A stretch of DNA of 64,000 bases from Neoarius graeffei (Eukaryota; Chordata; Actinopteri; Siluriformes; Ariidae): positions 36,538,335 to 36,602,334 of the forward strand of contig NC_083589.1 in the NCBI RefSeq assembly GCF_027579695.1. The letters run 5' to 3'. The translations under genes and the position numbers were made by a program. The notes under the pieces are model-generated. The model was not told the origin of the DNA. It did not search any database and saw nothing but the letters and a program-made list of their open reading frames with translations. Positions 1-64,000 of this stretch are shown piece by piece; positions within the stretch are counted from its first letter, which is position 1; the number at the start of each line of letters is the position of its first letter.

Positions 1-609
1 TAATTCAATGCTCTGTCAGTCCAATGTACATGTACAAAGTCAAAGTTCTTTTACATGTAATACGTATCCTATGGCGTTTTCAATTCACTGCAACAGTTTA
101 TTACGGGCGCCGCTGGTGAACAAAGAAATGCTTCTGTGCATGCACAGCAGAAAACTTTCTCATTGAATATTCGCATCAGCTCTGACGTGTGACGTCATGT
201 TGTCTTGACAACCATGCAATATTGTAAACCATATTCAGCGCTCATTCTCCGTTGGGTAGAGTGACGTAATATGCTTAGGATAAGCCATATGCTAACAATA
301 CTGCATCCTATCAAACCAAATGAATGAAACCCGTTAGAAGGGAATAGAATACATGTTTTTATTCAATTGAAAAGTGTCTTGTATGTATAATAATTACATT
401 TATTCATTTGGCTAATTCATTTATCCAGACTGAGTAACATTTTTAAGGCAGAATACAATCCAAACTGTTGAACTCGTGCTAAATCTTATAAAACTTGTCT
501 TTGATGATTAATTTATTTTTACAGGAATTCATTTAAAATTTCGAAAATTCTCCTTGCTCCAGTTTTAATACTTCCTTTTAAGAAACAATGCAGGGGGAGG
601 GGTCTGATT
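1..609. other. Intergenic, nothing recognised
   Basis: AT-rich single-copy-looking sequence with no supported gene, RNA or repeat. Confidence 0.5.
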
Positions 610-622
610 TAGTGCTAAACAT

Positions 623-953
623 CCATCCTGTACAGAGTCGCAGGCAAGCTGGAGCCTATCCCAGCTGACTACGGGCGAAAGGCGGGGTACACCCTGGACA
701 AGTCGCCAGGTCATCACAGGGCTGACACAGAGACAAGCAACCATTCACACTCACATTCACACCTACAGTCAATTTAGAGTCACCAGTTAACCTAACCTGC
801 ATGTCTTTGGACTGTGGGGGGAAAACCGGAGCACCCGGAGGAAACCCACACGGACACGGGGAGAACATGCAAACTCCACACAGAAAGGCCCTCACCAGCC
901 GCTGGGCTCGAACCCAGTGAGTGAGGCGACAGTGCTAACCACCGTGGCGCCCC
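623..953 (-). repeat. DANA/AFC-like tRNA-derived SINE
   Basis: The Pol III head is at the right end; its complement reads a GGTTCGAGCCC-like B box and a TGGTTAGCACTGTCGCCTC motif. The GTTTGCATGTTCTCCCC body and GGGATAGGCTCCAGC tail lie to the left. It is flanked by 13-bp near-identical target duplications (610-622 and 954-966, one mismatch). Confidence 0.85.
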
Positions 954-1262
954 TAGCGCTAAACATGTCACAGGTAAGTGCTATTGCATCAGAAAGTCCA
1001 ACAGCCAATCATGTTCCAATATGCAAATCCAATTCACCAAGGGGTATGTGTGGTTAGAGCTGACTCCAATTTTTTAATTCATAGAATCTAAATTTCTTGA
1101 TAAAAGTGTAGGCATTTTATAGGCTACCTTATTTATACAGTACAGCAAATAACTTATTAAATATAGAAAAATATATTGTTTTTTTTGGTCAGGCACCACC
1201 CAAATTGATGATCATATCATCAGCTTTTCTTTGGCTAGTCAGACACAAGGTATGCCACCACT

Positions 1263-1410
1263 CTTGCCCAAGCAGTTTTTTTTTGTTTTGGGGGGGTAGG
1301 TGCCTTGTTTAAGGGCATTTCAGCCAGTCCTGCTGGTCCAGGGAATTGAACCAGTGACCTTTTGGTCTCAAAGCTGTTTCTCTAAACATTTAGCCACAGT
1401 TCCCTCCACA
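1263..1410 (-). repeat. tRNA-like SINE family 2 fragment
   Basis: Decayed copy of the family whose sense head reads GGGAAGCCATGGCCTAATGG and whose body includes GTGCCCTTGAGCAAGGCACC. A poly-T/poly-G tract interrupts it near 1278-1297. Members at 35003 and 56431 are better preserved. Confidence 0.6.
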
Positions 1411-1668
1411 ATAGCACTCAGCATAATATTAGTATTTATTGAAAACAGAGGGATATTCTAAAAGGTAACTGCATGAGAAAGGAAAAGCATACCTAGTTCA
1501 ACAAACAGACACCTTTAGAAGCAAAGTTGAGGGTGTTTCATAATGACCGCATGTACAACAGCTACGATAAACACATACACAGACTCACGACTAAACTGGA
1601 TTGCTGGAGTAAGTCAGCAGTCAGGTGAACTCTGAATTTTACAAACCAGATCATATGGCAACAAATAT

Positions 1669-2039
1669 CTCATCTCATTATCTCTAGCCGCTTTATCCTT
1701 CTACAGGGTCGCAGGCAAGCTGGAGCCTATCCCAGCTGACTACGGGCGAAAGGCGGGGTACACCTTGGACAAGTCGCCAGGTCATCACAGGGCTGACACA
1801 TAGACACAGACAACCATTCACACTCACATTCACACCTACGGTCAATTTAGAGTCACCAGTTAACCTAACCTGCATGTCTTTGGACTGTGGGGGAAACCGG
1901 AGCACCCGGAGGAAACCCACGCGGACACGGGGAGAACATGCAAACTCCACACAGAAAGGCCCTCGCCGGCCCCGGGGCTCGAACCCAGGACCTTCTTGCT
2001 GTGAGACGACAGCACTAACCACTACACCACCGTGCCGCC
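1669..2039 (-). repeat. DANA/AFC-like SINE, full length
   Basis: Complete from tail (CTCATCTCATTATC) to head (GGCGGCACGGTGGTGTAGTGG on the minus strand). A perfect 14-bp target duplication, ATGGCAACAAATAT, lies at 1655-1668 and 2040-2053. Confidence 0.92.
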
Positions 2040-2099
2040 ATGGCAACAAATATGATAAACTATAAGAAATAAAATACCATTTTCCAGGTTTATGAGTTG

Positions 2100-2330
2100 T
2101 ACAATGTGTAGCATTACTGCCTCACAGCTCCAGGGTCCCCAGTTTAATCATGAGCTTGGGTTACAGTCTCTGGGGGATTTCTTCTGGGTTCTCTGGTTTC
2201 CTCCTACCTCGCATAATGCCAGTATGTGGATTGTCTATGCTGAATTGCCTCGAGGTGCGAATGAGTGTTTAAATGGTGCCCTCCAACAAACAGGCATTCC
2301 ATTCAAGGAATATCCCCACCTTGTGCATAG
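2100..2330 (+). repeat. Very diverged SINE relic
   Basis: Retains scattered DANA-like body motifs: ACTGCCTCACAGCTCCAGGG, then CTGGGTTCTCTGGTTTCCTC. No target duplication is seen. It looks much older than the other SINEs here. Confidence 0.45.
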
Positions 2331-2499
2331 TGTTTCTGGGAGAGACTCCAGAATCCACCACAATCCTGAACAGAATTACTGAAGACGAGACCATCAATGA
2401 CAGCGTAGCTCACTCCGGTCCCATCTAGTCCAGAAGGAACGATCTAAAGTGGGCCACCTTGCGCAATAAATGTTGCAAGCAATATACACTATATACAAG

Positions 2500-2915
2500 C
2501 TATATATAGAAGCTATATACACCCTAGGAAAACTGACCTATTTGCCAGAAAGAATCTAAAACGGCAAGGAATTGACCGAGAAGAAGTGATTTTTGTTGAA
2601 CTGCTCATTAAGGCTTAATTTGTCCATAACTTCATTAATAATTGTGATTAAGCAAATCTGGGTAGAAGTTATATGCACCCTAGGTACCCCTATCTTCATG
2701 CCAGAAAGAATCAAAATCAGTGAAGAACTGAGGGAGAAGAAGAGATGTGTGTGGAAACTGCTCGTTAGGGCTTAATTACTCCATATCTTCATTATTAATT
2801 GCAATTATGCAAAATTGGGTAGAAGCTATATGCACCCCAGGCAGACCCACCTTCCTGCCAAAAAGAATAAAAATCAGTGAAGAATTGAAAGAGAGGAAGT
2901 GATTTTTGTGAAATG
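2500..2915. repeat. Tandem repeat, period about 157 bp, 2.6 copies
   Basis: The motifs AGAAGCTATATGCACCCTAG and GCCAGAAAGAATCAAAATC and an inverted-looking TTCATTAATAATTGTGATTA segment recur near 2507, 2664 and 2822 with substitutions. Confidence 0.65.
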
Positions 2916-2919
2916 TGGA

Positions 2920-3415
2920 TGATAGTGAATATGAATGAATGAATGAATTTTCTTAGTTTATGATCGCATAAACATGTATTCGCTTTTTTAAATCCAATAT
3001 GGCTTCTGCTGGTAGGTATGTTACCATAACATACAATTCATTCTGTTCTCAGATAGATTTTTTTTTTTCTGAGAGTGGAACCATTGCTAAACACTCTGGT
3101 GGTACCTGCGGATACTTCTTCACTATGTATGTCCAGAATTTATAAATGCAGCTCCAAATGTCCCGTGACCGCTCTCCAACCTGGGAAATGTCCATATTCC
3201 TTAGTTACTCCTGAATCTCGGCTTGGTCGTTTTGGTATGAGGGGGTTGAAGGGGGTTGAACCCACCTGTTGTAAGTCATTCTGAGAGGTAACAGATAGCA
3301 CAAAGCCTCAATAACTAGAGCCACATGGGAAAGCGGGCTTCATGCACAGCTCTTCTACATACAGCCTTGTGTTCTTCACCCTGGTGTAGATTTTTAGTTA
3401 ATCTCTCTCTCTCTC

Positions 3416-3449
<34 letters not shown>

Positions 3450-4215
3450 AGCTCAGCTCAGCTAGATTAGGCACTTTTTTTTTTTACCACCTTCTTAAAA
3501 GCCTAACTGAAAGCCTGAGTAAGGGGTCAAAGTTCTGAGGAAGAATCAGAGGTGAAAAACAAAGCAGCCATATTTCAGCAAGCACATAAACTCCATAATG
3601 ATTCCTTGTGGCTAATGGGTATAAAGGTGCATTCCTAAGCTGACACACAGGACGCAGATCAGCCGATGGAGGGAGAGATGCCAGTGAGGGCCAGGGCTTG
3701 GGCCTCCATTCTGCCACAGTGTAAGAGTAGACAGGCAGGTAGAGTTTCAGTGGGCTTAAGAGATGTCAGTCAGCGTAGTAACAATAGATTTCCTTCATCT
3801 GAAAAGCGGGGGGAGCCTGCGTACCTGTTACCACTCGAATGGTGTAGAGAGAATTGTGGGTGGGGTGGGGGGGTGATCTAGGAAGATATTGCCCAGAGTA
3901 TTACAGGAATCAACAGGCTAGAAAGTGCCCACAGGATATGACTAACATCTTTCTCCACTCCATGGCATGAAATGAGAAGAGATGGAGTTATCAAAACACT
4001 CGTTTTTCTTCAATAGCTACTGTCTGGATTCAGCACAACCCTGAACAGGATAGAGCTCTTACTAAAAGTCAGTGAATCAGTACCGCTGTAGTGTCAATGT
4101 CGTATACTTTTAAAGCTATTTAAGGTACCTCGGTAGAACTTACAAGAAATTATTTTTACTGACAGTCTTGTATTGAAATTTCCAAATGGTTAGCATCAGG
4201 TAATCGAAACAGCAC
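2920..4215. other. Mostly unique stretch with a CT microsatellite
   Basis: No supported gene. A (CT)n tract with two interruptions lies at 3402-3449, followed by a short TCAGC direct repeat. Confidence 0.5.
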
Positions 4216-4217
4216 AT

Positions 4218-4352
4218 TAATGGCATTTAGCAGATGCTCTTATCCAGAGCAGCTTGGGGTTAAGTACCTTGCTCAAGGGTACTTCAGCCACTCCTGGGAA
4301 TTGAACCAGCAACCTTTTTATCCTAAAGCTGCTTCTCTAACCATTAAACCAT
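4218..4352 (-). repeat. tRNA-like SINE family 2 fragment
   Basis: Shows the family tail (TTTAGCAGATGCTCTTATCC) followed by the body and a tRNA-like head ending in CCATGGCTTCC, all inverted. Confidence 0.7.
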
Positions 4353-4471
4353 GGCTTCCACAGCTAACAGAGCATACACCAAACACAAGACTATACCTTT
4401 ATGTCAGTACTTTGTTTAGAGTGACCCGATGTGCTAAATTTTACAGCATAGATCCATATTTTAAGGATTAA

Positions 4472-5545
4472 AGGTCCCATGGCATGAAATTTTCACTTTC
4501 TGAGGTTTTTTAACGTTAAAATGAGTTCCTCTGACCTTCTTAAGTCACCCCAGTGGCTAGAAATTTCATAATGTGTAAACCAAACTATGCCCAACATTTG
4601 AGAATGGCGCGTCAAAACGGCGCGTTGATAAACTCTTCCCTTGCCTACGTCAGCAAGGGAGATGATCCCCACGCCCCCCCCTCTGGATTCCCACCCACTG
4701 TATGGATTGCCCGCCCAACTCAAAAGTTGCTGTTTGTCCTACCAAGCCTACTGCGCATGCACGAAGCCTACTGCGCATGCGCAGAACACATGACTACATT
4801 TTGTAGTGAGGAGCCCATAGAAGACACAACATGGAAATTGTGCTGTACATGGATGTGACAACACAGAAAGGAGTCTGTTTTTACTGCCGACGGGAGAGCC
4901 CCTGAAGACGCAGTGGCTTAATTTTATTTACTTCAATAATACGCCGTCGAGTCTACCTAAGACGGTGTATGTTTGTCAGAAGCATTTTCCTGATGAATGT
5001 TTCCGCAACTTGGGACAGTAGGGCAGGTTTTGCACATCAACTGTCACTGAAGCCTGGGTCCGTGCCAAGCATCCCTGCCGCATCAGCAACAAACACCGAA
5101 CAAGTAAGTGTATAACTGGTCGTTTTGCCGTGTTTTAAAATCGGTGCGTTAGCCTAGCAATGGCTACATTAGCTGTGCAGCTAACCGCTTCCTGCAGTTA
5201 GCCAGGTACATGGGCTCGAGTTGTACCATTTTTTTAGACAGGGCGGACGGACCAGGGCATTCGCCCGCCTGGCCGTGCCCGACGAGGAGCACTCTCGGCC
5301 GGCTTGGGAGGCAGACGGCAGCCCCTCCCCCTCCCCCCATGGCACGCCCCCACCGTCTACCCTTCCCCGCCTCCTGCTTCTCATTAGCAAAACGACGCAC
5401 TGGGAAAAGCGCTGAAATGGGGCTTTCTCCCAGGAGGCTATATCTACGTACCGAGGGTTCATTTCGAGAAAGGCTGCAGATATAACATCCAGAAACCTCC
5501 ACGAGCCCGTTTAAAGCATCAACAAACCACCATGCCATGGGACCT
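4472..5545 (+). mobile_element. Kolobok-like TTAA element with THAP remnant
   Basis: Perfect 15-bp terminal inverted repeats, AGGTCCCATGGCATG, are flanked on both sides by TTAA (4468-4471 and 5546-5549). TTAA target sites plus a THAP-domain protein are hallmarks of the Kolobok superfamily; piggyBac also uses TTAA but lacks THAP. Inside, the + strand around 4860-5103 encodes a broken THAP finger followed by a donor-like GTAAGT. No transposase core is readable, so this is a non-autonomous derivative. Confidence 0.8.
4860..5103 (+). pseudogene. THAP zinc-finger remnant of the Kolobok-like element
   Basis: Frames can be followed as GVCFYCRRESP, then QWLNFIYFNNTPSS, then KTVYVCQKHFPDECFRNLG. CQKHF is the C-x2-H half of a THAP finger. 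A stop directly follows NLGQ and at least one frameshift precedes QWLN. The C-terminal part (SLKPGSVPS) is in another frame and runs into AAGTAAGT. Confidence 0.65.
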
Positions 5546-5549
5546 TTAA

Positions 5550-6685
5550 AAAAAAATGCAGTTCCATGTCTTGTACAAATATAGGCTTGTTTTCAGACAC
5601 CATTTGTAGCTGATTTGTAATTTTCAAAATAAAATTGTCCTACTTGCTAAAAATTCAGAAGGGATTTTTTTTTAAATGCATGCATGTGTATATCATCTCT
5701 CTCTTTATGTGAAAGAAATGTTAGATAAAGTATTTTCATACCTGTAATTATACTTGTACAACCTCCTCCAAACATCCTGATTCCTCTGACCTGTGTTAGA
5801 CAACAGCCTGAAACACAAACCTTGTACCTGACCCAAACAGTAAACTGATATTAGCGTAATTGTCTATTTTGGGTGGTTATATTGTTCCTCCTTTTACAAA
5901 ACTGGGCCAACATTGGCAAAGGAGCACTTTTCATACCAACTCTGCCATCTCTGGGCCAACACTGCCAAGGTGGATTTAAGATGGCTGAATGTCTGTTGGC
6001 CCCGGTGGCCTTCTCTTTGGTGTGTATGCACTGTTATTTTTCAGTCTTGTGGTTACTGGAAGCAGTGCAGCGTCTCAGAGCTACAGTAGGTGAAGCTGAC
6101 ATAGGAGAACAAGTGCTTTCAGTTATTTAGGTGTGGGAGGTGTGCTGCACCTGGGAGACACCCACATTATCTACAGCTCCATCAGAGTCTAACAAAGAAA
6201 CTGAAGGCAGGAAGGTTTTCTGCCCTGAACATGTCATTGTTGTTGATGCTCTGAGTGGAAATGCTCTCACCCCAGACAGGTGGTGTGCGAGACCTGAACC
6301 TATACAGCATTTATTTTGGTTAGTCCTGTGGTGAAAACTTCCTGGACTGAGTTACTAATTTCTATTTAAAAAGAGACCAATATTGTGGTATATCTAGACC
6401 ATTTCAAAGCATAAAACGTGGAAGCTGTGTGGCCTTAAATATTATTTTATATTTAATAAAAATGTAATTGTTTTTTATTTTGTAACATGTACCCCTGAAG
6501 ATGCCCTTTCAAATGTTGTGAGTACTCTTGTTTGCATTGCATTCTTTCTTGGGAAAAAAAAAAAGTTTCCTACACAAATTACTTTCTCAAGGAATGTACT
6601 AAGGTTTTTTGTTTTTTTGTTTTTGGTGTGGGAAATAAGCTTTGGGTGCCACCATCTGGTTATAATGTAGAATGAAATTTCTTTG
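5550..6685. other. No gene recognised
   Basis: AT-rich. ORFs of 67-85 codons near 5873-6334 show no familiar domain and are not supported. Confidence 0.45.
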
Positions 6686-6691
6686 CTTTAA

Positions 6692-7367
6692 AGTGCATGT
6701 CACAGGTAAATTCAGGAGCAAGATCAATGTAATTCTCCTATTTTATATTAAACTTTGGTCAAATATCTGTAACATTCTGCACTCGCTGCAATTTTTTTAC
6801 CTTGCGCAATACCAGAAAAATTCAGTTGAAGTCAAGCCATTTGAGGCGAATTGGTCCGTCTCTGAAAAAACTTGCCATTTGGATTTCCCGGCAAACATTG
6901 ATTTTGGTGACGTCGCGTGCGGGACGCCTCCCTCTGAATCCTACGTCAGCGCTGGTTTGTTTATGAGAAAACGACCTGGTGGTTTTCTGCAAATTTCTTC
7001 AACGTTATCACGTAATTATTAAAATGGTTAACAGATGTATCGTAGGAGGGTGTAGCAACACCAATCTTGATGGGATTAGTGCTCATCGTTTTCCAAAAGA
7101 CCGGACAATGAGAGAGAAATGGGAGCGCTTGGTCTACACAGGCTGTGCACTGAAACCGTGCAAAGCTTGCGCAGCCTGCTGGCGCTTCCGCAGGTGACGT
7201 CACGAATCTGGCTCCAGACTCCCTTGGGATTTTTCCAGATGTGTTTTGTTATTTTATTTTTTTCTGCTGTAGACAGATGGCCTTGTGCAAAATTACCCTT
7301 CTGGATGAGTGTGTAAAGGGACATACTTCCATATAAAAAAACACGAAATTGGTCCAGAATATGCACT
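6692..7367 (+). mobile_element. Kolobok-like MITE, copy 1 (676 bp)
   Basis: Ends AGTGCAT and ATGCACT with TTAA on both sides (6688-6691 and 7368-7371). It encodes a truncated THAP protein. A second copy of exactly the same length is at 11351-12026. Confidence 0.85.
7024..7197 (+). pseudogene. Truncated THAP-domain ORF in Kolobok-like copy 1
   Basis: 57 codons starting MVNRCIVGGCSN, with the THAP N-terminal C-x4-C pair and the HRFPKDR motif. The C-x2-H half of the finger is absent and the frame ends in a cysteine-rich tail (CKACAACWRFRR), so it cannot form a complete THAP fold. It belongs to the transposon, not to a host THAP gene. Confidence 0.75.
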
Positions 7368-7371
7368 TTAA

Positions 7372-8178
7372 CAGGCTCATCACCAACCCCTTAGCAAATT
7401 AAATTATATCCTAAACCTGTCCTCTGAACGTCCTCAAAAGTTAAAATGTTAAATCATTTAAGCTAAAGGCTATTAAAGGCTATTTAGTAGGGTCCAGTAC
7501 ACTGTATAAATGACATTCCTTTAAGAACTTCTTCCTACTATTAAAGGGTAAGAATTTTAAGTTAAAACATTAAAAAATTCTCGAATTATTAGTAGAATGT
7601 GAAGAACTAGTAGCTTTGACATTACGTCAAAGACAGCAATATCTTTTGTTGCAAAGATATCTACTGAAGGTAGCATGTTAACCAGCTAGCCCTGAGAATA
7701 TACGACTCATAATAACACTTTGTACCTCAAAAGGTGATAGTGAGTCACTGTAGGTCTGCCCTGTAGGTCTGCCCTGTAGGTCTGTCACTCAAGGTCTGCC
7801 CTCAGTCCAAAATGAGAGGAGAAGAAGTCACGCATCACTGGTATACTACATGCAATTTAGCCTTGTAGCTCAGACTGAAGAAAACCAAAGAAAATTGAAG
7901 CAAATTGGTCACTGCAATCCGCAGAAACTCCTGGAATCCAGGCACCAAAACATAGATTTGCAGTTCCCATTTTGTGCGTTGGTATGTTGTATTTCTGGAG
8001 TAGGGGAAAGAGAAAGAAAATGGACCCTACCAGGAGAAATTGAATTACAGTGTCGAACACTAAACACTGAAAAGCTGCGTTCCAGAGCCTCTACTCACAT
8101 ACCTGAATATTAAATGTTGTGTGCATACACTTTGCACGAGTTTCAGTTGCAGATCTGCTGAAGATGTTAAAGATCTGC
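7372..8178. other. No gene recognised
   Basis: Contains only a short direct repeat of a GTAGGTCTGCCCT unit at about 7750-7800. Confidence 0.45.
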
Positions 8179-8400
8179 TACAGTGGTGCTTGAAAGTTTG
8201 TGAACCCTATAGAATTTTCTATATTTCTGCATAAATATGACCTAAAACATCATCAGATTTTCACACAAGTCCTAAAAGTAGATAAAGAGAACCCAGTTAA
8301 ACAAATGAGACAAAAATATTATACTTGGCCATTTATTTATTGAGGAAAATGATCCAATATTACATATCTGTGAGTGGCAAAAGTATGTAAACCTTTGCTT

Positions 8401-9049
8401 TCAGTATCTGGTGTGACCCCCTTGTGCAGCAATAACTGCAACTAAACGTTTCCGGTAACTGTTGATCAGTCCTGCACACCGGCTTGGAGGAATTTTAGCC
8501 CATTCCTCCGTACAGAACAGCTTCAACTCTGGGATGTTGGTGGGTTTCCTCACATGAACTGCTCGCTTTAGGTCCTTCCACAACATTTCGATTGGATTAA
8601 GGTCAGGACTTTGACTTGGCCATTCCAAAACATTAACTTTATTCTTCTTTAACCATTCTTTGGTAGAACGACTTGTGTGCTTAGGGTCGTTGTCTTGCTT
8701 CATGACCCACCTTCTCTTGAGATTCAGTTCATGGACAGATGTCCTGACATTTTCCTTTAGAACTCGCTGGTATAATTCAGAATTCATTGTTCCATCAATG
8801 ATGGCAAGCCGTCCTGCCCCAGATGCAGCAAAACAGGCCCAAACCATGATACTACCACCAACATGTTTCACAGATGGGATAAGGTTCTTATGCTGGAATG
8901 CAGGGTTTTCCTTTCTCCAAACATAACACTTCTCATTTAAACCAAAAAGTTCTATTTTGTTCTCATGTGGGCACAAAACATTTTTCCAATAGCCTTCTGG
9001 CTTGTCCACATGATCTTTAGCAAACTGCAGACAAGCAGCAATGTTCTTT
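8401..9049 (-). pseudogene. Tc1 transposase catalytic part, broken
   Basis: The minus-strand frame 9009-8401 contains KIELFGLNEKCYVW, MKQDNDPKHTSRS and SPDLNPIEMLW, the Tc1 DD34E signature. The second Asp (QDND) and the Glu (NPIE) are present. The position of the first Asp (WSDETK in the family) reads CPHENK, so the triad is lost. The protein ends in GGHTRY, the normal Tc1 C-terminus. The 5' part of the gene continues beyond the inserted MITE. Confidence 0.88.
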
Positions 9050-9052
9050 TTA

Positions 9053-9753
9053 GGTGGGGTTTACATTAGACCGTATCAGCGGATCATCAGATTAACATTT
9101 TTAAAACGATTAGCGTGCACACAGCAACACCAATACACGATTCGCGTGCACACAGCAACACCAATACACGGATACGCTTGGCTCCGCAGGCATCCTGCGC
9201 TCCAAATCACTCCGCCCTGAACAGCGAGTGCCCTCTGGAGGGTGCGCACTCCGGCCCTGCGCAGCTCACAGAGCGCGCGAGTGGAGTGCACGAGCAGTGA
9301 TTTGGGACTGAGCCGCTGTGTGTGTGATCTCAGTGCATATCACTTACCACTTGCAAGTGGAAGGATGGCAAGCCTAAAGACAATCATAACTACACAATGG
9401 GCAGTATTTGCATCAGTATTTGCAGTATTTTCATACTTTTATACTCTTTAATGAAAGGTGATACAAGGCGGAAGTCCGCGCCGTTTTTCAGCAGTCGCGT
9501 CACATGACCAACGCCAGCGAATCAGGAAGGTGGATGTCACAGTGACGTTGTCCAATGACGACGCCAGCTAGAGCTCAGCACAGCGTATCCGCGTATTCTC
9601 AATGTTTACACAGCACCGGACCAGACACGATCTGGATTGAATACGTGGACCCTGGCGGATTCCCGTTTCCTGGCGTTTCCAGGTGGTTTAATGTAAACGG
9701 ACAGTGCATCCGTGAAGAAAACGAGACAGATACGGTCTAATGTAAACTTGGCC
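9053..9753. mobile_element. PIF/Harbinger-like MITE nested in Tc1
   Basis: Terminal inverted repeats include GTTTACATTAGACCGTATC exactly at both ends, and TTA is duplicated at 9050-9052 and 9754-9756. Removing the 701-bp element plus one TTA restores the Tc1 reading. A 3-bp TTA duplication is typical of PIF/Harbinger. No transposase is encoded. Inside, CAGCAACACCAATACACG repeats in tandem (9121-9170). Confidence 0.85.
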
Positions 9754-10110
9754 TTAGAGAGCAGTGGCTTTCTCCTTGCAACCCTGCCATGCACACCATT
9801 GTTGTTCAGTGTTCTCCTGATGGTGGACTCATGAACATTAGCCAATGTGAGAGAGGCCTTCAGTTGCTTAGAAGTTACCCTGGGGTCCTTTGTGACCTGG
9901 CCGACTATTACACGCCTTGCTCTTTGTTGGTCGACCACTCCTGAGGAGGGTAACAATGGTCTTGAATTTCCTCCATTTGTACAAAATCTGTCTGACTGTG
10001 GATTGGTGGAGTCCAAACTCTCTAGAGATGGTTTTGTAACCTTTTCCAGCCTGATGAGCATCAACAACGCTTTTTCTGAGGTCCTCAGAAATCTCCTTTG
10101 TTCGTGCCAT
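9753..10110 (-). pseudogene. Tc1 transposase N-terminal DNA-binding part
   Basis: The minus strand starts MARTKEISEDLRKSVVDAHQ, a paired-like helix-turn-helix, followed by STVRQILYKWRKFKT and a GRPTK hinge. It then shifts frame into RRVIVGQVTKDPRVTSKQLK. A short deletion and a frameshift separate the two blocks. Confidence 0.85.
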
Positions 10111-10673
10111 GATACACTTCCACAAACATGTGTTGTGAAGCTCAGACTTTGATAGATCCCTGTTCTTTAAATAAAACAGGGTGCCCATTCACACCTGATT
10201 GTCGTCCCATTGATTGAAAACACCTGACTCTAATTTCACCTTCAAATTAACTGCTAATCCTAGAGGTTCACATACTTTTGCCACTCACAGATATGTATGC
10301 GAGGAAACCCACCAAAATCCCAGAGTTGAAGCTGTTCTGTACGGAGGAATGGGCTAAAATTCCTCCAAGCCGGTGTGCAGGACTGATCAACAGTTACCGC
10401 AAACGTTTAGTTGCAGTTATTGCTGCACAAGGGGGTCACACCAGATACTGAAAGCAAAGGTTCACATAATTTTGCCACTCACAGATATGTAATATTGGAT
10501 CATTTTCCTCAATAAATAAATGGCCAAGTATAATATTTTTGTCTCATTTGTTTAACTGGGTTCTCTTTATCTACTTTTAGGACTTGTGTGAAAATCTGAT
10601 GATGTTTTAGGTCATATTTATGCAGAAATATAGAAAATTCTAAAGTGTTCACAAACTTTCAAGCACCACTGTA

Positions 10674-11345
10674 ATTCACAAGCCGGCAACTGTGAGAGCA
10701 CATTCTCGTAAAGGTAAGGTGGCACTACTCTTTTTGGCTCAATTACTAAACGAAACATATCATTTAAAAACCTTCAGCTATGTGGTTATTTTACTGAATC
10801 ATAGGCAGTGTGTTTAATCAGGTACATTATTCATTTTAAAAAAGGTTACTTATTTACTGTGTCGTGAGCCTTAGTGCTCTCATGTACTACTGATGAGCAA
10901 GTTGCTATGGCTGTTTTCTTGCTAAAGACTGAGCTAAGCAAGCTATAGCATAAACTATAGGCTGATGGCACACGTGAAGATTATGAGATAGCAGTGTTAT
11001 CTTAACTGGCTCTAAGTTTCAGCAGTTTGGTCAGATTTTGTGTATTCCTGCCCTGCTATTAGTTAGACTGCTGGCTTTTTAAAAAATAACTGATGACTCT
11101 AATGTTAGATTGTATGAACCCAGTAATGGATCAATTAAAAATAGCTTTACAGTGTATTCAGTGAGTGATAATTCTTTGAGAGTGGTAGTAGCACATTTGG
11201 GGGCAAAGTGGAGGAGGGACTGTGTATTTACTTCTTTCTTATGATATGAATGGACACCCTAACTTTCTGGTGATATACTGCCCCCTTTTTATTTGGAGTG
11301 TTGAGTGCAAATTCACCACGTGGCCAATTCTTACACATTGCACCT
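10674..11345. other. No gene recognised
   Basis: AT-rich; no supported feature. Confidence 0.45.
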
Positions 11346-11350
11346 TTTAA

Positions 11351-12026
11351 AGTTGCATATCACGGGTAAATTCAGGAGCAAGATCAATGTAATTCTCCTA
11401 TTTTATATTAAACTTTGGTCAAATATCTGTAACATTCTGCACTCGTTGCAATTTTTTTACCTTGCGCAATACCAGAAAAATTCAGTTGAAATCAAGCCAT
11501 TTGAGGCGAATTGGTCCGCATCTGAAAAACTTGGCATTTGGATTTCCCGGCAAACACTGATTTTCGTGACGTCGCGTGCGGGACGCCTCCCTCTGAATCC
11601 TACGTCAGCGCTGGTTTGTTTATGAGAAAACGACCTGGTGGTTTTCTGCAAATGTCTTCAACGTTATCACGTAATTATTAAAATGGTTAACAGATGTATC
11701 GTAGGAGGGTGTAGCAACACCAATCTTGATGGGATTAGTACTCATCATTTTCCAAAAGACCGGACAACGAGAGAGAAATGGGAGCGCTTGGTCTACACAG
11801 GCTGTGCACTGAAACCGTGCAAAGCTCGCGCAGCCTGCTGGTGCTTCCGCAGGTGACGTCACGAATCTGGCTCCAGACTCCCTTGGGATTTTTCCAGATG
11901 TGTTTTGTTATTTTATTTTTTTCTGCTGTAGACAGATGGCCTTGTGCAAAATTACCCTTCTGGATGAGTGTGTAAAGGGACATTCTTTCATATAAAAAAA
12001 CACGAAATTGGTCCAGAATATGCACT
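11351..12026 (+). mobile_element. Kolobok-like MITE, copy 2 (676 bp)
   Basis: Near-identical to 6692-7367 and the same length. It is bounded by TTAA (11347-11350 and 12027-12030), with ends AGTTGCAT and ATGCACT. Confidence 0.85.
11683..11856 (+). pseudogene. Truncated THAP-domain ORF in Kolobok-like copy 2
   Basis: Same 57-codon frame as copy 1 with a few substitutions (AHRF to THHF, CKAC to CKAR). It likewise lacks the C-x2-H half of the finger. Confidence 0.72.
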
Positions 12027-12030
12027 TTAA

Positions 12031-14832
12031 AGCTAGACGGCCTTTCGATTTCATAAAATTGGTAAAATTTAGTTCCCTCTGAAATTTGGTCATTGTGATA
12101 TGTGTTTATTTCTGTAATATCTCAAAAAATATCAGGCCGTTCTGTGGCTGGAAAGTTATTTAATTTGAGGGGATTCCCAAGCAAATAATGTGCATGAAAT
12201 CACTCACTTCATGCAGTCAAGCAGACAGAGGAAGTCCATTTGCGCATGCGCAGGTTTACCTTCTTTTTCTTCTTCTTTTGGGTTTTACGGCAGCTGGCAT
12301 CCACACGGTTGCATTACTGCCATCTACAGGTTTACATTGACCGTGCACTGACAGTCACATCATTCTGTCACTAAACGAACAGCTGATCACACCGAGGTGC
12401 TCGCTGACTGCCGATATTTATTAGTTTGGTCCTGAGTTTTCTTTTCTTCTTACTTTCCATTACTGTAGTTGATCTTCCACGTTTCATTCGCACACTCACG
12501 TCCTCCATTTTTCTCTCCTGTTTCAAATTTGTATCCCACAATGCCTTGCGTGAATGGGGAAAACCCACCACGTGATGCATGATGTAGTATCTTGTATTGC
12601 ATCATGGTGAAATAGGAAAAAATAGCAGAGAATTTAGGGCCACATGACCCTAAATTAATTAATTGTTCTCTTAAAAAAATGAATAAAAAAGGAAGTCTGG
12701 AATTCAAATTCAGTAGCTTTCGGTACACTAAACAAAAATAATTGTGTGTCAGGGAAAATTCTTTTTATGACCTACACTTGAAAAATCTGAAAGGCAGTCT
12801 ACCTTTAATAAAGCGTTTACAAGACAGATCACCAACACAGGACCAAATATGTACATGGTTAAATGTCTTCACATTTTAAAACATTTATAGGAACCATCTG
12901 TAACATTGATAAAGTTACCAGAGAATGTAAATGTGTTGTGTTTATATTCATCAGACAGCATTTTTCTCATATTTTGACTGCCTCCTGGGCACATCTGACA
13001 GTTCATATTTTACACATCAAAATATGAAATACTACTGAAACAGCTGCAGAGAAAGCAAAACTGAACTATCTGGTTGGAGAAACCCTTAGGTATCAATACT
13101 GAATTCATGTGGAATTCAGGACGTTTTTTTCTTCGCTGCTGAAAAAATCCAGCTCAGACTGACCAGCTAAGAGTTGCCAAACCACAGGTCAAACTGGTCA
13201 TATTGGTAGAACATCTTTACCAGTTGAGTAGAAAGGAAACAGTTTCTGAATTGCCACTACTAATGCTACATTGTAGACAGGTTCTTTTTATGAAACTAAC
13301 ACAACAGTAATGCAATTAGAAAATCTCATTCATTAATTTATTCAAATAATAAGGAAGCTGGAAAAGTACTCACCAGCTATAAAACATTGTCTTACAGCTT
13401 CACCAGCTCAGGCTGTATTTTTGGTAGCTGCTCAAACCAAGCTGGATTTTCATCAGTTTCTATATCCACATCAGTTAGGCTTTAAGTTAAACTCTATCAG
13501 CAGGTGGATTGGATTTTCAAAACAAATCAGGAAAAAAACACCACTAACTCTCTCTAAAATAGCTTTATATGCGAATACAATATGTAATATGCAATACAAT
13601 TATATGGAATACGTTCAAGTCTATTCAGTTCAATTCAAATTAGACGTTCATTTGGCTTGTGTCTTATACCTTCACAATCAAAATGCCATACTAACGGTGT
13701 ATTCCCTAGAGTTCTCCTTGTAGGGACCCTTGTGGATGCTTTCTTGTGCACTGCTATGGATATCCAGTTTTAACTTCTGAGCTTTCAGTTGCCTCGAGGT
13801 GTTTTCATGCCGTCTGCTTCTTGCAGGATGGTATGTCTGCAATTCCCTAAATGCCATTTCATCAGGAGGATTCTTTAGGACAGAGGCTGCTTCTGAACAA
13901 ACAGCTCAGAAGAGTTTTGGTGAAGGGTCACAAAAAGTAATGCTATGTTCTTTGGAGTTGCTGGAATGAACACTGATAGATGGCACTATTCTGCAATGGT
14001 TACAACTTACTATTATTGGATGAAGTAACTATCAAAGAGATGTTTTACATTAGGATAAGTCTTTAGAAGACAAGATTAAGAAAATATTACATCTATGTAG
14101 TTATTTTAACAACCTATTTGATAGTGGCATTCATTCAATTTTGTTGCAGCTGCTTTTTTTGAAAATTCAAAAGATTTTAGTGCAAACCAAGTAAATTCCC
14201 AGTATGACATGAGATGGAACACTCAGCATTTCAGCAAAATGGCAGTGATTGTCGGCTGGTCATCGCTAGCGATGATGACTGCTTCATTAGGATTGCCAGA
14301 AATGCAGATGGGCCACGAGGCCTGCACCAGAGCTCCTCTCCTAATGAAGCACCTTGCACAGTAAGGCAAGACAAACGATGTTGTGCCCCCATCGTGTTGT
14401 CTCTCTGGACCTCTAGACCTGATGTGCACAAAAGTGCCACAGACCTGACGGGTATGGAAGTTGCCCTGCAGTGACAACTGACTTGCCGAGTGATGCCATC
14501 CATTGGCCATTTGAGTGGCTCTTCCACATGCCATCAGGTGGTGTGCCATTGACCCTGTTGGGTTCATTTGTCACACTGCACCGAAAAGCGCCCTGCTGAG
14601 AGCGCCTTATTGGTGATATACTATTTAACCCATAGCTGGAACCCAGGCAGGTGCTACCACTCTGGGTCATAGCAGACTTGGAAGCAAAGGTGATTAAGGG
14701 GTAATTCCACTTTCCTCAATACTTAAATCCTCCCGGACCTGGGATTCACCACCAATTGCAGTTTAAAGTCATACCCAGGACTATATGACAGTGATTATAT
14801 AATGATAGGCAGTGTATTGAAATTTATTCATT
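12031..14832. other. Long stretch without a recognised gene
   Basis: Includes a possible MITE fragment near 12265-12330 (TTTTGGGTTTTACGGCAGCTGG) and a more GC-rich block at 14214-14680 in which frames are open on both strands (85-114 codons) without any domain I recognise. Nothing is firmly supported. Confidence 0.4.
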
Positions 14833-14834
14833 CA

Positions 14835-15054
14835 TTACCTCTGCCAACTTTGTTGGAGGAGGTTATGTTTTCCCCTCTGCTTGTTTGTTTGTTTATTTGA
14901 CTTTTCCTAATGTAACTCAAAACAGTAGTGAACGGATTTTGATGAAATTTTGAGAAAAAGTGGGCCATGGGCCAAGGAACAATTGATTAGATTATGCTGC
15001 AAATCCAAGTATGTGGTTTGGCGGAGGTATTCACTCTACCGAGTGCCCTTTCAG
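14835..15054. repeat. Dispersed repeat with CCTCTGCCAA ends
   Basis: Begins ACCTCTGCCAACTTTG and ends TTGGCGGAGGT, short imperfect inverted termini around a body with AACGGATTTTGATGAAATTT. This is a common vertebrate interspersed sequence of uncertain class. Confidence 0.55.
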
Positions 15055-15241
15055 TAACTGCTTTATCCGAGTCAGGGCCGTGAAGAATCTGGAGCCTATC
15101 CCAGGAACACTAAACATTTAGGAATACATGCTGGGTGGTGGACAGAGGTCAGCGTGGACACTGTGGCCTGTGTCAGTGGTTATACAGCCCCATATGCAGC
15201 AAGCTGTGATGCACTGTGTGTTTGGATACCTTTCTGTACTA

Positions 15242-15610
15242 TCCACCCATTATCTGTAGCCACTTATCCTGTTCTACAGGGTCGTAGGCAAGCTGGAGCT
15301 TATCCTAGCTGACTATGGGCGAGAAGTGGGGTACACCCTGGACAAGTTGCCAGGTTATCACAGGGCTGACACATAGACACAGTCGACCATTCACACTCAC
15401 ACCTACAGTCAATTTAGAGCCACCAATTAACCTCACCTGCATGTCTTTGGACTGTGGGGGAAACTGGAGCACCTGGAGGAAACCCACACAGACATGGGGA
15501 GAACATGCAAACTCCACACAGAAAGGCCCTCGCCGGCCACGGCGCTCAAACCCAGGACCTTCTTGCTGTGAAGCAACAGTGCTAACCAACTACACTACCG
15601 TGCCGTGCCA
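15242..15610 (-). repeat. DANA/AFC-like SINE
   Basis: Tail CCATTATCTGTAGCC on the left and tRNA-like head on the right (minus strand). It is more diverged than most copies here, and no clear target duplication is seen. Confidence 0.85.
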
Positions 15611-15796
15611 CCCCCTTTCTGTCCTAGCTATCATTAATTTTTTCAGCAGTTTGTGCTCCAGTAGCTCTTCTGTTGGATCGGGCCAGACGGGTTTGCCTTC
15701 ATTCCCCATATGCATCAGTGAGACATCAGCATCACTGGTTCACTGGTTATCCTTCCTTGGACCACTTTTGGTAGGAATTAACCACTGCATAACCGT

Positions 15797-16043
15797 GAGT
15801 TGGCCTAGTGGTTAGCGTCTCCGCCTCTCGATTGGGAGATTGTGAGTTCTACTCACGGTCGGGTCATACCAAAGACCATCATAAAAATGGTACCTACTGC
15901 CATCTGGCAAGGCACGCTGCAATACAGATGTGAGTGGGGAGTCAAACTCTTGACCAGCCCCCCGCTGTAACCCTAGCTATATGAAAGGCCGAGGGCTACG
16001 GAGATTGGCGGCGCCCTATGCGCCACATGGTGTGGCAAGAACT
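15797..16043 (+). repeat. tRNA-like SINE family 3
   Basis: Head GAGTTGGCCTAGTGGTTAGC with an A-box, then TTGTGAGTTCTACTC near the B-box position. The body has GGGAGTCAAACTCTTG and TGTAACCCTAGCT and the tail GGAGATTGGCGGCGCCC. Other copies are at 51697-51950 and 57838-58965; the internal unit is single here but expanded in the latter. Confidence 0.75.
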
Positions 16044-16296
16044 TGGATTTGAACCACTTCATACCAGGAACACCCCACAAGATGTGCCATTTTGAAGATG
16101 CTCAGACCCAGTCATCTAGCCATCACAATTTGGCCCTTGTGAGTCGCGCACTCATTTGTTTTTGTGTTCTTGGTCTCAGAGCCGCGCGCACGAAACAGAC
16201 ACAGAAGACAGAATCAACGTTTAACATAATTAACAATGCACTTTTTACGGAGATGTTTTAATATTATTCTTTATTTTTTTATCTAGTTGAATATTT

Positions 16297-17105
16297 AGCC
16301 AGGTGGTGTAGTGGTTAGCACTGTCGCCTCACAGCAAGAAGGTCCGGGTTCAAGCCCTGTGGCTGGCGAGGGCCTTTCTGTGCAGAGTTTGCATGTTGTC
16401 CGCGTGGGTTTGCTCCGGTTTTAACCCCCAAAGACATGCAGATTAGGTTAACTGGTGACTCTAAATTGACCGTAGGTGTGAATATGAGTGTGAATGGTTG
16501 TCTGTGTCTATGTGTCAGCCCTGTGATGACCTGGCAACTTGTCCAGGGTGTACCCCGCCTTTCGCCCTTTTAACATAGTTACTGGGAGGCCAGATTTGGT
16601 CTCCTAGTCAATGCCAAACCAGCTTCACTGGGAGACCAAATTTTAAACCAAGTTATGTCTTATCATTTGGTTCAATCAGTTGCAATTAATTAACCAAGTA
16701 CCATGTAAGTATACATTTAACAAGGAAAACAAAGATCTATGTTATAAGATATACACACAAGATCATGTTGGTTAAGAAAAACAAAACTAAAATTTGGTTA
16801 CTGAGATGGCTGATGTCAGAATCCGATGTCATTACTGTGTAACTTTGAGTGTCTTTGACATAACATTTGTGCTTGGTAATTGCTCTTGATAGCTGTGTAG
16901 TCACTGTAGTGTGTTTGTCTGTATGGTGATTGGTGAACCATTTTGCATCACAGAATATGCTGCAGCGGTGCAGCCGCATAGACTCTGGGGCCTGTGATTG
17001 TATTGCCCAGACCAGTTGGTCTCCTAGTGGAAAATCCTTAAAAAATGCTCTGGCTTGCGTGCGACCCTGTAGAACAGGATAAAGCGGCTAGAGATGATGA
17101 GATGA
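16297..17105 (+). repeat. DANA/AFC-like SINE interrupted by about 480 bp
   Basis: Head and body at 16297-16570 end at CCGCCTTTCGCCC; the 3' tail (GCGACCCTGTAGAACAGG) reappears at 17048-17105. The expected CAGCTGGGATAGGCTCC segment is missing. The intervening 16571-17047 carries GGTCTCCTAGT motifs near both ends in the same sense, and inverted GGGAGACCAAAT near 16638. Its nature is unknown. Confidence 0.7.
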
Positions 17106-17217
17106 GCTGTATTTTCAGCTCTTAAAAATGACCGAGGTCCGGACCTCGGTGGCCTCATAGCTGGCTACGGCCATGGTTCCAGTGCATACGTTCCATTAAC
17201 TGCCTTAAATGTAAAAT

Positions 17218-18280
17218 GTGGCGGCACGGTGGTGTAGTGGTTAGCGCTGTCGCTTCACAGCAAGAAGGTTCGGGTTCGAGCCCCGCGGCCGACGAGGGCC
17301 TTTCTGTGCGGAGTTTGCATGTTCTCCCCGTGTCCGTGTGGGTTTCCTCCGGGTGCTCCGGTTTCCCCCACAGTCCAAAGACATGCAGGTTAGGCTAACT
17401 GGTGACTCTAAATTGAGCGTAGGTGTGAATGTGAGTGTGAATGGTTGTCTGTGTCTAATGGCCCTTTTCCACTACCCTTTTTCAGCTCACTTCAGCTCAT
17501 TTCAGCCCGACACGGCTCGCGTTTCGACTACCAAAAACCAGCACGACTCAGCTCGCTTCAGCCCTGCTTAGCCCCTAAAACTCGCACCGTTTTGGAGTGG
17601 GGCTGAAGCGAGCCGAGTGAGGCTGGGGGCGTGAGCAGACACTCCCCTGTGCACTGATTGGTGAGGAGGAGTGTCCTCACATGCCCACACACGCCCCGCG
17701 AGCGCGCTGGGATCTGTAAACACCGTAAACCCGGAAGGAGAAGAATTACGAATTACGAGAATTTCTGAAGCCTTATGCGCCTCGCCTCATCTATACGCTC
17801 TTGCCAGTATCTGTCCGCGTTGTCGGTGACAACAAGCCACAGCACCAAGACCAGCAACACTAACGACTCCATGTCTATTGTTTACTATTCGGGTCGTGAG
17901 ACTACCGCTTAAAAGCTCACTGATGTCACTGTTTGCGCTGCTTAACGACATCACCTGACGTCCACCCACTTTCGCTAACTCCACCCAATGTGTCCACCCA
18001 CTTCCAGCCAGCACGGTTCAGCGCGGTTGTAGTCGAAATGCAACTCCAACAGCCCCGCTCAGCCCGACTCAGCACGGCACGGCTCAGCCCGACTCAGCCG
18101 CGTTTGTAGTGGAAAAGTGGCATATGTGTCGGCCCTGTGATGACTTGGCGACTTGTCCAGGGTGTACCCCGCCTTTCGCCCGTAGTCAGCTGGGATAGGC
18201 TCCAGCTTGCCTGCGACCCTGTAGAACAGGATAAAGCGGCTACAGATAATGAGATGAGATGAGATGAGATGAGATGAGAA
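17218..18280 (+). repeat. DANA/AFC-like SINE split by a MITE
   Basis: Head and body at 17218-17458, tail at 18123-18280 ending in GATGAGATGAGATGAG. The two halves are contiguous in other copies. The interruption is the 664-bp element at 17459-18122. Confidence 0.88.
17459..18122. mobile_element. MITE inside a SINE, probable Harbinger type
   Basis: Ends TGGCCCTTTTCCACTAC and GTAGTGGAAAAGTGGCA are inverted repeats with two mismatches. The SINE trinucleotide TAT appears duplicated (TAA at 17456-17458, TAT at 18123-18125). The interior is full of AGCTCAGC/GCACGGC-type short repeats at both ends. No coding capacity. Confidence 0.7.
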
Positions 18281-18309
18281 TGTAAAATGCAAAAGTCTTG
18301 GAGTGAATG

Positions 18310-18613
18310 AAGTGACATGCGGCCCCTTTAAGACACTCGTGTGAGTGTGACGTCATGTCCTGCTCCAGCTCGAGCGATGGTTAAATCAACAGGAGGCGGA
18401 CACGCGCGCGCTCTCCGGCTCACTGCCTCATCCGCTGTGACGGAATACACGGCGCTTCTGACCGAGCGCGCGCTGGCCAGCCGGAGCTCCAACAGCGGCC
18501 TGAGATTACCGCCTCCTGTCTGACATTTATAGCAGGTGCACAAGGACGGCTTTTCATCCGACACAGACCTCCGCGTTAATGAAACTTCGCTCCGATTCCA
18601 GAGCTGGGTAAGA
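18310..18613 (+). promoter_or_regulatory. CpG-rich candidate promoter and non-coding first exon
   Basis: Unlike its AT-rich surroundings this stretch is rich in CpG (GCGCGCGC runs) and is not one of the repeats seen elsewhere in the window. It has a perfect CRE palindrome TGACGTCA at 18348-18355, a weak TATA-like ATTTATAG near 18523, and a donor-like TGG|GTAAGA with the exon end at 18607. It lies 16 kb upstream of the first gramd4 coding exon on the same strand, so a non-coding first exon of gramd4 is the simplest reading. A 60-codon ORF (18341-18523) resembles nothing I know. Confidence 0.45.
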
Positions 18614-18962
18614 GATTTACTCTCTATCCTCTCACACTACAGCAGCAGATGGACATTCTGAATCACTGTAATGAACCGACTCTTCTGAACCGACTCTTCT
18701 GAACCGAGTCAAATGAACCGACTCCTTGTAGAGGCGACCAAAATATTATTATGTAGACTGAGTGAAAATTGTTTTCACTTTGAGCAAAGAAAACAACATT
18801 TTTTGTGGTATTGAATACCTTTTGTGATGATGATAAAAACAAGTTTCAAGATTTGTTTATTTTTATGACTTTCATATAATAATAATTGTCCTGCTACGTT
18901 TGATTTGTAGATGTATGTTATTTATAAATAACCAGGGTTGTAAGTGATAACAATAATAATAA

Positions 18963-19263
18963 GGACCTCAGAGCAAGAAGGTCCGGGTTCGAGCCCTGTG
19001 GCCGGTGAGGGCCTTTCTGTGTGGAGTTTGCGCCGGTTTCCCCCACAGTCCAAAGACATGCAGATTAGGTTAACTGGTGACTCTAAATTGACCGTAGGTG
19101 TGAATGTGAGTGTGAATGGTTGTCTGTGTCTATGTGTCAGTCCTGTGATGACCTGGCGACTTGTCCAGGGTGTACCCCGCCTTTTGCCCGTAGTCAGCTG
19201 GGATAGGCTCCAGCTTGCCTGCGACCCTGTAGAACAGGATAAAGTGGCTAGAGATAATGAGAT
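18963..19263 (+). repeat. DANA/AFC-like SINE, 5'-truncated
   Basis: Starts inside the head at AGCAAGAAGGTCCGGGTTCG, lacks part of the body (GTTTGC joins directly to GCCGGTTTCCCC) and ends GATAATGAGATG. It is followed by a second copy after a few bases. Confidence 0.85.
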
Positions 19264-19273
19264 GGTTGGATGG

Positions 19274-19668
19274 GGCGGCACAGTGGTGTAGTGGTTAGCA
19301 CTGTTACCTCAAAGCAAGAAGGTTCTGGGTTCGATCCCAGCAGCCAGCAAGGGCCGCTCCTTTCTGTGCGGAGTTTGCATGTTCTCCCCGTGTCCGTGTG
19401 GGTTTCCTCAGGGTGCTCCGGTTTCCCCCACAGTCCAAAGACATGCAGGTTAGGTTAACTGGTGACTCTAAATTGAGCGTAGGTGTGAATGTGAGTGTGA
19501 ATGGTTGTCTGTGTCTATGTGTCAGCCCTGTGATGACCTGGCGACTTGTCCAGGGTGTACCCCGCCTTTCACCCGTAGTCAGATGGGATAGGCTCCAGCT
19601 TGTCTGCGACCCTGTAGAACAGGATAAAGGGGCTAGAGATAATGGATGGATGGATGGATGGATGGATA
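19274..19668 (+). repeat. DANA/AFC-like SINE, full length
   Basis: Complete head (GGCGGCACAGTGGTGTAG), a duplicated CAGCCAGCAAGGGCC area and a (GGAT)n tail, followed by a (AAT/GAT)n microsatellite to about 19700. Confidence 0.88.
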
Positions 19669-19864
19669 ATAATAATGATGATGATGATTATTATTATTAA
19701 CCCTGGTTACTTATCAGTAACATACATCTACAAATCAAACATGGCAGGACACTGGACAATCATTATATAAACAAATCTTGAAACTTGTGGATCGATTCAC
19801 TCGGTCGCCTGAAAGAGTCGTTCAAGAAGAATCGATTCATCCGCGATTCATCCATCACCATCTG

Positions 19865-20620
19865 AGACCATCCAAAATGTGAATCTGGTTTCTTATGTGT
19901 TCTTTCTCTGGTAATAATCCTGCATATATGCATTATCACTGACCCTGATCATAAAAGCACTGATGAATTGTAGTTATTAAGTGTAGTATTAGATCTGAGT
20001 TGAGATGTTGATCAGGTCAGGGTCAGTTCTGTCTGTTTTCACCTCCATTCATTCCTGGGTCTTTACAGGCTCCTGCCTTTAGTTCGTTTTAACATTATTT
20101 CTAATTTTTCACAACAGAATTGTCAAATACTGTAGATTATTGCAGGAAAAATAAGCATTGGGTCCAAAACTGCGCCTTAATATCACCTGATGTAATAAAT
20201 GAATAATAAATGCATTACAATACATTAGTAGCACACGAATACATAAATAGGGCATTAGAAGCACATTAAGGCCCCTATTTGCTCACTGCGATCAGCCAAA
20301 GTACTGAATGAGGCCAGATTTAGTTTTATTTCTGACTTGAAGAGAAGCCTTGAGCTGGTATAGTCCGCTCTGATCTACTCTGTTCGAGGACACGTTCTGT
20401 CAGGAAACAGTTTACACATCATTTAAGCCGGGACTTTTTGCCAACATTGTTTTCACACTTTTTCACCTGGAAATAAGGAGCGTTACTAGCTGTGTGGTTG
20501 CACAGCCAAAGTTTTACAGCTTTTTACTAAGCTCATTAGTGATCTCACTGCTGAGCGGCAGTACTAACACATTCACAGTGTGTCGTGTTTTTCTTCACCT
20601 CCACCAGTTCTTGCTGACAT
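19865..20620. other. No gene recognised
   Basis: AT-rich sequence without a supported feature. Confidence 0.45.
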
Positions 20621-20629
20621 CATGTTCTT

Positions 20630-21650
20630 TCTTGCTACAACTCCAAATCAGAAGAAAGTTGTGACGGTATGTTGAAATTGAAATTAAAACCGAAAACAAT
20701 GATTTGTAAATAATCCTGGACCTGTATTGCACTCAAAACAATACAACAGCACATTATTTGATATTTTAGTGTTGTATTTTTTTTTCAAAATAAACACATT
20801 TCAATTTTGATTCTTACAGCACACTTAAAAAAAAAAAAAAGTTGGGACGATAAAGCATTTACTACTTTATAATGTTGCCATTCCTTCTCACAACACTGAA
20901 AAGATGATTAGGGACTAAAGACACCAACTGTTGAAGTGTTTCAGGTGTTATTTTGTCCCATTCTTCCTGCAAACAGGTCTAAAGGTGTGCAGCAGTACGG
21001 TGTCATTGTGATCGTATTTTTAGTTTCAAAATTCTCCACAGGGGCGGCACGGTGGTGTAGTGGTTAGCGCTGTCGCCTCACAGCAAGAAGGTCCTGGGTT
21101 CGAACCCCGTGGTCGGCGAGGGCCTTTCTGTGCGGAGTTTGCATGTTGTCCGCGTGGGTTTCCTCCGGGTGCTCTGGTTTCCCCCACAGTCCAAAGACAT
21201 GCAGGTTAGGTTAACTGGTGACTCTAAATTGACCGTAGGTGTGAATGTGAGTGTGAATGGTTGTCTGTGTCTGTGTGTCAGCCCTGTGATGACCTGGCGA
21301 CTTGTCCAGGGTGTACCCCGCCTTTCGCCCGTAGTCAGCTGGGATAGGCTCCAGCTTGCCTGCGACCCTGCAGAGCAGGATAAAGCGGCTACAGATGATG
21401 AGATGAGATGAAAATTCTCCACACATTCTCTATGGAGGACAGAGGGGACAGGCACCCTCTTCTTCCACAGCCACGCCTTTGTAATGTGTGCAGAATGTGG
21501 TTTTGCCTGGTCTTGTTGAAATGTCCCTGGAAAAGATGTCGTCTTGTAGGCATCATAAGTTGCTGAGTCAAAACCAAAGACATCAGAACTATGAAATAAC
21601 ACATGGAACATATATGGAATCATGTAGGAAATAAAAAAGTGTTAAAAAAC
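20630..21650 (-). mobile_element. Decayed Tc1/IS630-like element with SINE insertion
   Basis: The left end resembles the ACAACYCC...AGTTGTGAC/AGTTGGGAC termini of the element at 62331. The minus strand at 21430-21560 reads FPGTFQQDQAKPHSAHITKA, the second catalytic Asp region of a Tc1-type DDE transposase. The frame breaks before the Glu motif. A SINE interrupts it. Confidence 0.72.
21041..21410 (+). repeat. DANA/AFC-like SINE, full length
   Basis: A perfect 13-bp target duplication AAAATTCTCCACA lies at 21028-21040 and 21411-21423. It inserted into the Tc1/IS630-like relic, so it is younger than that element. Confidence 0.93.
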
Positions 21651-21654
21651 AAAA

Positions 21655-22025
21655 CAAAAAATCTGTTTCATATTTTAGATTCTTCAAAGTAGCCAGCGTT
21701 TACCTTGATGACGCTTTGGCATTATCTTAACCAGCTTCATGAGGTCGTCACCTGGAATGCTTTTCAATTAACAGGCGCCTCGTCAAAAGTTAATTAGTGC
21801 AATTTATTGCCTTCTTAATGCATTACGACCCATCAAACAGTAAATAATAAAAATACAAATAATAAAATATCCCGATTCCACAACTGTAGTAATCCATATT
21901 ATGTCAAGAACTAATTAAAGAGAAACAACATCCATTATTGCTTTCAGACATGACGTGACTTTTAATTAATAAAAAATAAAGAAAAAACATCGAATCAGAA
22001 AGTGTGTCCAAACTTTTGATTGTAT
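21655..22025. mobile_element. Fragment of a second Tc1-like family
   Basis: Contains TAGCCAGCGTTTACCTTGAT and AACCAGCTTCATGAGGTCGT, which I recall from fish Tc1-type elements, and ends near GTGTGTCCAAACTTTTGATT, a typical Tc1-like terminus. Most of the transposase is missing. Confidence 0.55.
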
Positions 22026-22387
22026 ATTTATTCTGACCAATCAGATTTGAGAATTCATCAGTGCTGTGGTATAAGCTTTGGTAGGCTACTGCAATTGTTC
22101 GTTTATAAAATCTGGACTCATAGTATGTGTGTATAATATTACCAGAAAAGGAAAGAAAAAAATTCAAGAACAACAATCTGTTTTCTATGGAAGTGTATTT
22201 CTGCCGCGCCAGAAAAAGAAACACAGATCAGTATCATGTTCTAATGTGAAATATTTATTGTTATAACAAGATGTTTTACATGTTATAACAAGATATTTTC
22301 ATATTATTGCAACATACAAGCTAATCAGATTATAACCAGAAACGACTATTTCTCTTGTTATGACGTGATAAATTTTTGTTATAACAA

Positions 22388-22759
22388 TCTCATCTCATTA
22401 TCTCTAGCCGCTTTATCCTGTTCTACAGGGTCGCAGGCAAGCTGGAGCCTATCCCAGCTGACTACGGGCGAGAGGCGGGGTACACCCTGGACAAGTCGCC
22501 AGGTCATCACAGGGCTGACACATAGACACACAACCATTCACACTCACATTCACACCTATGGCCAATTTAGAGTCATCAGTTAACCTAACCTGCATGTCTT
22601 TGGACTGTGGGGGAAACCGGAGCACCCGGAGGAAACCCACGCGGACACGGGGAGAACATGCAAACTCCGCACAGAAAGGCCCTCGCCGGCCACGGGGCTC
22701 GAACCCGGACCTTCTTGCTGTGAGGCGACAGCGCTAACCACTACACCACCGTGCTGCCC
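22388..22759 (-). repeat. DANA/AFC-like SINE, full length
   Basis: A perfect 10-bp target duplication GTTATAACAA lies at 22378-22387 and 22760-22769. It inserted in the TTATAAC-rich region. Confidence 0.92.
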
Positions 22760-22796
22760 GTTATAACAAACTGTTTCACATTATTATAATACATAG

Positions 22797-23129
22797 GGCC
22801 AAATTACTCAATTCTGATTGGTCAATCAAGGAGGGCTTTTTACCTTAACATGGAGTTGTATTTCTGAAATGCTATTGGCTAGTTCATTGCTTGGTTACGG
22901 TTACAAAATTAGCAAATTTTGTAAACAAAATGGCTTTTGTAAAGAAGTTCCAATAAAATTTTGTAAACTGCTTTCAAAATCCTCGTGTTGTGTCGCCGTG
23001 TCATGATGAAAGACGCTTTAGAAACTGATTCAAACGTGCAAGACAGTCTTGCGCCCTGATTGGTTCAGAAAACGTGAAATGACAAATGTTGTGAACTTGA
23101 ATGGCTTCCGAAGTATGAATTTGGCCCTA
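22797..23129. mobile_element. Small TA-flanked MITE
   Basis: Ends GGGCCAAATT and AATTTGGCCC are perfect 10-bp inverted repeats with TA on both sides. About 330 bp, non-coding. Confidence 0.55.
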
Positions 23130-23142
23130 TATATTATAAACA

Positions 23143-23272
23143 AGTAATCGTATGGTTCCTCGTAAAATTAGGGATCAATTTCACTCGTGATTTCAAAGAT
23201 TTTCAAAACTTCGAAATCACTCGTCAAATTAATCCATAATTTTACTCGGCCCCATATGATTACCTGTACTAA
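23143..23272. repeat. Near-perfect palindrome, about 130 bp
   Basis: The left arm AGTAATCGTATGGTTCCTCG, TAAAATTAGGGATCAATTTC and ACTCGTGATTTC returns inverted as GAAATCACTCGTCAAATTAA and TACTCGGCCCCATATGATTA. The loop is AAGATTTTCAAAACTT-like. Confidence 0.75.
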
Positions 23273-23544
23273 CATGATATCTTGTTATAACATAAAACAT
23301 TTCACTTTATAACAAGATCATTTATATTGTTAGGCTTTAACATGAAACTCATGTTTGAATGAGGAAACGGTGTGTGGAGAACAGATAAACTAAGGAATAT
23401 GGCTCATTTCCACAATTTGATTAAGTTCTACTTCTGCCTGAGACCAGTTTCTCTCTTTAGAACATGAAAGGCCTCATGTTCTACCATATACGTTCTCACG
23501 TTTTGACATGAAACGTGTCACATCGTAATAAGCACATGGGAACT

Positions 23545-24065
23545 GTTAGGGCCTTCTAGGCTTTCAGGGAAGACCCAAACATATCAGCATTTCAAATATT
23601 ATATTTAATTTCTTTTATTCTTTAATTTATTTTATAATATTATAATTATTCTCTTCTAATTCTAATTTGGCTTCAATTCTTATCAAATTTGCATCAGAAA
23701 TGAAAGGGTTACTGTCCTGAAAATATTAAAATCGAGTTATCCAATGAGATGTTTCTGTTTGTGTCTAGGCTGAGAAGAGTTTCGAGCTGCTCACTCGTTG
23801 ATTAGGACTTCATTGCCGGGACAGAAGGCCATGGCAGTGTATATTTATGTAGGAAGTGACAGATGAATTAACCAGTCAGATTTTGATTTATAATGGGAGG
23901 GAACAAAAATGTATCACCCTCGGCCTTCTCAAAGGTCGATGTGAGCTTAACTGCAAGTCGGCGCCGTCCGTGCAGCAGTGTAGTCACCTTCCAGCCGGTG
24001 TAGCGTTCATCAGTAGTGTTAGCAAATGCTGATAAAGTGGTCAAGCCAGTGCTATCGAGAGCAAG
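23545..24065 (-). repeat. Dispersed coding fossil, copy 1
   Basis: A homologous copy is at 57340-57810. The minus strand holds an open frame (24071-23868) with LDSTGLTTLSAFANTTDERY, then TGWKV and KLTSTFEKAEGD. Most of these residues recur in the other copy, so both descend from a coding repeat. I do not recognise the protein. Confidence 0.6.
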
Positions 24066-24786
24066 TAGCACAGGCTAACGACCGAGAAACTAAGATTTCT
24101 GTCTCCAGACTCTTCTTCCACACACACAGTATTTTTCACTCAGACTTAAGTATTCATTTCCCTGTGTAATTTACAGAGTTACTTTTAAAATCAACATCGA
24201 CAGTGACACACAACGGAGCTACCTGGCAGCCTGATGTTAATCCTTTGCCCTGTTGCTTTTTTTGGTGTGTCTGGCTAAGTTTTAGCTGAGCTCAAGTCCC
24301 AGCTCTAATAGTAACAGTTTGCCACTGATATTAAAATACGTAGTATATTGTTATAACAAGAAAAGTTTCTTGTTATAATGTGATAAGTATGTATGTCATG
24401 ATAATATAAAAATATCTTGTTAAAACGTGAAAACATCTTGCTGTTGCAGTGAAATTTTCACGTTATAACGTGATACTGTTCCGGTTTTTCTTTTTCTGGT
24501 GTGGCAGCAATATGGTTCCATAGGTTTTTTTTTTTTTTTTTAACATAGCCTTCTTTTGCAATGCTTGGCTCGTGCTTTCTTGTGCTTTGCCAGGTCCAGT
24601 TTACATAAATTATTGGCAAACAAAAGACTGTAATGTGAAAATGGGGCCACAAACACAAAGCATCTGTAGTACCACCTGATTAGATCATGAATGGGGGAAA
24701 TGTTCTTCTCATCACTGAAGCACTGAGGCGTGCAGTTTGTGACCTGATAGCCGTGCCAGTAGACTGCACATTCTAACTCTGTATAC

Positions 24787-25735
24787 TAGGGGTGTGCAAA
24801 AATATCAATACGGCGATATATCGCGATACTTTGTCTTCCGATTCAATATCGATACTCAAAATTTGAATATCGATATTTTTTCAAATAATAAAATCATGTT
24901 TCAGACGGGTTGTAAATCCAGTATGACTTCCGCACCTCCGCTCCGCGAGGTGTCACTGTGCCGCTACCTCACTGCAAGGCACTCTTCGTCTTCTCTTTTT
25001 TCCCCGGCGGTTGCAGTGAGGAAAAAAAAAACAGGCAAGCATGGCTGTTAACATAAACCTAGAGACGCCGCCGAACTTTAAGGCAGATGTTTGGAGGCAC
25101 TTTGGATTCCAAAGGAAAGGAGAAAAAAAACAGTGAGCCGGACAAAGAGAATGCACTTTGCAAAACCTGTTTCACTCCAATTAAATTAAGATGCTCCAAT
25201 TAAGATGCCCACTGCACTTTTCAATGTGTTTCAGACAGTGTGTTGTTCCTGCAAAATAAGCACAAGTTAAATGTTCTCCGGTATATGTTCTCAAGTTTAC
25301 AAAGAACAAATTGATATTAGTGTTAGCACTGAAATGTATGTGCAGTCTGCAGTGCAAGTTTTAAGTTTTCATAAAACAATTTGATTCTGCTTGTTAAGCA
25401 GCACTGATGTGTCCATGCTTACAGAAAAGTTGATAATACTAGCACAGAAATGGGAATTTTCTGTATGTTGTAGTGAAGCAACTCTTGGTTTTGCCAGCAG
25501 TAGAATAGAGACAAATATATGTCTGGCAAGAGTGTGTAGTTATGTATGTGAAATGTAATTTTACAGTGGTCAATAAATTCTGATTTTCTTCAGTGACACA
25601 GATATCGTGATGTGGTTGAAATTTCTTGCAATATATTGATTATCGCAGAATCGCTGTACCGTGATATTATCGTTATCGTGGGCAAAATATCGCCATAGTA
25701 TCGTATCGTGAGGTATCTGGTGATACCCAGCCCTA
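24787..25735 (+). mobile_element. hAT element with BED-finger remnant
   Basis: Starts TAGGGGTGTGC and ends AGCCCTA. The 8-bp flanks CTGTATAC (24779-24786) and ATGTATAC (25736-25743) differ at one base. Both ends are full of ATATCG words, as in other fish hAT MITEs. Most of the transposase is deleted. Confidence 0.78.
25041..25136 (+). pseudogene. BED zinc-finger start of a hAT transposase, frameshifted
   Basis: 31 codons MAVNINLETPPNFKADVWRH-FGF... with the aromatic VWRHFGF motif that opens BED fingers, then a stop. Shifting frame at the A-run (25122-25130) brings in EPDKENALCKTCFT, the expected C-x2-C. The histidine half is absent. Confidence 0.7.
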
Positions 25736-25744
25736 ATGTATACA

Positions 25745-26795
25745 CTGCTGTCAATGTGAAGACCTTGCTGAGAGCTGGTAGACATTGTGGCCGTTATGAA
25801 CTTGAGATCTGGTAAGCAGGAGGAGTTGGAGCATTTCGTCTTCAATTCTGTCCAAGCATTCTCCTCTCGCTTCCACAGGAAGTTGTACTGGCAGTGAAAT
25901 GTAATTATTCCCTTTCACGATAATGGAGTGTGAAGTGCTCTTACGCTCGTGTGTGTGTGTGTGTAAACTCACTATAGTGAAAGGTTCTCTGGAAAGGAGC
26001 AGCAGCACCTGGAGAACATCTTTGTGTGCCAGTTCTGTCAACACCAACAAGGTTTTGCTCAACAAGGCTGAGATGTGCAGGGCGCACTGAAAGGAGTTAA
26101 AAACAAATTTAATTCATTGTGAGATTACGGGCTGGGTTTAGTTTAGTGTTGACTGTAAAAGCACTGAGAATTATGAGCGGAGATATATATATTTTTTTAT
26201 TTGCTTGTACAGTGAATAGCTCTATCTAGTGACAGTTACCATAGTAACAGCCACAGTAATGGTGAAAACTTGTATTAATAACAAAAAAAGATGTTATTTA
26301 TTAATTGATTTATTTCATACACGTCTTAGCAAGACATTTGTATTCTCAGAATTGAACACAATTTGAATTTTTAAACATGTTGGGTGATGTGATAGCTTAT
26401 ATTAATACCGTGTTTATTATACCAAGCATAGATGAGAACATTCTCGAAATGTGGCTTTTGAGCTGTGCAGATGAAAAGTTGCTGGGTGGGCGGGGCTCTG
26501 CACGCTTTTGTGGTTGGCAGATGTCATGCCAAGCCTACACAAAAAGTGTCCTGTGGTCTAAGGTAACCTAGTTTATGTGAACCACATTGCAACCAGTATA
26601 ACAAGACATAAGAATGTGTCACGTAAACACAAAATAAAATAAAAGCAGCTCTGCAGAACTTTGTCAGTTCTCAAAGCACAGCATAATATTCAACATATCC
26701 AACAACCTGTCGGACCTTGCTCTGCTGATCTGTGCCCCATCTGTTGCTTCCTTTTATCTGTTTGGAAGAACAAAAAACTCTAGCACAAATATGGA
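25745..26795. other. No gene recognised
   Basis: Apparently unique sequence with a short (GT)n at 25951-25964; no supported feature. Confidence 0.45.
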
Positions 26796-26804
26796 GCTGG
26801 TTTC

Positions 26805-28162
26805 CAGGGCTTTGAACCGGTTCAAGGAACGAAAACGAAAACCAGGAACTTTTTCTATTTCACATGGAACAGAAACGAAACCAGAAACTTTATTATTTTT
26901 TATGTTCCGGAACAGAAACGCTTATTAAAAATAATGGTAACCGGTTAATACCGGTTTTTATTTCGTTCCTCAAAGTTTCCGTAGCCTACAAATAAAAAAG
27001 TCATTCTTCTCCTGCGCAAGTTTCTATGACCCGCTGGGGTTCACTTCCTGTGTGACGTTCGCTGACTGAATGGAGAGAGCGGGAAGGTGGACTGCTATCA
27101 CGTCTCCATGTGATAATAAGTGAATTACTGAGCGTCTAAGCAAAGAAGAGCCTGAACGATGCAACCTCCCTATTGGCTGTTTATTGGCTGTTTGTAAAAA
27201 TGTATCAGTTGTTGCCCTTCCCACGGGAATCATCGCGGGCTCGAGAGACGAGACCTGACGAGTTAGTTCGTTGATAGCAGAACAGAATGTCTGGACACAA
27301 ATCGGGTTTTCAGAAAAGGAAAGAAAATAAACGGAGGGTCGAAAATACAAAAAAGGAGGCAGAAAATGCAAAACGAGTTTTAAGGTAGGACAAATGGTTA
27401 CTTTTCTGAGGCAGTCCGCCGTGACTGCAGGCTTTCAGTTGTGTCACTGAATGGTTACTTTTCTGAGGCAGCCCGCCGTGGCTGCCTGCAGGCTTATTTA
27501 TTATAGCCCATTTAGTTAAAATAGTTGATATAAAATGTTTATAGTTATAGTTATGTGATGGTTGTCCTGATTTAGACTGGGTTTTTTTTGGGGGGGGGGG
27601 TTGCACGATGTTGCACCCCGGTCCAGATTAGGGCAGAACCGGCCCTGGCTACATTTCAGGTGTAGTTTGTTTTATGTATGTATGTACTTGTATAGATGTG
27701 TACTTGGTCTTCCAATATGGCGCCTAACAAAATCTCGCGGCGCGGTGACGTCATGCGGTAGCCCTCTATAGGGCCTGACTAGCCTTTGGTAACACACTAA
27801 ACGAATTCTCTTTCATTTTTGGCACTTTTTCTGTTTGTGTAGATGGGAAGACATACTGAGAATCCAAATCGCCAACATTTGAAATAATAATTGTTTTGAA
27901 TTATTTCTTGTCTTATTTAATGAAGGTTGTAATAGAATTAGCCTACATTTGGCTTAAGCTGGATGAGACAGAGACATAATTTTATAGCCATTTGTTAAAC
28001 AGCTGACAGGGAACGTAATTAACCGTTCCGGGAACGAAATTTTTTTGTTCTAACCGGTTCGGGAACGTCTATTTAATGGTGGAACCCAAAACCGGAAACG
28101 TTAAAATTCCGTTTCTGTTCGGAACGAACCAATAGGAAAAAAAATTCTGGTTCAAAGCCCTG
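26805..28162 (+). mobile_element. hAT-type element, twin copy 1
   Basis: Ends CAGGGCTTTGAACC and GGTTCAAAGCCCTG with a perfect 8-bp target duplication CTGGTTTC (26797-26804, 28163-28170). Subterminal GTTCCGGAAC/ACCGGTT palindromic words occur at both ends. It carries a 33-codon exon-like ORF but no transposase catalytic domain. A near-identical copy is at 42660-44029. Confidence 0.92.
27287..27388 (+). CDS. Exon-like ORF of hAT twin 1
   Basis: 33 codons, MSGHKSGFQKRKENKRRVEN and a basic, Lys/Arg/Glu-rich remainder, ending AAG|GTAGG so that the stop lies in a donor-like GTAGGA. The basic SGxQKRK start resembles the first exon of hAT transposases of the TTF/ZMYM-like type. It is probably a leftover first exon, with the downstream exons deleted. 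Confidence 0.5.
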   Translation: MSGHKSGFQKRKENKRRVENTKKEAENAKRVLR

Positions 28163-28756
28163 CTGGTTTCTAAACTTAACATCAAAATTCACGTCTTATA
28201 ATATGTGGTTATACAATTAGTAGGTGTGTTGGCTTTCTTTTTATTAATGCAGCACCATCACAGATATGATCTTAACTTGTATACTGTATTATTCAGGCTG
28301 AAAGGAAGTCCACGTGTCTCCTGCTATGGGATTTTTCCACACTTCAATATATAGGATAAAACCAGTGTTGTATTCGAGTCACCAAACCTCAAGTCCGAGT
28401 CCAGTCTCAAGTCCCCAGTGTTCAAGTCCAAGTCATTAAAGAAAATTTCAAGTCGAGTCCGAGTCGAGTCCACTATTGATCTGAGTCGAGTCCGAGAACA
28501 AGACTCCAACTGCACCATTTGATGGTGGTTGTTGCTGCCTTTATGTGAAACTGTCTCTGCTACTGTGTCAGACTGAAGTTACTGCTCGACTGCCCCATTT
28601 TAGTTAATAGGCTACAGATAAAAAGCTTGTTCATCGCTCGGCAAGCCCCGCCCACTATCAACAGGGCAAATAACATGAGAGAGGGTTAACACTAGCGAGT
28701 TCATCGGTCCGCAAGCCCCGCCCACTATCAACAGAGAAATGAACATAGCGTGTCAC

Positions 28757-28980
28757 TTACTTCTCTGGGTGGAGTCTCGCCAAATGATTATTGAAGTTCG
28801 AGGTTGTCCCTGTCGTCTCCTCGATAGTTCTTCTTCTACATATGGAACACATAGCAGGGCATTTTTTCCTACTGCACAAGAAGTCTGTATAAACAAAGCG
28901 GACAATCCTAGGGGCGTTCTCTCCAGGCATTTTAGCGCCATTAACGTTAGTTTGTTCCTGAACATGACGTATGAACAGGT
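28757..28980 (-). pseudogene. BED zinc-finger fragment of hAT transposase
   Basis: The minus strand reads HVQEQTNVNGAKMPGENAPR followed by a segment ending MCSICRRRTIEE...NFNNHLARLHPEK. The C-x2-C and H-x4-H pairs make a BED-type finger. The apparent ATG upstream comes from the adjoining SINE insertion and is not the original start. No catalytic domain follows. Confidence 0.75.
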
Positions 28981-28994
28981 GAATGTGCATTCTC

Positions 28995-29319
28995 ATCTCA
29001 TCTCATTATCTGTAGCCGCTTTATCCTGTTCTACAGGGTCGCAGGCAAGCTGGAGCCTATCCCAGCTGACTACGGGCGAAAGGTGGGGTACACCCTGGAC
29101 AAGTTGCCAGGTCATCACAGGGCTGACACATAGACACAGACAACCATTCACACTCACATTCACACCTACGCTCAATTTAGAGTCACCAGTTAACCTAACC
29201 TGCATGTCTTTGGACTGTGGGGGAAACCGGAGCACCTGGAGGAAACCCACGCGGACACGGGGAGAACATACAAACTCCGCAAAGAAAACAGCGCTAACCA
29301 CTACACCACCGTGCCGCCC
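28995..29319 (-). repeat. DANA/AFC-like SINE with head deletion
   Basis: A perfect 15-bp duplication TGAATGTGCATTCTC lies at 28980-28994 and 29320-29334. The segment between the GTTTGC body and the CAGCGCTAACC head, including the B box, is deleted. Confidence 0.92.
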
Positions 29320-29639
29320 TGAATGTGCATTCTCTTGCACCAAATTAGTATAAAAATTAATGTAGATATAAATATCTTGTGCCAAATTATTATGGCGTGT
29401 TGCAAAAATAAAGAAAAAATCCAAGTCCTTGTCTCCAATTTGCGAGTCTGAAAGCAGTTAATGCATGAGTCCAAGTCCGAGCCATCAGTGCTCAAGTCCA
29501 AGTCAAGTCATGGGTCCTTAAAATTAGGGCACGATTTGGACTTGAGTCCAAGTCCTGGACCCGAGTACTACAAGCCTGGATAAAATTGATATATCGAATG
29601 CTATCTTACTGCAGATTCTATGTAGAGTATGTATGACTG

Positions 29640-29870
29640 AAATTCGAAGCCATGCCCACACCAAGATGCTGAGAACTGGTCCTCTGACCAAGACAGTTGA
29701 GACCCACATCAAGACTTTTATTGAGACTCTGATCAAGACTCTGAATACTGAAACCCAGACCAAGACCTTGATTGTTGGAACCCAGATCAAGACATATTCA
29801 AACCTCAGCCAAGATATTGAGTAATGAGAAGACTCGGAGGACTGAGACCCAGCACTGTGCAAAATACCCC
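29640..29870. repeat. Degenerate minisatellite of GAGACCCAGACCAAGACT-like words
   Basis: Imperfect repeats such as GAGACCCACATCAAGACT and AAACCCAGACCAAGACC. Related words continue at 30320-30440 and 32085-32560, so the three blocks probably form one array interrupted by later insertions. Confidence 0.55.
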
Positions 29871-30163
29871 GAGAATCCAGAATTGGGTTTGCTCAGATAT
29901 TTCAAACCATAACCCATTTGTGATGAAATTCATGTTGGGTATTCTCCAATCATGGAAATCCCATAAAAAAAAATCCCATAGCAGGAGGCATAGCAGGGAC
30001 TTCCTTTCAGCTCAAATAATACAGTATGTATGTTGAGATCATGTCTGTGATGGTGTTAGTCAATAAACTCTCCAGATATGCTCCAGATTCTTGCAAGAAT
30101 TTAAAAAGATATTTTCAGATTCTTGGGGTTTTGGTGCAGTGCAGATCAAGAGTCTGAAAGACA

Positions 30164-30320
30164 GTGATGGCTTAGTGGTTAGGGCTACTCATAGAAAGGT
30201 CACAATGTTTTTAAATCCCTGCCTTGCCAAGCCACTCGTGAGTAAGTCCCCTAAGATTGTTCAACTGTGTCATGTATCATTTGGAATGTTGTATAATAGC
30301 CCCAACCAATTAAGTAAAAT
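30164..30320 (+). repeat. Possible old tRNA-like SINE fragment
   Basis: GTGATGGCTTAGTGGTTAGG resembles a tRNA-derived head, but the B box is poor and no tail or target duplication is seen. Confidence 0.3.
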
Positions 30321-30868
30321 GTAAAGGCTTCGATTGAGATTGAGGTCAAGACTATGAGACTATTGAAATCCATTCCATAACCCTGAGTACTTGTACCCAG
30401 ATAAGGATTCAAAGTATTGAGACCCAGAACAAGAAGACTGTATGAAAGTGCATAATATGTCAGATCTGGTCATTTTATTCTGCACGAGTGACCAGTGCTT
30501 ACCTTTGGTATAAAATATCAGTGATTTGCTGGTTTTGTAGAGGTTCTTTGTGTGAAGTGTGATATGTACAGTAGGGTTGGGCGGTATTACGGTAAGAAGG
30601 TATCCCGAGGTATCCAAAAGTACCAACGGTATCGGTCTCATTACCGTCATTTAAAAAAAATATATAATATCTAAAATATGGAGTACATGAGGTCATAATA
30701 TAAAATAATAAATTGAAGATCATCCCAAATAACTGTGTGATCGTATTTTCACTAATTCTATCAATTTCCTAAAGAAGTTCTCATCGCGTGCAGGGTTGTT
30801 TGTTGTTACCATGGCAACCCTGCGTGACATTTAGAGTCTGACAGAAAGCTTCGCAAGAGACTGAGACC

Positions 30869-31017
30869 GGGGGTGTCATGGCTTAGATGGCTAAGGCACC
30901 GTACCATAAATCTGGGGACCCGGGTTCGATTCCGACCCGAGGTTATTTCCCGATCCCGTCTCTCTCTCCCCTGCTCGTTTCCTGTCTCTCTATACTGTCC
31001 TATCTAAAAAAAAAAAT
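30869..31017 (+). repeat. tRNA-like SINE family 4
   Basis: Head GGCTTAGATGGCTAAGGCACC with a strong B box GGGTTCGATTCC, a short body ending CTATACTGTCC and a poly-A tail. A perfect 13-bp target duplication AGAGACTGAGACC lies at 30856-30868 and 31018-31030. It inserted within the hAT element. Confidence 0.88.
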
Positions 31018-31041
31018 AGAGACTGAGACCGCGGTTGAAAG

Positions 31042-31194
31042 ATGGCAAGTCAAGATAACGAGTTAGTGGCAAAAAAAAATACAACATCGGCAGTGTGGCA
31101 GTATTTTGGTTTCAAACCAAACGAAAAATCTAATATGTCCCCTAAGGCACACCATAGCCTGGGGTACTCCACTTCCACAAGATCTCTCCAATGA
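31042..31194 (+). pseudogene. BED-finger start of hAT transposase
   Basis: 50 codons, MASQDNELVAKKNTTSAVWQ then YFGFKPNEKSNMS. AVWQYFGF is the conserved opening of a BED finger. The zinc-binding cysteines that should follow are missing and the frame runs out at TGA. Confidence 0.7.
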
Positions 31195-32084
31195 GTTGTG
31201 TTTTGAGTAGGTTACATGAGTAACAACAAGGTAAAATAATATAACGTATGACATTTGGGATGTGGGTAATAAACGTTTGAAATGTCATCTACTGAAGAAA
31301 CGGAAGAAAACATCGTAGCGTAAACTGTTAGGTTTCTGGTGGGAATTAGCAATGCGCTTGCTATCTTTGTTGGGTGTGTTAAACCGTATGGATTTAAGTG
31401 GAATAATTGTAAGGAGTTATGTGATCAAGACAACGTTTTAAGCAAGGTAAGGCCATTTGATGATTAATTTCCCCGCCATGGCATGACGTGGGCCCATATG
31501 ATTTTGCCTTGTGCAGCTATCACGCATTTGAATTAGGTTCGCCTCATTTGCGCTGAAGAATATGGTTTATCGCGCAGTCTAAACGGACTTGGGTGTTGGT
31601 TGATTCTTTTTCTTTTTTTTATTTCCCATGCTTGAAAGGGTATGATCCTGGTCATCGTGTACTTTTTTTTTGATGGAGTAGGTGAAATAGTGCTCCAAAT
31701 GGCGTTTCAACGCAGACATGTGTAAACGACAGTTGAATGCTATTTTCAAGATGAAGGAAGAGTTTCGTGATGCTTTGAAATATCTCTTAATCCATTCATC
31801 AATGCACAAAATTCGCTTTGCTGCTTAATCCATACCACAATGCACACAATTCGCTATGCTGCTTTTAAATAGTACCTTTGAGGCATAGGCGCACGTTACA
31901 CAGTAGGCCGAAACAAAATATTATTTTTTTCTCGGTAATACCGTATACCCCGGGAAAACACAGACAGTTTAAAGGTATCAAAATTTGGATACCGCCCAAC
32001 CCTAATGTACAGTTTTCTCATGTCACTACATATGAAGAATCAGTATGAAAATGACAAAACTAGGAAGTTTGCTGTATGACTGGC

Positions 32085-32560
32085 TCCCAGAACGAGACTC
32101 TGAGTATAGAGACTCAGATCAAGACTAAAACCAGATTACCACCAAGACTAAAACCATATTACTGTACCACACAGTCCAAGACTCAGACCAGAATACCACC
32201 CAGACCAAAACTCAGACCAGATTACCACCCAGACCAAGAATCAGACCAAAATACCACCAAGCTTCAGACCAGATTACCACCCAGACCAAGCCTCAAACCA
32301 GATTGCCACCAAGCCTCAGACTAGATTACCAACCAGCCCAAGACTCAGACCAGATTACTACCCAGACCAAGACTAATACCATATTACCACCCAGATAAAG
32401 ACTCCGACAAGATTACCACTCAGATGATGTCTCAGACCAGTGTGAAACCCACATAGCGATTTAGCTCAGCTTGAGACCCACACCAAGACTTATTTCAGAG
32501 TGAGACCCAGACTGAGACTATATCAGTTGGGATCCAGACCAAAAATTTGACTATTGAGAC
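32085..32560. repeat. Minisatellite, about 27-30 bp unit
   Basis: Imperfect tandem copies of a CAGACCAGATTACCACC / CAGACCAAGACT unit give an 82-codon frame rich in PPRPKL repeats. The frame is a by-product of the repeat. Confidence 0.7.
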
Positions 32561-32952
32561 CCAAACCAAGATGGCGGGAAAACAGTGCACAATGCATTCA
32601 ATGCAGAAATTTTATTTTGCAGTAATAACACGTGCTTCTTTCTGGCATCATGCCAGTTGTTGTTTTATAGGTGCTCTTTCACACAATGTGTTCTATGACA
32701 TGACGCTCCATGTGAAGGATTGGTATAGAAATGGCAAAACTAGGAATTGTTCCAAATTAGCTGCACTGAAGTGTGCTTCCTGTGTGTAGCCATGCCAATA
32801 CTTTGTCATTATGTGGATGTGAGCTTTGCTTTCTCCTGTTGACTCTGTCTGATGAGTCACAGACTGATCCTGTCTCTCACTTTCATCACTCACCAACACC
32901 TCCACAGAGCTTAGTCATGGCAGGGGAATTGGGTCACCTCTTACAGCAGTTC

Positions 32953-32987
<35 letters not shown>

Positions 32988-32991
<4 letters not shown>

Positions 32992-33358
32992 TTGGTGGCA
33001 TGGTGGTGTAGTGGTTAGCACAGTCACCTCACAGCAAGAAGGTTCCGGGTTCGAACCCAGCGGCCGGCAAGGGCCTGTGAGTTTGCATGTTCTCCCTGTG
33101 TTTGCGTGGGTTTCCTCCAGGTGCTCTGGTTTCCCCCACAATCCAAAGACATGCAGTTAGGTTGACGTGGGGCAGCCCTTGAGGTGCTGAGGTGCCCTTG
33201 AGCAAGGTACCTGACCCCTGACTGCTCCCTGGGTGCTGTGTCTGGCTGCCCACTGCTCTGGATGTGTGTGTGTGTGTGTTCACTGCTTCAGATGGGTTAA
33301 ATGCAGAGGATGAATTTCACTGTGCTTGAAGTGTGCATGTGACAAATAAAGGTTTCTT
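32988..33358 (+). repeat. Composite SINE (DANA-like head, different tail)
   Basis: The head and first body part are as in the main SINE, but after ATGCAGTTAGGTTGAC it switches to GTGCCCTTGAGCAAGGTACC and a tail with CACTGCTTCAGATGGGTTAA and AATAAAGGTTTCTTC. The same composite recurs at 39733-40131, which shows a real subfamily. An (AAT)n tract precedes it (32955-32988). Confidence 0.75.
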
Positions 33359-33480
33359 CTTTGTGTGGAGTTTGCATGTTTTCCTTGTGTCGGTTTCCTT
33401 CCACAGTCCAAAGACATGTGGATTAGGTCGATTGGCTACTCTAAATTGCCCATGGGTGTGAATGTGTACCTGCCACCAGA
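33359..33480 (+). repeat. Old SINE body fragment
   Basis: GTGTGGAGTTTGCATGTTTT then CCACAGTCCAAAGACATGTG, diverged, lacking head and tail. It abuts the composite SINE. Confidence 0.65.
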
Positions 33481-33628
33481 TGAGGGTTTGGGTCCCTCTG
33501 GTGTGCCATAACTGCCCAAGAGAATTCAGGGAAGCTAGTTGATAGCTTCGTGGATCGCTGACCCTCAGCTGTGGGGATGGCAACAGACAGAATAATAAAA
33601 TTTATTTATTTATTTATTTATTTATTTA

Positions 33629-34002
33629 GGGCGGCACGGTGGTGTAGTGGTTAGCGCTGTCGCCTCACAGCAAGAAGGTCCTGGGTTCGAGCCCCGGGGC
33701 CGGCGAGGGCCTTTCTGTGCGGAGTTTGCATGTTCTCCCCGTGTCCGCGTGGGTTTCCTCCGGGTGCTCTGGTTTCCCCCACAGTCCAAAGACATGCAGG
33801 TTAGGTTAACTGGTGACTCTAAATTGACCGTAGGTGTGAATGTGAGTGTGAATGGTTGTCTGTGTCTATGTGTCAGCCCTGTGATGACCTGGCGACTTGT
33901 CCAGGGTGTACCCCGCCTTTCGCCCATAGTCAGCTGGGATAGGCTCCAGCTTGCCTGCGACCCTGTAGAACAGGATAAAGCGGCTAGAGATAATGAGATG
34001 AG
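33629..34002 (+). repeat. DANA/AFC-like SINE, full length, well preserved
   Basis: Inserted in a (TTTA)n tract; ATTTATTTATTTA flanks it on both sides. Intact A and B boxes (TGGTGTAGTGG, GGTTCGAGCCC). It is among the least diverged copies. Confidence 0.93.
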
Positions 34003-34629
34003 ATTTATTTATTTAACCCAAAGTGCCCGAAAAAAAGGAAAAAAAGAAGCAAGAACATAAACAATGTTAAAAATGGTATAATTTCAGCAATATTGTAAAG
34101 ATGAAAAGTTTGATTTTTGCTTAAGTTATTAATATGCAGTTGAAATGAGAGCTGGGTATCAAAATATGATTCAGAGTTCTGAACCGGAGGCAGGAGATAC
34201 TAGATTGTTGCCTGTAGCTAGGCTTAAACAGTTTAGTTTAATTATTTTACTAATGGATGATTGTCCCAATCCCAGTGACTTTGTAACCACTGTTTTTAAA
34301 TAGATGGGTTTCAGAAAGTTGTGCTGCATCCATATTTTGATGTCATTTAAGCAAGCAGAGAGGATCATGGTGAAATGAGTCATGTTACTTTTATGTGGAT
34401 ATGAAAATTTGTAGCTTTGTCAATCTACGTACCAGTGAAATCCTGGTACAGTTCGTGTTACATTTCCAAGTAGCAGTGCCAGTGCCACACTACAGTAAAA
34501 CATCACTGTTTTGGATGGCAAGGTAGCACAACATTATAATCTCTTATTGTCACATTGGATGTGAGGTGCATGGTGTGAACGTGAAAGAGTTCTTTAGTTA
34601 TTTTTTTTTTATCTGTTTTCTTTTTGCAG

Positions 34630-34678
34630 AGTTGGCGTACACCATGTTAAGATAAAGCCTAAGCTGGCTGTGTTGAAC
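34630..34678 (+). other. gramd4: 5' part of gramd4 exon (UTR or N-terminal extension) with tiny uORF
   Basis: A pyrimidine-rich acceptor ends in TTTTTGCAG at 34629. The 49 bases to the start codon are open in the gramd4 frame, but an out-of-frame ATG at 34644 gives a three-codon uORF ending in TAA at 34653-34655. If this segment is UTR, the uORF could damp translation; that is inference. Confidence 0.6.
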
Positions 34679-34837
34679 ATGCTAAAGAGGCTGGACAAAA
34701 TAAGGTTCCGAGGGTCGAAGCGTGATGAGTTCCTGGATCTGGCTGAGTCACCGACAGCCTCGGATAACGAAGGCATCGAGGACATTCTGATGAAGCCTCG
34801 GCTTTCCTTACGAGACCCAGAAGAGCTGAAAGAACCA
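34679..34837 (+). CDS. gramd4: GRAMD4 first coding exon
   Basis: Encodes 53 residues beginning MLKRLDKIRFRGSKRDEF and ending in RDPEELKEP, followed by the donor GTAAGT. From memory this matches the N-terminus of vertebrate GRAMD4 (human starts MLRRLDKIRFRG and has a RDSEELRDP motif), including the DFLDLAESP-like stretch. GRAMD4 is a membrane-associated GRAM-domain protein of ER and mitochondria, linked in mammals to apoptosis and TLR9 trafficking. The GRAM domain and membrane segments are C-terminal and lie outside this window. The start was chosen by homology. The frame stays open 16 codons upstream to the splice acceptor, so an N-terminal extension is possible if an upstream coding exon exists. 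Whether this is the a or b fish paralogue cannot be decided. Confidence 0.9.
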
Positions 34838-35002
34838 GTAAGTTGATCATACTAAACTCGAATACAGATAGCCTTTGAATCCATTTATAATTCAGATGTA
34901 GATGGGCTTATTCGGTTAGTCTTACCTAACTCAGATTAAACATTTTTTCAAATCGAGTTAGTGTCACACAATTTCAGTTCATTTAGAATGGCCTTCTGTA
35001 GC

Positions 35003-35187
35003 TGGGAAAGCCATGGCCTAATGGTTAGAAGAGCAGCTTTGGGACCACAAGGTCACTGGTTTGATTCCCTGGACCAGTAAGAATGGATGAAGTGCCCTTG
35101 AGCAAGGCACCTAACCCCCAAGCTGCTCTGGGTATTTTGTACGTCCCTCTGGATAAGAGCGTCTGCTAAATGCCAGTAATGTAACTC
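35003..35187 (+). repeat. tRNA-like SINE family 2, nearly complete
   Basis: Head GGGAAAGCCATGGCCTAATGG, B-box GGTTTGATTCCC, body GTGCCCTTGAGCAAGGCACC and tail TCTGGATAAGAGCGTCTGC followed by TAAATGCC. Confidence 0.8.
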
Positions 35188-35462
35188 AATTAGTGACCAC
35201 TCAAACCCTGTTAACCAAAACAGATGACTTAGTTAAGCCAAATTAATTTCAGTTAACTTTACTGTAACTCAAATCAAATAAGCTGTCACTCAAATCTGGT
35301 TAGCCTTACCTAACCAGAAAACGGTTAACTTTACTCAGTTTAAATTTGGTTAGCCTTAGCTACTGTAACTCAAACCCAAGTTGCCATCACTCATTACATT
35401 ACATTAATGGCATTCACTCAGAGCAATATACAACATACTCAGGGTAGCCTGGGGAGCAACTA

Positions 35463-37080
35463 CAGTGCCTTGCAAAAGTATTCATACCCCTTGAACTTTT
35501 TCACATTTTTCCACCTTACAACCACAAACTTAAAAGTTTTTTATTGAGATTTTATGTGATAGACCAACACAGAGTAGCACATAACTGTGAAGTGAAACGA
35601 AAATGATAAATGGTCTTCAAAATTTTAAGCAAATAAAAATCTGAAAACTGTGGTGTGCATTAGTATTCAGCCCCCTGTACTCTGATACCTCTAAATACAA
35701 TCCAGTGCAATCAATTGCCTTCAGAAGTCATCTAATTAGTTAATAGAGTCCTACTGTGTGTAATTTACTCTCAGCATAAATACACTTGTTCTGTGAAGGC
35801 CTCAGTGGTTAGTTAGAGAACACTGAAGAACAAACAGCATCATGAAGCCCAAATAACTCACCAGACAGGTCAGGGATAAAGTTCTGGAGAAGTTTAAAGC
35901 AGGATTAGGTTATAAAAAAAAATCCCAAGCTCTGAACATCTCAAGAAGCACTGTTCAATCCATCATTCAAAAATGGAAAAAGTATGGCACAACTGCAAAC
36001 CTACCAAGACATGGCCGTCCACCTAAACTGACAGAGCGAGCAAGGAGAGCACTGGTCAGAGAAGCAGCCAAGAGGCCCATGATCACTCTGGAGGAGCTGC
36101 AGAAATCCACAGCTCAGGTGGGAGAATCTGTGCACAGGACAACTAAGTCGTACACTCCACAAATCTGGCCTTTTTGGAAGAGTGGCAAGAAGAAAGCCAT
36201 TGTTGAAAGACAGGCGTAAGAAGTCCCATTTGCAGTTTGCCAGAAGCCATGTAGGGGACACAGCAAACATGTGGAAGAAGCTGCTTTGGTCAGATGAGAC
36301 CAAAGTTGAACTTTTTGGCCTAAATGCAAAGCGCTATGTGTGGCGGAAAACTAACACTGCTCATCACCCTGCACACACCATCCCCACTGTGAAACATGGT
36401 GATGGCAGCATCATGCTATGGGGATGCTTTTCTTCAGCAGGGACAGGGAAGCTGGTCAGAGTTGATGGGAAGATGGATGGAGCTAAATACAGGGCAATCC
36501 TGGAAGAAAACCTGTTGGAGGCTGCAAAAGACTTGAGACTGGGAAGGAGATTCACCTTCCAGCAAGACAATGACCCTAAACATACAGCCAGAGCTACAAT
36601 GGAATGGTTTAGATCAAAGAATATTCATGTGTTAGAATGGCCCAGTCAAAGTCCAGACCTAAATCCCATTGAGCATCTGTGGCAAGACTTGAAAATTGCT
36701 GTTCACAGACGCTCTCCATCCAATCTGGCTGAGCTTGAGCTATTTTGCAAAGAAGAATGGGCAAAAATTTCAGTGTCTAGATGTGCAAAGCTGGTAGAGA
36801 CATACCACAAAAGACTTGCAGCTGTAATTGCAGCAAAAGGTGGCTCGACAAAGTATTGACGCAGGGGGGCTGAATACTAATGCACACCACAGTTTTCAGA
36901 TTTTTATTTGTTTAAAATTTTGAAGACCATTTATCATTTTCGTTTCACTTCACAATTATGTGCTACTCTGTGTTGGTCTATCACATAAAATCTCAATAAA
37001 AAAAAACTTTTAAGTTTGTGGTTGTAAGGTGGAAAAATGTGAAAAAGTTCAAGGGGTGTGAATACTTTTGCAAGGCACTG
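35463..37080 (+). mobile_element. Tc1-like transposon, relatively young
   Basis: 1,618 bp with ends CAGTGCCTTGCAAAAGTATT and its complement, and TA at 35461-35462 and 37081-37082. Inverted AACCACAAACTTAAAAGTTT blocks lie just inside. It encodes an almost complete transposase with all three catalytic residues, but a stop at codon 5 and a frameshift disable it. Confidence 0.95.
35842..36859 (+). pseudogene. Tc1 DD34E transposase, stop and frameshift
   Basis: Starts MKPK then TAA at the fifth codon, where the family usually has Glu. The N-terminal helix-turn-helix (ALNISRSTVQSIIQKW) and a GRPPK hinge follow. A frameshift near 36130-36180 moves the frame to the ORF 36182-36859 (225 codons). In that ORF the triad is D38 (WSDET), D129 (QQDND) and E164 (NPIEHLW), so D129 and E164 are separated by 34 residues. 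It ends GGSTKY, the normal terminus. It is a transposon gene, not a gramd4 exon. Confidence 0.93.
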
Positions 37081-37205
37081 TAGTTGGGGGTTAGGTGCCT
37101 TACTCAAGGGCACTTCAGCCATTCCTGCTGGTCCAGGGAATCAAACCGGTGACCATTTGGCCCCAGAGCTACTTCTCTAACCATTAGGCCATGGCTTCCC
37201 CTCAA

Positions 37206-38465
37206 ACCTGGTTAGCCATAGAAAACACACACTCAATTTCAATTCACTTATCCTTACCCTTATCTAACTCAAATTCAATTACCTTACTTAACTCAAATCC
37301 AGCTTTTATGTCTTATTCAAAACTAAAACTCGGCTAGCTTTACCAAACTTAAATACAGCTGACGCATTGTGAGGCCATTCAAATAACGGTTTTAATATTC
37401 TCCCGTGAATTTTTGTTTACTTGTTATTTTTGGAATGATTTTGTCTCTATGTCTGTCTGGATGAAAGAAGCAGTCAGAAACAGTCTCAATTACTAGACAT
37501 GGCCAAGGTCACGGTCTGACACGGTCTTTGTTACCACTTATTTTGTATGTCTGAGGTTTATTAGATGGTGCGTTATGTAAAACGTCTTACCTAACTAACA
37601 GCACCAGACTACTAGCAGTAGATTAATTTTGTTAAAGGAATCTGTCGCTTGTTTTTTTTGCTGCATTGGAAATGTGATTCTTTGAGTCATAACTGAGTGG
37701 GACAGTGGGCAGAATGCACTCGATATCAACAACAAGTGTCTCGTTTCTACTAAACACAGAGGCAGGTGTTGTTTGGTAAACTGCCCGGTGCCTGGCATGT
37801 GGTGTTGTATTAATTGAGCAAATTCAGCCCTGAGAGATGGATAGATGGTCTGGTGTTGATGGACATTCAGCCAAGAGCTTGCTTGACGCCCTTGCCTTCC
37901 TGTTTATTCAGTCCGCTTCCTGTTGACTTTGCACTGAGGGAAGATCCAATAGATTAAACACGCCACCATGACCAAGCCTGGCGTCTCCATCAATAGACAG
38001 AGATGAGCTCACGGCCAGAGAGACTCCAAATGTAATTGCTCCATAGTCTAACTATTCTTGATTAATTACCTAGTCGTACTTTATGGATAATAGATGAAGC
38101 CTGTGCTGAAACGTGATTTATCTTGGAGATGTTCTGGGACTTTTAAGAGATTAAACCCTGCATCTGTGTAATGTGATCCACATGGAGTGTGTCCTTTTGT
38201 GTTCTGTTTATTTCTGAAGCATTTCCCATGATGAAACATATTAGATTAGTCATCATGTTGTGTAAGCGCCATGTGAGGACACTTTCTCTTTCTTATCTTC
38301 CACAGTGCCAGCTGACCTTGCACTTTTGCTATTTCTTTATTTCTCGGTTCAACTTCTTTATTTATTCTTTAATCTTAAATCTTTTGTATTGATTTATGTT
38401 TTGTTTGTTTTGCTCTGTTCCTCATGTTTTTTCTCTTTTTTCCTTCCATTCCATTCTCCTTTTCT

Positions 38466-38470
<5 letters not shown>
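37206..38470. other. Intronic, no feature recognised
   Basis: Simple AT-rich intron sequence. Repeated CTTACCTAACTCAAAT-like words flank the SINE/Tc1 block on both sides (34920-35400, 37205-37360), a loose low-order repeat. Confidence 0.5.
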
Positions 38471-38513
<43 letters not shown>

Positions 38514-39125
38514 AGTCTTGAGTATTCTATTTAGCTTTCCCCCTCATCTCTTCTAATCTTCTCTTCTCCTCTCCTCTCCTCTCCTCTCCTCTCCTCTAAT
38601 CTCTTCTCCTCTCCTCTCCTCTCCTCTCCTCTCCTCTCCTCTCCTCTCCTCTCATCTCCTTCTCTTCTCCTCTCCTCTCATCTCTTTTCTTCTCTTCTCA
38701 TCTCCTTCTCCTCTCATCTCTTCTCTTCTTCTCTCATCTCTTTTCTTCTCTTTTCCTCTCTTCTCCTCTCTTCTCTTCTCCTCTCTTCTCTTCTCTCATC
38801 TCTTTTCTTCTCTTCTCCTCTCCTCTCCTCTCCTCTCCTCTCCTCTCCTCTCCTCTCTTCTCCTCTCATCTCTCCTCTCCTCCTCTCTTTTCTTTTCTCT
38901 TCTCCTCTCATCTCTTCTCCTCTCTTCTCTTCTCTTCTTCTCCTCTCATCTCTCCTCTTCTCTTCTCCTTTCTTCTCTTCTCTCCTCTCATCTCTTCTCT
39001 CTTCTTTCATCTCTTTTCTTCTCTTCTCTCCTCTCATCTCTTCTCCTCTCATCTCTCCTCTCCTCTCTCTTCTCTTCTCTTCTCTTCTCTTCTCTTCTCT
39101 TCTCTTCTCTTCTCTTCTCTTCTCA
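38471..39125. repeat. Polypyrimidine tract, (CT)n then (CTCCT/CTTCT)n
   Basis: A (CT)n run at 38471-38510, then about 580 bases almost entirely C/T on the + strand, built of TCTCC and TCTTC pentamers with ATCTC variants. The complementary strand yields a 175-codon Arg/Glu-rich frame that is a by-product. Confidence 0.93.
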
Positions 39126-39722
39126 TGGGTGGTGGACAGAGAGTGGGTGTTTGTGTGAAAGTTCTCTGTGGAGGAGGAACCGATTGCTCCCTGCTCTATT
39201 TCTTCCAGTGTTGTTTTCGGTTTCTTTTCTTTTTTTTCCACAGAGCTGCCTCCTGTAAAACCACATTGCAGTTTAAAATAGTTTTTGACCCTTTGAGCTG
39301 AAATGTGTGGTGATCTAATGCGATCGTCTAATGTGGGTTAGAGTGAAAGTGTCTGGTGTGATGTAATTATTAAAAAAAGGGGAAAAAAACCTGTACATAT
39401 AAAAGATACATTCAGAAGTTCTGCAAAATGATATTGTAGGAATCACACACAACCAAAAAATAATATTGAAATAATTTGATTTATTTGTTTAGTTATAGCT
39501 TCTACATTGTTTGTTGTTTAAATGTAAGACTTTGTCTCAATTTGGATAATAATTAGATCAGCTGAAGCAAATAAGCGAATGTGAGAAGTTCTTCTACAAA
39601 CATGAATGTCATTTTATCAGTTGCGGAGGTGTTTTTGTTCTATATCTTAGTGTCAGTAAAAGTATATCGTTTTATTGTAAATGATTGAAATGCTGTTGTT
39701 ATAAAGTAAAGAAGAAGAAGAA
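39126..39722. other. Intronic, no feature recognised
   Basis: Nothing supported apart from an (AAG)n run at 39709-39723. Confidence 0.5.
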
Positions 39723-39732
39723 GCCTTTATTT

Positions 39733-40131
39733 ATTTATTGCACATGCACTCAGGCACACAGTGAAATTCCTGTTCTGCATTTAACCCATCTGAAGCAGTG
39801 AACACGCACATGCGCACACACAAGTGAGCAATGAACAAACACACATACCCAGAGCAGTGGGCAGCTATGCTACAACGCCCAGGGAGCAGTTGGGGGTTAG
39901 GTGCCTTGCTCAAGGGCACTTCAGCCCAACCTTCAGGCCTATAGCTGCCTCATGTTAACCTAACCTGAATGTCTTTGGACTGTGGGGGAAACCGGAGCAC
40001 CTGAAGGAAACCCACACAGACACGGGGAGAACATGCAAACTCCACATAGAAAGGCCCCCATTGGCCACTGGGCTCGAACCCAAAACCTTCTTGCTGTGAG
40101 GTGACAGTGCTAACCACTACGCCACCGTACC
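39733..40131 (-). repeat. Composite SINE, copy 2
   Basis: DANA-like head on the right (minus strand) and the TTTAACCCATCTGAAGCAGT tail on the left, as at 32988-33358 but with more of the middle region. Target duplication GCCTTTATTT at 39723-39732 and 40132-40141. Confidence 0.85.
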
Positions 40132-40144
40132 GCCTTTATTTTTT

Positions 40145-41312
40145 TAAAATATATTTCACGCATGTATGAACCGTGTCAGCATCACTGCAGGAACAGTGCC
40201 TTGCTGTTTAACTCCAGAGATGCTGGTCTGCTATCCGGAGACTATATTCTCACCTGCCCTTCCTTTGACCGCTACTGTATGTAATTGAGTAAGGCTTCAA
40301 CCCTAAGTGGCTCTACAGTGGCTACAGAGCAGAACCCTGTACCCCCTGTTTCAACCTGTTTGTTTGGAAAAGAGCAAGAAGAAAGGCTAGGAAACATCAT
40401 ATTCCAGTGTAACTACAGAAAAACATTGGGTTCTGATGCCCCTACATGTCACTTCTCAAACCATAGCATCTTTCCTTTAAGGAAAAAGAATTAAATGGAA
40501 CTTCAAATGGGTCCATATGTTTCAGTCTCATTATGTTGCTGTGGTCACGTTTTAATTTCTCTCATTTGGCTGCGGTTGGAGGGCTGACAGTCATTTGTAG
40601 AGCTATTTATAATAGTGTAGTGGGTGAAATGATTATGACTGCAGTACTCATTTCATTTCATTTCAGTTGTGACTTAACTTGGAGTCATTTATCTGCTTTT
40701 GTGAAGGGATTTGGGGTAAAGCTGAAGAAAGTTCAAGTGTGTACAGTAGAAACATGATTCCACAGAACTAACAAGCACAGAACGGCAATAAATGTGCAAA
40801 ATATTATACATCTTCATATCTCAATTTACAGTTTTACATTTTCTAATTTGAGACAATTTAAAACAAACTATAAACGCTCAAATATTGTGTTTAAAAATGC
40901 CTGACTGTGAATTTAGGGGTAGTTTAAAACACTGAGTCATTGAATATCTATGATTTGATTTATTTTTTTATTTTTTAATTTGATATTTTTTTCATCGTAA
41001 ATTTCTCAAGGCCCATGTTACTTCCTCTTTCATGTGAGAAGTCAAACAAGAGTCAGCAGGACAGGACAATATGCATATCATTTGAATGAGTAGCACATGC
41101 TCTTGCCAATTCCTGTAAGTTCCACATTCAACAATAGCCCTCTTATTATCTTTCCATAGCCCTTTTATCATCTCTCTGAGATAACAGGGCTTGGGCTCAG
41201 CGCTCTAACCATGATATTTTTAGGTCAGTCCAATCCAGTTTGAGACTTTGGTCAACGTATAACTGAAGAAAATAACCTTAGGGTGTAAAAATTTATGCAC
41301 TGTTGTACGATT
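40145..41312. other. Intronic, no feature recognised
   Basis: AT-rich; no gene or clear repeat. Confidence 0.5.
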
Positions 41313-41316
41313 TATA

Positions 41317-42501
41317 CACTGATCAGCCATTACATTAAAACCACTGACAGGTGAAGTTAATAGCATTGATTCTCTCATTACAATGGCACCTGTCAAGGGG
41401 TGGGGTATATTAGGCAGCAAGAGAACAGTCAGTTCTCGAAGTTGATGAGTTGGAAGCAGGAAAAATGGGCAAACGTAAGGATCTGAGTAATTTTGACAAG
41501 GGCCAAATTGTGATGGCTAGACGACTGGGTCTGAGCATCTCCAAAATAGCCGGTCTAGCAGGGTGTAGAATTCCTAGCAACTACCAAAAGTGGTCCACGG
41601 AAGGACAACCAGTGACAGGGTCAGGGACACCTAAGGCTCATTGGTGCCTATGTGGGGCGAAAGTTAGTCTGTCTGGTCTGATCCCACAGAAGAGTTACTG
41701 CAGCACAATTTTGCTGAAAAAGTTAATGCTGTCTATGATAGAAAGGTGTCAGAACACACAGTGCATCATAGTTTGCTGTTTATGGGGCTGTGTAGCCTCA
41801 GACCAGTCAGAGTGCCCATGCTGACCCCTGTCCACCACTGAAAGCACCTACAATGGCCACTTGAGCATCATAACTGGACCATGGAGTAACGAAAGAAGGT
41901 GTCCTGGTCTGATGAATCACATTTTCTTTTACATCATGTGGACGGCCGGGTGCATGTGTGTCACTTACCTGGAGAAGAGATGGCACCAGGATGTACTATG
42001 GGAAGAAAGCAAGCCAGTGGAGAAAGTGTGATGCTCTGGGCAGTGTTCTGCTGAGAAACCTTGGGTCCTGGTATCCATGTGGATGTTACTTTGACACATA
42101 CCACCTACCTAAACAGACCAAGTTGTTGCAGACCAAGTTCAATCCTTCATGGCAGTGGTATTCCCTAATGGCAGTGGGCTCTTTCAGCAGGATAATGCTC
42201 CCTGCCACACTGCAAAAATTGTTCAGCAATGGTTTGAGGAACATGACAAAAAGTTCAAGGTGTTGACTTGGCCTCCAAATTCCCCAGATCTCAATCCGAT
42301 CAAGCATGTGCTGGACAAACAAGTCTGATCTATGGGGACCCACATCACAACTTATAGGACGTAAAGGATCTGCTGCTAATGTCTTGGTGCCAGATACCAC
42401 AGCACACCTTCAGAGGTCTTGTGGAGTCCATGCCTTGATGGGTCACAAGGGGGACCTACACAATATTAGGCAAGTAGTTTTACTGTTATGTCTGATCAGT
42501 G
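41317..42501 (+). mobile_element. Mariner/Tc1-like transposon, decayed
   Basis: Inverted ends CACTGATCAGCCATTACATT and the matching CTGATCAGTG at the right, with TA flanks. The + strand encodes [20 protein letters not shown] (helix-turn-helix start at 41465) and later WSDES, FQQDNAPCHT and SPDLNPIKHV. Frameshifts separate these blocks. The catalytic Glu has become Lys (NPIK), so it is inactive. Confidence 0.9.
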
Positions 42502-42659
42502 TATACATTTATACACATTAAAGTCGACAAAAAATACTTAACAAAGGAAAATACATAATGATTAATTACTTGCAGTAATGGAAGAGTCGGCCTGTGTTAT
42601 AGAAATACCAGTAATAGCAGAAATATTCTCAGAAGTTATTGTTAGATTGATATCACATC

Positions 42660-44029
42660 CAGGGCTTTGAACCAGTTCAAGGAACGAAAACGAAAACCGG
42701 GAACTTTTCCTATTTCACATGGAACAGAAACGAAACCAGAAACTTTATTATTTTTTATGTTCCGGAACAGAAACGCTTATTAAAAATAATGGTAACCGGT
42801 TAATACCGGTTTTTATTTCGTTCCTCAAAGTTTCCGTAGCCTACAAATAAAAAAGCCATTCTCCTCCTGCGCAAGTTTCTATGACCCGCTGGGGTTCACT
42901 TCCTGTGTGACGTTCGCTGACTGAATGGAGAGAGCGGGAAGGTGGACTACTATCACTTCTCCATGTGATATTATTATGTGAGTAAGTGCATTACTGAGTG
43001 TCTGAACAAAGAAGAGCCTGAACGTTGCAACCTCCCTATTGGCTGTTTATTGGCTGTTTGTAAAAATGTATCAGTTGTTGCCCTTCCCACGGGAATCATC
43101 GCGGGCTCGAGAGACGAGACCTGACGAGTTAGTTCGTTGGTAGCAGAACAAAATGTCTGGACACAAATCGGGTTTTCAGAAAAGGAAAGAAAATAAACGG
43201 AGGGTCGAAAATACAAAAAAGGAGGCAGAAAATGCAAAACGAGTTTTAAGGTAGGACAAATGGTTACTTTTCTGAGGCAGTCCGCCGTGGCTGCAGGCTT
43301 TCAGTTGTGTCATTGAATGGTTACTTTTCTGAGGCAGCCCGCCGTGGCTGCCTGCAGGCTTATTTATTATAGCCCATTTAGTTAAAATAGTTGATATAAA
43401 ATGTTTATAGTTATAGTTATGTGATGGTTGTCCTGATTTAGACTGGTGTTTTTTGGGAGGGGGGGGTTGCGCGATGTTGCACCCGGGTCCAGATTAGGGC
43501 AGAACCGGCCCTGGCTACATTTCAGGTGTAGTTTGTTTTATGTATGTATGTACTTGCATAGATGTGTACTTGGTCTTCCAATATGGCGCCTAACAAAATC
43601 TCGCGGCGCGGTGACGTCATGCGGTAGCCCTCTATAGGGCCTGACTAGCCTTTGGTAACACACTAAACGAATTCTCTTTCATTTTTGGCACTTTTTCTGT
43701 TTGTGTAGATGGGAAGACATACTGAGAATCCAAATCGCCAACATTTGAAATAATAATTGTTTTGAATTATTTCTTGTCTTATTTAATGAAGGTTGTAATA
43801 GAATTAGCCTACATTTGGCTTAAGCTGGATGAGACAGAGACATAATTTTATAGCCATTTGTTAAACAGCTGACAGGGAATGTAATTAACCGTTCCGGGAA
43901 CTAAATTTTTTTGTTCTAACCGGTTCGGGAACGTCTATTTAATGGTGAAACCCAAAACCGGAAACGTTAAAATTCCGTTTCTGTTCGGAACGAACCAATA
44001 GGAAAAATAAATTCTGGTTCAAAGCCCTG
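42660..44029 (+). mobile_element. hAT-type element, twin copy 2
   Basis: Near-identical to 26805-28162, with its own perfect 8-bp target duplication ATCACATC (42652-42659, 44030-44037). The differing flanks prove independent transposition rather than segmental duplication. An indel near 42965-42985 distinguishes the copies. Confidence 0.92.
43153..43254 (+). CDS. Exon-like ORF of hAT twin 2
   Basis: The same 33-codon basic peptide frame as in twin 1, again ending in a donor-like AAG|GTAGGA. No change in the reading is visible between the two copies. Confidence 0.5.
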   Translation: MSGHKSGFQKRKENKRRVENTKKEAENAKRVLR

Positions 44030-44179
44030 ATCACATCAGATATATATTTGGACAGATCTAAGTGGAAAGTGATTAGTCTTTTCTATGACAATTAGTACTT
44101 ATAGTACACTGTGTCCAGTACACGTCTTACAACTGACACTACCACTGCCTCAGTCTTTATCTATCAGCTTAACTTATAC

Positions 44180-45626
44180 CAGTGGCGGTTGCTGGTTTTT
44201 AAAACAGGGGAAGCCCATTTTACGCATTCATCGTAAAACCTGTAGGCCGGATATCAAAGCATAGAAAGGTGTGCCCCATTAGCATAGTGAACTAGACAAC
44301 CCTACCTAGTGGCAGAAAGTATTTTTGCTTGTACATTTCATGTTATAGTCTGGCTTGCCAGGCTAGTGCCTCATATCCTTAATCAAAAATATCAAACATC
44401 CAAAAATCACTGGCTATTCAACGAAGAGCCTTGAACATCATACCCTGATATGCAACACAGAGTCTTTAACACAACACCCAGCTGTGCAACACATCCTTGA
44501 ACATCTTCTGCAACACAGTCTGGAAATTCATAACCAGGTAGGCTATGCAACACACAGAACCTTGAATATTATACCCAGGTATAACCTATAACACAGAGCC
44601 CACCATTCTCTTAACATTACTGAACAATATACATACTTCAGATTCATGAACATTATATGATGCACACTATTTATACACAAATTCTGCCCTCCGCTCCTTT
44701 TCCAGAAAATGGTCTGTGACCCTGTCATACCAGCTGGTTGTGCTTTCCAGAGACTTCACCAATTTCTGTTAGCAGCTAGCACTGCAGATCCCAATAAGGC
44801 TCAAGCTAGCCTACAACCAGATTGAACTACAAATGAAATAAACGAGTGAATTCGCGAATGATCAAACTGATAGAATGGATGAAAGTTAACGGAGCACAAC
44901 GAGTAATATTTACATTTATTTACAGAGTAATGTACAGAGACATCAATGAGAAGAAACGTTTATATGAAAAGAAATTCGGACAGCGCTTTGGCACACGACT
45001 ACACTTTCTCGACATCCGCTGGGGACTGACTGATCATACTTCCGTGTTCCTCGCCGACGCCGAAGTACAGAGCCCGCCCTCCTCATGTCTTTTAAACACT
45101 ACCTCCAATAATCCTTCATCAGCCCGGCTTCTTGTCCCTCCCACTGTCTCGTTTAGTCCCAGAGAAGCCCGGCTTCCCTGGAAGTGACGATTTTGTCGAT
45201 TTTAACCAATAACAACTAGCCGAAATTGGCTGTTCAGAGCCCTCTCATAGACTGCAACGGATACCCAGCTGCCAGCCATAGAGCCCATTGAAATAAGAAA
45301 GGTTACAGCCAGTGTTGCCAGATTGGGCTGTTTTAAGTGCATTTTAGCGGGTTTTTAACATATTTTGGCTGGAAAACGTCAGCAGTATCTGGCAATGCTG
45401 GTTACAGCCTGGCAGCAAAGGTGATTCTCGTAGCGAACTGCAAGTTCATCAGACATCACTCAAATAAGTTACAGGATAGTTATGAACGTAAATACAATCT
45501 TGGGCATATATTATGTTATGCAAGTTATTGTTTTAATGAGAATTCAACGTCGTAGATGCCGCAGTTTGGGGAGAGAATTTTAGGGGAAGCTCGGCTTCCC
45601 TTGTTGTCTCTGAGAAATCGCCCCTG
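44180..45626 (+). mobile_element. hAT-type element carrying an exon-like ORF
   Basis: Ends CAGTGGCGGTTGCT and AGAAATCGCCCCTG are imperfect inverted repeats; a perfect 8-bp duplication ACTTATAC lies at 44172-44179 and 45627-45634. Subterminal GGGGAAGC and GGAAGCTCGGCTTCCC words are seen. No transposase domain is recognised. Confidence 0.85.
44925..45187 (+). pseudogene. Exon-like ORF inside the hAT element, possible captured host exon
   Basis: A pyrimidine-rich TTTATTTACAG acceptor-like site ends at 44925. The following frame reads VMYRDINEKKRLYEKKFGQR, then FGTRLHFLDIRWGLTDHTS, ending at 45187. The pattern R-D-x-x-E-(K/R)...L-x-F-x-D-x-R-W-G resembles the N-terminal DUF4062-type segment of some NTPase/NPHP3-like proteins. 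This is a weak, motif-level resemblance and the frame becomes unconvincing after about residue 80. Confidence 0.3.
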
Positions 45627-45654
45627 ACTTATACGTAGATAAATACTATTAGTT

Positions 45655-46812
45655 TGATAGGCAGACAGACAGACAGTGCTATTAGTTTGATAGATAGATA
45701 AATAGACAGACAGTACTATTAGTTTGACAGACAGATAGACAGACAGACAGTACTCTTAGTTTGACAGACGGTACTATTAGTTTGATAGACAGAAAGACAG
45801 ACAGTACTATTAATTTGACAGACAGACAGACGGAAGGATAGGCAGTACTATTAGTTTGACAGACAGACAGACAGTACTCTTAGTTTGACAGACAGACAGT
45901 ACTCTTAGTTTGACAAACAGACAGACAGACAGTACTCTTAGTTTGACAGACAGACAGTACTCTTAGTTTGACAAACAGACAGACAGACAGTAGTCTTAGT
46001 TAGACAGACAGACAGTACTATCAGTTTGACAGACAGGCAGACAGACAGACAGATCTATTAGTTTCACAGACAGACAGTACTATTAGCTTGACAGACAGAT
46101 GGAAAGTACTATTAGTTTGACAGGCAGGCAGACAGACAGACAGACAGAGACAGTACTATTAGTTTGAAAGACAGACAGAGAGACAGACAGACAGAAAGAT
46201 AGGCAGTACTATTAGTTTGACAGACAGATAGTACTATTAGTTTGACAGACAGACAGACAGACAGATGGAAGGATAGGCAGTACTATTAGTTTGACAGACA
46301 CAGACAATACTATTAGTTTGACAGACAGACAATACTATTAATTTGACAGACAGACAGTACTATTAGTTTGACAGACAGACAGATAGTACTATTAGTTTGA
46401 CAGACAGACAGACAGACAGACAGACTACTATTAGTTTGACAGACAGACAGTACTATTAGTTTGACAGACAGACAGTACTATTAGTTTGACAGACAGACAG
46501 ACAGACAGACAGTACTATTAGTTTGACAGACAGACAGATGGTACTATTAGTTTGGCAGGCAGGCAGACAGACAGACATTACTATTAGTTTGAAAGACAGA
46601 CAGACAGAGACAGACAGACAGATGGAAAGATAGGCAGTACTATTAGTTTGACAGACAGACAGTACTATTAGTTAGACAGACAGTACTCTTAGTTTGACAG
46701 ACAGACAGACAGTACTCTTAGTTAGACAGACAGTACTATTAGTTTGACAGACAGACGGAAAGATAGGCAGTACTATTAGTTTGACAGACGGAAAGATAGT
46801 ACTGTTAGTTTG
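45655..46812. repeat. Complex GACA-rich tandem array, about 1.16 kb
   Basis: A GTACTATTAGTTTGACAGAC core alternates with variable numbers of GACA tetramers. Core variants include GTACTCTTAG. More than 30 cores are visible. Confidence 0.92.
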
Positions 46813-46814
46813 AA

Positions 46815-47797
46815 TATTTCGATATTGTTCCTTTATACTATAGTACTGTTGATTTATTTTTGATTTTGATTAGCCAGAAGGTGTTGATTAATTTTCTACT
46901 ACAGCAGCTCTGACAGTACTCCGGCTACTCATTTCTCTGTTCGCAGCTTACAGAGAACCTGTAATTACTAATATGATGGCAAGTTTTCTGTGAGATGTTT
47001 ATTTAGCATTTTTGGAAGGAGCCTCCAGTGTGAGTGCTTTGTAACAGTCAGAGGTAAAGCTGTAACTTTTCTGACATGGAAAACGCTTTGATAAAGGGCT
47101 TTATAGTGGTTTACTGTAACATTTATTTTTTTTGTCTTATTGCCTTCAGGAAAGAGAAAAAAGAGGCTAGTGAGGGAATGACTGTTTATAGCTGTTATAA
47201 TGTAAGTGATAACAGGAAATAGCGTGTATTTTGGACATTGCACAACATTAAATGTAACTGATAAAATGTACAGTGTGTTGGCCTGTAAAAAATACAGCTC
47301 TGACAGTAGTTCCAGCTGTAACATACCTGCAGCCTAAATAAGGTTTGTTATTGAGCTTGCTCTAATACATTTTTATTATAGTAACAGCTCCTTCACAGGG
47401 ACTTATGTCATGTTGTGTTTTATTCCTGATGTATTTCATTGCCATTTTGTACTTTTTTGTTCTGCCTGTGGATAGCCGGACATAATGGAGATGACGATCT
47501 GGAGATGAATGTGTGTGTATGTGTAAATATGGGCATATGTGTGTAAAATCTGTTTCAACACCCAGGCTCTGTTTTCCTCTAAGTCTTTCACATACATGGC
47601 AGGTGGGCATCCTGGCACCAGCTCGGCACTGGATTTTCCAGGCATCATGGTGTGTGAGTGGGTGTTAGTGTATTTCTGGCAAAGATGTGACAGGCTCATA
47701 AGACGTTTTCTGAGCAGCAGCATCCCACCGTTGAGACAACAAATGGAGGAGAGCGATGACTCAGACCACAACCCTGCTCTCTTTCACATGTGCCCTC
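46815..47797. other. Intronic, no feature recognised
   Basis: ORFs up to 118 codons occur on both strands with no recognisable domain. Confidence 0.45.
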
Positions 47798-48084
47798 TAT
47801 CAGCGTAGTGCGCACTACATTACTGTAGCATGCTCCCTGTATATCAGCGTAGTGCGCACTACATTACTGTAGCATGCTCCCTGTATATCAGCGTAGTGCG
47901 CACTACATTACTGTAGCATGCTCCCTGTATATCAGCGTAGTGCGCACTACATTACTGTAGCATGCTCCCTGTATATCAGCGTAGTGCGCACTACATTACT
48001 GTAGCATGCTCCCTGTATATCAGCGTAGTGCGCACTACATTACTGTAGCATGCTCCCTGTATATCAGCGTAGTGCGCACTATAT
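47798..48084. repeat. 44-bp minisatellite, 6.5 copies, with internal palindrome
   Basis: Copies start at 47798, 47842, 47886, 47930, 47974, 48018 and 48062 (partial), nearly identical. Each holds the perfect 12-bp palindrome TAGTGCGCACTA and a GCATGC hexamer. Confidence 0.97.
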
Positions 48085-48170
48085 TACACACACACAGAGA
48101 AACACACACTCGGTCACCTTTTTTGTCTACACCTCAGCCTACTATGGGATTCCCCTGCTTTGTACCATCA

Positions 48171-48253
48171 GTGTGTGTGTGTGTGTGTGTGTGTTTTTGG
48201 ACCAAGACCTGCCGCATTGTGTGTATCGTGTGTATTCAAGGACAGGGTGCTGT

Positions 48254-48313
<60 letters not shown>

Positions 48314-48318
48314 CAGAG
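48171..48318. repeat. (TG)n and (GA)n microsatellites
   Basis: (TG)n at 48171-48194 and 48259-48293, the latter running into (GA)n to about 48318. Confidence 0.95.
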
Positions 48319-48643
48319 AGAAGAGCAAACCCACAGTCAGTCGCAGTGGCCTCTTAAAGAGATACCCTGCCATTCACGCATTCATGCTTTCCCTCGTCTA
48401 CTTTCTCGCCCCCACCAGCCGTCTGCTTGCGCATAGAGTCAGAGCGAGAGTATACGCTGCTCTCTGAATCACACGCTGCTGGACGCTGGGAGTTCCTACC
48501 CTCCGTTTGACACTGCGCTTTGCATTTTCAGGGCAGAGTAGGAAACAGAAAGGTGTGGATTTTAGTAAGGTGGCTCCCTGTTCACCAGCCGCACGTGCTC
48601 TGTGTGTATTCCACATGTTTTGGGTGCTTTGCATCTATCCTTA

Positions 48644-48647
<4 letters not shown>

Positions 48648-48710
<63 letters not shown>
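48648..48710. repeat. gramd4: (TG)n microsatellite just upstream of gramd4 exon
   Basis: About 26 TG units followed by CGCGCGTG, ending about 57 bp before the exon at 48767. In the transcript this is a long UG-repeat close to the branch-point region. Confidence 0.95.
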
Positions 48711-48766
48711 AATGTGGGGAAAGAGTGATTAGACTGTAACCACATGTGTGTATGTGTGTTGGACAG

Positions 48767-48881
48767 GCTGGATCAGGAGCTCTCAACATGGCCGCCGTGC
48801 AGGACCTGAGGAGCGACTCTGAACGTCTCAACGAGGTTAAAGGTCATCTAGAGATTGCTTTACTGGAGAAGCACTTCCTGC
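48767..48881 (+). CDS. gramd4: GRAMD4 second coding exon
   Basis: Preceded by acceptor ACAG and followed by donor GTGAGT. Its 38 codons read AGSGALNMAAVQDLRSDSER, then LNEVKGHLEIALLEKHFL, plus one leftover C (phase 1). The LNEVKGHLEIALLEKHFL stretch matches the start of the conserved GRAMD4 coiled coil, where the next residues in the family are QEELRKLREE. The leftover C fits a CAA/CAG codon completed by the next exon. It joins the 34.7 kb exon in phase 0 (KEP|AGSG), mirroring the human RDP|AGPG junction. An internal ATG at 48788 has a good context (A at -3, G at +4) and could serve a shorter isoform, which is unproven. Confidence 0.92.
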
Positions 48882-49465
48882 GTGAGTACTGATAGAGAGA
48901 CGAGGCTTCCTGTGTTGGGGGAGGGGGGCGACTATTGGGGCTAAGTTGAGAGATGTGAAACACTTATAACCGCCAGTTCAGCATCCAGAAAACTGTCTGT
49001 GTCTGAATCACATCTCACCTCAAAGAGCGTTTGGCTCAGTGAACGTAAACTGCTTCATAACATAGAACAGCATCTCTGTTTTGAACAAAGTTAAATGCAC
49101 AAATCGAATCGGACATGCATCACCATTCAAATCAGTTCGAATGCAGCGTTTTGCCTTCAGGCCGAATCCCCACCTGAGTCTGATGTGTCTAGTGAAACTA
49201 GACCATGTGCTGAACAAGAACATCGTTACTCTTTTTAGTTGTGCGAAGTACATTTGCTCAATTTTTGTAGATACCATCATGTTATACAGTATCCGAAACA
49301 TCTGTCTGTGATGCTGAACAACTTTGAGTGAATATGACTGAGTCATACTTCCACTACAGTATGTATTATCTACGTTAGCCTCGTAGCTTCAGTGCAAAGC
49401 AGTTCTCATCGGATGTGTGTTCCTGATGGTGTTTTAACCAGCCTAATCAAGCTTTTATTACCTGA
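48882..49465. other. Intronic, no feature recognised
   Basis: Start of the next gramd4 intron after GTGAGT; no repeat or exon recognised. Confidence 0.5.
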
Positions 49466-49678
49466 GGTTCTTTACATTACATTACATTACATTACATTAC
49501 ATTACTGATATTTAGCAGGCGCTCTTATCCAGAGCGACGTACAACATACCCAGAGCAGTCTGGAGAGCAGTTAGGGGTTAAGTGCCTTGCTCAAGGGCAC
49601 GTCAGCCATTCCTACTGGTCCAGGGAATCAAACCAGATCCTGAAGCTGCTTCCCTAACCATTAAGCCATGGCTTCCCC
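49466..49678 (-). repeat. tRNA-like SINE family 2, full length
   Basis: An (ATTAC)n-type tail, then GCGCTCTTATCCAGAGCG, body and head CCATGGCTTCCCC at the right (minus strand). Confidence 0.82.
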
Positions 49679-50243
49679 ACAATTAGCTAAATATTCGCTA
49701 AATATGATAATACTAAATGCAGTCAAATTCTTTACAAATTTTTTTTTTTTTAGTAGAAGTGTAAAATACAGTCCACAAGTTTACTGTCTTTTTAATTGAT
49801 TCATTATTGATTTCATTGATGTAATTTAATTGATTCATGGTCATGGCGTGATCAGGCTTGTAGTACTCGAGTCCGACTCGTGCCCTAATTTTAAGGACTC
49901 GTGACTCGACTTGGACTCGAACACTGATGACTCAGACTCGTGCACTAACTGCATTCGGTCTTGTAAACTGGAGATGAGGACTCTGTTTTTTTTTTTCTTT
50001 ATTTTTTGTAACATGCCATAATAATTTGGCATAAGATATTTATATCTACATTAATTTTTGTACTAATTTCGTGCAAGAGTGTCACACCTGCGCCCCTTGG
50101 CGCGTGCATCAGATCGACTCTCTGGTGTGCTCCGGACAGTGTGTGTGTGCCAAGTGGACTCTCACACGCGTGCCATAAACGACTTGCACCCGCACAAGAT
50201 TAAGGCGCAATCAGCGCGCCAATATAAAAACTGTGAAAACACA

Positions 50244-50707
50244 CAGGGTGTTTCAAAAAATGATATTATTTGAGATGTAAATATCTCATTCTCATCTCAT
50301 TATCTCTAGCCGCTTTATCCTTCTACAGGGTCGCAGGCAAGCTGGAGCCTATCCCAGCTGACTACGGGCGAAAGGCGGGGTACACCCTGGACAAGTCGCC
50401 AGGTCATCACAGGGCTGACACATAGATACAGACAACCATTCACACTCACATTCACACCTACGCTCAATTTAGAGTCACCAGTTAACCTAACCTGCATGTC
50501 TTTGGACTGTGGGGGAAACCGGAGCACCCGGAGGAAACCCACGCGGACACGGGGAGAACATGCAAACTCCACACAGAAAGGCCCTCGCCGGCCACGGGGC
50601 TCGAACCCAGGACCTTCTTGCTGTGAGGCGACAGCGCTAACCACTACACCACCGTGCCGCCAGATGTAAATATCCCAGAATGATATCAAATTTTGTGAAA
50701 CACCCTG
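50244..50707. mobile_element. Tiny mariner-like MITE inside the solo LTR
   Basis: Ends CAGGGTGTTTCA and TGAAACACCCTG are perfect inverted repeats. The element is only about 75 bp without its SINE and is close to fully self-complementary. Confidence 0.7.
50286..50661 (-). repeat. DANA/AFC-like SINE, full length, innermost of the nest
   Basis: A perfect 13-bp duplication AGATGTAAATATC lies at 50273-50285 and 50662-50674. Well preserved. Confidence 0.93.
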
Positions 50708-51211
50708 TACTTTGCGAAGTATTGAGTTGCATTGCTGAAACATTACCGAGCCTTATTTCCTTGTTTGATTTCCTGTTTCTCGTCTTTGATTCTGCCGAGT
50801 CTACGATAGCCTGTTTGTGCTTCGCTCGACCTGTTGCCTGTTTCACTGTTTTGCGATTTTGCCTGCCGTTCTGGATTGTTTACTGTCTTCACTAGTATTA
50901 ATACATCACACCTTCTGCACTTGCATCCGTCTCCCAACCATCTCTGACAGAAAACTTCACACTCCCTGACAAAGAGAAGCGAATTCACCTGTTCATACAG
51001 CATGTTCAGGAACAAACTAATGTTAATGGCGCTAAAACAACCACCGTCAAATGGTGCGGTTGGAGTCTTGTTCTCGGACTCGGCTCGGATCAATAGTGGA
51101 CTCGACTCAATTTTTTTAATGACTTGGACTTGACTCGGACTTGAACACTGGGGACTCGAGACTGGACTCGGACTCAAGGTTTAGTGACTCAACTACAACA
51201 CTGGGTGTGAT

Positions 51212-51696
51212 TCACTGATTCTTTAGTTCTGAGGAAGTTGGGAGCTTGGTCTGCTTGAAGGAATCTTATACATGTACATATATCATTTATAAGTAATAAA
51301 ACCCAATAGAGTGTGATGTTACATGAAAATAATCAATAATGGGGTGATGTGATTCACATCATTCAGTCATGGCCGGTCCCAAGCCCAGCTGAGAAAGGAG
51401 GAGGGTTGGGTATAGGGTTAGCAACCTGATCCTGTAAAAAAATCTACCTGCTACAGAAACGTCAACAAGAGCTCAAGAGACTTTAGTCCTGAAAGAGTAA
51501 GTAAGTAAGTGATTCAGACCAGTGTAAAGTGGAGAAACTGATACCACCCCAAAGCTGACTATGTAAGGGATAATGTACAGCGAGCTGGTCATTATTGTGA
51601 AATAAACTCCAACAATGTGATGCAGGTCTTGAATCACCCTGAAGTTATTTATTTTGCAATAATGAAATCAAATCATTCTTCAATCAAATATCAAAG
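51212..51696. other. Intronic, no feature recognised
   Basis: Nothing supported beyond a short (TAAG)n at 51498-51510. Confidence 0.45.
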
Positions 51697-51950
51697 TCCT
51701 TCCCACGCCATGTGGCGCAGATCTCCGTTTCCATAGCCCTCTGCCTCTCGCCTATTACATAGTTAGGGTTACAGCGGGGGGCTAGCCCTCTGGTAACCGC
51801 AAGAGTTTGACTCCCCACTCGCATCAGTATTGCAGCGTGCCTCGCCAGACGGTACCATTTTTATGATGGTCTTTGGTATGACCCGACCGCGAGTAGAACT
51901 TGCGATCTCCCGATCGAGAGGTGGACACGCTAACCACTAGGCCAACTCGT
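51697..51950 (-). repeat. tRNA-like SINE family 3
   Basis: Inverted relative to 15797-16043. Holds a single copy of the CTCTGGTAACCGCAAGAGTT unit that is amplified at 57948-58886. Head GAGTTGGCCTAGTGGTTAGC on the minus strand. Confidence 0.78.
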
Positions 51951-51954
51951 AGTG

Positions 51955-53010
51955 CCCAGCATTCTGCAATAATTAAATAAAAAAACTCTGCAGCTGTCTT
52001 AAGATTTGCCGACTTAGCGTTATACTTCACGCTAAACTGACCTTTAAAATTAATATCCAAAAAAATCTTCCATGTTGTTTTGTGAAGGAGTAACTTTTCT
52101 TGGCACAGGGTGATGCGAATGAGCTGCCATTCATTTGACTATTAAAACAACAAAATTAACTGGACTTCTTTCTGCGGATTGATATGATAAACTTGGAAGA
52201 CCAATGATCAGAACTGTGTCCATAGCAACAGTCTGTTAATGGTCTATTCAAAAATAACATACCATAGAATGCCATAATTGACTAATCAGAATTGAATATT
52301 CAACAAAACCGTGTAATAATTTTCCAATAACAGCACGTCCCAATGTGTTGTATTCCTCGTATACCACAGCAGTTTGCCAACACTAACAATTTTGCATTTA
52401 TCAAAGAATGGCACGTTGTACACTTACAGTTGTGGAATGTTTGCAAAAGTAGTTAGTTCCTGTTATCACTTGCATTATAGCAGCTATAAACAACCATTAC
52501 CCCAAAAAAATCACCGCAAGAAATCAGAAAGCATGAAGTCCTTTGTCCTGAAGGCTTTCCTGTAGCTGCCACAGGTTACGAGCGCTGACACTGGAGATGC
52601 CTTCCAACAATACTATACCTCTTTACAGAAAATTTCACAATATTAAAATTCATAAGATTGTTACTATAGAAACTGTAACATACTAGAACAAGTGAATGAA
52701 TATAAACTTGTAGCCAGAGCTACTATCTGTGATGTGCTGTTATGGACATTAATCAACATTCAACAGCGCTGGAGAATAAAAGATCATATTGGTCTCTTTG
52801 ATTCTTCTGGAAATGCGTTAAGCTAATGTGTTAACGTGAGTAAAGGAGCTATACGTTTATTTGGATGTGTCGAGTGAGTTATAATTGTGTATGTGTGTGA
52901 AAGAGAGAATTAGATGGATTGATCATCTCATTAGATGATGTTTGTACTGGTAGGTGACAAGTTGCTTCACTGACTGTATGCTGTTAGATATAGTAAAGTA
53001 GAACGTTATC
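51955..53010. other. Intronic, no feature recognised
   Basis: AT-rich; no supported gene or repeat. Confidence 0.45.
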
Positions 53011-53218
53011 ATTATCAGTGACTCACAGGGGCCTAAGAGAAATATTGGCACCCCTTGTAAAGATTAGTAAAAAGGGCTAGAAAAAAATCCACCTTTTGGT
53101 GACGTCGCTTCATCTCACGCTGAAAAAATTAGAAAAATCCATCCCTTAATTGAAATAAATTTATTCAGAGAAAAAAAATCCCTCATCAAGAAATAATTAT
53201 TTTCAACAAAAACACGTG

Positions 53219-53593
53219 GGGCGGCACGGTGGTGTAGTGGTTAGCGCTGTCGCCTCACAGCAAGAAGGTCCTGGGTTCGAGCCCCGGGGCCGGCGAGGGC
53301 CTTTCTGTGCGGAGTTTGCATGTTCTCCCCGTGTCCGCGTGGGTTTCCTCCGGGTGCTCCGGTTTCCCCCACAGTCCAAAGACATGCAGGTTAGGTTAAC
53401 TGGTGACTCTAAATTGAGCGTAGGTGTGAATGTGAGTGTGAATGGTTGTCTGTGTCTATGTGTCAGCCCTGTGATGACCTGGCGACTTGTCCAGGGTGTA
53501 CCCCGCCTTTCGCCCGTAGTCAGCTGGGATAGGCTCCAGCTTGCCTGCGACCCTGTAGAGGGATGAAGCGGCTAGAGATAATGAGATGAGATG
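53219..53593 (+). repeat. DANA/AFC-like SINE, full length
   Basis: A perfect 11-bp duplication AAAAACACGTG lies at 53208-53218 and 53594-53604. It lies in the Tc1 left arm, so it postdates that element. Confidence 0.93.
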
Positions 53594-53690
53594 AAAAACA
53601 CGTGACATTATTATTGGCACCCCTGCATTTAATACCTTGTACAACCTCCCGTTGCCAGTAAAACAGCACTTAGTATTTTCCGATAGCATT

Positions 53691-54590
53691 TTATAAGGTT
53701 GGAGATACAGAGCAGGGCATCTGAGACCATTCCTCTGTACACAATATCTCCAGGGTCCTCGACCCTCTCTTGTGCTCTCTCCTCTTCAGCTCACCCCACA
53801 GGTTTTCGCTGGGGTTCAGGTCAGGAGACTGAGATGGCCATGGTACAAACTTGATTCTGTGCTCAATGAACCATTTTTGTGTTGATTTGGACAAATGATT
53901 CACATCATTGTCCTGCTGGAAGATCCAATGACGACCCAGTTTTAGTTTCCTGCCCAGATTTTGATTTAAAATGTCCTGGTATTTCATGGAGTCCATGATG
54001 CCATGTACCCTAACAAGGTTTCCAGGGCCTTTGGAGAAAAAAACAGCCCCAAAACATCACAGAACCTCCACCATATTTTACAGTTAGGATCAGGTTATTT
54101 TCATTAAAGCCATCCTTCTTTTTACACCAAACCCACCTTGAGTGTTTATTGCCAAAAAGCTCCATTTTTGTTCCATCAGACCAGAGAACACGGTTCCAGT
54201 CAAAGATGTTTGTGGTTAACTGACAGAAAAGGCTTTTTTCTTGCAGACCTTCCATATAATCTGTTGGCATGGAGGTGGCATCTGATGGTGGTTTTGGAGA
54301 CTTGGAAACCCCCAAATTTTATTTTTTCTTGTAATTCACTAGCAGAGATCCTTGGGGATTTTTTTTGCCTCTCTGACCTCCTCCTCACTGTACATGGGGA
54401 CAAAATAAACTTGGATCCTCTTCCAGGCAAGTCTGTAACAGTTCCAGTTGGTGTCTACTTTTTATTATTGCCCTAATGGACACATTCAGGCGAGTAACTA
54501 TTTTTTATAGCCATTCTCTGACTTATGAAGGTCAACACACTTCTCCCTCATTTGGTTTGTGTTTTCTCTCATCTTTCCCATGTTCATGGA
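53691..54590 (-). pseudogene. Tc1 transposase, several frameshifts
   Basis: Read from right to left: KSPRISASELQEKIKFGGFQ (DNA-binding part), then NRVLWSDGTKMELFG with the first Asp, GGGSVMFWGCFF, then IFQQDNDVNHLSKSTQKWF with the second Asp and SPDLNPSENLW with the Glu. All three acidic residues survive, but at least three frame changes and stops break the gene. Confidence 0.85.
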
Positions 54591-55198
54591 TGACTAAAGG
54601 AATTTTGCCTCTCTGTCACCTCATATTTATACCCCAGTTAATCAGGAAGTCGTGGATTACAGCTTGAAAGTTCCTACACACTCCAATCAACTCAAACATG
54701 TACAATTTAAATTGGAAACATGCTTCAGTTGCATTGTGTTCACTGTCATTTCCAGGGGTGCCAATAATAGTAGCACGTGTTTTTGTTGAAAATAATTATT
54801 TATTGATGAGGGATTTGTTTTTTTCTGAATAAATTTATTTCAATGAAAGGTTGGATTTTTCTCATTTTTTTCAGTGTGTGATGACGCGACTTCAACAAAA
54901 GGTGGATTTTTTTCTAACCCCTTTTACTCATCTTTTCAAGGGGCACCAATAATTGTGGAGGGCACTGTATATTAAGCTTGCATGTGTGCTTATGTTTAAG
55001 TCTCTTTTGACTCCACTTAGCCTGGTGTTAACAGCACAAATATAGCACTGACCCATTTAACGCTGACAGGAGGTTACTTGCGTTCAGGAGACGTGCACTT
55101 GTTTATCTTGGGATTCCCCATTACCCTCAGACACATGCTGACTCCTGCTTTCTCCCCAGCATACAGTAATGATTATTTTGGAGAGATTGAGAGAGTGA

Positions 55199-55550
55199 GC
55201 TGAATGGTGGTTCAGGGGTTAGCACTGTTACCTCACAGGAACATTTCTGGGTTTGAAACTCGCAGCCAACCAGGGCCTTTCTGTGTGGAGTTTGAATGCT
55301 GTCCTTGTGCCTGTGTGGGTTTCCTCCAGGTTCTCCGGTTTCCTCCCACAGTCCAAAGACATGTGGATTAGATCAACTGGCTTCTCTAAATTGCCTCTAA
55401 GTGTGAATGTGAATTCGTCTTTGCGTTGGACTTGTGACAGATTGGCAACCTGCCCAGGATGTACCCTGCCTCTTGCCCAAAGTCAGCTGGGATTGGCTCC
55501 AGCTCACCTGCAACCCTAACAGATATGGGGTATAGATAATGAATGGATGG
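55199..55550 (+). repeat. Old, diverged DANA/AFC-like SINE
   Basis: The head GAATGGTGGTTCAGGGGTTA has a decayed B box (GGGTTTGAAACTC). The body and a GGATGGATAT tail are recognisable. Confidence 0.75.
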
Positions 55551-55554
55551 ATAT

Positions 55555-56430
55555 TCAAGTATAGATATAATAAACTATATCCTAACAAAAGAATCCAGTT
55601 GTCTCTTATCTGTAAACATTTCAGTTCCAAAAATGCTTTCTTCTCCAAACCCAATTCCAATTTTTGTCATTTGATACCCAAAATATGTTTACTGACATCC
55701 GTTCCACCATTTTTTTCCTTGCATGTGTCCAACACTTATACTGGGTATTGGATTGGCGCCATCTCTAGTGTAAAATCTTATTTGCTGTCGGAAGTACGTC
55801 ATTTTTAACTCATTGCTGTTGCTTTCTCTGACGTATTTGCTAAAGACTTAGTTTCACAATAAACCGTTAATCAGATTAACAAACAAAAAGCTTTACTGTC
55901 AGGAATAAAATCCAGCCATCGTTATTCTGTCAGTACCAGTTCACCATTGCCATTGCTCTAACCCATGTCAATAAAGATGTCATAAATTGACCTGGTATTC
56001 TACTCTCACTTTTCATTAACCATTGATGAGTTAATGAAGGTAAGTTTTGCATCATTGACCTGCATACACTATTTAGCATGCACTACATTTGGAATCGGGT
56101 AGAAAAAAAAAATCAAACATTTGATGTACTCGTTGGCAGGACTGACATGAAACTCAATCAGGAGGCAAGAAATGAAATTCTGTGCCTCCATCATGCTTCT
56201 CAATTTTCTGTATCAGTAACATCAATTCCAACTGCCCCTTAAATGTGCACACAGGAGCTGACTGACTGAAAAGTCGTGTAACACAAGCCAGGTTTGAGGT
56301 GCGCAGCTCTTCACTGTTACCATAGCAAGAGACTGTATACAGAGAGAACTTATGAAACAAATCTATTTTTGTATCTCGTATAGCTCTTAATATAAGTTCG
56401 TCTTATTTTAAGATGATAAACCCAATTCCA
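55555..56430. other. Intronic, no feature recognised
   Basis: AT-rich; nothing supported. Confidence 0.45.
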
Positions 56431-56632
56431 TGGGGAAGCCATGGCTTAAAGGTTAGGGAAGCTGATTTGGGACCACAAGGTCATAGGTTCAAGTCCCTGG
56501 ACCAGCAAGAATGGCTGAAGTGCCCTTGAGCAAGGCACCTAACCCCCAACTGCTGCCTGCTGCTGTGGGTATGTCAGGATCTTGTTGTACGTTGCTCTGG
56601 ACAAGAATGTCTGCTAAATTCCTGTAATGTTA
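56431..56632 (+). repeat. tRNA-like SINE family 2
   Basis: GGGGAAGCCATGGCTTAAAGG head, B-box GGTTCAAGTCCC, body and GCTCTGGACAAGAATGTCTG tail. Confidence 0.78.
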
Positions 56633-56634
56633 AT

Positions 56635-57335
56635 GCACTTCTCCAACATGTTTCACAAATAACCCATCCTTAAAGTTCACTTTGCAGGATCTCTCTGATG
56701 CATACTGCTTCCTCAAATACCCCACAGCTCTCCGACATGCCTGGGAGATCAGGTCTCAGATAGTATGAGTCATGTTACAACAAGTTTATAGGGTGGGTGT
56801 CCATGTGGACACCATCAAATAAAAGTTGAAGGAGTGACCTTCTCACGTTTGACCTGCCTGTCTGGTGCGTTCACACTATCTGAGCAGGACCACTGGCTAC
56901 GCTGTACTTTTAGTGACGCTTGACAAAGTGTAGTTTGTGTGTCAGGATGGCAAGAATGTGACATCACTGAGACTGTGTGTGTGTGCTGTCTTGCTTTGTC
57001 ATGGTGCTATGTCAGTAAGAAGTTAGTAATGTGATTAGTGTATCCAAAGCCAGAGCCTCCTCTTCTTACAAATATCTCCCCCCACACATACACACACTGT
57101 AATCTTCTTCCAGCTGTCTTTCATTTCAGCAAGAGAAGACCTGCAGCAGATAGGATATGTATGATCTAGATTGGAGCTTTAGAGATTGTTCTTATAAACT
57201 TTAACCATGTTTAAACAAATCATGGTTTGCTTCTTTTTGGTTTAAAAAAATAGCTTTTTTTGTAAACCACAGCTCTATCTATGGTATGTCTATCATAATT
57301 TTACTACTACTACCCTTACTACTAATACCAGAGGG
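56635..57335. other. Intronic, no feature recognised
   Basis: No supported gene or repeat. Confidence 0.45.
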
Positions 57336-57339
57336 GAAC

Positions 57340-57810
57340 CGTCAGGGTCTTCTAGGTCTTCAGAGAAGGCCCAGACATATCAGCATTTCAAATGTTTTAT
57401 ATTTAATTTCTTTCATTCAATTTCTTTCAGATTTGCATCAGAAATGAAAGGGTTACTGTCCTTAAAACAGTAAAATCGAGTTATCCAATGAGATTTTTTT
57501 GTTTGTTGTCTCTAGGCTGAGAAGAGTTTTGAGCTGCTCACTCACTGGTTAGGACTTCATTGCCGGGACAGAAGGCCATGGCAGTGTATATTTATGTAGG
57601 AAGTGACAGATGAATTAACCAGTCAGATTTTGATTTATAGTTGGAGGGACCAAAAATTTAATCGCCCTCGGCCTTCTCGAAGGCCAACGTGAGCTTAACC
57701 ACAAGTCGGTGCCGTTAGCACACCAATGAAATAACCTTCCAGCCGGTGTAGCATTCATCAGTGGTGTTAGCAAATGTTAATAAAGTGGTCAAGCCAGTGC
57801 TATCAAGAAA
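57340..57810 (-). repeat. Dispersed coding fossil, copy 2
   Basis: Homologous to 23545-24065. The minus strand again shows LDSTGLTTL...FANTTDE.YTGWKV and FEKAEGD, here with internal stops. Confidence 0.6.
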
Positions 57811-57837
57811 TGTCTAGGTCCCTATATACATGTAAGA

Positions 57838-58965
57838 CCACAGATTGGCCTAGTGGTTAGCGTTTCCGCCTCTCAACTGGGTCATACCATTATAAAAATG
57901 TTACCTCCTGCCATCTAGTGAGGCATGCCATAATACAGATGTGAGTAGGGAGTCAAACTCTTGCAGTTACCAGAGGACTAACCCCCACTGTAACCCTAGC
58001 TGGGAGTCAAACTCTCGCGGTTACCAGAGGACTAGTCCCCCACTGTAACCCTAGCTGGGAGTCAAACTCTTGCGGTTACCAGAGGACTAGCCCCCCACTG
58101 TAACCCTAGTTGGGAGTCAAACTCTCGCGGTTACCAGAGGACTAGCCCCCCAACTGTAACCCTAGCTGGGAGTCAAACTCTCACGGTTACCAGAGGACTA
58201 GCCCCCCAGCTGTAACCCTAGCTGGGAGTCAAACTCTCACGGTTACCAGAGGACTAGTCCCCCAACTGTAACCCTAGCTGGGAGTCAAACTCTCACGGTT
58301 ACCAGAGGACTAGCCCCCCAGCTGTAACCCTAGCTGGGAGTCAAACTCTCACGGTTACCAGAGGACTAGTCCCCCAACTGTAACCCTAGCTGGGAGTCAA
58401 ACTCTCACGGTTACCAGAGGACTAGCCCCCCAGCTGTAACCCTAGTTGGGAGTCAAACTCTCGCGGTTACCAGAGGACTAGCCCCCCAACTGTAACCCTA
58501 GCTGGGAGTCAAACTCTCACGGTTACCAGAGGACTAGCCCCCCAGCTGTAACCCTAGCTGGGAGTCAAACTCTCACGGTTACCAGAGGACTAGTCCCCCA
58601 ACTGTAACCCTAGCTGGAAATCAAACTCTCACGGTTACCAGAGGATTAGCCCCCCCCCCCCCCCCCCCCCTGTAACCCTAGCTGGGAGTCAAACTCACTG
58701 TTACCAGAGGACTAGCCCCCCCACTGTAACCCTAGCTGGGAGTCAAACTCTCACGGTTACCAGAGGACTAGCCCCCCACTGTAACCCTAGCTGGGAGTCA
58801 AACTCTCACGGTTACCAGAGGACTAGCCCCCCACTGTAACCCTAGCTGGGAGTCAAACTCTCGCCGTTACCACTGTAACCCTAGCTGTGTAACAAGCGAG
58901 AGGCCGAGGGTGATAGAAATGGAGATTGGTGCTGCCCAATGCGCCTTCAGGACCTGGTTAGTACT
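57838..58965 (+). repeat. tRNA-like SINE family 3 with expanded interior
   Basis: Head GATTGGCCTAGTGGTTAGCG at the left, the terminal GGAGATTGGTGCTGCCC at the right. The part between is normally about 60 bases but here is a 17-copy tandem array (57948-58886). Confidence 0.88.
57948..58886. repeat. 55-56 bp minisatellite derived from a SINE interior, 17 copies
   Basis: The unit starts GGGAGTCAAACTCTC and ends TGTAACCCTAGCT. Starts: 57948, 58002, 58057, 58112, then every 56 bp to 58616, then 58684, 58738, 58793 and 58848. Central copies alternate CCAGCTG and CCAACTG, giving a 112-bp dimer. One copy has a run of about 22 C at 58650. Confidence 0.97.
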
Positions 58966-59340
58966 TGGACAGTAGACTGCCTGGGAAGACCAGGTGCTGG
59001 CATTGCAGGGACTTTGATATAAATGTAAGCAAATTTGCGATATTGACCATGTTAACTGCTTTGTACAAAAGGTCAGATTTTCCTCATGCCTAATCTCTTC
59101 TATTGAATGCCTAATCTCTTCTATTGATTATTCAGATGACACTCTGACAGAGTTGATCTAAAATGGATCATAAGGTTGGAGTCCACACCAGCTCGAGTGC
59201 ACACTGTCATTAAAGTAAAAAGAGGACGTCCCAAATACGAAGAAACTCTCTTTTAATTCATGTAAATATTTCACAGATTCTACTGTTCACTCCAGTTGTT
59301 GTCAGTAATATCATTTGTATTGAAAATTTATTGTAGTAAA
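58966..59340. other. No feature recognised
   Basis: Contains only a short direct repeat GCCTAATCTCTTCTATTGA at about 59090-59125. Confidence 0.45.
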
Positions 59341-59342
59341 TT

Positions 59343-59405
59343 ACAACCCCGTTTCCAAAAACGTTGGGAGACTGTGTAAAATGTAAATAAAAAGAGATGC
59401 AATGT
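59343..59405. mobile_element. Terminal fragment of the ACAACCCC Tc1/IS630-like family
   Basis: ACAACCCCGTTTCCAAAAAC then GTTGGGAGACTGTGTAAAAT matches the left end of the element at 62331. The rest is absent. Confidence 0.6.
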
Positions 59406-59409
59406 GATT

Positions 59410-60220
59410 CGTGGTAGTATCATGGTTGAACATGTAACAAAAACATTTATCATGATACACTAGAGTAAAAACATGGTACCATCATCAGTCAAAGATTGAT
59501 AACCATAGTTACGATCAGTTCTCAAAGTTTTTATTCAGTTGACCAATTAAACAAGCTAATATCTATAAGAACTCAATCAGATTTGAAGCTGATACCCCGC
59601 CAACACCACCAGCACCACCCCAGGTTATGCTTTATGAACCCTGCTTTGAGAAGCACTGGTATGAAGTACCATGATAAAGCATAGTAAACTGTAGTGAATT
59701 TATTTAAGGGTATTACTAAGTTCAGGAGACAAAGTATATTTTGCTGATTAGAACAATATCACCATTAATCACGATTATAAAACATAAAGCATTTCAGTGT
59801 TTCCATAAGAGCGCTGACTCAAAGACCAGAACAGAATTGGCATCTCTCTCTCTCTCTCTCTCTCTGTGTCTCATTAGGAAGTTAGTGTTTGAGTGCTAAT
59901 GTTTCTAAAGGAAAACAAACCGCCCTTGGATTGACGTTACCTTCATGTACACTAATTCCAGTCCACGTATCATGTGTAGAAAGTGCTCTTGGGGGGTGAA
60001 TCAAATATAATGAAGTGAATCAGAGAAGTGAAAGAATGATCACACATCCATGTACTGAACCCTTTTACCTTTCTGGCATAGACTGTACATTGAGTTGATT
60101 TGAAACTAGTCACACAGTGACAGGAGGTTTTCTTATGTCACAAGCTGGCAGTGTGCTTTTCTCATTTTCTAGCTAAATGTGATGCTGTGTGTGGGAGACC
60201 AGATCTATATTTGCCTGTGT
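59410..60220. other. No gene recognised
   Basis: Contains a (CT)n at 59844-59865 only. Confidence 0.45.
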
Positions 60221-60225
60221 GGGCA

Positions 60226-60310
60226 GTGATAGCTCAGCAGTTGAGCTTCAGAAGCTAATGAATTCTGTTCTAGTGATTGGAAGGTTGTGAGTTCAAATCC
60301 CACCTGTCTG
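60226..60310 (+). repeat. tRNA-like sequence (SINE head or tRNA pseudogene)
   Basis: GCAGTGATAGCTCAGCAGTT and GGTTGTGAGTTCAAATCCC resemble A and B boxes at a plausible spacing, but no cloverleaf closes well and no known SINE body follows. Confidence 0.4.
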
Positions 60311-60314
60311 AAAG

Positions 60315-61055
60315 TCATTAAAAAGCAAGGCCCCTACTTCTTGAATACTTGGGTTGTATACTTTCTAAGTGACAGCACTAGCAACTCGTGCCTTTTCTTC
60401 TCACTCGCTAATGAAGATAACGCTAAACCCTCGCCCATGGCTAGCTCTTGTCCAACCTGCTGGCTTCGCCTGCTCTGTCTTGTAATAGACATCCATGAGT
60501 GCTGCGTTCTACACACCACTTCCTCTGGAATATCCTGTGCATTATTTGCCTGGCAAACTGTGAAGGACTGTTTCTTTATTTGCAGCTCCCCCGCTTTCTT
60601 CTTCTCTGTTCTTTCAAGCAGGTTACCATGCAACAGTAGCACTTTGTAGGCAGGAGGACAGCCACAGGAGCTCCACTTTATATGCCTCATTGCTGGGTTG
60701 AAATGCTGGCGCAGTCTCATAGACCTACGACTGTGTGTGTTTGTCAGGGATGAGGTGGGCACTGCTGTGAGAGCTGGCACGTTGTGTCTTCACAGTTCCA
60801 GCAGAATGACCGCACACCCGCTATGACTCTGAAGACTCACAATGTAGAGAAGCTTGCTAATGATTACTGAAAATCATCACACAAGTGTGGTCTAATAGTA
60901 GTTTCTGATTTCATATGCAACAATGTGTCCTGCTTTATTGGTCACATCCTCGTGTTGTCAAGCCTGGTGCCGAGATTGTGAGTGGTTACTGATAAACTAG
61001 TACCATAAACTATACTGTTATTCATAAATGGTCTGTCTTTCAACGACATCAATAT
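60315..61055. other. No gene recognised
   Basis: Overlapping open frames on both strands (120 codons +, 60287-60649; 148 codons -, 60334-60780) show no familiar domain, signal or splice context. Confidence 0.4.
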
Positions 61056-61061
61056 AATATA

Positions 61062-61591
61062 CACTATATGGCCAAAAGTATGTGGACACCTGACCATCAC
61101 AGCCATATATGCTCCTTAACAAAACTGTTGCCACAAAGATGGAAGCACACAATTGTATAAAATGCCTGTGTATTCTGTAGCATTAAGATTTCATTTCACT
61201 GGAACTAAGCGGCCCAAACCTTTTCCAGCATGACAATGCCTCTGTGCACAAAGCAAGCTCCACGAAGACATGGTTCACCAAGGTTGGACTGGAAGAATTC
61301 CATGTGTCCTGCACAGAGCTCAGACCTCAACCCCACTGAACATCTTTGGGATGAACTGGAACGCTGACTGGATCTCAGGTCTCCTCACCCAATATCAGTG
61401 CCTGACCTCACTAATTAGTTGAATGAACACAAATTCCCACAGCAACGCTCCTAAGTCTAGTGGAAAGCCTTCCCAGAAGAGTGGAGGTTATTCTAACAGA
61501 AAAGGGAAACTAAATCTGGAATGTAATGTTCAAAAAGCACATGTATGTGTGATGCTTATGTCTTAAAATACGTACTTTTGGCTGTACAGTG
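61062..61591 (+). mobile_element. Internally deleted mariner-like element
   Basis: Ends CACTATATGGCCAAAAGTAT and TACTTTTGGCTGTACAGTG, TA on both sides. 530 bp. The + strand retains FQHDNASVHKASSTKTWFTK, the second-Asp region of a Tc1/mariner transposase, and TSLG in place of the Glu motif; the N-terminal half is gone. Confidence 0.85.
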
Positions 61592-61664
61592 TATCTGATA
61601 TCCATGTCAGATTAATTTCTATTAATAAATGCCTCTTATGGAACCAAGTGCAACAGTACTTCCA

Positions 61665-62051
61665 TCCATCCATCCATCCATCCATCCATTATCTGTAGCC
61701 ACTTATCCTGTTCTACAGGGTCGCAGGCAAGCTGGAGCCTATCCCAGCTGACTAAGGGCAAGAGGCGGGGTACACCCTGGACAAGTCGCCAGGTCATTGC
61801 AGGGCTGACACATAGAGACAAACAACCATTCACACTCACATTCACACCTACGGTCAATTTAGAGCCACCAATTAGCCTAACCTGCATGTCTTTGGACTGT
61901 TGGGGAAACCGGAGCACCCAGCGGAAACCCACACAGACATGGTTGAGAACATGCAAACTCCACACAGAAAGGCCCTCGCCGGCCGCTGGGCCCAAACCCA
62001 GAACCTTCTTACTGTGAGGCAACAGTGCTAACCAGTACACCACTGTGCTGC
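61665..62051 (-). repeat. DANA/AFC-like SINE, full length
   Basis: A (CCAT)n tail on the left and the head on the right. A perfect 14-bp duplication CAACAGTACTTCCA lies at 61651-61664 and 62052-62065. Confidence 0.92.
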
Positions 62052-62065
62052 CAACAGTACTTCCA

Positions 62066-62328
62066 GTGGTTATTAAAAAAAAATACACAGAATGGTGTGA
62101 AGAAGAGGCTGGGGCTGATTTCTTCCTAGCCCAGACTATAGATTAATGAAAACTTGTCAGGGACAGTCGAGTTGGTTGATTACACAGAGTGAAAACACCC
62201 GGTAGGTTTGATCTCCATTTGGGATGATATTTTTCACCTTGCTTCCCTGACACATGCATAAAACATCAGCAATGATTGTGAATGTGAAATACCATTGTGG
62301 GTGTAATGAATGCAAAGCAGGTGGATTA
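62066..62328. other. No feature recognised
   Basis: Short unique stretch. Confidence 0.45.
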
Positions 62329-62330
62329 TT

Positions 62331-63800
62331 TACAACCCCAATTCCAAAACAGTTGGGACACTGTGTAAACTGTCAATAAAAACAGAATGTGATCATTTGC
62401 AAATAATGGAAACCCTGTATTTCCTTGAAAATAGTACAAAGACAACATGTCAAATGTTGAAACTGAGAAATTGTATTTTATTTTATTTTTTTAACTTAAT
62501 ATATGCTCATTTTGGGCAGCACGGTAGTGTAGTGGTTAGCGCTGTCGCCTCACAGCAAGAAGGTCCTGGGTTCGAGCCCCAGGGCCGGCGAGGGCCTTTC
62601 TGTGTGGAGTTTGCATGTTCTCCCCGTGTCCGCGTGGGTTTCCTCTGGGTGCTCCGGTTTCCCCCACAGTCCAAAGACATGCAGGTTAGGTTAACTGGTG
62701 ACTCTAAATTGACCGTAGGTGTGAGTGTGAATGGTTGTCTGTGTCTATGTGTCAGCCCTGTGATGACCTGGCGACTTGTCCAGGGTGTACCCTGCCTTTC
62801 GCCTGTAGTCAGCTGGGATAGGCTCCAGCTTGCCTGCGACCCTGTAGAAGGATAAAGCAGCTAGAGATAATGAGAATGAGAATGCTCATTTTGAATTTGA
62901 TGTCAGCAACATGTTTCAAAAAAGTTGGGACAGGGGCATGTTTACCCCTGTGTTGCATCACCTCTACTTTTAACAACACTGTAATGTTTAGGAACTGAGG
63001 AGACCAATTACTGCAGTTTTGAAAGAGAAATGTTGTCCCATTCTTGCCTGATATACAATTTCAGTTACTCAACAGTTCGGGGTCTCTTTTGTCTTATTTT
63101 GCACTTCATAATGAGCCAAATGCTTTAAATGGGAGACAGGTCTGGACTGCAGGCAGGCCAGTTTAGCACCGGGACTCTTTTACTACAGAGCCATGCAGTT
63201 TTAATATGTGCAGAAAGCGGTTTGGCATTGTCTTGCTGAAAGAAGGAAAGCCTTCCCTGAAAAATATTTTGTCTGGATGGCAGCATATTGCTTTGAAACG
63301 TGTACAGTATATATCATTCAGCATTAATGATGCCTTCCCAGATGTACAAGCAACCCATGTCATGTGCACTAATGCACCCTCATACCATCACAGATGCTGG
63401 CTTTTGAACTGTGCACTGATAAGCCAGATGGTCCCTCTCCTCTTTAGCCTGGAGAACATGGTGTCCATGATTTCTATAAAGAATTTCTGTTTTTGATTCG
63501 TCAGACCTCGGGACAATTTTCCACTTCGCCTCAGTCCATCATAAAAGAGCTCGGGCCCAGAGAAGGTGGCGGTGTTTCTGGATATTGTTTATATCTGGTT
63601 TTAACTTGCATTTGTGGACGCAGTAATGAAGTGTTTTCACAGATGATGGTTTTCTGAAGTGTTCCTGAGCCCATACAGTGATTTCCATAACAGACACGTG
63701 TCTGCTTTTAATGCAGTGTCACCTGAGGGCCTGAAGATCACAGGCATCTAGTGTCAGTTTTCAGCCTTGTCTCTTGCATACAGAGATTTCTGTATGCAAG
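62331..63800 (-). mobile_element. Tc1/IS630-like element, decayed, truncated
   Basis: Left end TACAACCCCAATTCCAAAAC. Minus-strand transposase blocks include FQQDNAKPLSA near 63215-63245 (second Asp) and, at 63120-63140, LSPI followed by a stop where the catalytic Glu should be. The right end is missing: the element stops at a SINE fragment near 63800. A SINE is inserted near the left end. Confidence 0.85.
62514..62881 (+). repeat. DANA/AFC-like SINE, full length
   Basis: A perfect 11-bp duplication ATGCTCATTTT lies at 62503-62513 and 62882-62892. It inserted within the Tc1/IS630-like element. Confidence 0.93.
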
Positions 63801-63803
63801 AGA
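63770..63803. repeat. Small perfect hairpin at a SINE junction
   Basis: TCTCTTGCATACAG and CTGTATGCAAGAGA are perfect 14-bp arms around a 6-bp AGATTT-type loop. Confidence 0.9.
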
Positions 63804-63961
63804 CACAGACGACCATTCACACTCACATTCACACCTACGGTCAATTTAGAGTCACCAGTTAACCTAACCTGCATGTCTTTGGACTGTGGGGGAAACCGGA
63901 GCACCCGGAGGAAACCCACGCGGACACGGGGAGAACATGCAAACTCTACACAGAAAGGCCC
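63801..63961 (-). repeat. DANA/AFC-like SINE internal fragment
   Basis: Only the middle of the SINE is present (CACAGACGACCATTCACACT to CTACACAGAAAGGCCC on the + strand); both the tRNA head and the 3' tail are missing. Confidence 0.85.
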
Positions 63962-64000
63962 AAATAAAATATTTTATTTGTCAAGCTAATGATACAGTAG

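Follow-up and report, generated by a model that had tools for sequence, protein, structure and literature searches.

The window, the whole 64-kb stretch of fish DNA analysed here, carries Tc1-like transposase pieces (DDE_3, HTH_Tnp_Tc3_2) at 8401-10166 (-) and 36083-36859 (+); a domain scan of 9 of its 55 listed open reading frames returned three Tc1-like transposase domains and nothing for the remaining six. Tandem Repeats Finder (TRF) reports a degenerate CAGACCA-type array at 32115-32571, a degenerate GACA-rich minisatellite with TACTATTAGTTT at 45644-46813, and a minisatellite at 47798-48087 with 6.6 copies of a 44-bp unit, 99% matches and the palindromic TAGTGCGCACTA within the unit. The top score among the 56 TRF rows of the window, 1490, goes to an array called at 57948-58872 with period 56, 16.4 copies and 91% matches, which lies within one SINE copy and is the subject of this report.

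By its unit starts and unit table, this minisatellite occupies 57949-58887 (0.94 kb) and consists of 17 head-to-tail units: 16 of 54-68 bp (15 of 54-56 bp and one of 68 bp) and a last one of 39 bp (Table 1). An earlier note on this DNA had counted 17 copies, and both the 17 unit starts and the TRF call agree; its unit of about 56 bp holds for units 4-12, but not for units 1-3 and 14-16 (54-55 bp) or for unit 13 (68 bp), whose C run, given as 22 bases, measures 21. The note also described two alternating variants in the central copies. AA and AG before CTG do alternate in 9 of 9 of units 4-12, an order that chance would give once in 126, whereas the alternation of AGTCC (units 2, 6, 8 and 12) with AGCCC is partial, broken at units 4 and 10. 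Rfam matches of pieces of the array to microRNA and SRP families reach only E 0.36-0.9, far under the gathering scores, and were dismissed as chance.

The SINE copy that carries the array spans 57837 to 59016, between target-site duplications; the earlier end at 58965 cuts off its 3' part. BLAST of the head aligns 57845-57881 and 57886-58002 with the comparison locus L007, and 57845-58001 with L008. At the tail, other copies match up to 59003-59017, with L006 reaching 59017. A target-site match of at least 12/13 within ±10 positions was seen in 77 of 100,000 random pairs drawn from this window. Because both ends match other SINE copies and the flanks carry a target-site duplication, head, array and tail are one insertion, and the head and tail of a single SINE on either side of the array uphold the claim that amplification of a SINE interior took place here.

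Against the Rfam 5S model the 5S-rRNA-like module in the 3' part reaches 28.4 bits (E 0.0023), where the gathering score is 38. Two of seven other loci match that model at E <= 0.1 (L006, 29.0 bits; L007, 27.9 bits), and L004 and L005 also bear the 5S-like motif by motif search, though without an Rfam match at this threshold. Tails in this SINE family are of two kinds: at 15 of 29 loci, judged by motif, the module lies close to the 3' end, and the second kind lacks it. To our knowledge, a 5S-like piece more usually sits at the promoter end than at the 3' end. The head may be tRNA-like, a likeness that carries no score: a tRNA search of 57700-59200 came back empty up to E 1, and one of L002-L008 up to E 0.1. 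By reading, the array-bearing copy lacks about 27 bp present in the copy at 15797, a gap that presumably falls where the second pol III box is expected. Several of L003, L004, L005, L008 and the window copy (57872-57890) lack about 22-27 bp of head between GGG repeats, at the presumed place of the second pol III box and with slightly different limits, which on reading may reflect recurrent deletion or a subfamily.

Table 1. Features of the array-bearing SINE copy and of copies used for comparison (positions in the window unless a locus is named)
Feature	Position	Strand	Remarks
5' target-site duplication ATATACATGTAAG	57824..57836	+	identical to 59017-59029 at 12/13
SINE head and middle, single copy	57837..57948	+	BLAST and alignment of copies
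Array units 1-3, left outer	57949..58112	+	54, 55, 55 bp
Array units 4-12, homogenised core	58113..58616	+	56 bp each
Unit 9, recombinant junction unit	58393..58448	+	left part resembles units 5/7; right end (TAGTTG) resembles unit 3
Unit 13	58617..58684	+	68 bp; 21-C run at 58650-58670
Units 14-16, right outer	58685..58848	+	54, 55, 55 bp; unit 15 identical to unit 16
Unit 17, shortened	58849..58887	+	39 bp; lacks 16 bp between two CCA triplets (by reading)
SINE 3' part, 5S-rRNA-like module and ACTTTG end	58888..59016	+	module 58928-59005
3' target-site duplication ATATAAATGTAAG	59017..59029	+	partner of 57824-57836
5S-like modules in the family	window 58928-59005; L006 1658-1737; L007 1653-1733
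Comparison SINE copy (15797 in the earlier note)	15790..16050	+	one unit with 13-bp deletion; short tail without 5S module
Comparison SINE copy (51697 in the earlier note)	51684..51949	-	one unit; short tail

Distribution of the array and of its SINE

The copies at 15797 and 51697 had been described as carrying one unit each, and alignment bears this out, the unit at 15797 having a deletion. Unlike the array-bearing copy, both have a shorter tail without the 5S-like module, as judged by motif and reading rather than by Rfam score. Among 29 loci examined, 28 hold single-unit copies and the exception, L002, has three units; these loci are 27 of the 39 other scored places plus the two window copies, and are best matches rather than a random sample (40 of 6,826 candidate places were scored, 39 of them other than this one). 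Genome-wide, the single-unit core matches 5,923 places and its controls none, a lower bound of about one per 400 kb in which some 13 matches are expected, from the unit table, in the array itself. At L006 two separate SINE copies adjoin, one unit each; the second seems to have integrated at the first one's tail. The window holds three copies (15793, 51949, 57837) against none in 19 random 10-kb stretches (L045-L063); local clustering is possible, in a sample too small for a rate.

A 25-base sequence across the unit-unit junction, searched with up to three mismatches through 2.34 Gb in 38 contigs, gave 16 matches, all 16 in this array, with no reverse-strand and no control matches. Two exact gapped patterns were set to match where another unit comes within 30-60 or 15-45 bases; being exact, they pass over diverged copies, and such genome-wide counts of repeat matches are lower bounds. 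The 30-60-base pattern gave 20 matches, of which 15 fall in this array, two in L002 (C3:87.56 Mb) and three in a repeat on C1; its reversed control gave seven, so the background is not zero, and the SINE matches were recognised by their letters and by the junction and second gapped searches. With the 15-45-base pattern 14 of 15 matches lie in this array and one in L002, controls giving none. This array and L002 are the only SINE loci with adjacent units in both gapped searches. The repeat at C1:118242821-118243356 is a tandem array of about 50-bp units, unlike this SINE by reading, that has the word GTTACCAGAG.

Since all 16 junction matches lie here, against 5,923 matches of the single core, the array, found at one locus, is private to it; it is neither a satellite nor the mark of an array-bearing subfamily. 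The earlier note had proposed that an array lying at unrelated loci and lacking SINE ends would mark it as a pre-existing satellite, and the genome-wide junction search brought up no such locus. A satellite would form long arrays or occupy many loci, and what exists is one locus of 0.94 kb. Its head-to-tail units fall within the range of about 10-100 bp, are homologous to part of a dispersed SINE and are embedded in one copy of it, as in a SINE-derived minisatellite.

L002 (C3:87563891-87564123, reverse strand) belongs to the same SINE family and has a three-unit internal array with 59-bp spacing, its units lying at positions 246, 305 and 364 of the reversed stretch. Its units end in GAGGG and those of the window array in TAGCTG; its tail lacks the 5S motif, and it is framed by ACCACGTGGCTAGA and ACCACATGGCTAGA, a target-site duplication matching at 13/14. 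As unit limits (59 vs 55-56 bp), tail type and junctions all differ, the L002 array is, on its sequence, an independent event in the same SINE core. That core (GGTTACC...GTAACCCTAG) might be a recurrent minisatellite seed, overlapping 55-59-bp pieces of it having been duplicated independently in two copies with near-blunt joins, a generalisation that we regard as tentative and rather doubtful. If true, a recurrent seed would turn this SINE family into a naturally occurring test system for minisatellite initiation without homology.

Start, growth and age of the array

To the left of the unit, copies with a single unit have ...GAGTAGGGAGTC... or ...GAGTGGGGAGTC..., and to its right ...CCCTAGCTATGTAA... 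or ...CCCTAGCTGT.... Read against them, the array junction CCCTAGCTG/GGAGTC (CTAGCTG/GGAGTC) joins ends that share 1 bp, and the ends joined in L002 have 0 bp in common. Direct repeats of 5-10 bp around the founding unit are absent when judged against present single-unit copies, and their later loss is conceivable. A single SINE insertion at 57837-59016 would have been followed by tandem duplication of an interior stretch of about 55 bp that extends from GGAGTC to CCCTAGCTG, the founding join forming with little or no homology (1 bp), as from replication template switching or end joining. We infer both that the duplication came after the insertion and which enzymatic routes could have produced it. 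Stems are possible in the single-unit segment (GGTTAC/GTAACC and CTCTCGC/GCGAGAG). Two single-unit copies give z of -0.90 and -1.59 when their DNA folding is compared with shuffles, an array unit gives -0.06, and the two strands of a dimer give -1.11 and -1.64; a hairpin as the cause of the duplication is unsupported, as folding is not clearly better than in shuffles.

With two units present, misalignment during unequal sister exchange, gene conversion or replication slippage could have added more. The steps from one unit to about ten presumably took place without leaving a readable trace. The core (units 4-12) contains exact self-matches of 187 bp at offset 112 and of 184 bp at offset 336, and because of these matches block duplications are invoked. 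The 336-bp periodicity shows a block event larger than a dimer. When one dimer is removed by script, the same 184 bp match at offset 224 instead of 336, and the simplest such event would be a four-unit, 224-bp duplication that preceded the dimer event. The shortest history found for units 4-12 runs in that order, which would place a single 112-bp duplication, of units 5-6 in the left copy, after the four-unit one. Unit 9 fits what an unequal-exchange junction would look like, its start resembling units 5/7 and its end unit 3. The proposal that an already diverged dimer had been amplified asks for more than the array needs: one 112-bp duplication suffices, and the remaining central pattern fits the four-unit duplication. 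Whole-unit periodicity tests are weak. Shuffling of unit order, uncorrected for how many lags were tried, gives P 0.09 at lag 2, 0.12 at lag 4 and 0.007 at lag 6 for units 4-12; for units 2-16 the lowest P is 0.043 (lag 4), with 0.054 at lag 6, and for units 1-16 it is 0.063 (lag 4). Duplication of a four-unit block and then of the dimer in the centre would leave units 4-12 homogeneous and let the edge units keep their old differences, and the C tract of unit 13 would have grown to 21.

Mean pairwise identity is 97.0% among core units 4-12 and 93.0% among outer units 1-3 and 14-16, units 13 and 17 being left out. The same SINE region is 90.5% identical among 13 other copies (of 26 tried), a value that leans high, as the pattern demands exact end words. 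The array-bearing copy itself is 78.1% identical to others in its head (12 of 26 copies aligned) and 79.1% in its tail (16 of 26). Since the outer units are almost as far apart as the other copies, the array has probably existed for long, its start perhaps approaching the age at which SINE copies diverged, with a younger core. These ages are rough, because several unit variants (TCGCG, TCACG, TTGCG) look as CpG decay would leave them. To call the array a snapshot of the birth of a satellite is too strong: it is a minisatellite at one locus, its outer units are about 7% apart, and it gives no sign of becoming a satellite. No function is indicated, and neutral turnover is enough.

An in-place founding duplication followed by block growth inside one SINE copy is the best explanation of the array, and we hold it to be highly probable. 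Could the first duplication have happened during retroposition instead, by a template jump of reverse transcriptase or from a two-unit source RNA, with only the later growth in place? Reverse-transcriptase jumps can leave near-blunt junctions, such as the one seen here, and outer units at 93.0% beside other copies at 90.5% mean that array and insertion may be of similar age. However, the junction search, at up to three mismatches in 2.34 Gb, turned up no candidate source copy, and L002 has an independent array in another register, so that this route seems unlikely. Retroposition of a whole subfamily already bearing the array would account for a second copy with one, but L002 differs from the window array in its unit limits (59 vs 55-56 bp), its junctions and a tail without the 5S motif, and exact words reveal no third SINE locus; such spreading is scarcely credible.

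An error of assembly in unit number or in the C run deserves some thought, given that arrays and 21-base homopolymers are error-prone and that the reading rests on a single assembly; yet distinct unit variants anchor the order and the array, at 0.94 kb, is short compared with long reads, if such were used, which makes an artefact very improbable. Lowest of all in our estimate, with next to no probability, stands a pre-existing satellite or minisatellite that resembles the SINE by chance or served as its landing site. Head and tail of the SINE enclose the array in their proper order inside a single target-site duplication, single-unit copies contain the unit as an internal segment, the unit core matches 5,923 places, and the junction, at up to three mismatches in 25 bases, was found nowhere else, which refutes this origin at that threshold.

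Relation to known SINE-derived repeats

The array is an added example of a kind already known, the SINE-derived minisatellite. The portions of PMC6947457 and PMC9659126 consulted list minisatellites from mouse B1 (a VNTR family) and human Alu SINEs, which share with it the expansion of an internal SINE segment into a tandem array. The B1 minisatellite is listed there as (GGCAGA)n, compared with a 55-56-bp unit here. The present case differs from the mammalian ones in its fish host, in a SINE with a 5S-like 3' module, in its traces of block duplication and in its single locus. A literature search through titles and abstract openings brought up nothing recognised as this SINE or this array.

A human survey, as far as the consulted part of PMC3389668 goes, counted 7,276 arrays derived from transposable elements (TEs), of which 6,817 have no flanking direct repeats or incomplete terminal unit, and most of these have two units. 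They too are local duplications of TE pieces; here, however, there are 17 units with a shortened last one, and TRF matches stand at 91% where the survey demanded 95% inter-unit identity. Tandem repeats of TE origin are common; postulated mechanisms account for 6% of the human cases according to the same text, and the origin of the first duplication is mostly unexplained. The Haber-Louis model, as outlined in the consulted part of PMC6947457, likewise begins with a short tandem that later grows by unequal exchange or slippage, but it uses repeats of 5-10 bp around the founding unit, where the window array has 1 bp and L002 0 bp. Many sister copies show what the sequence was like before duplication, and the two independent junctions can therefore be resolved to single bases, with 0-1 bp of homology. 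The array makes a clean example for teaching and adds a modest data point, with no new principle. Xenopus Satellite 1 and salamander Hy/Pol III, in what was seen of PMC6947457 and PMC9659126, also come from SINE-like sources, but these are named satellites, compared with a 0.94-kb array at one place.
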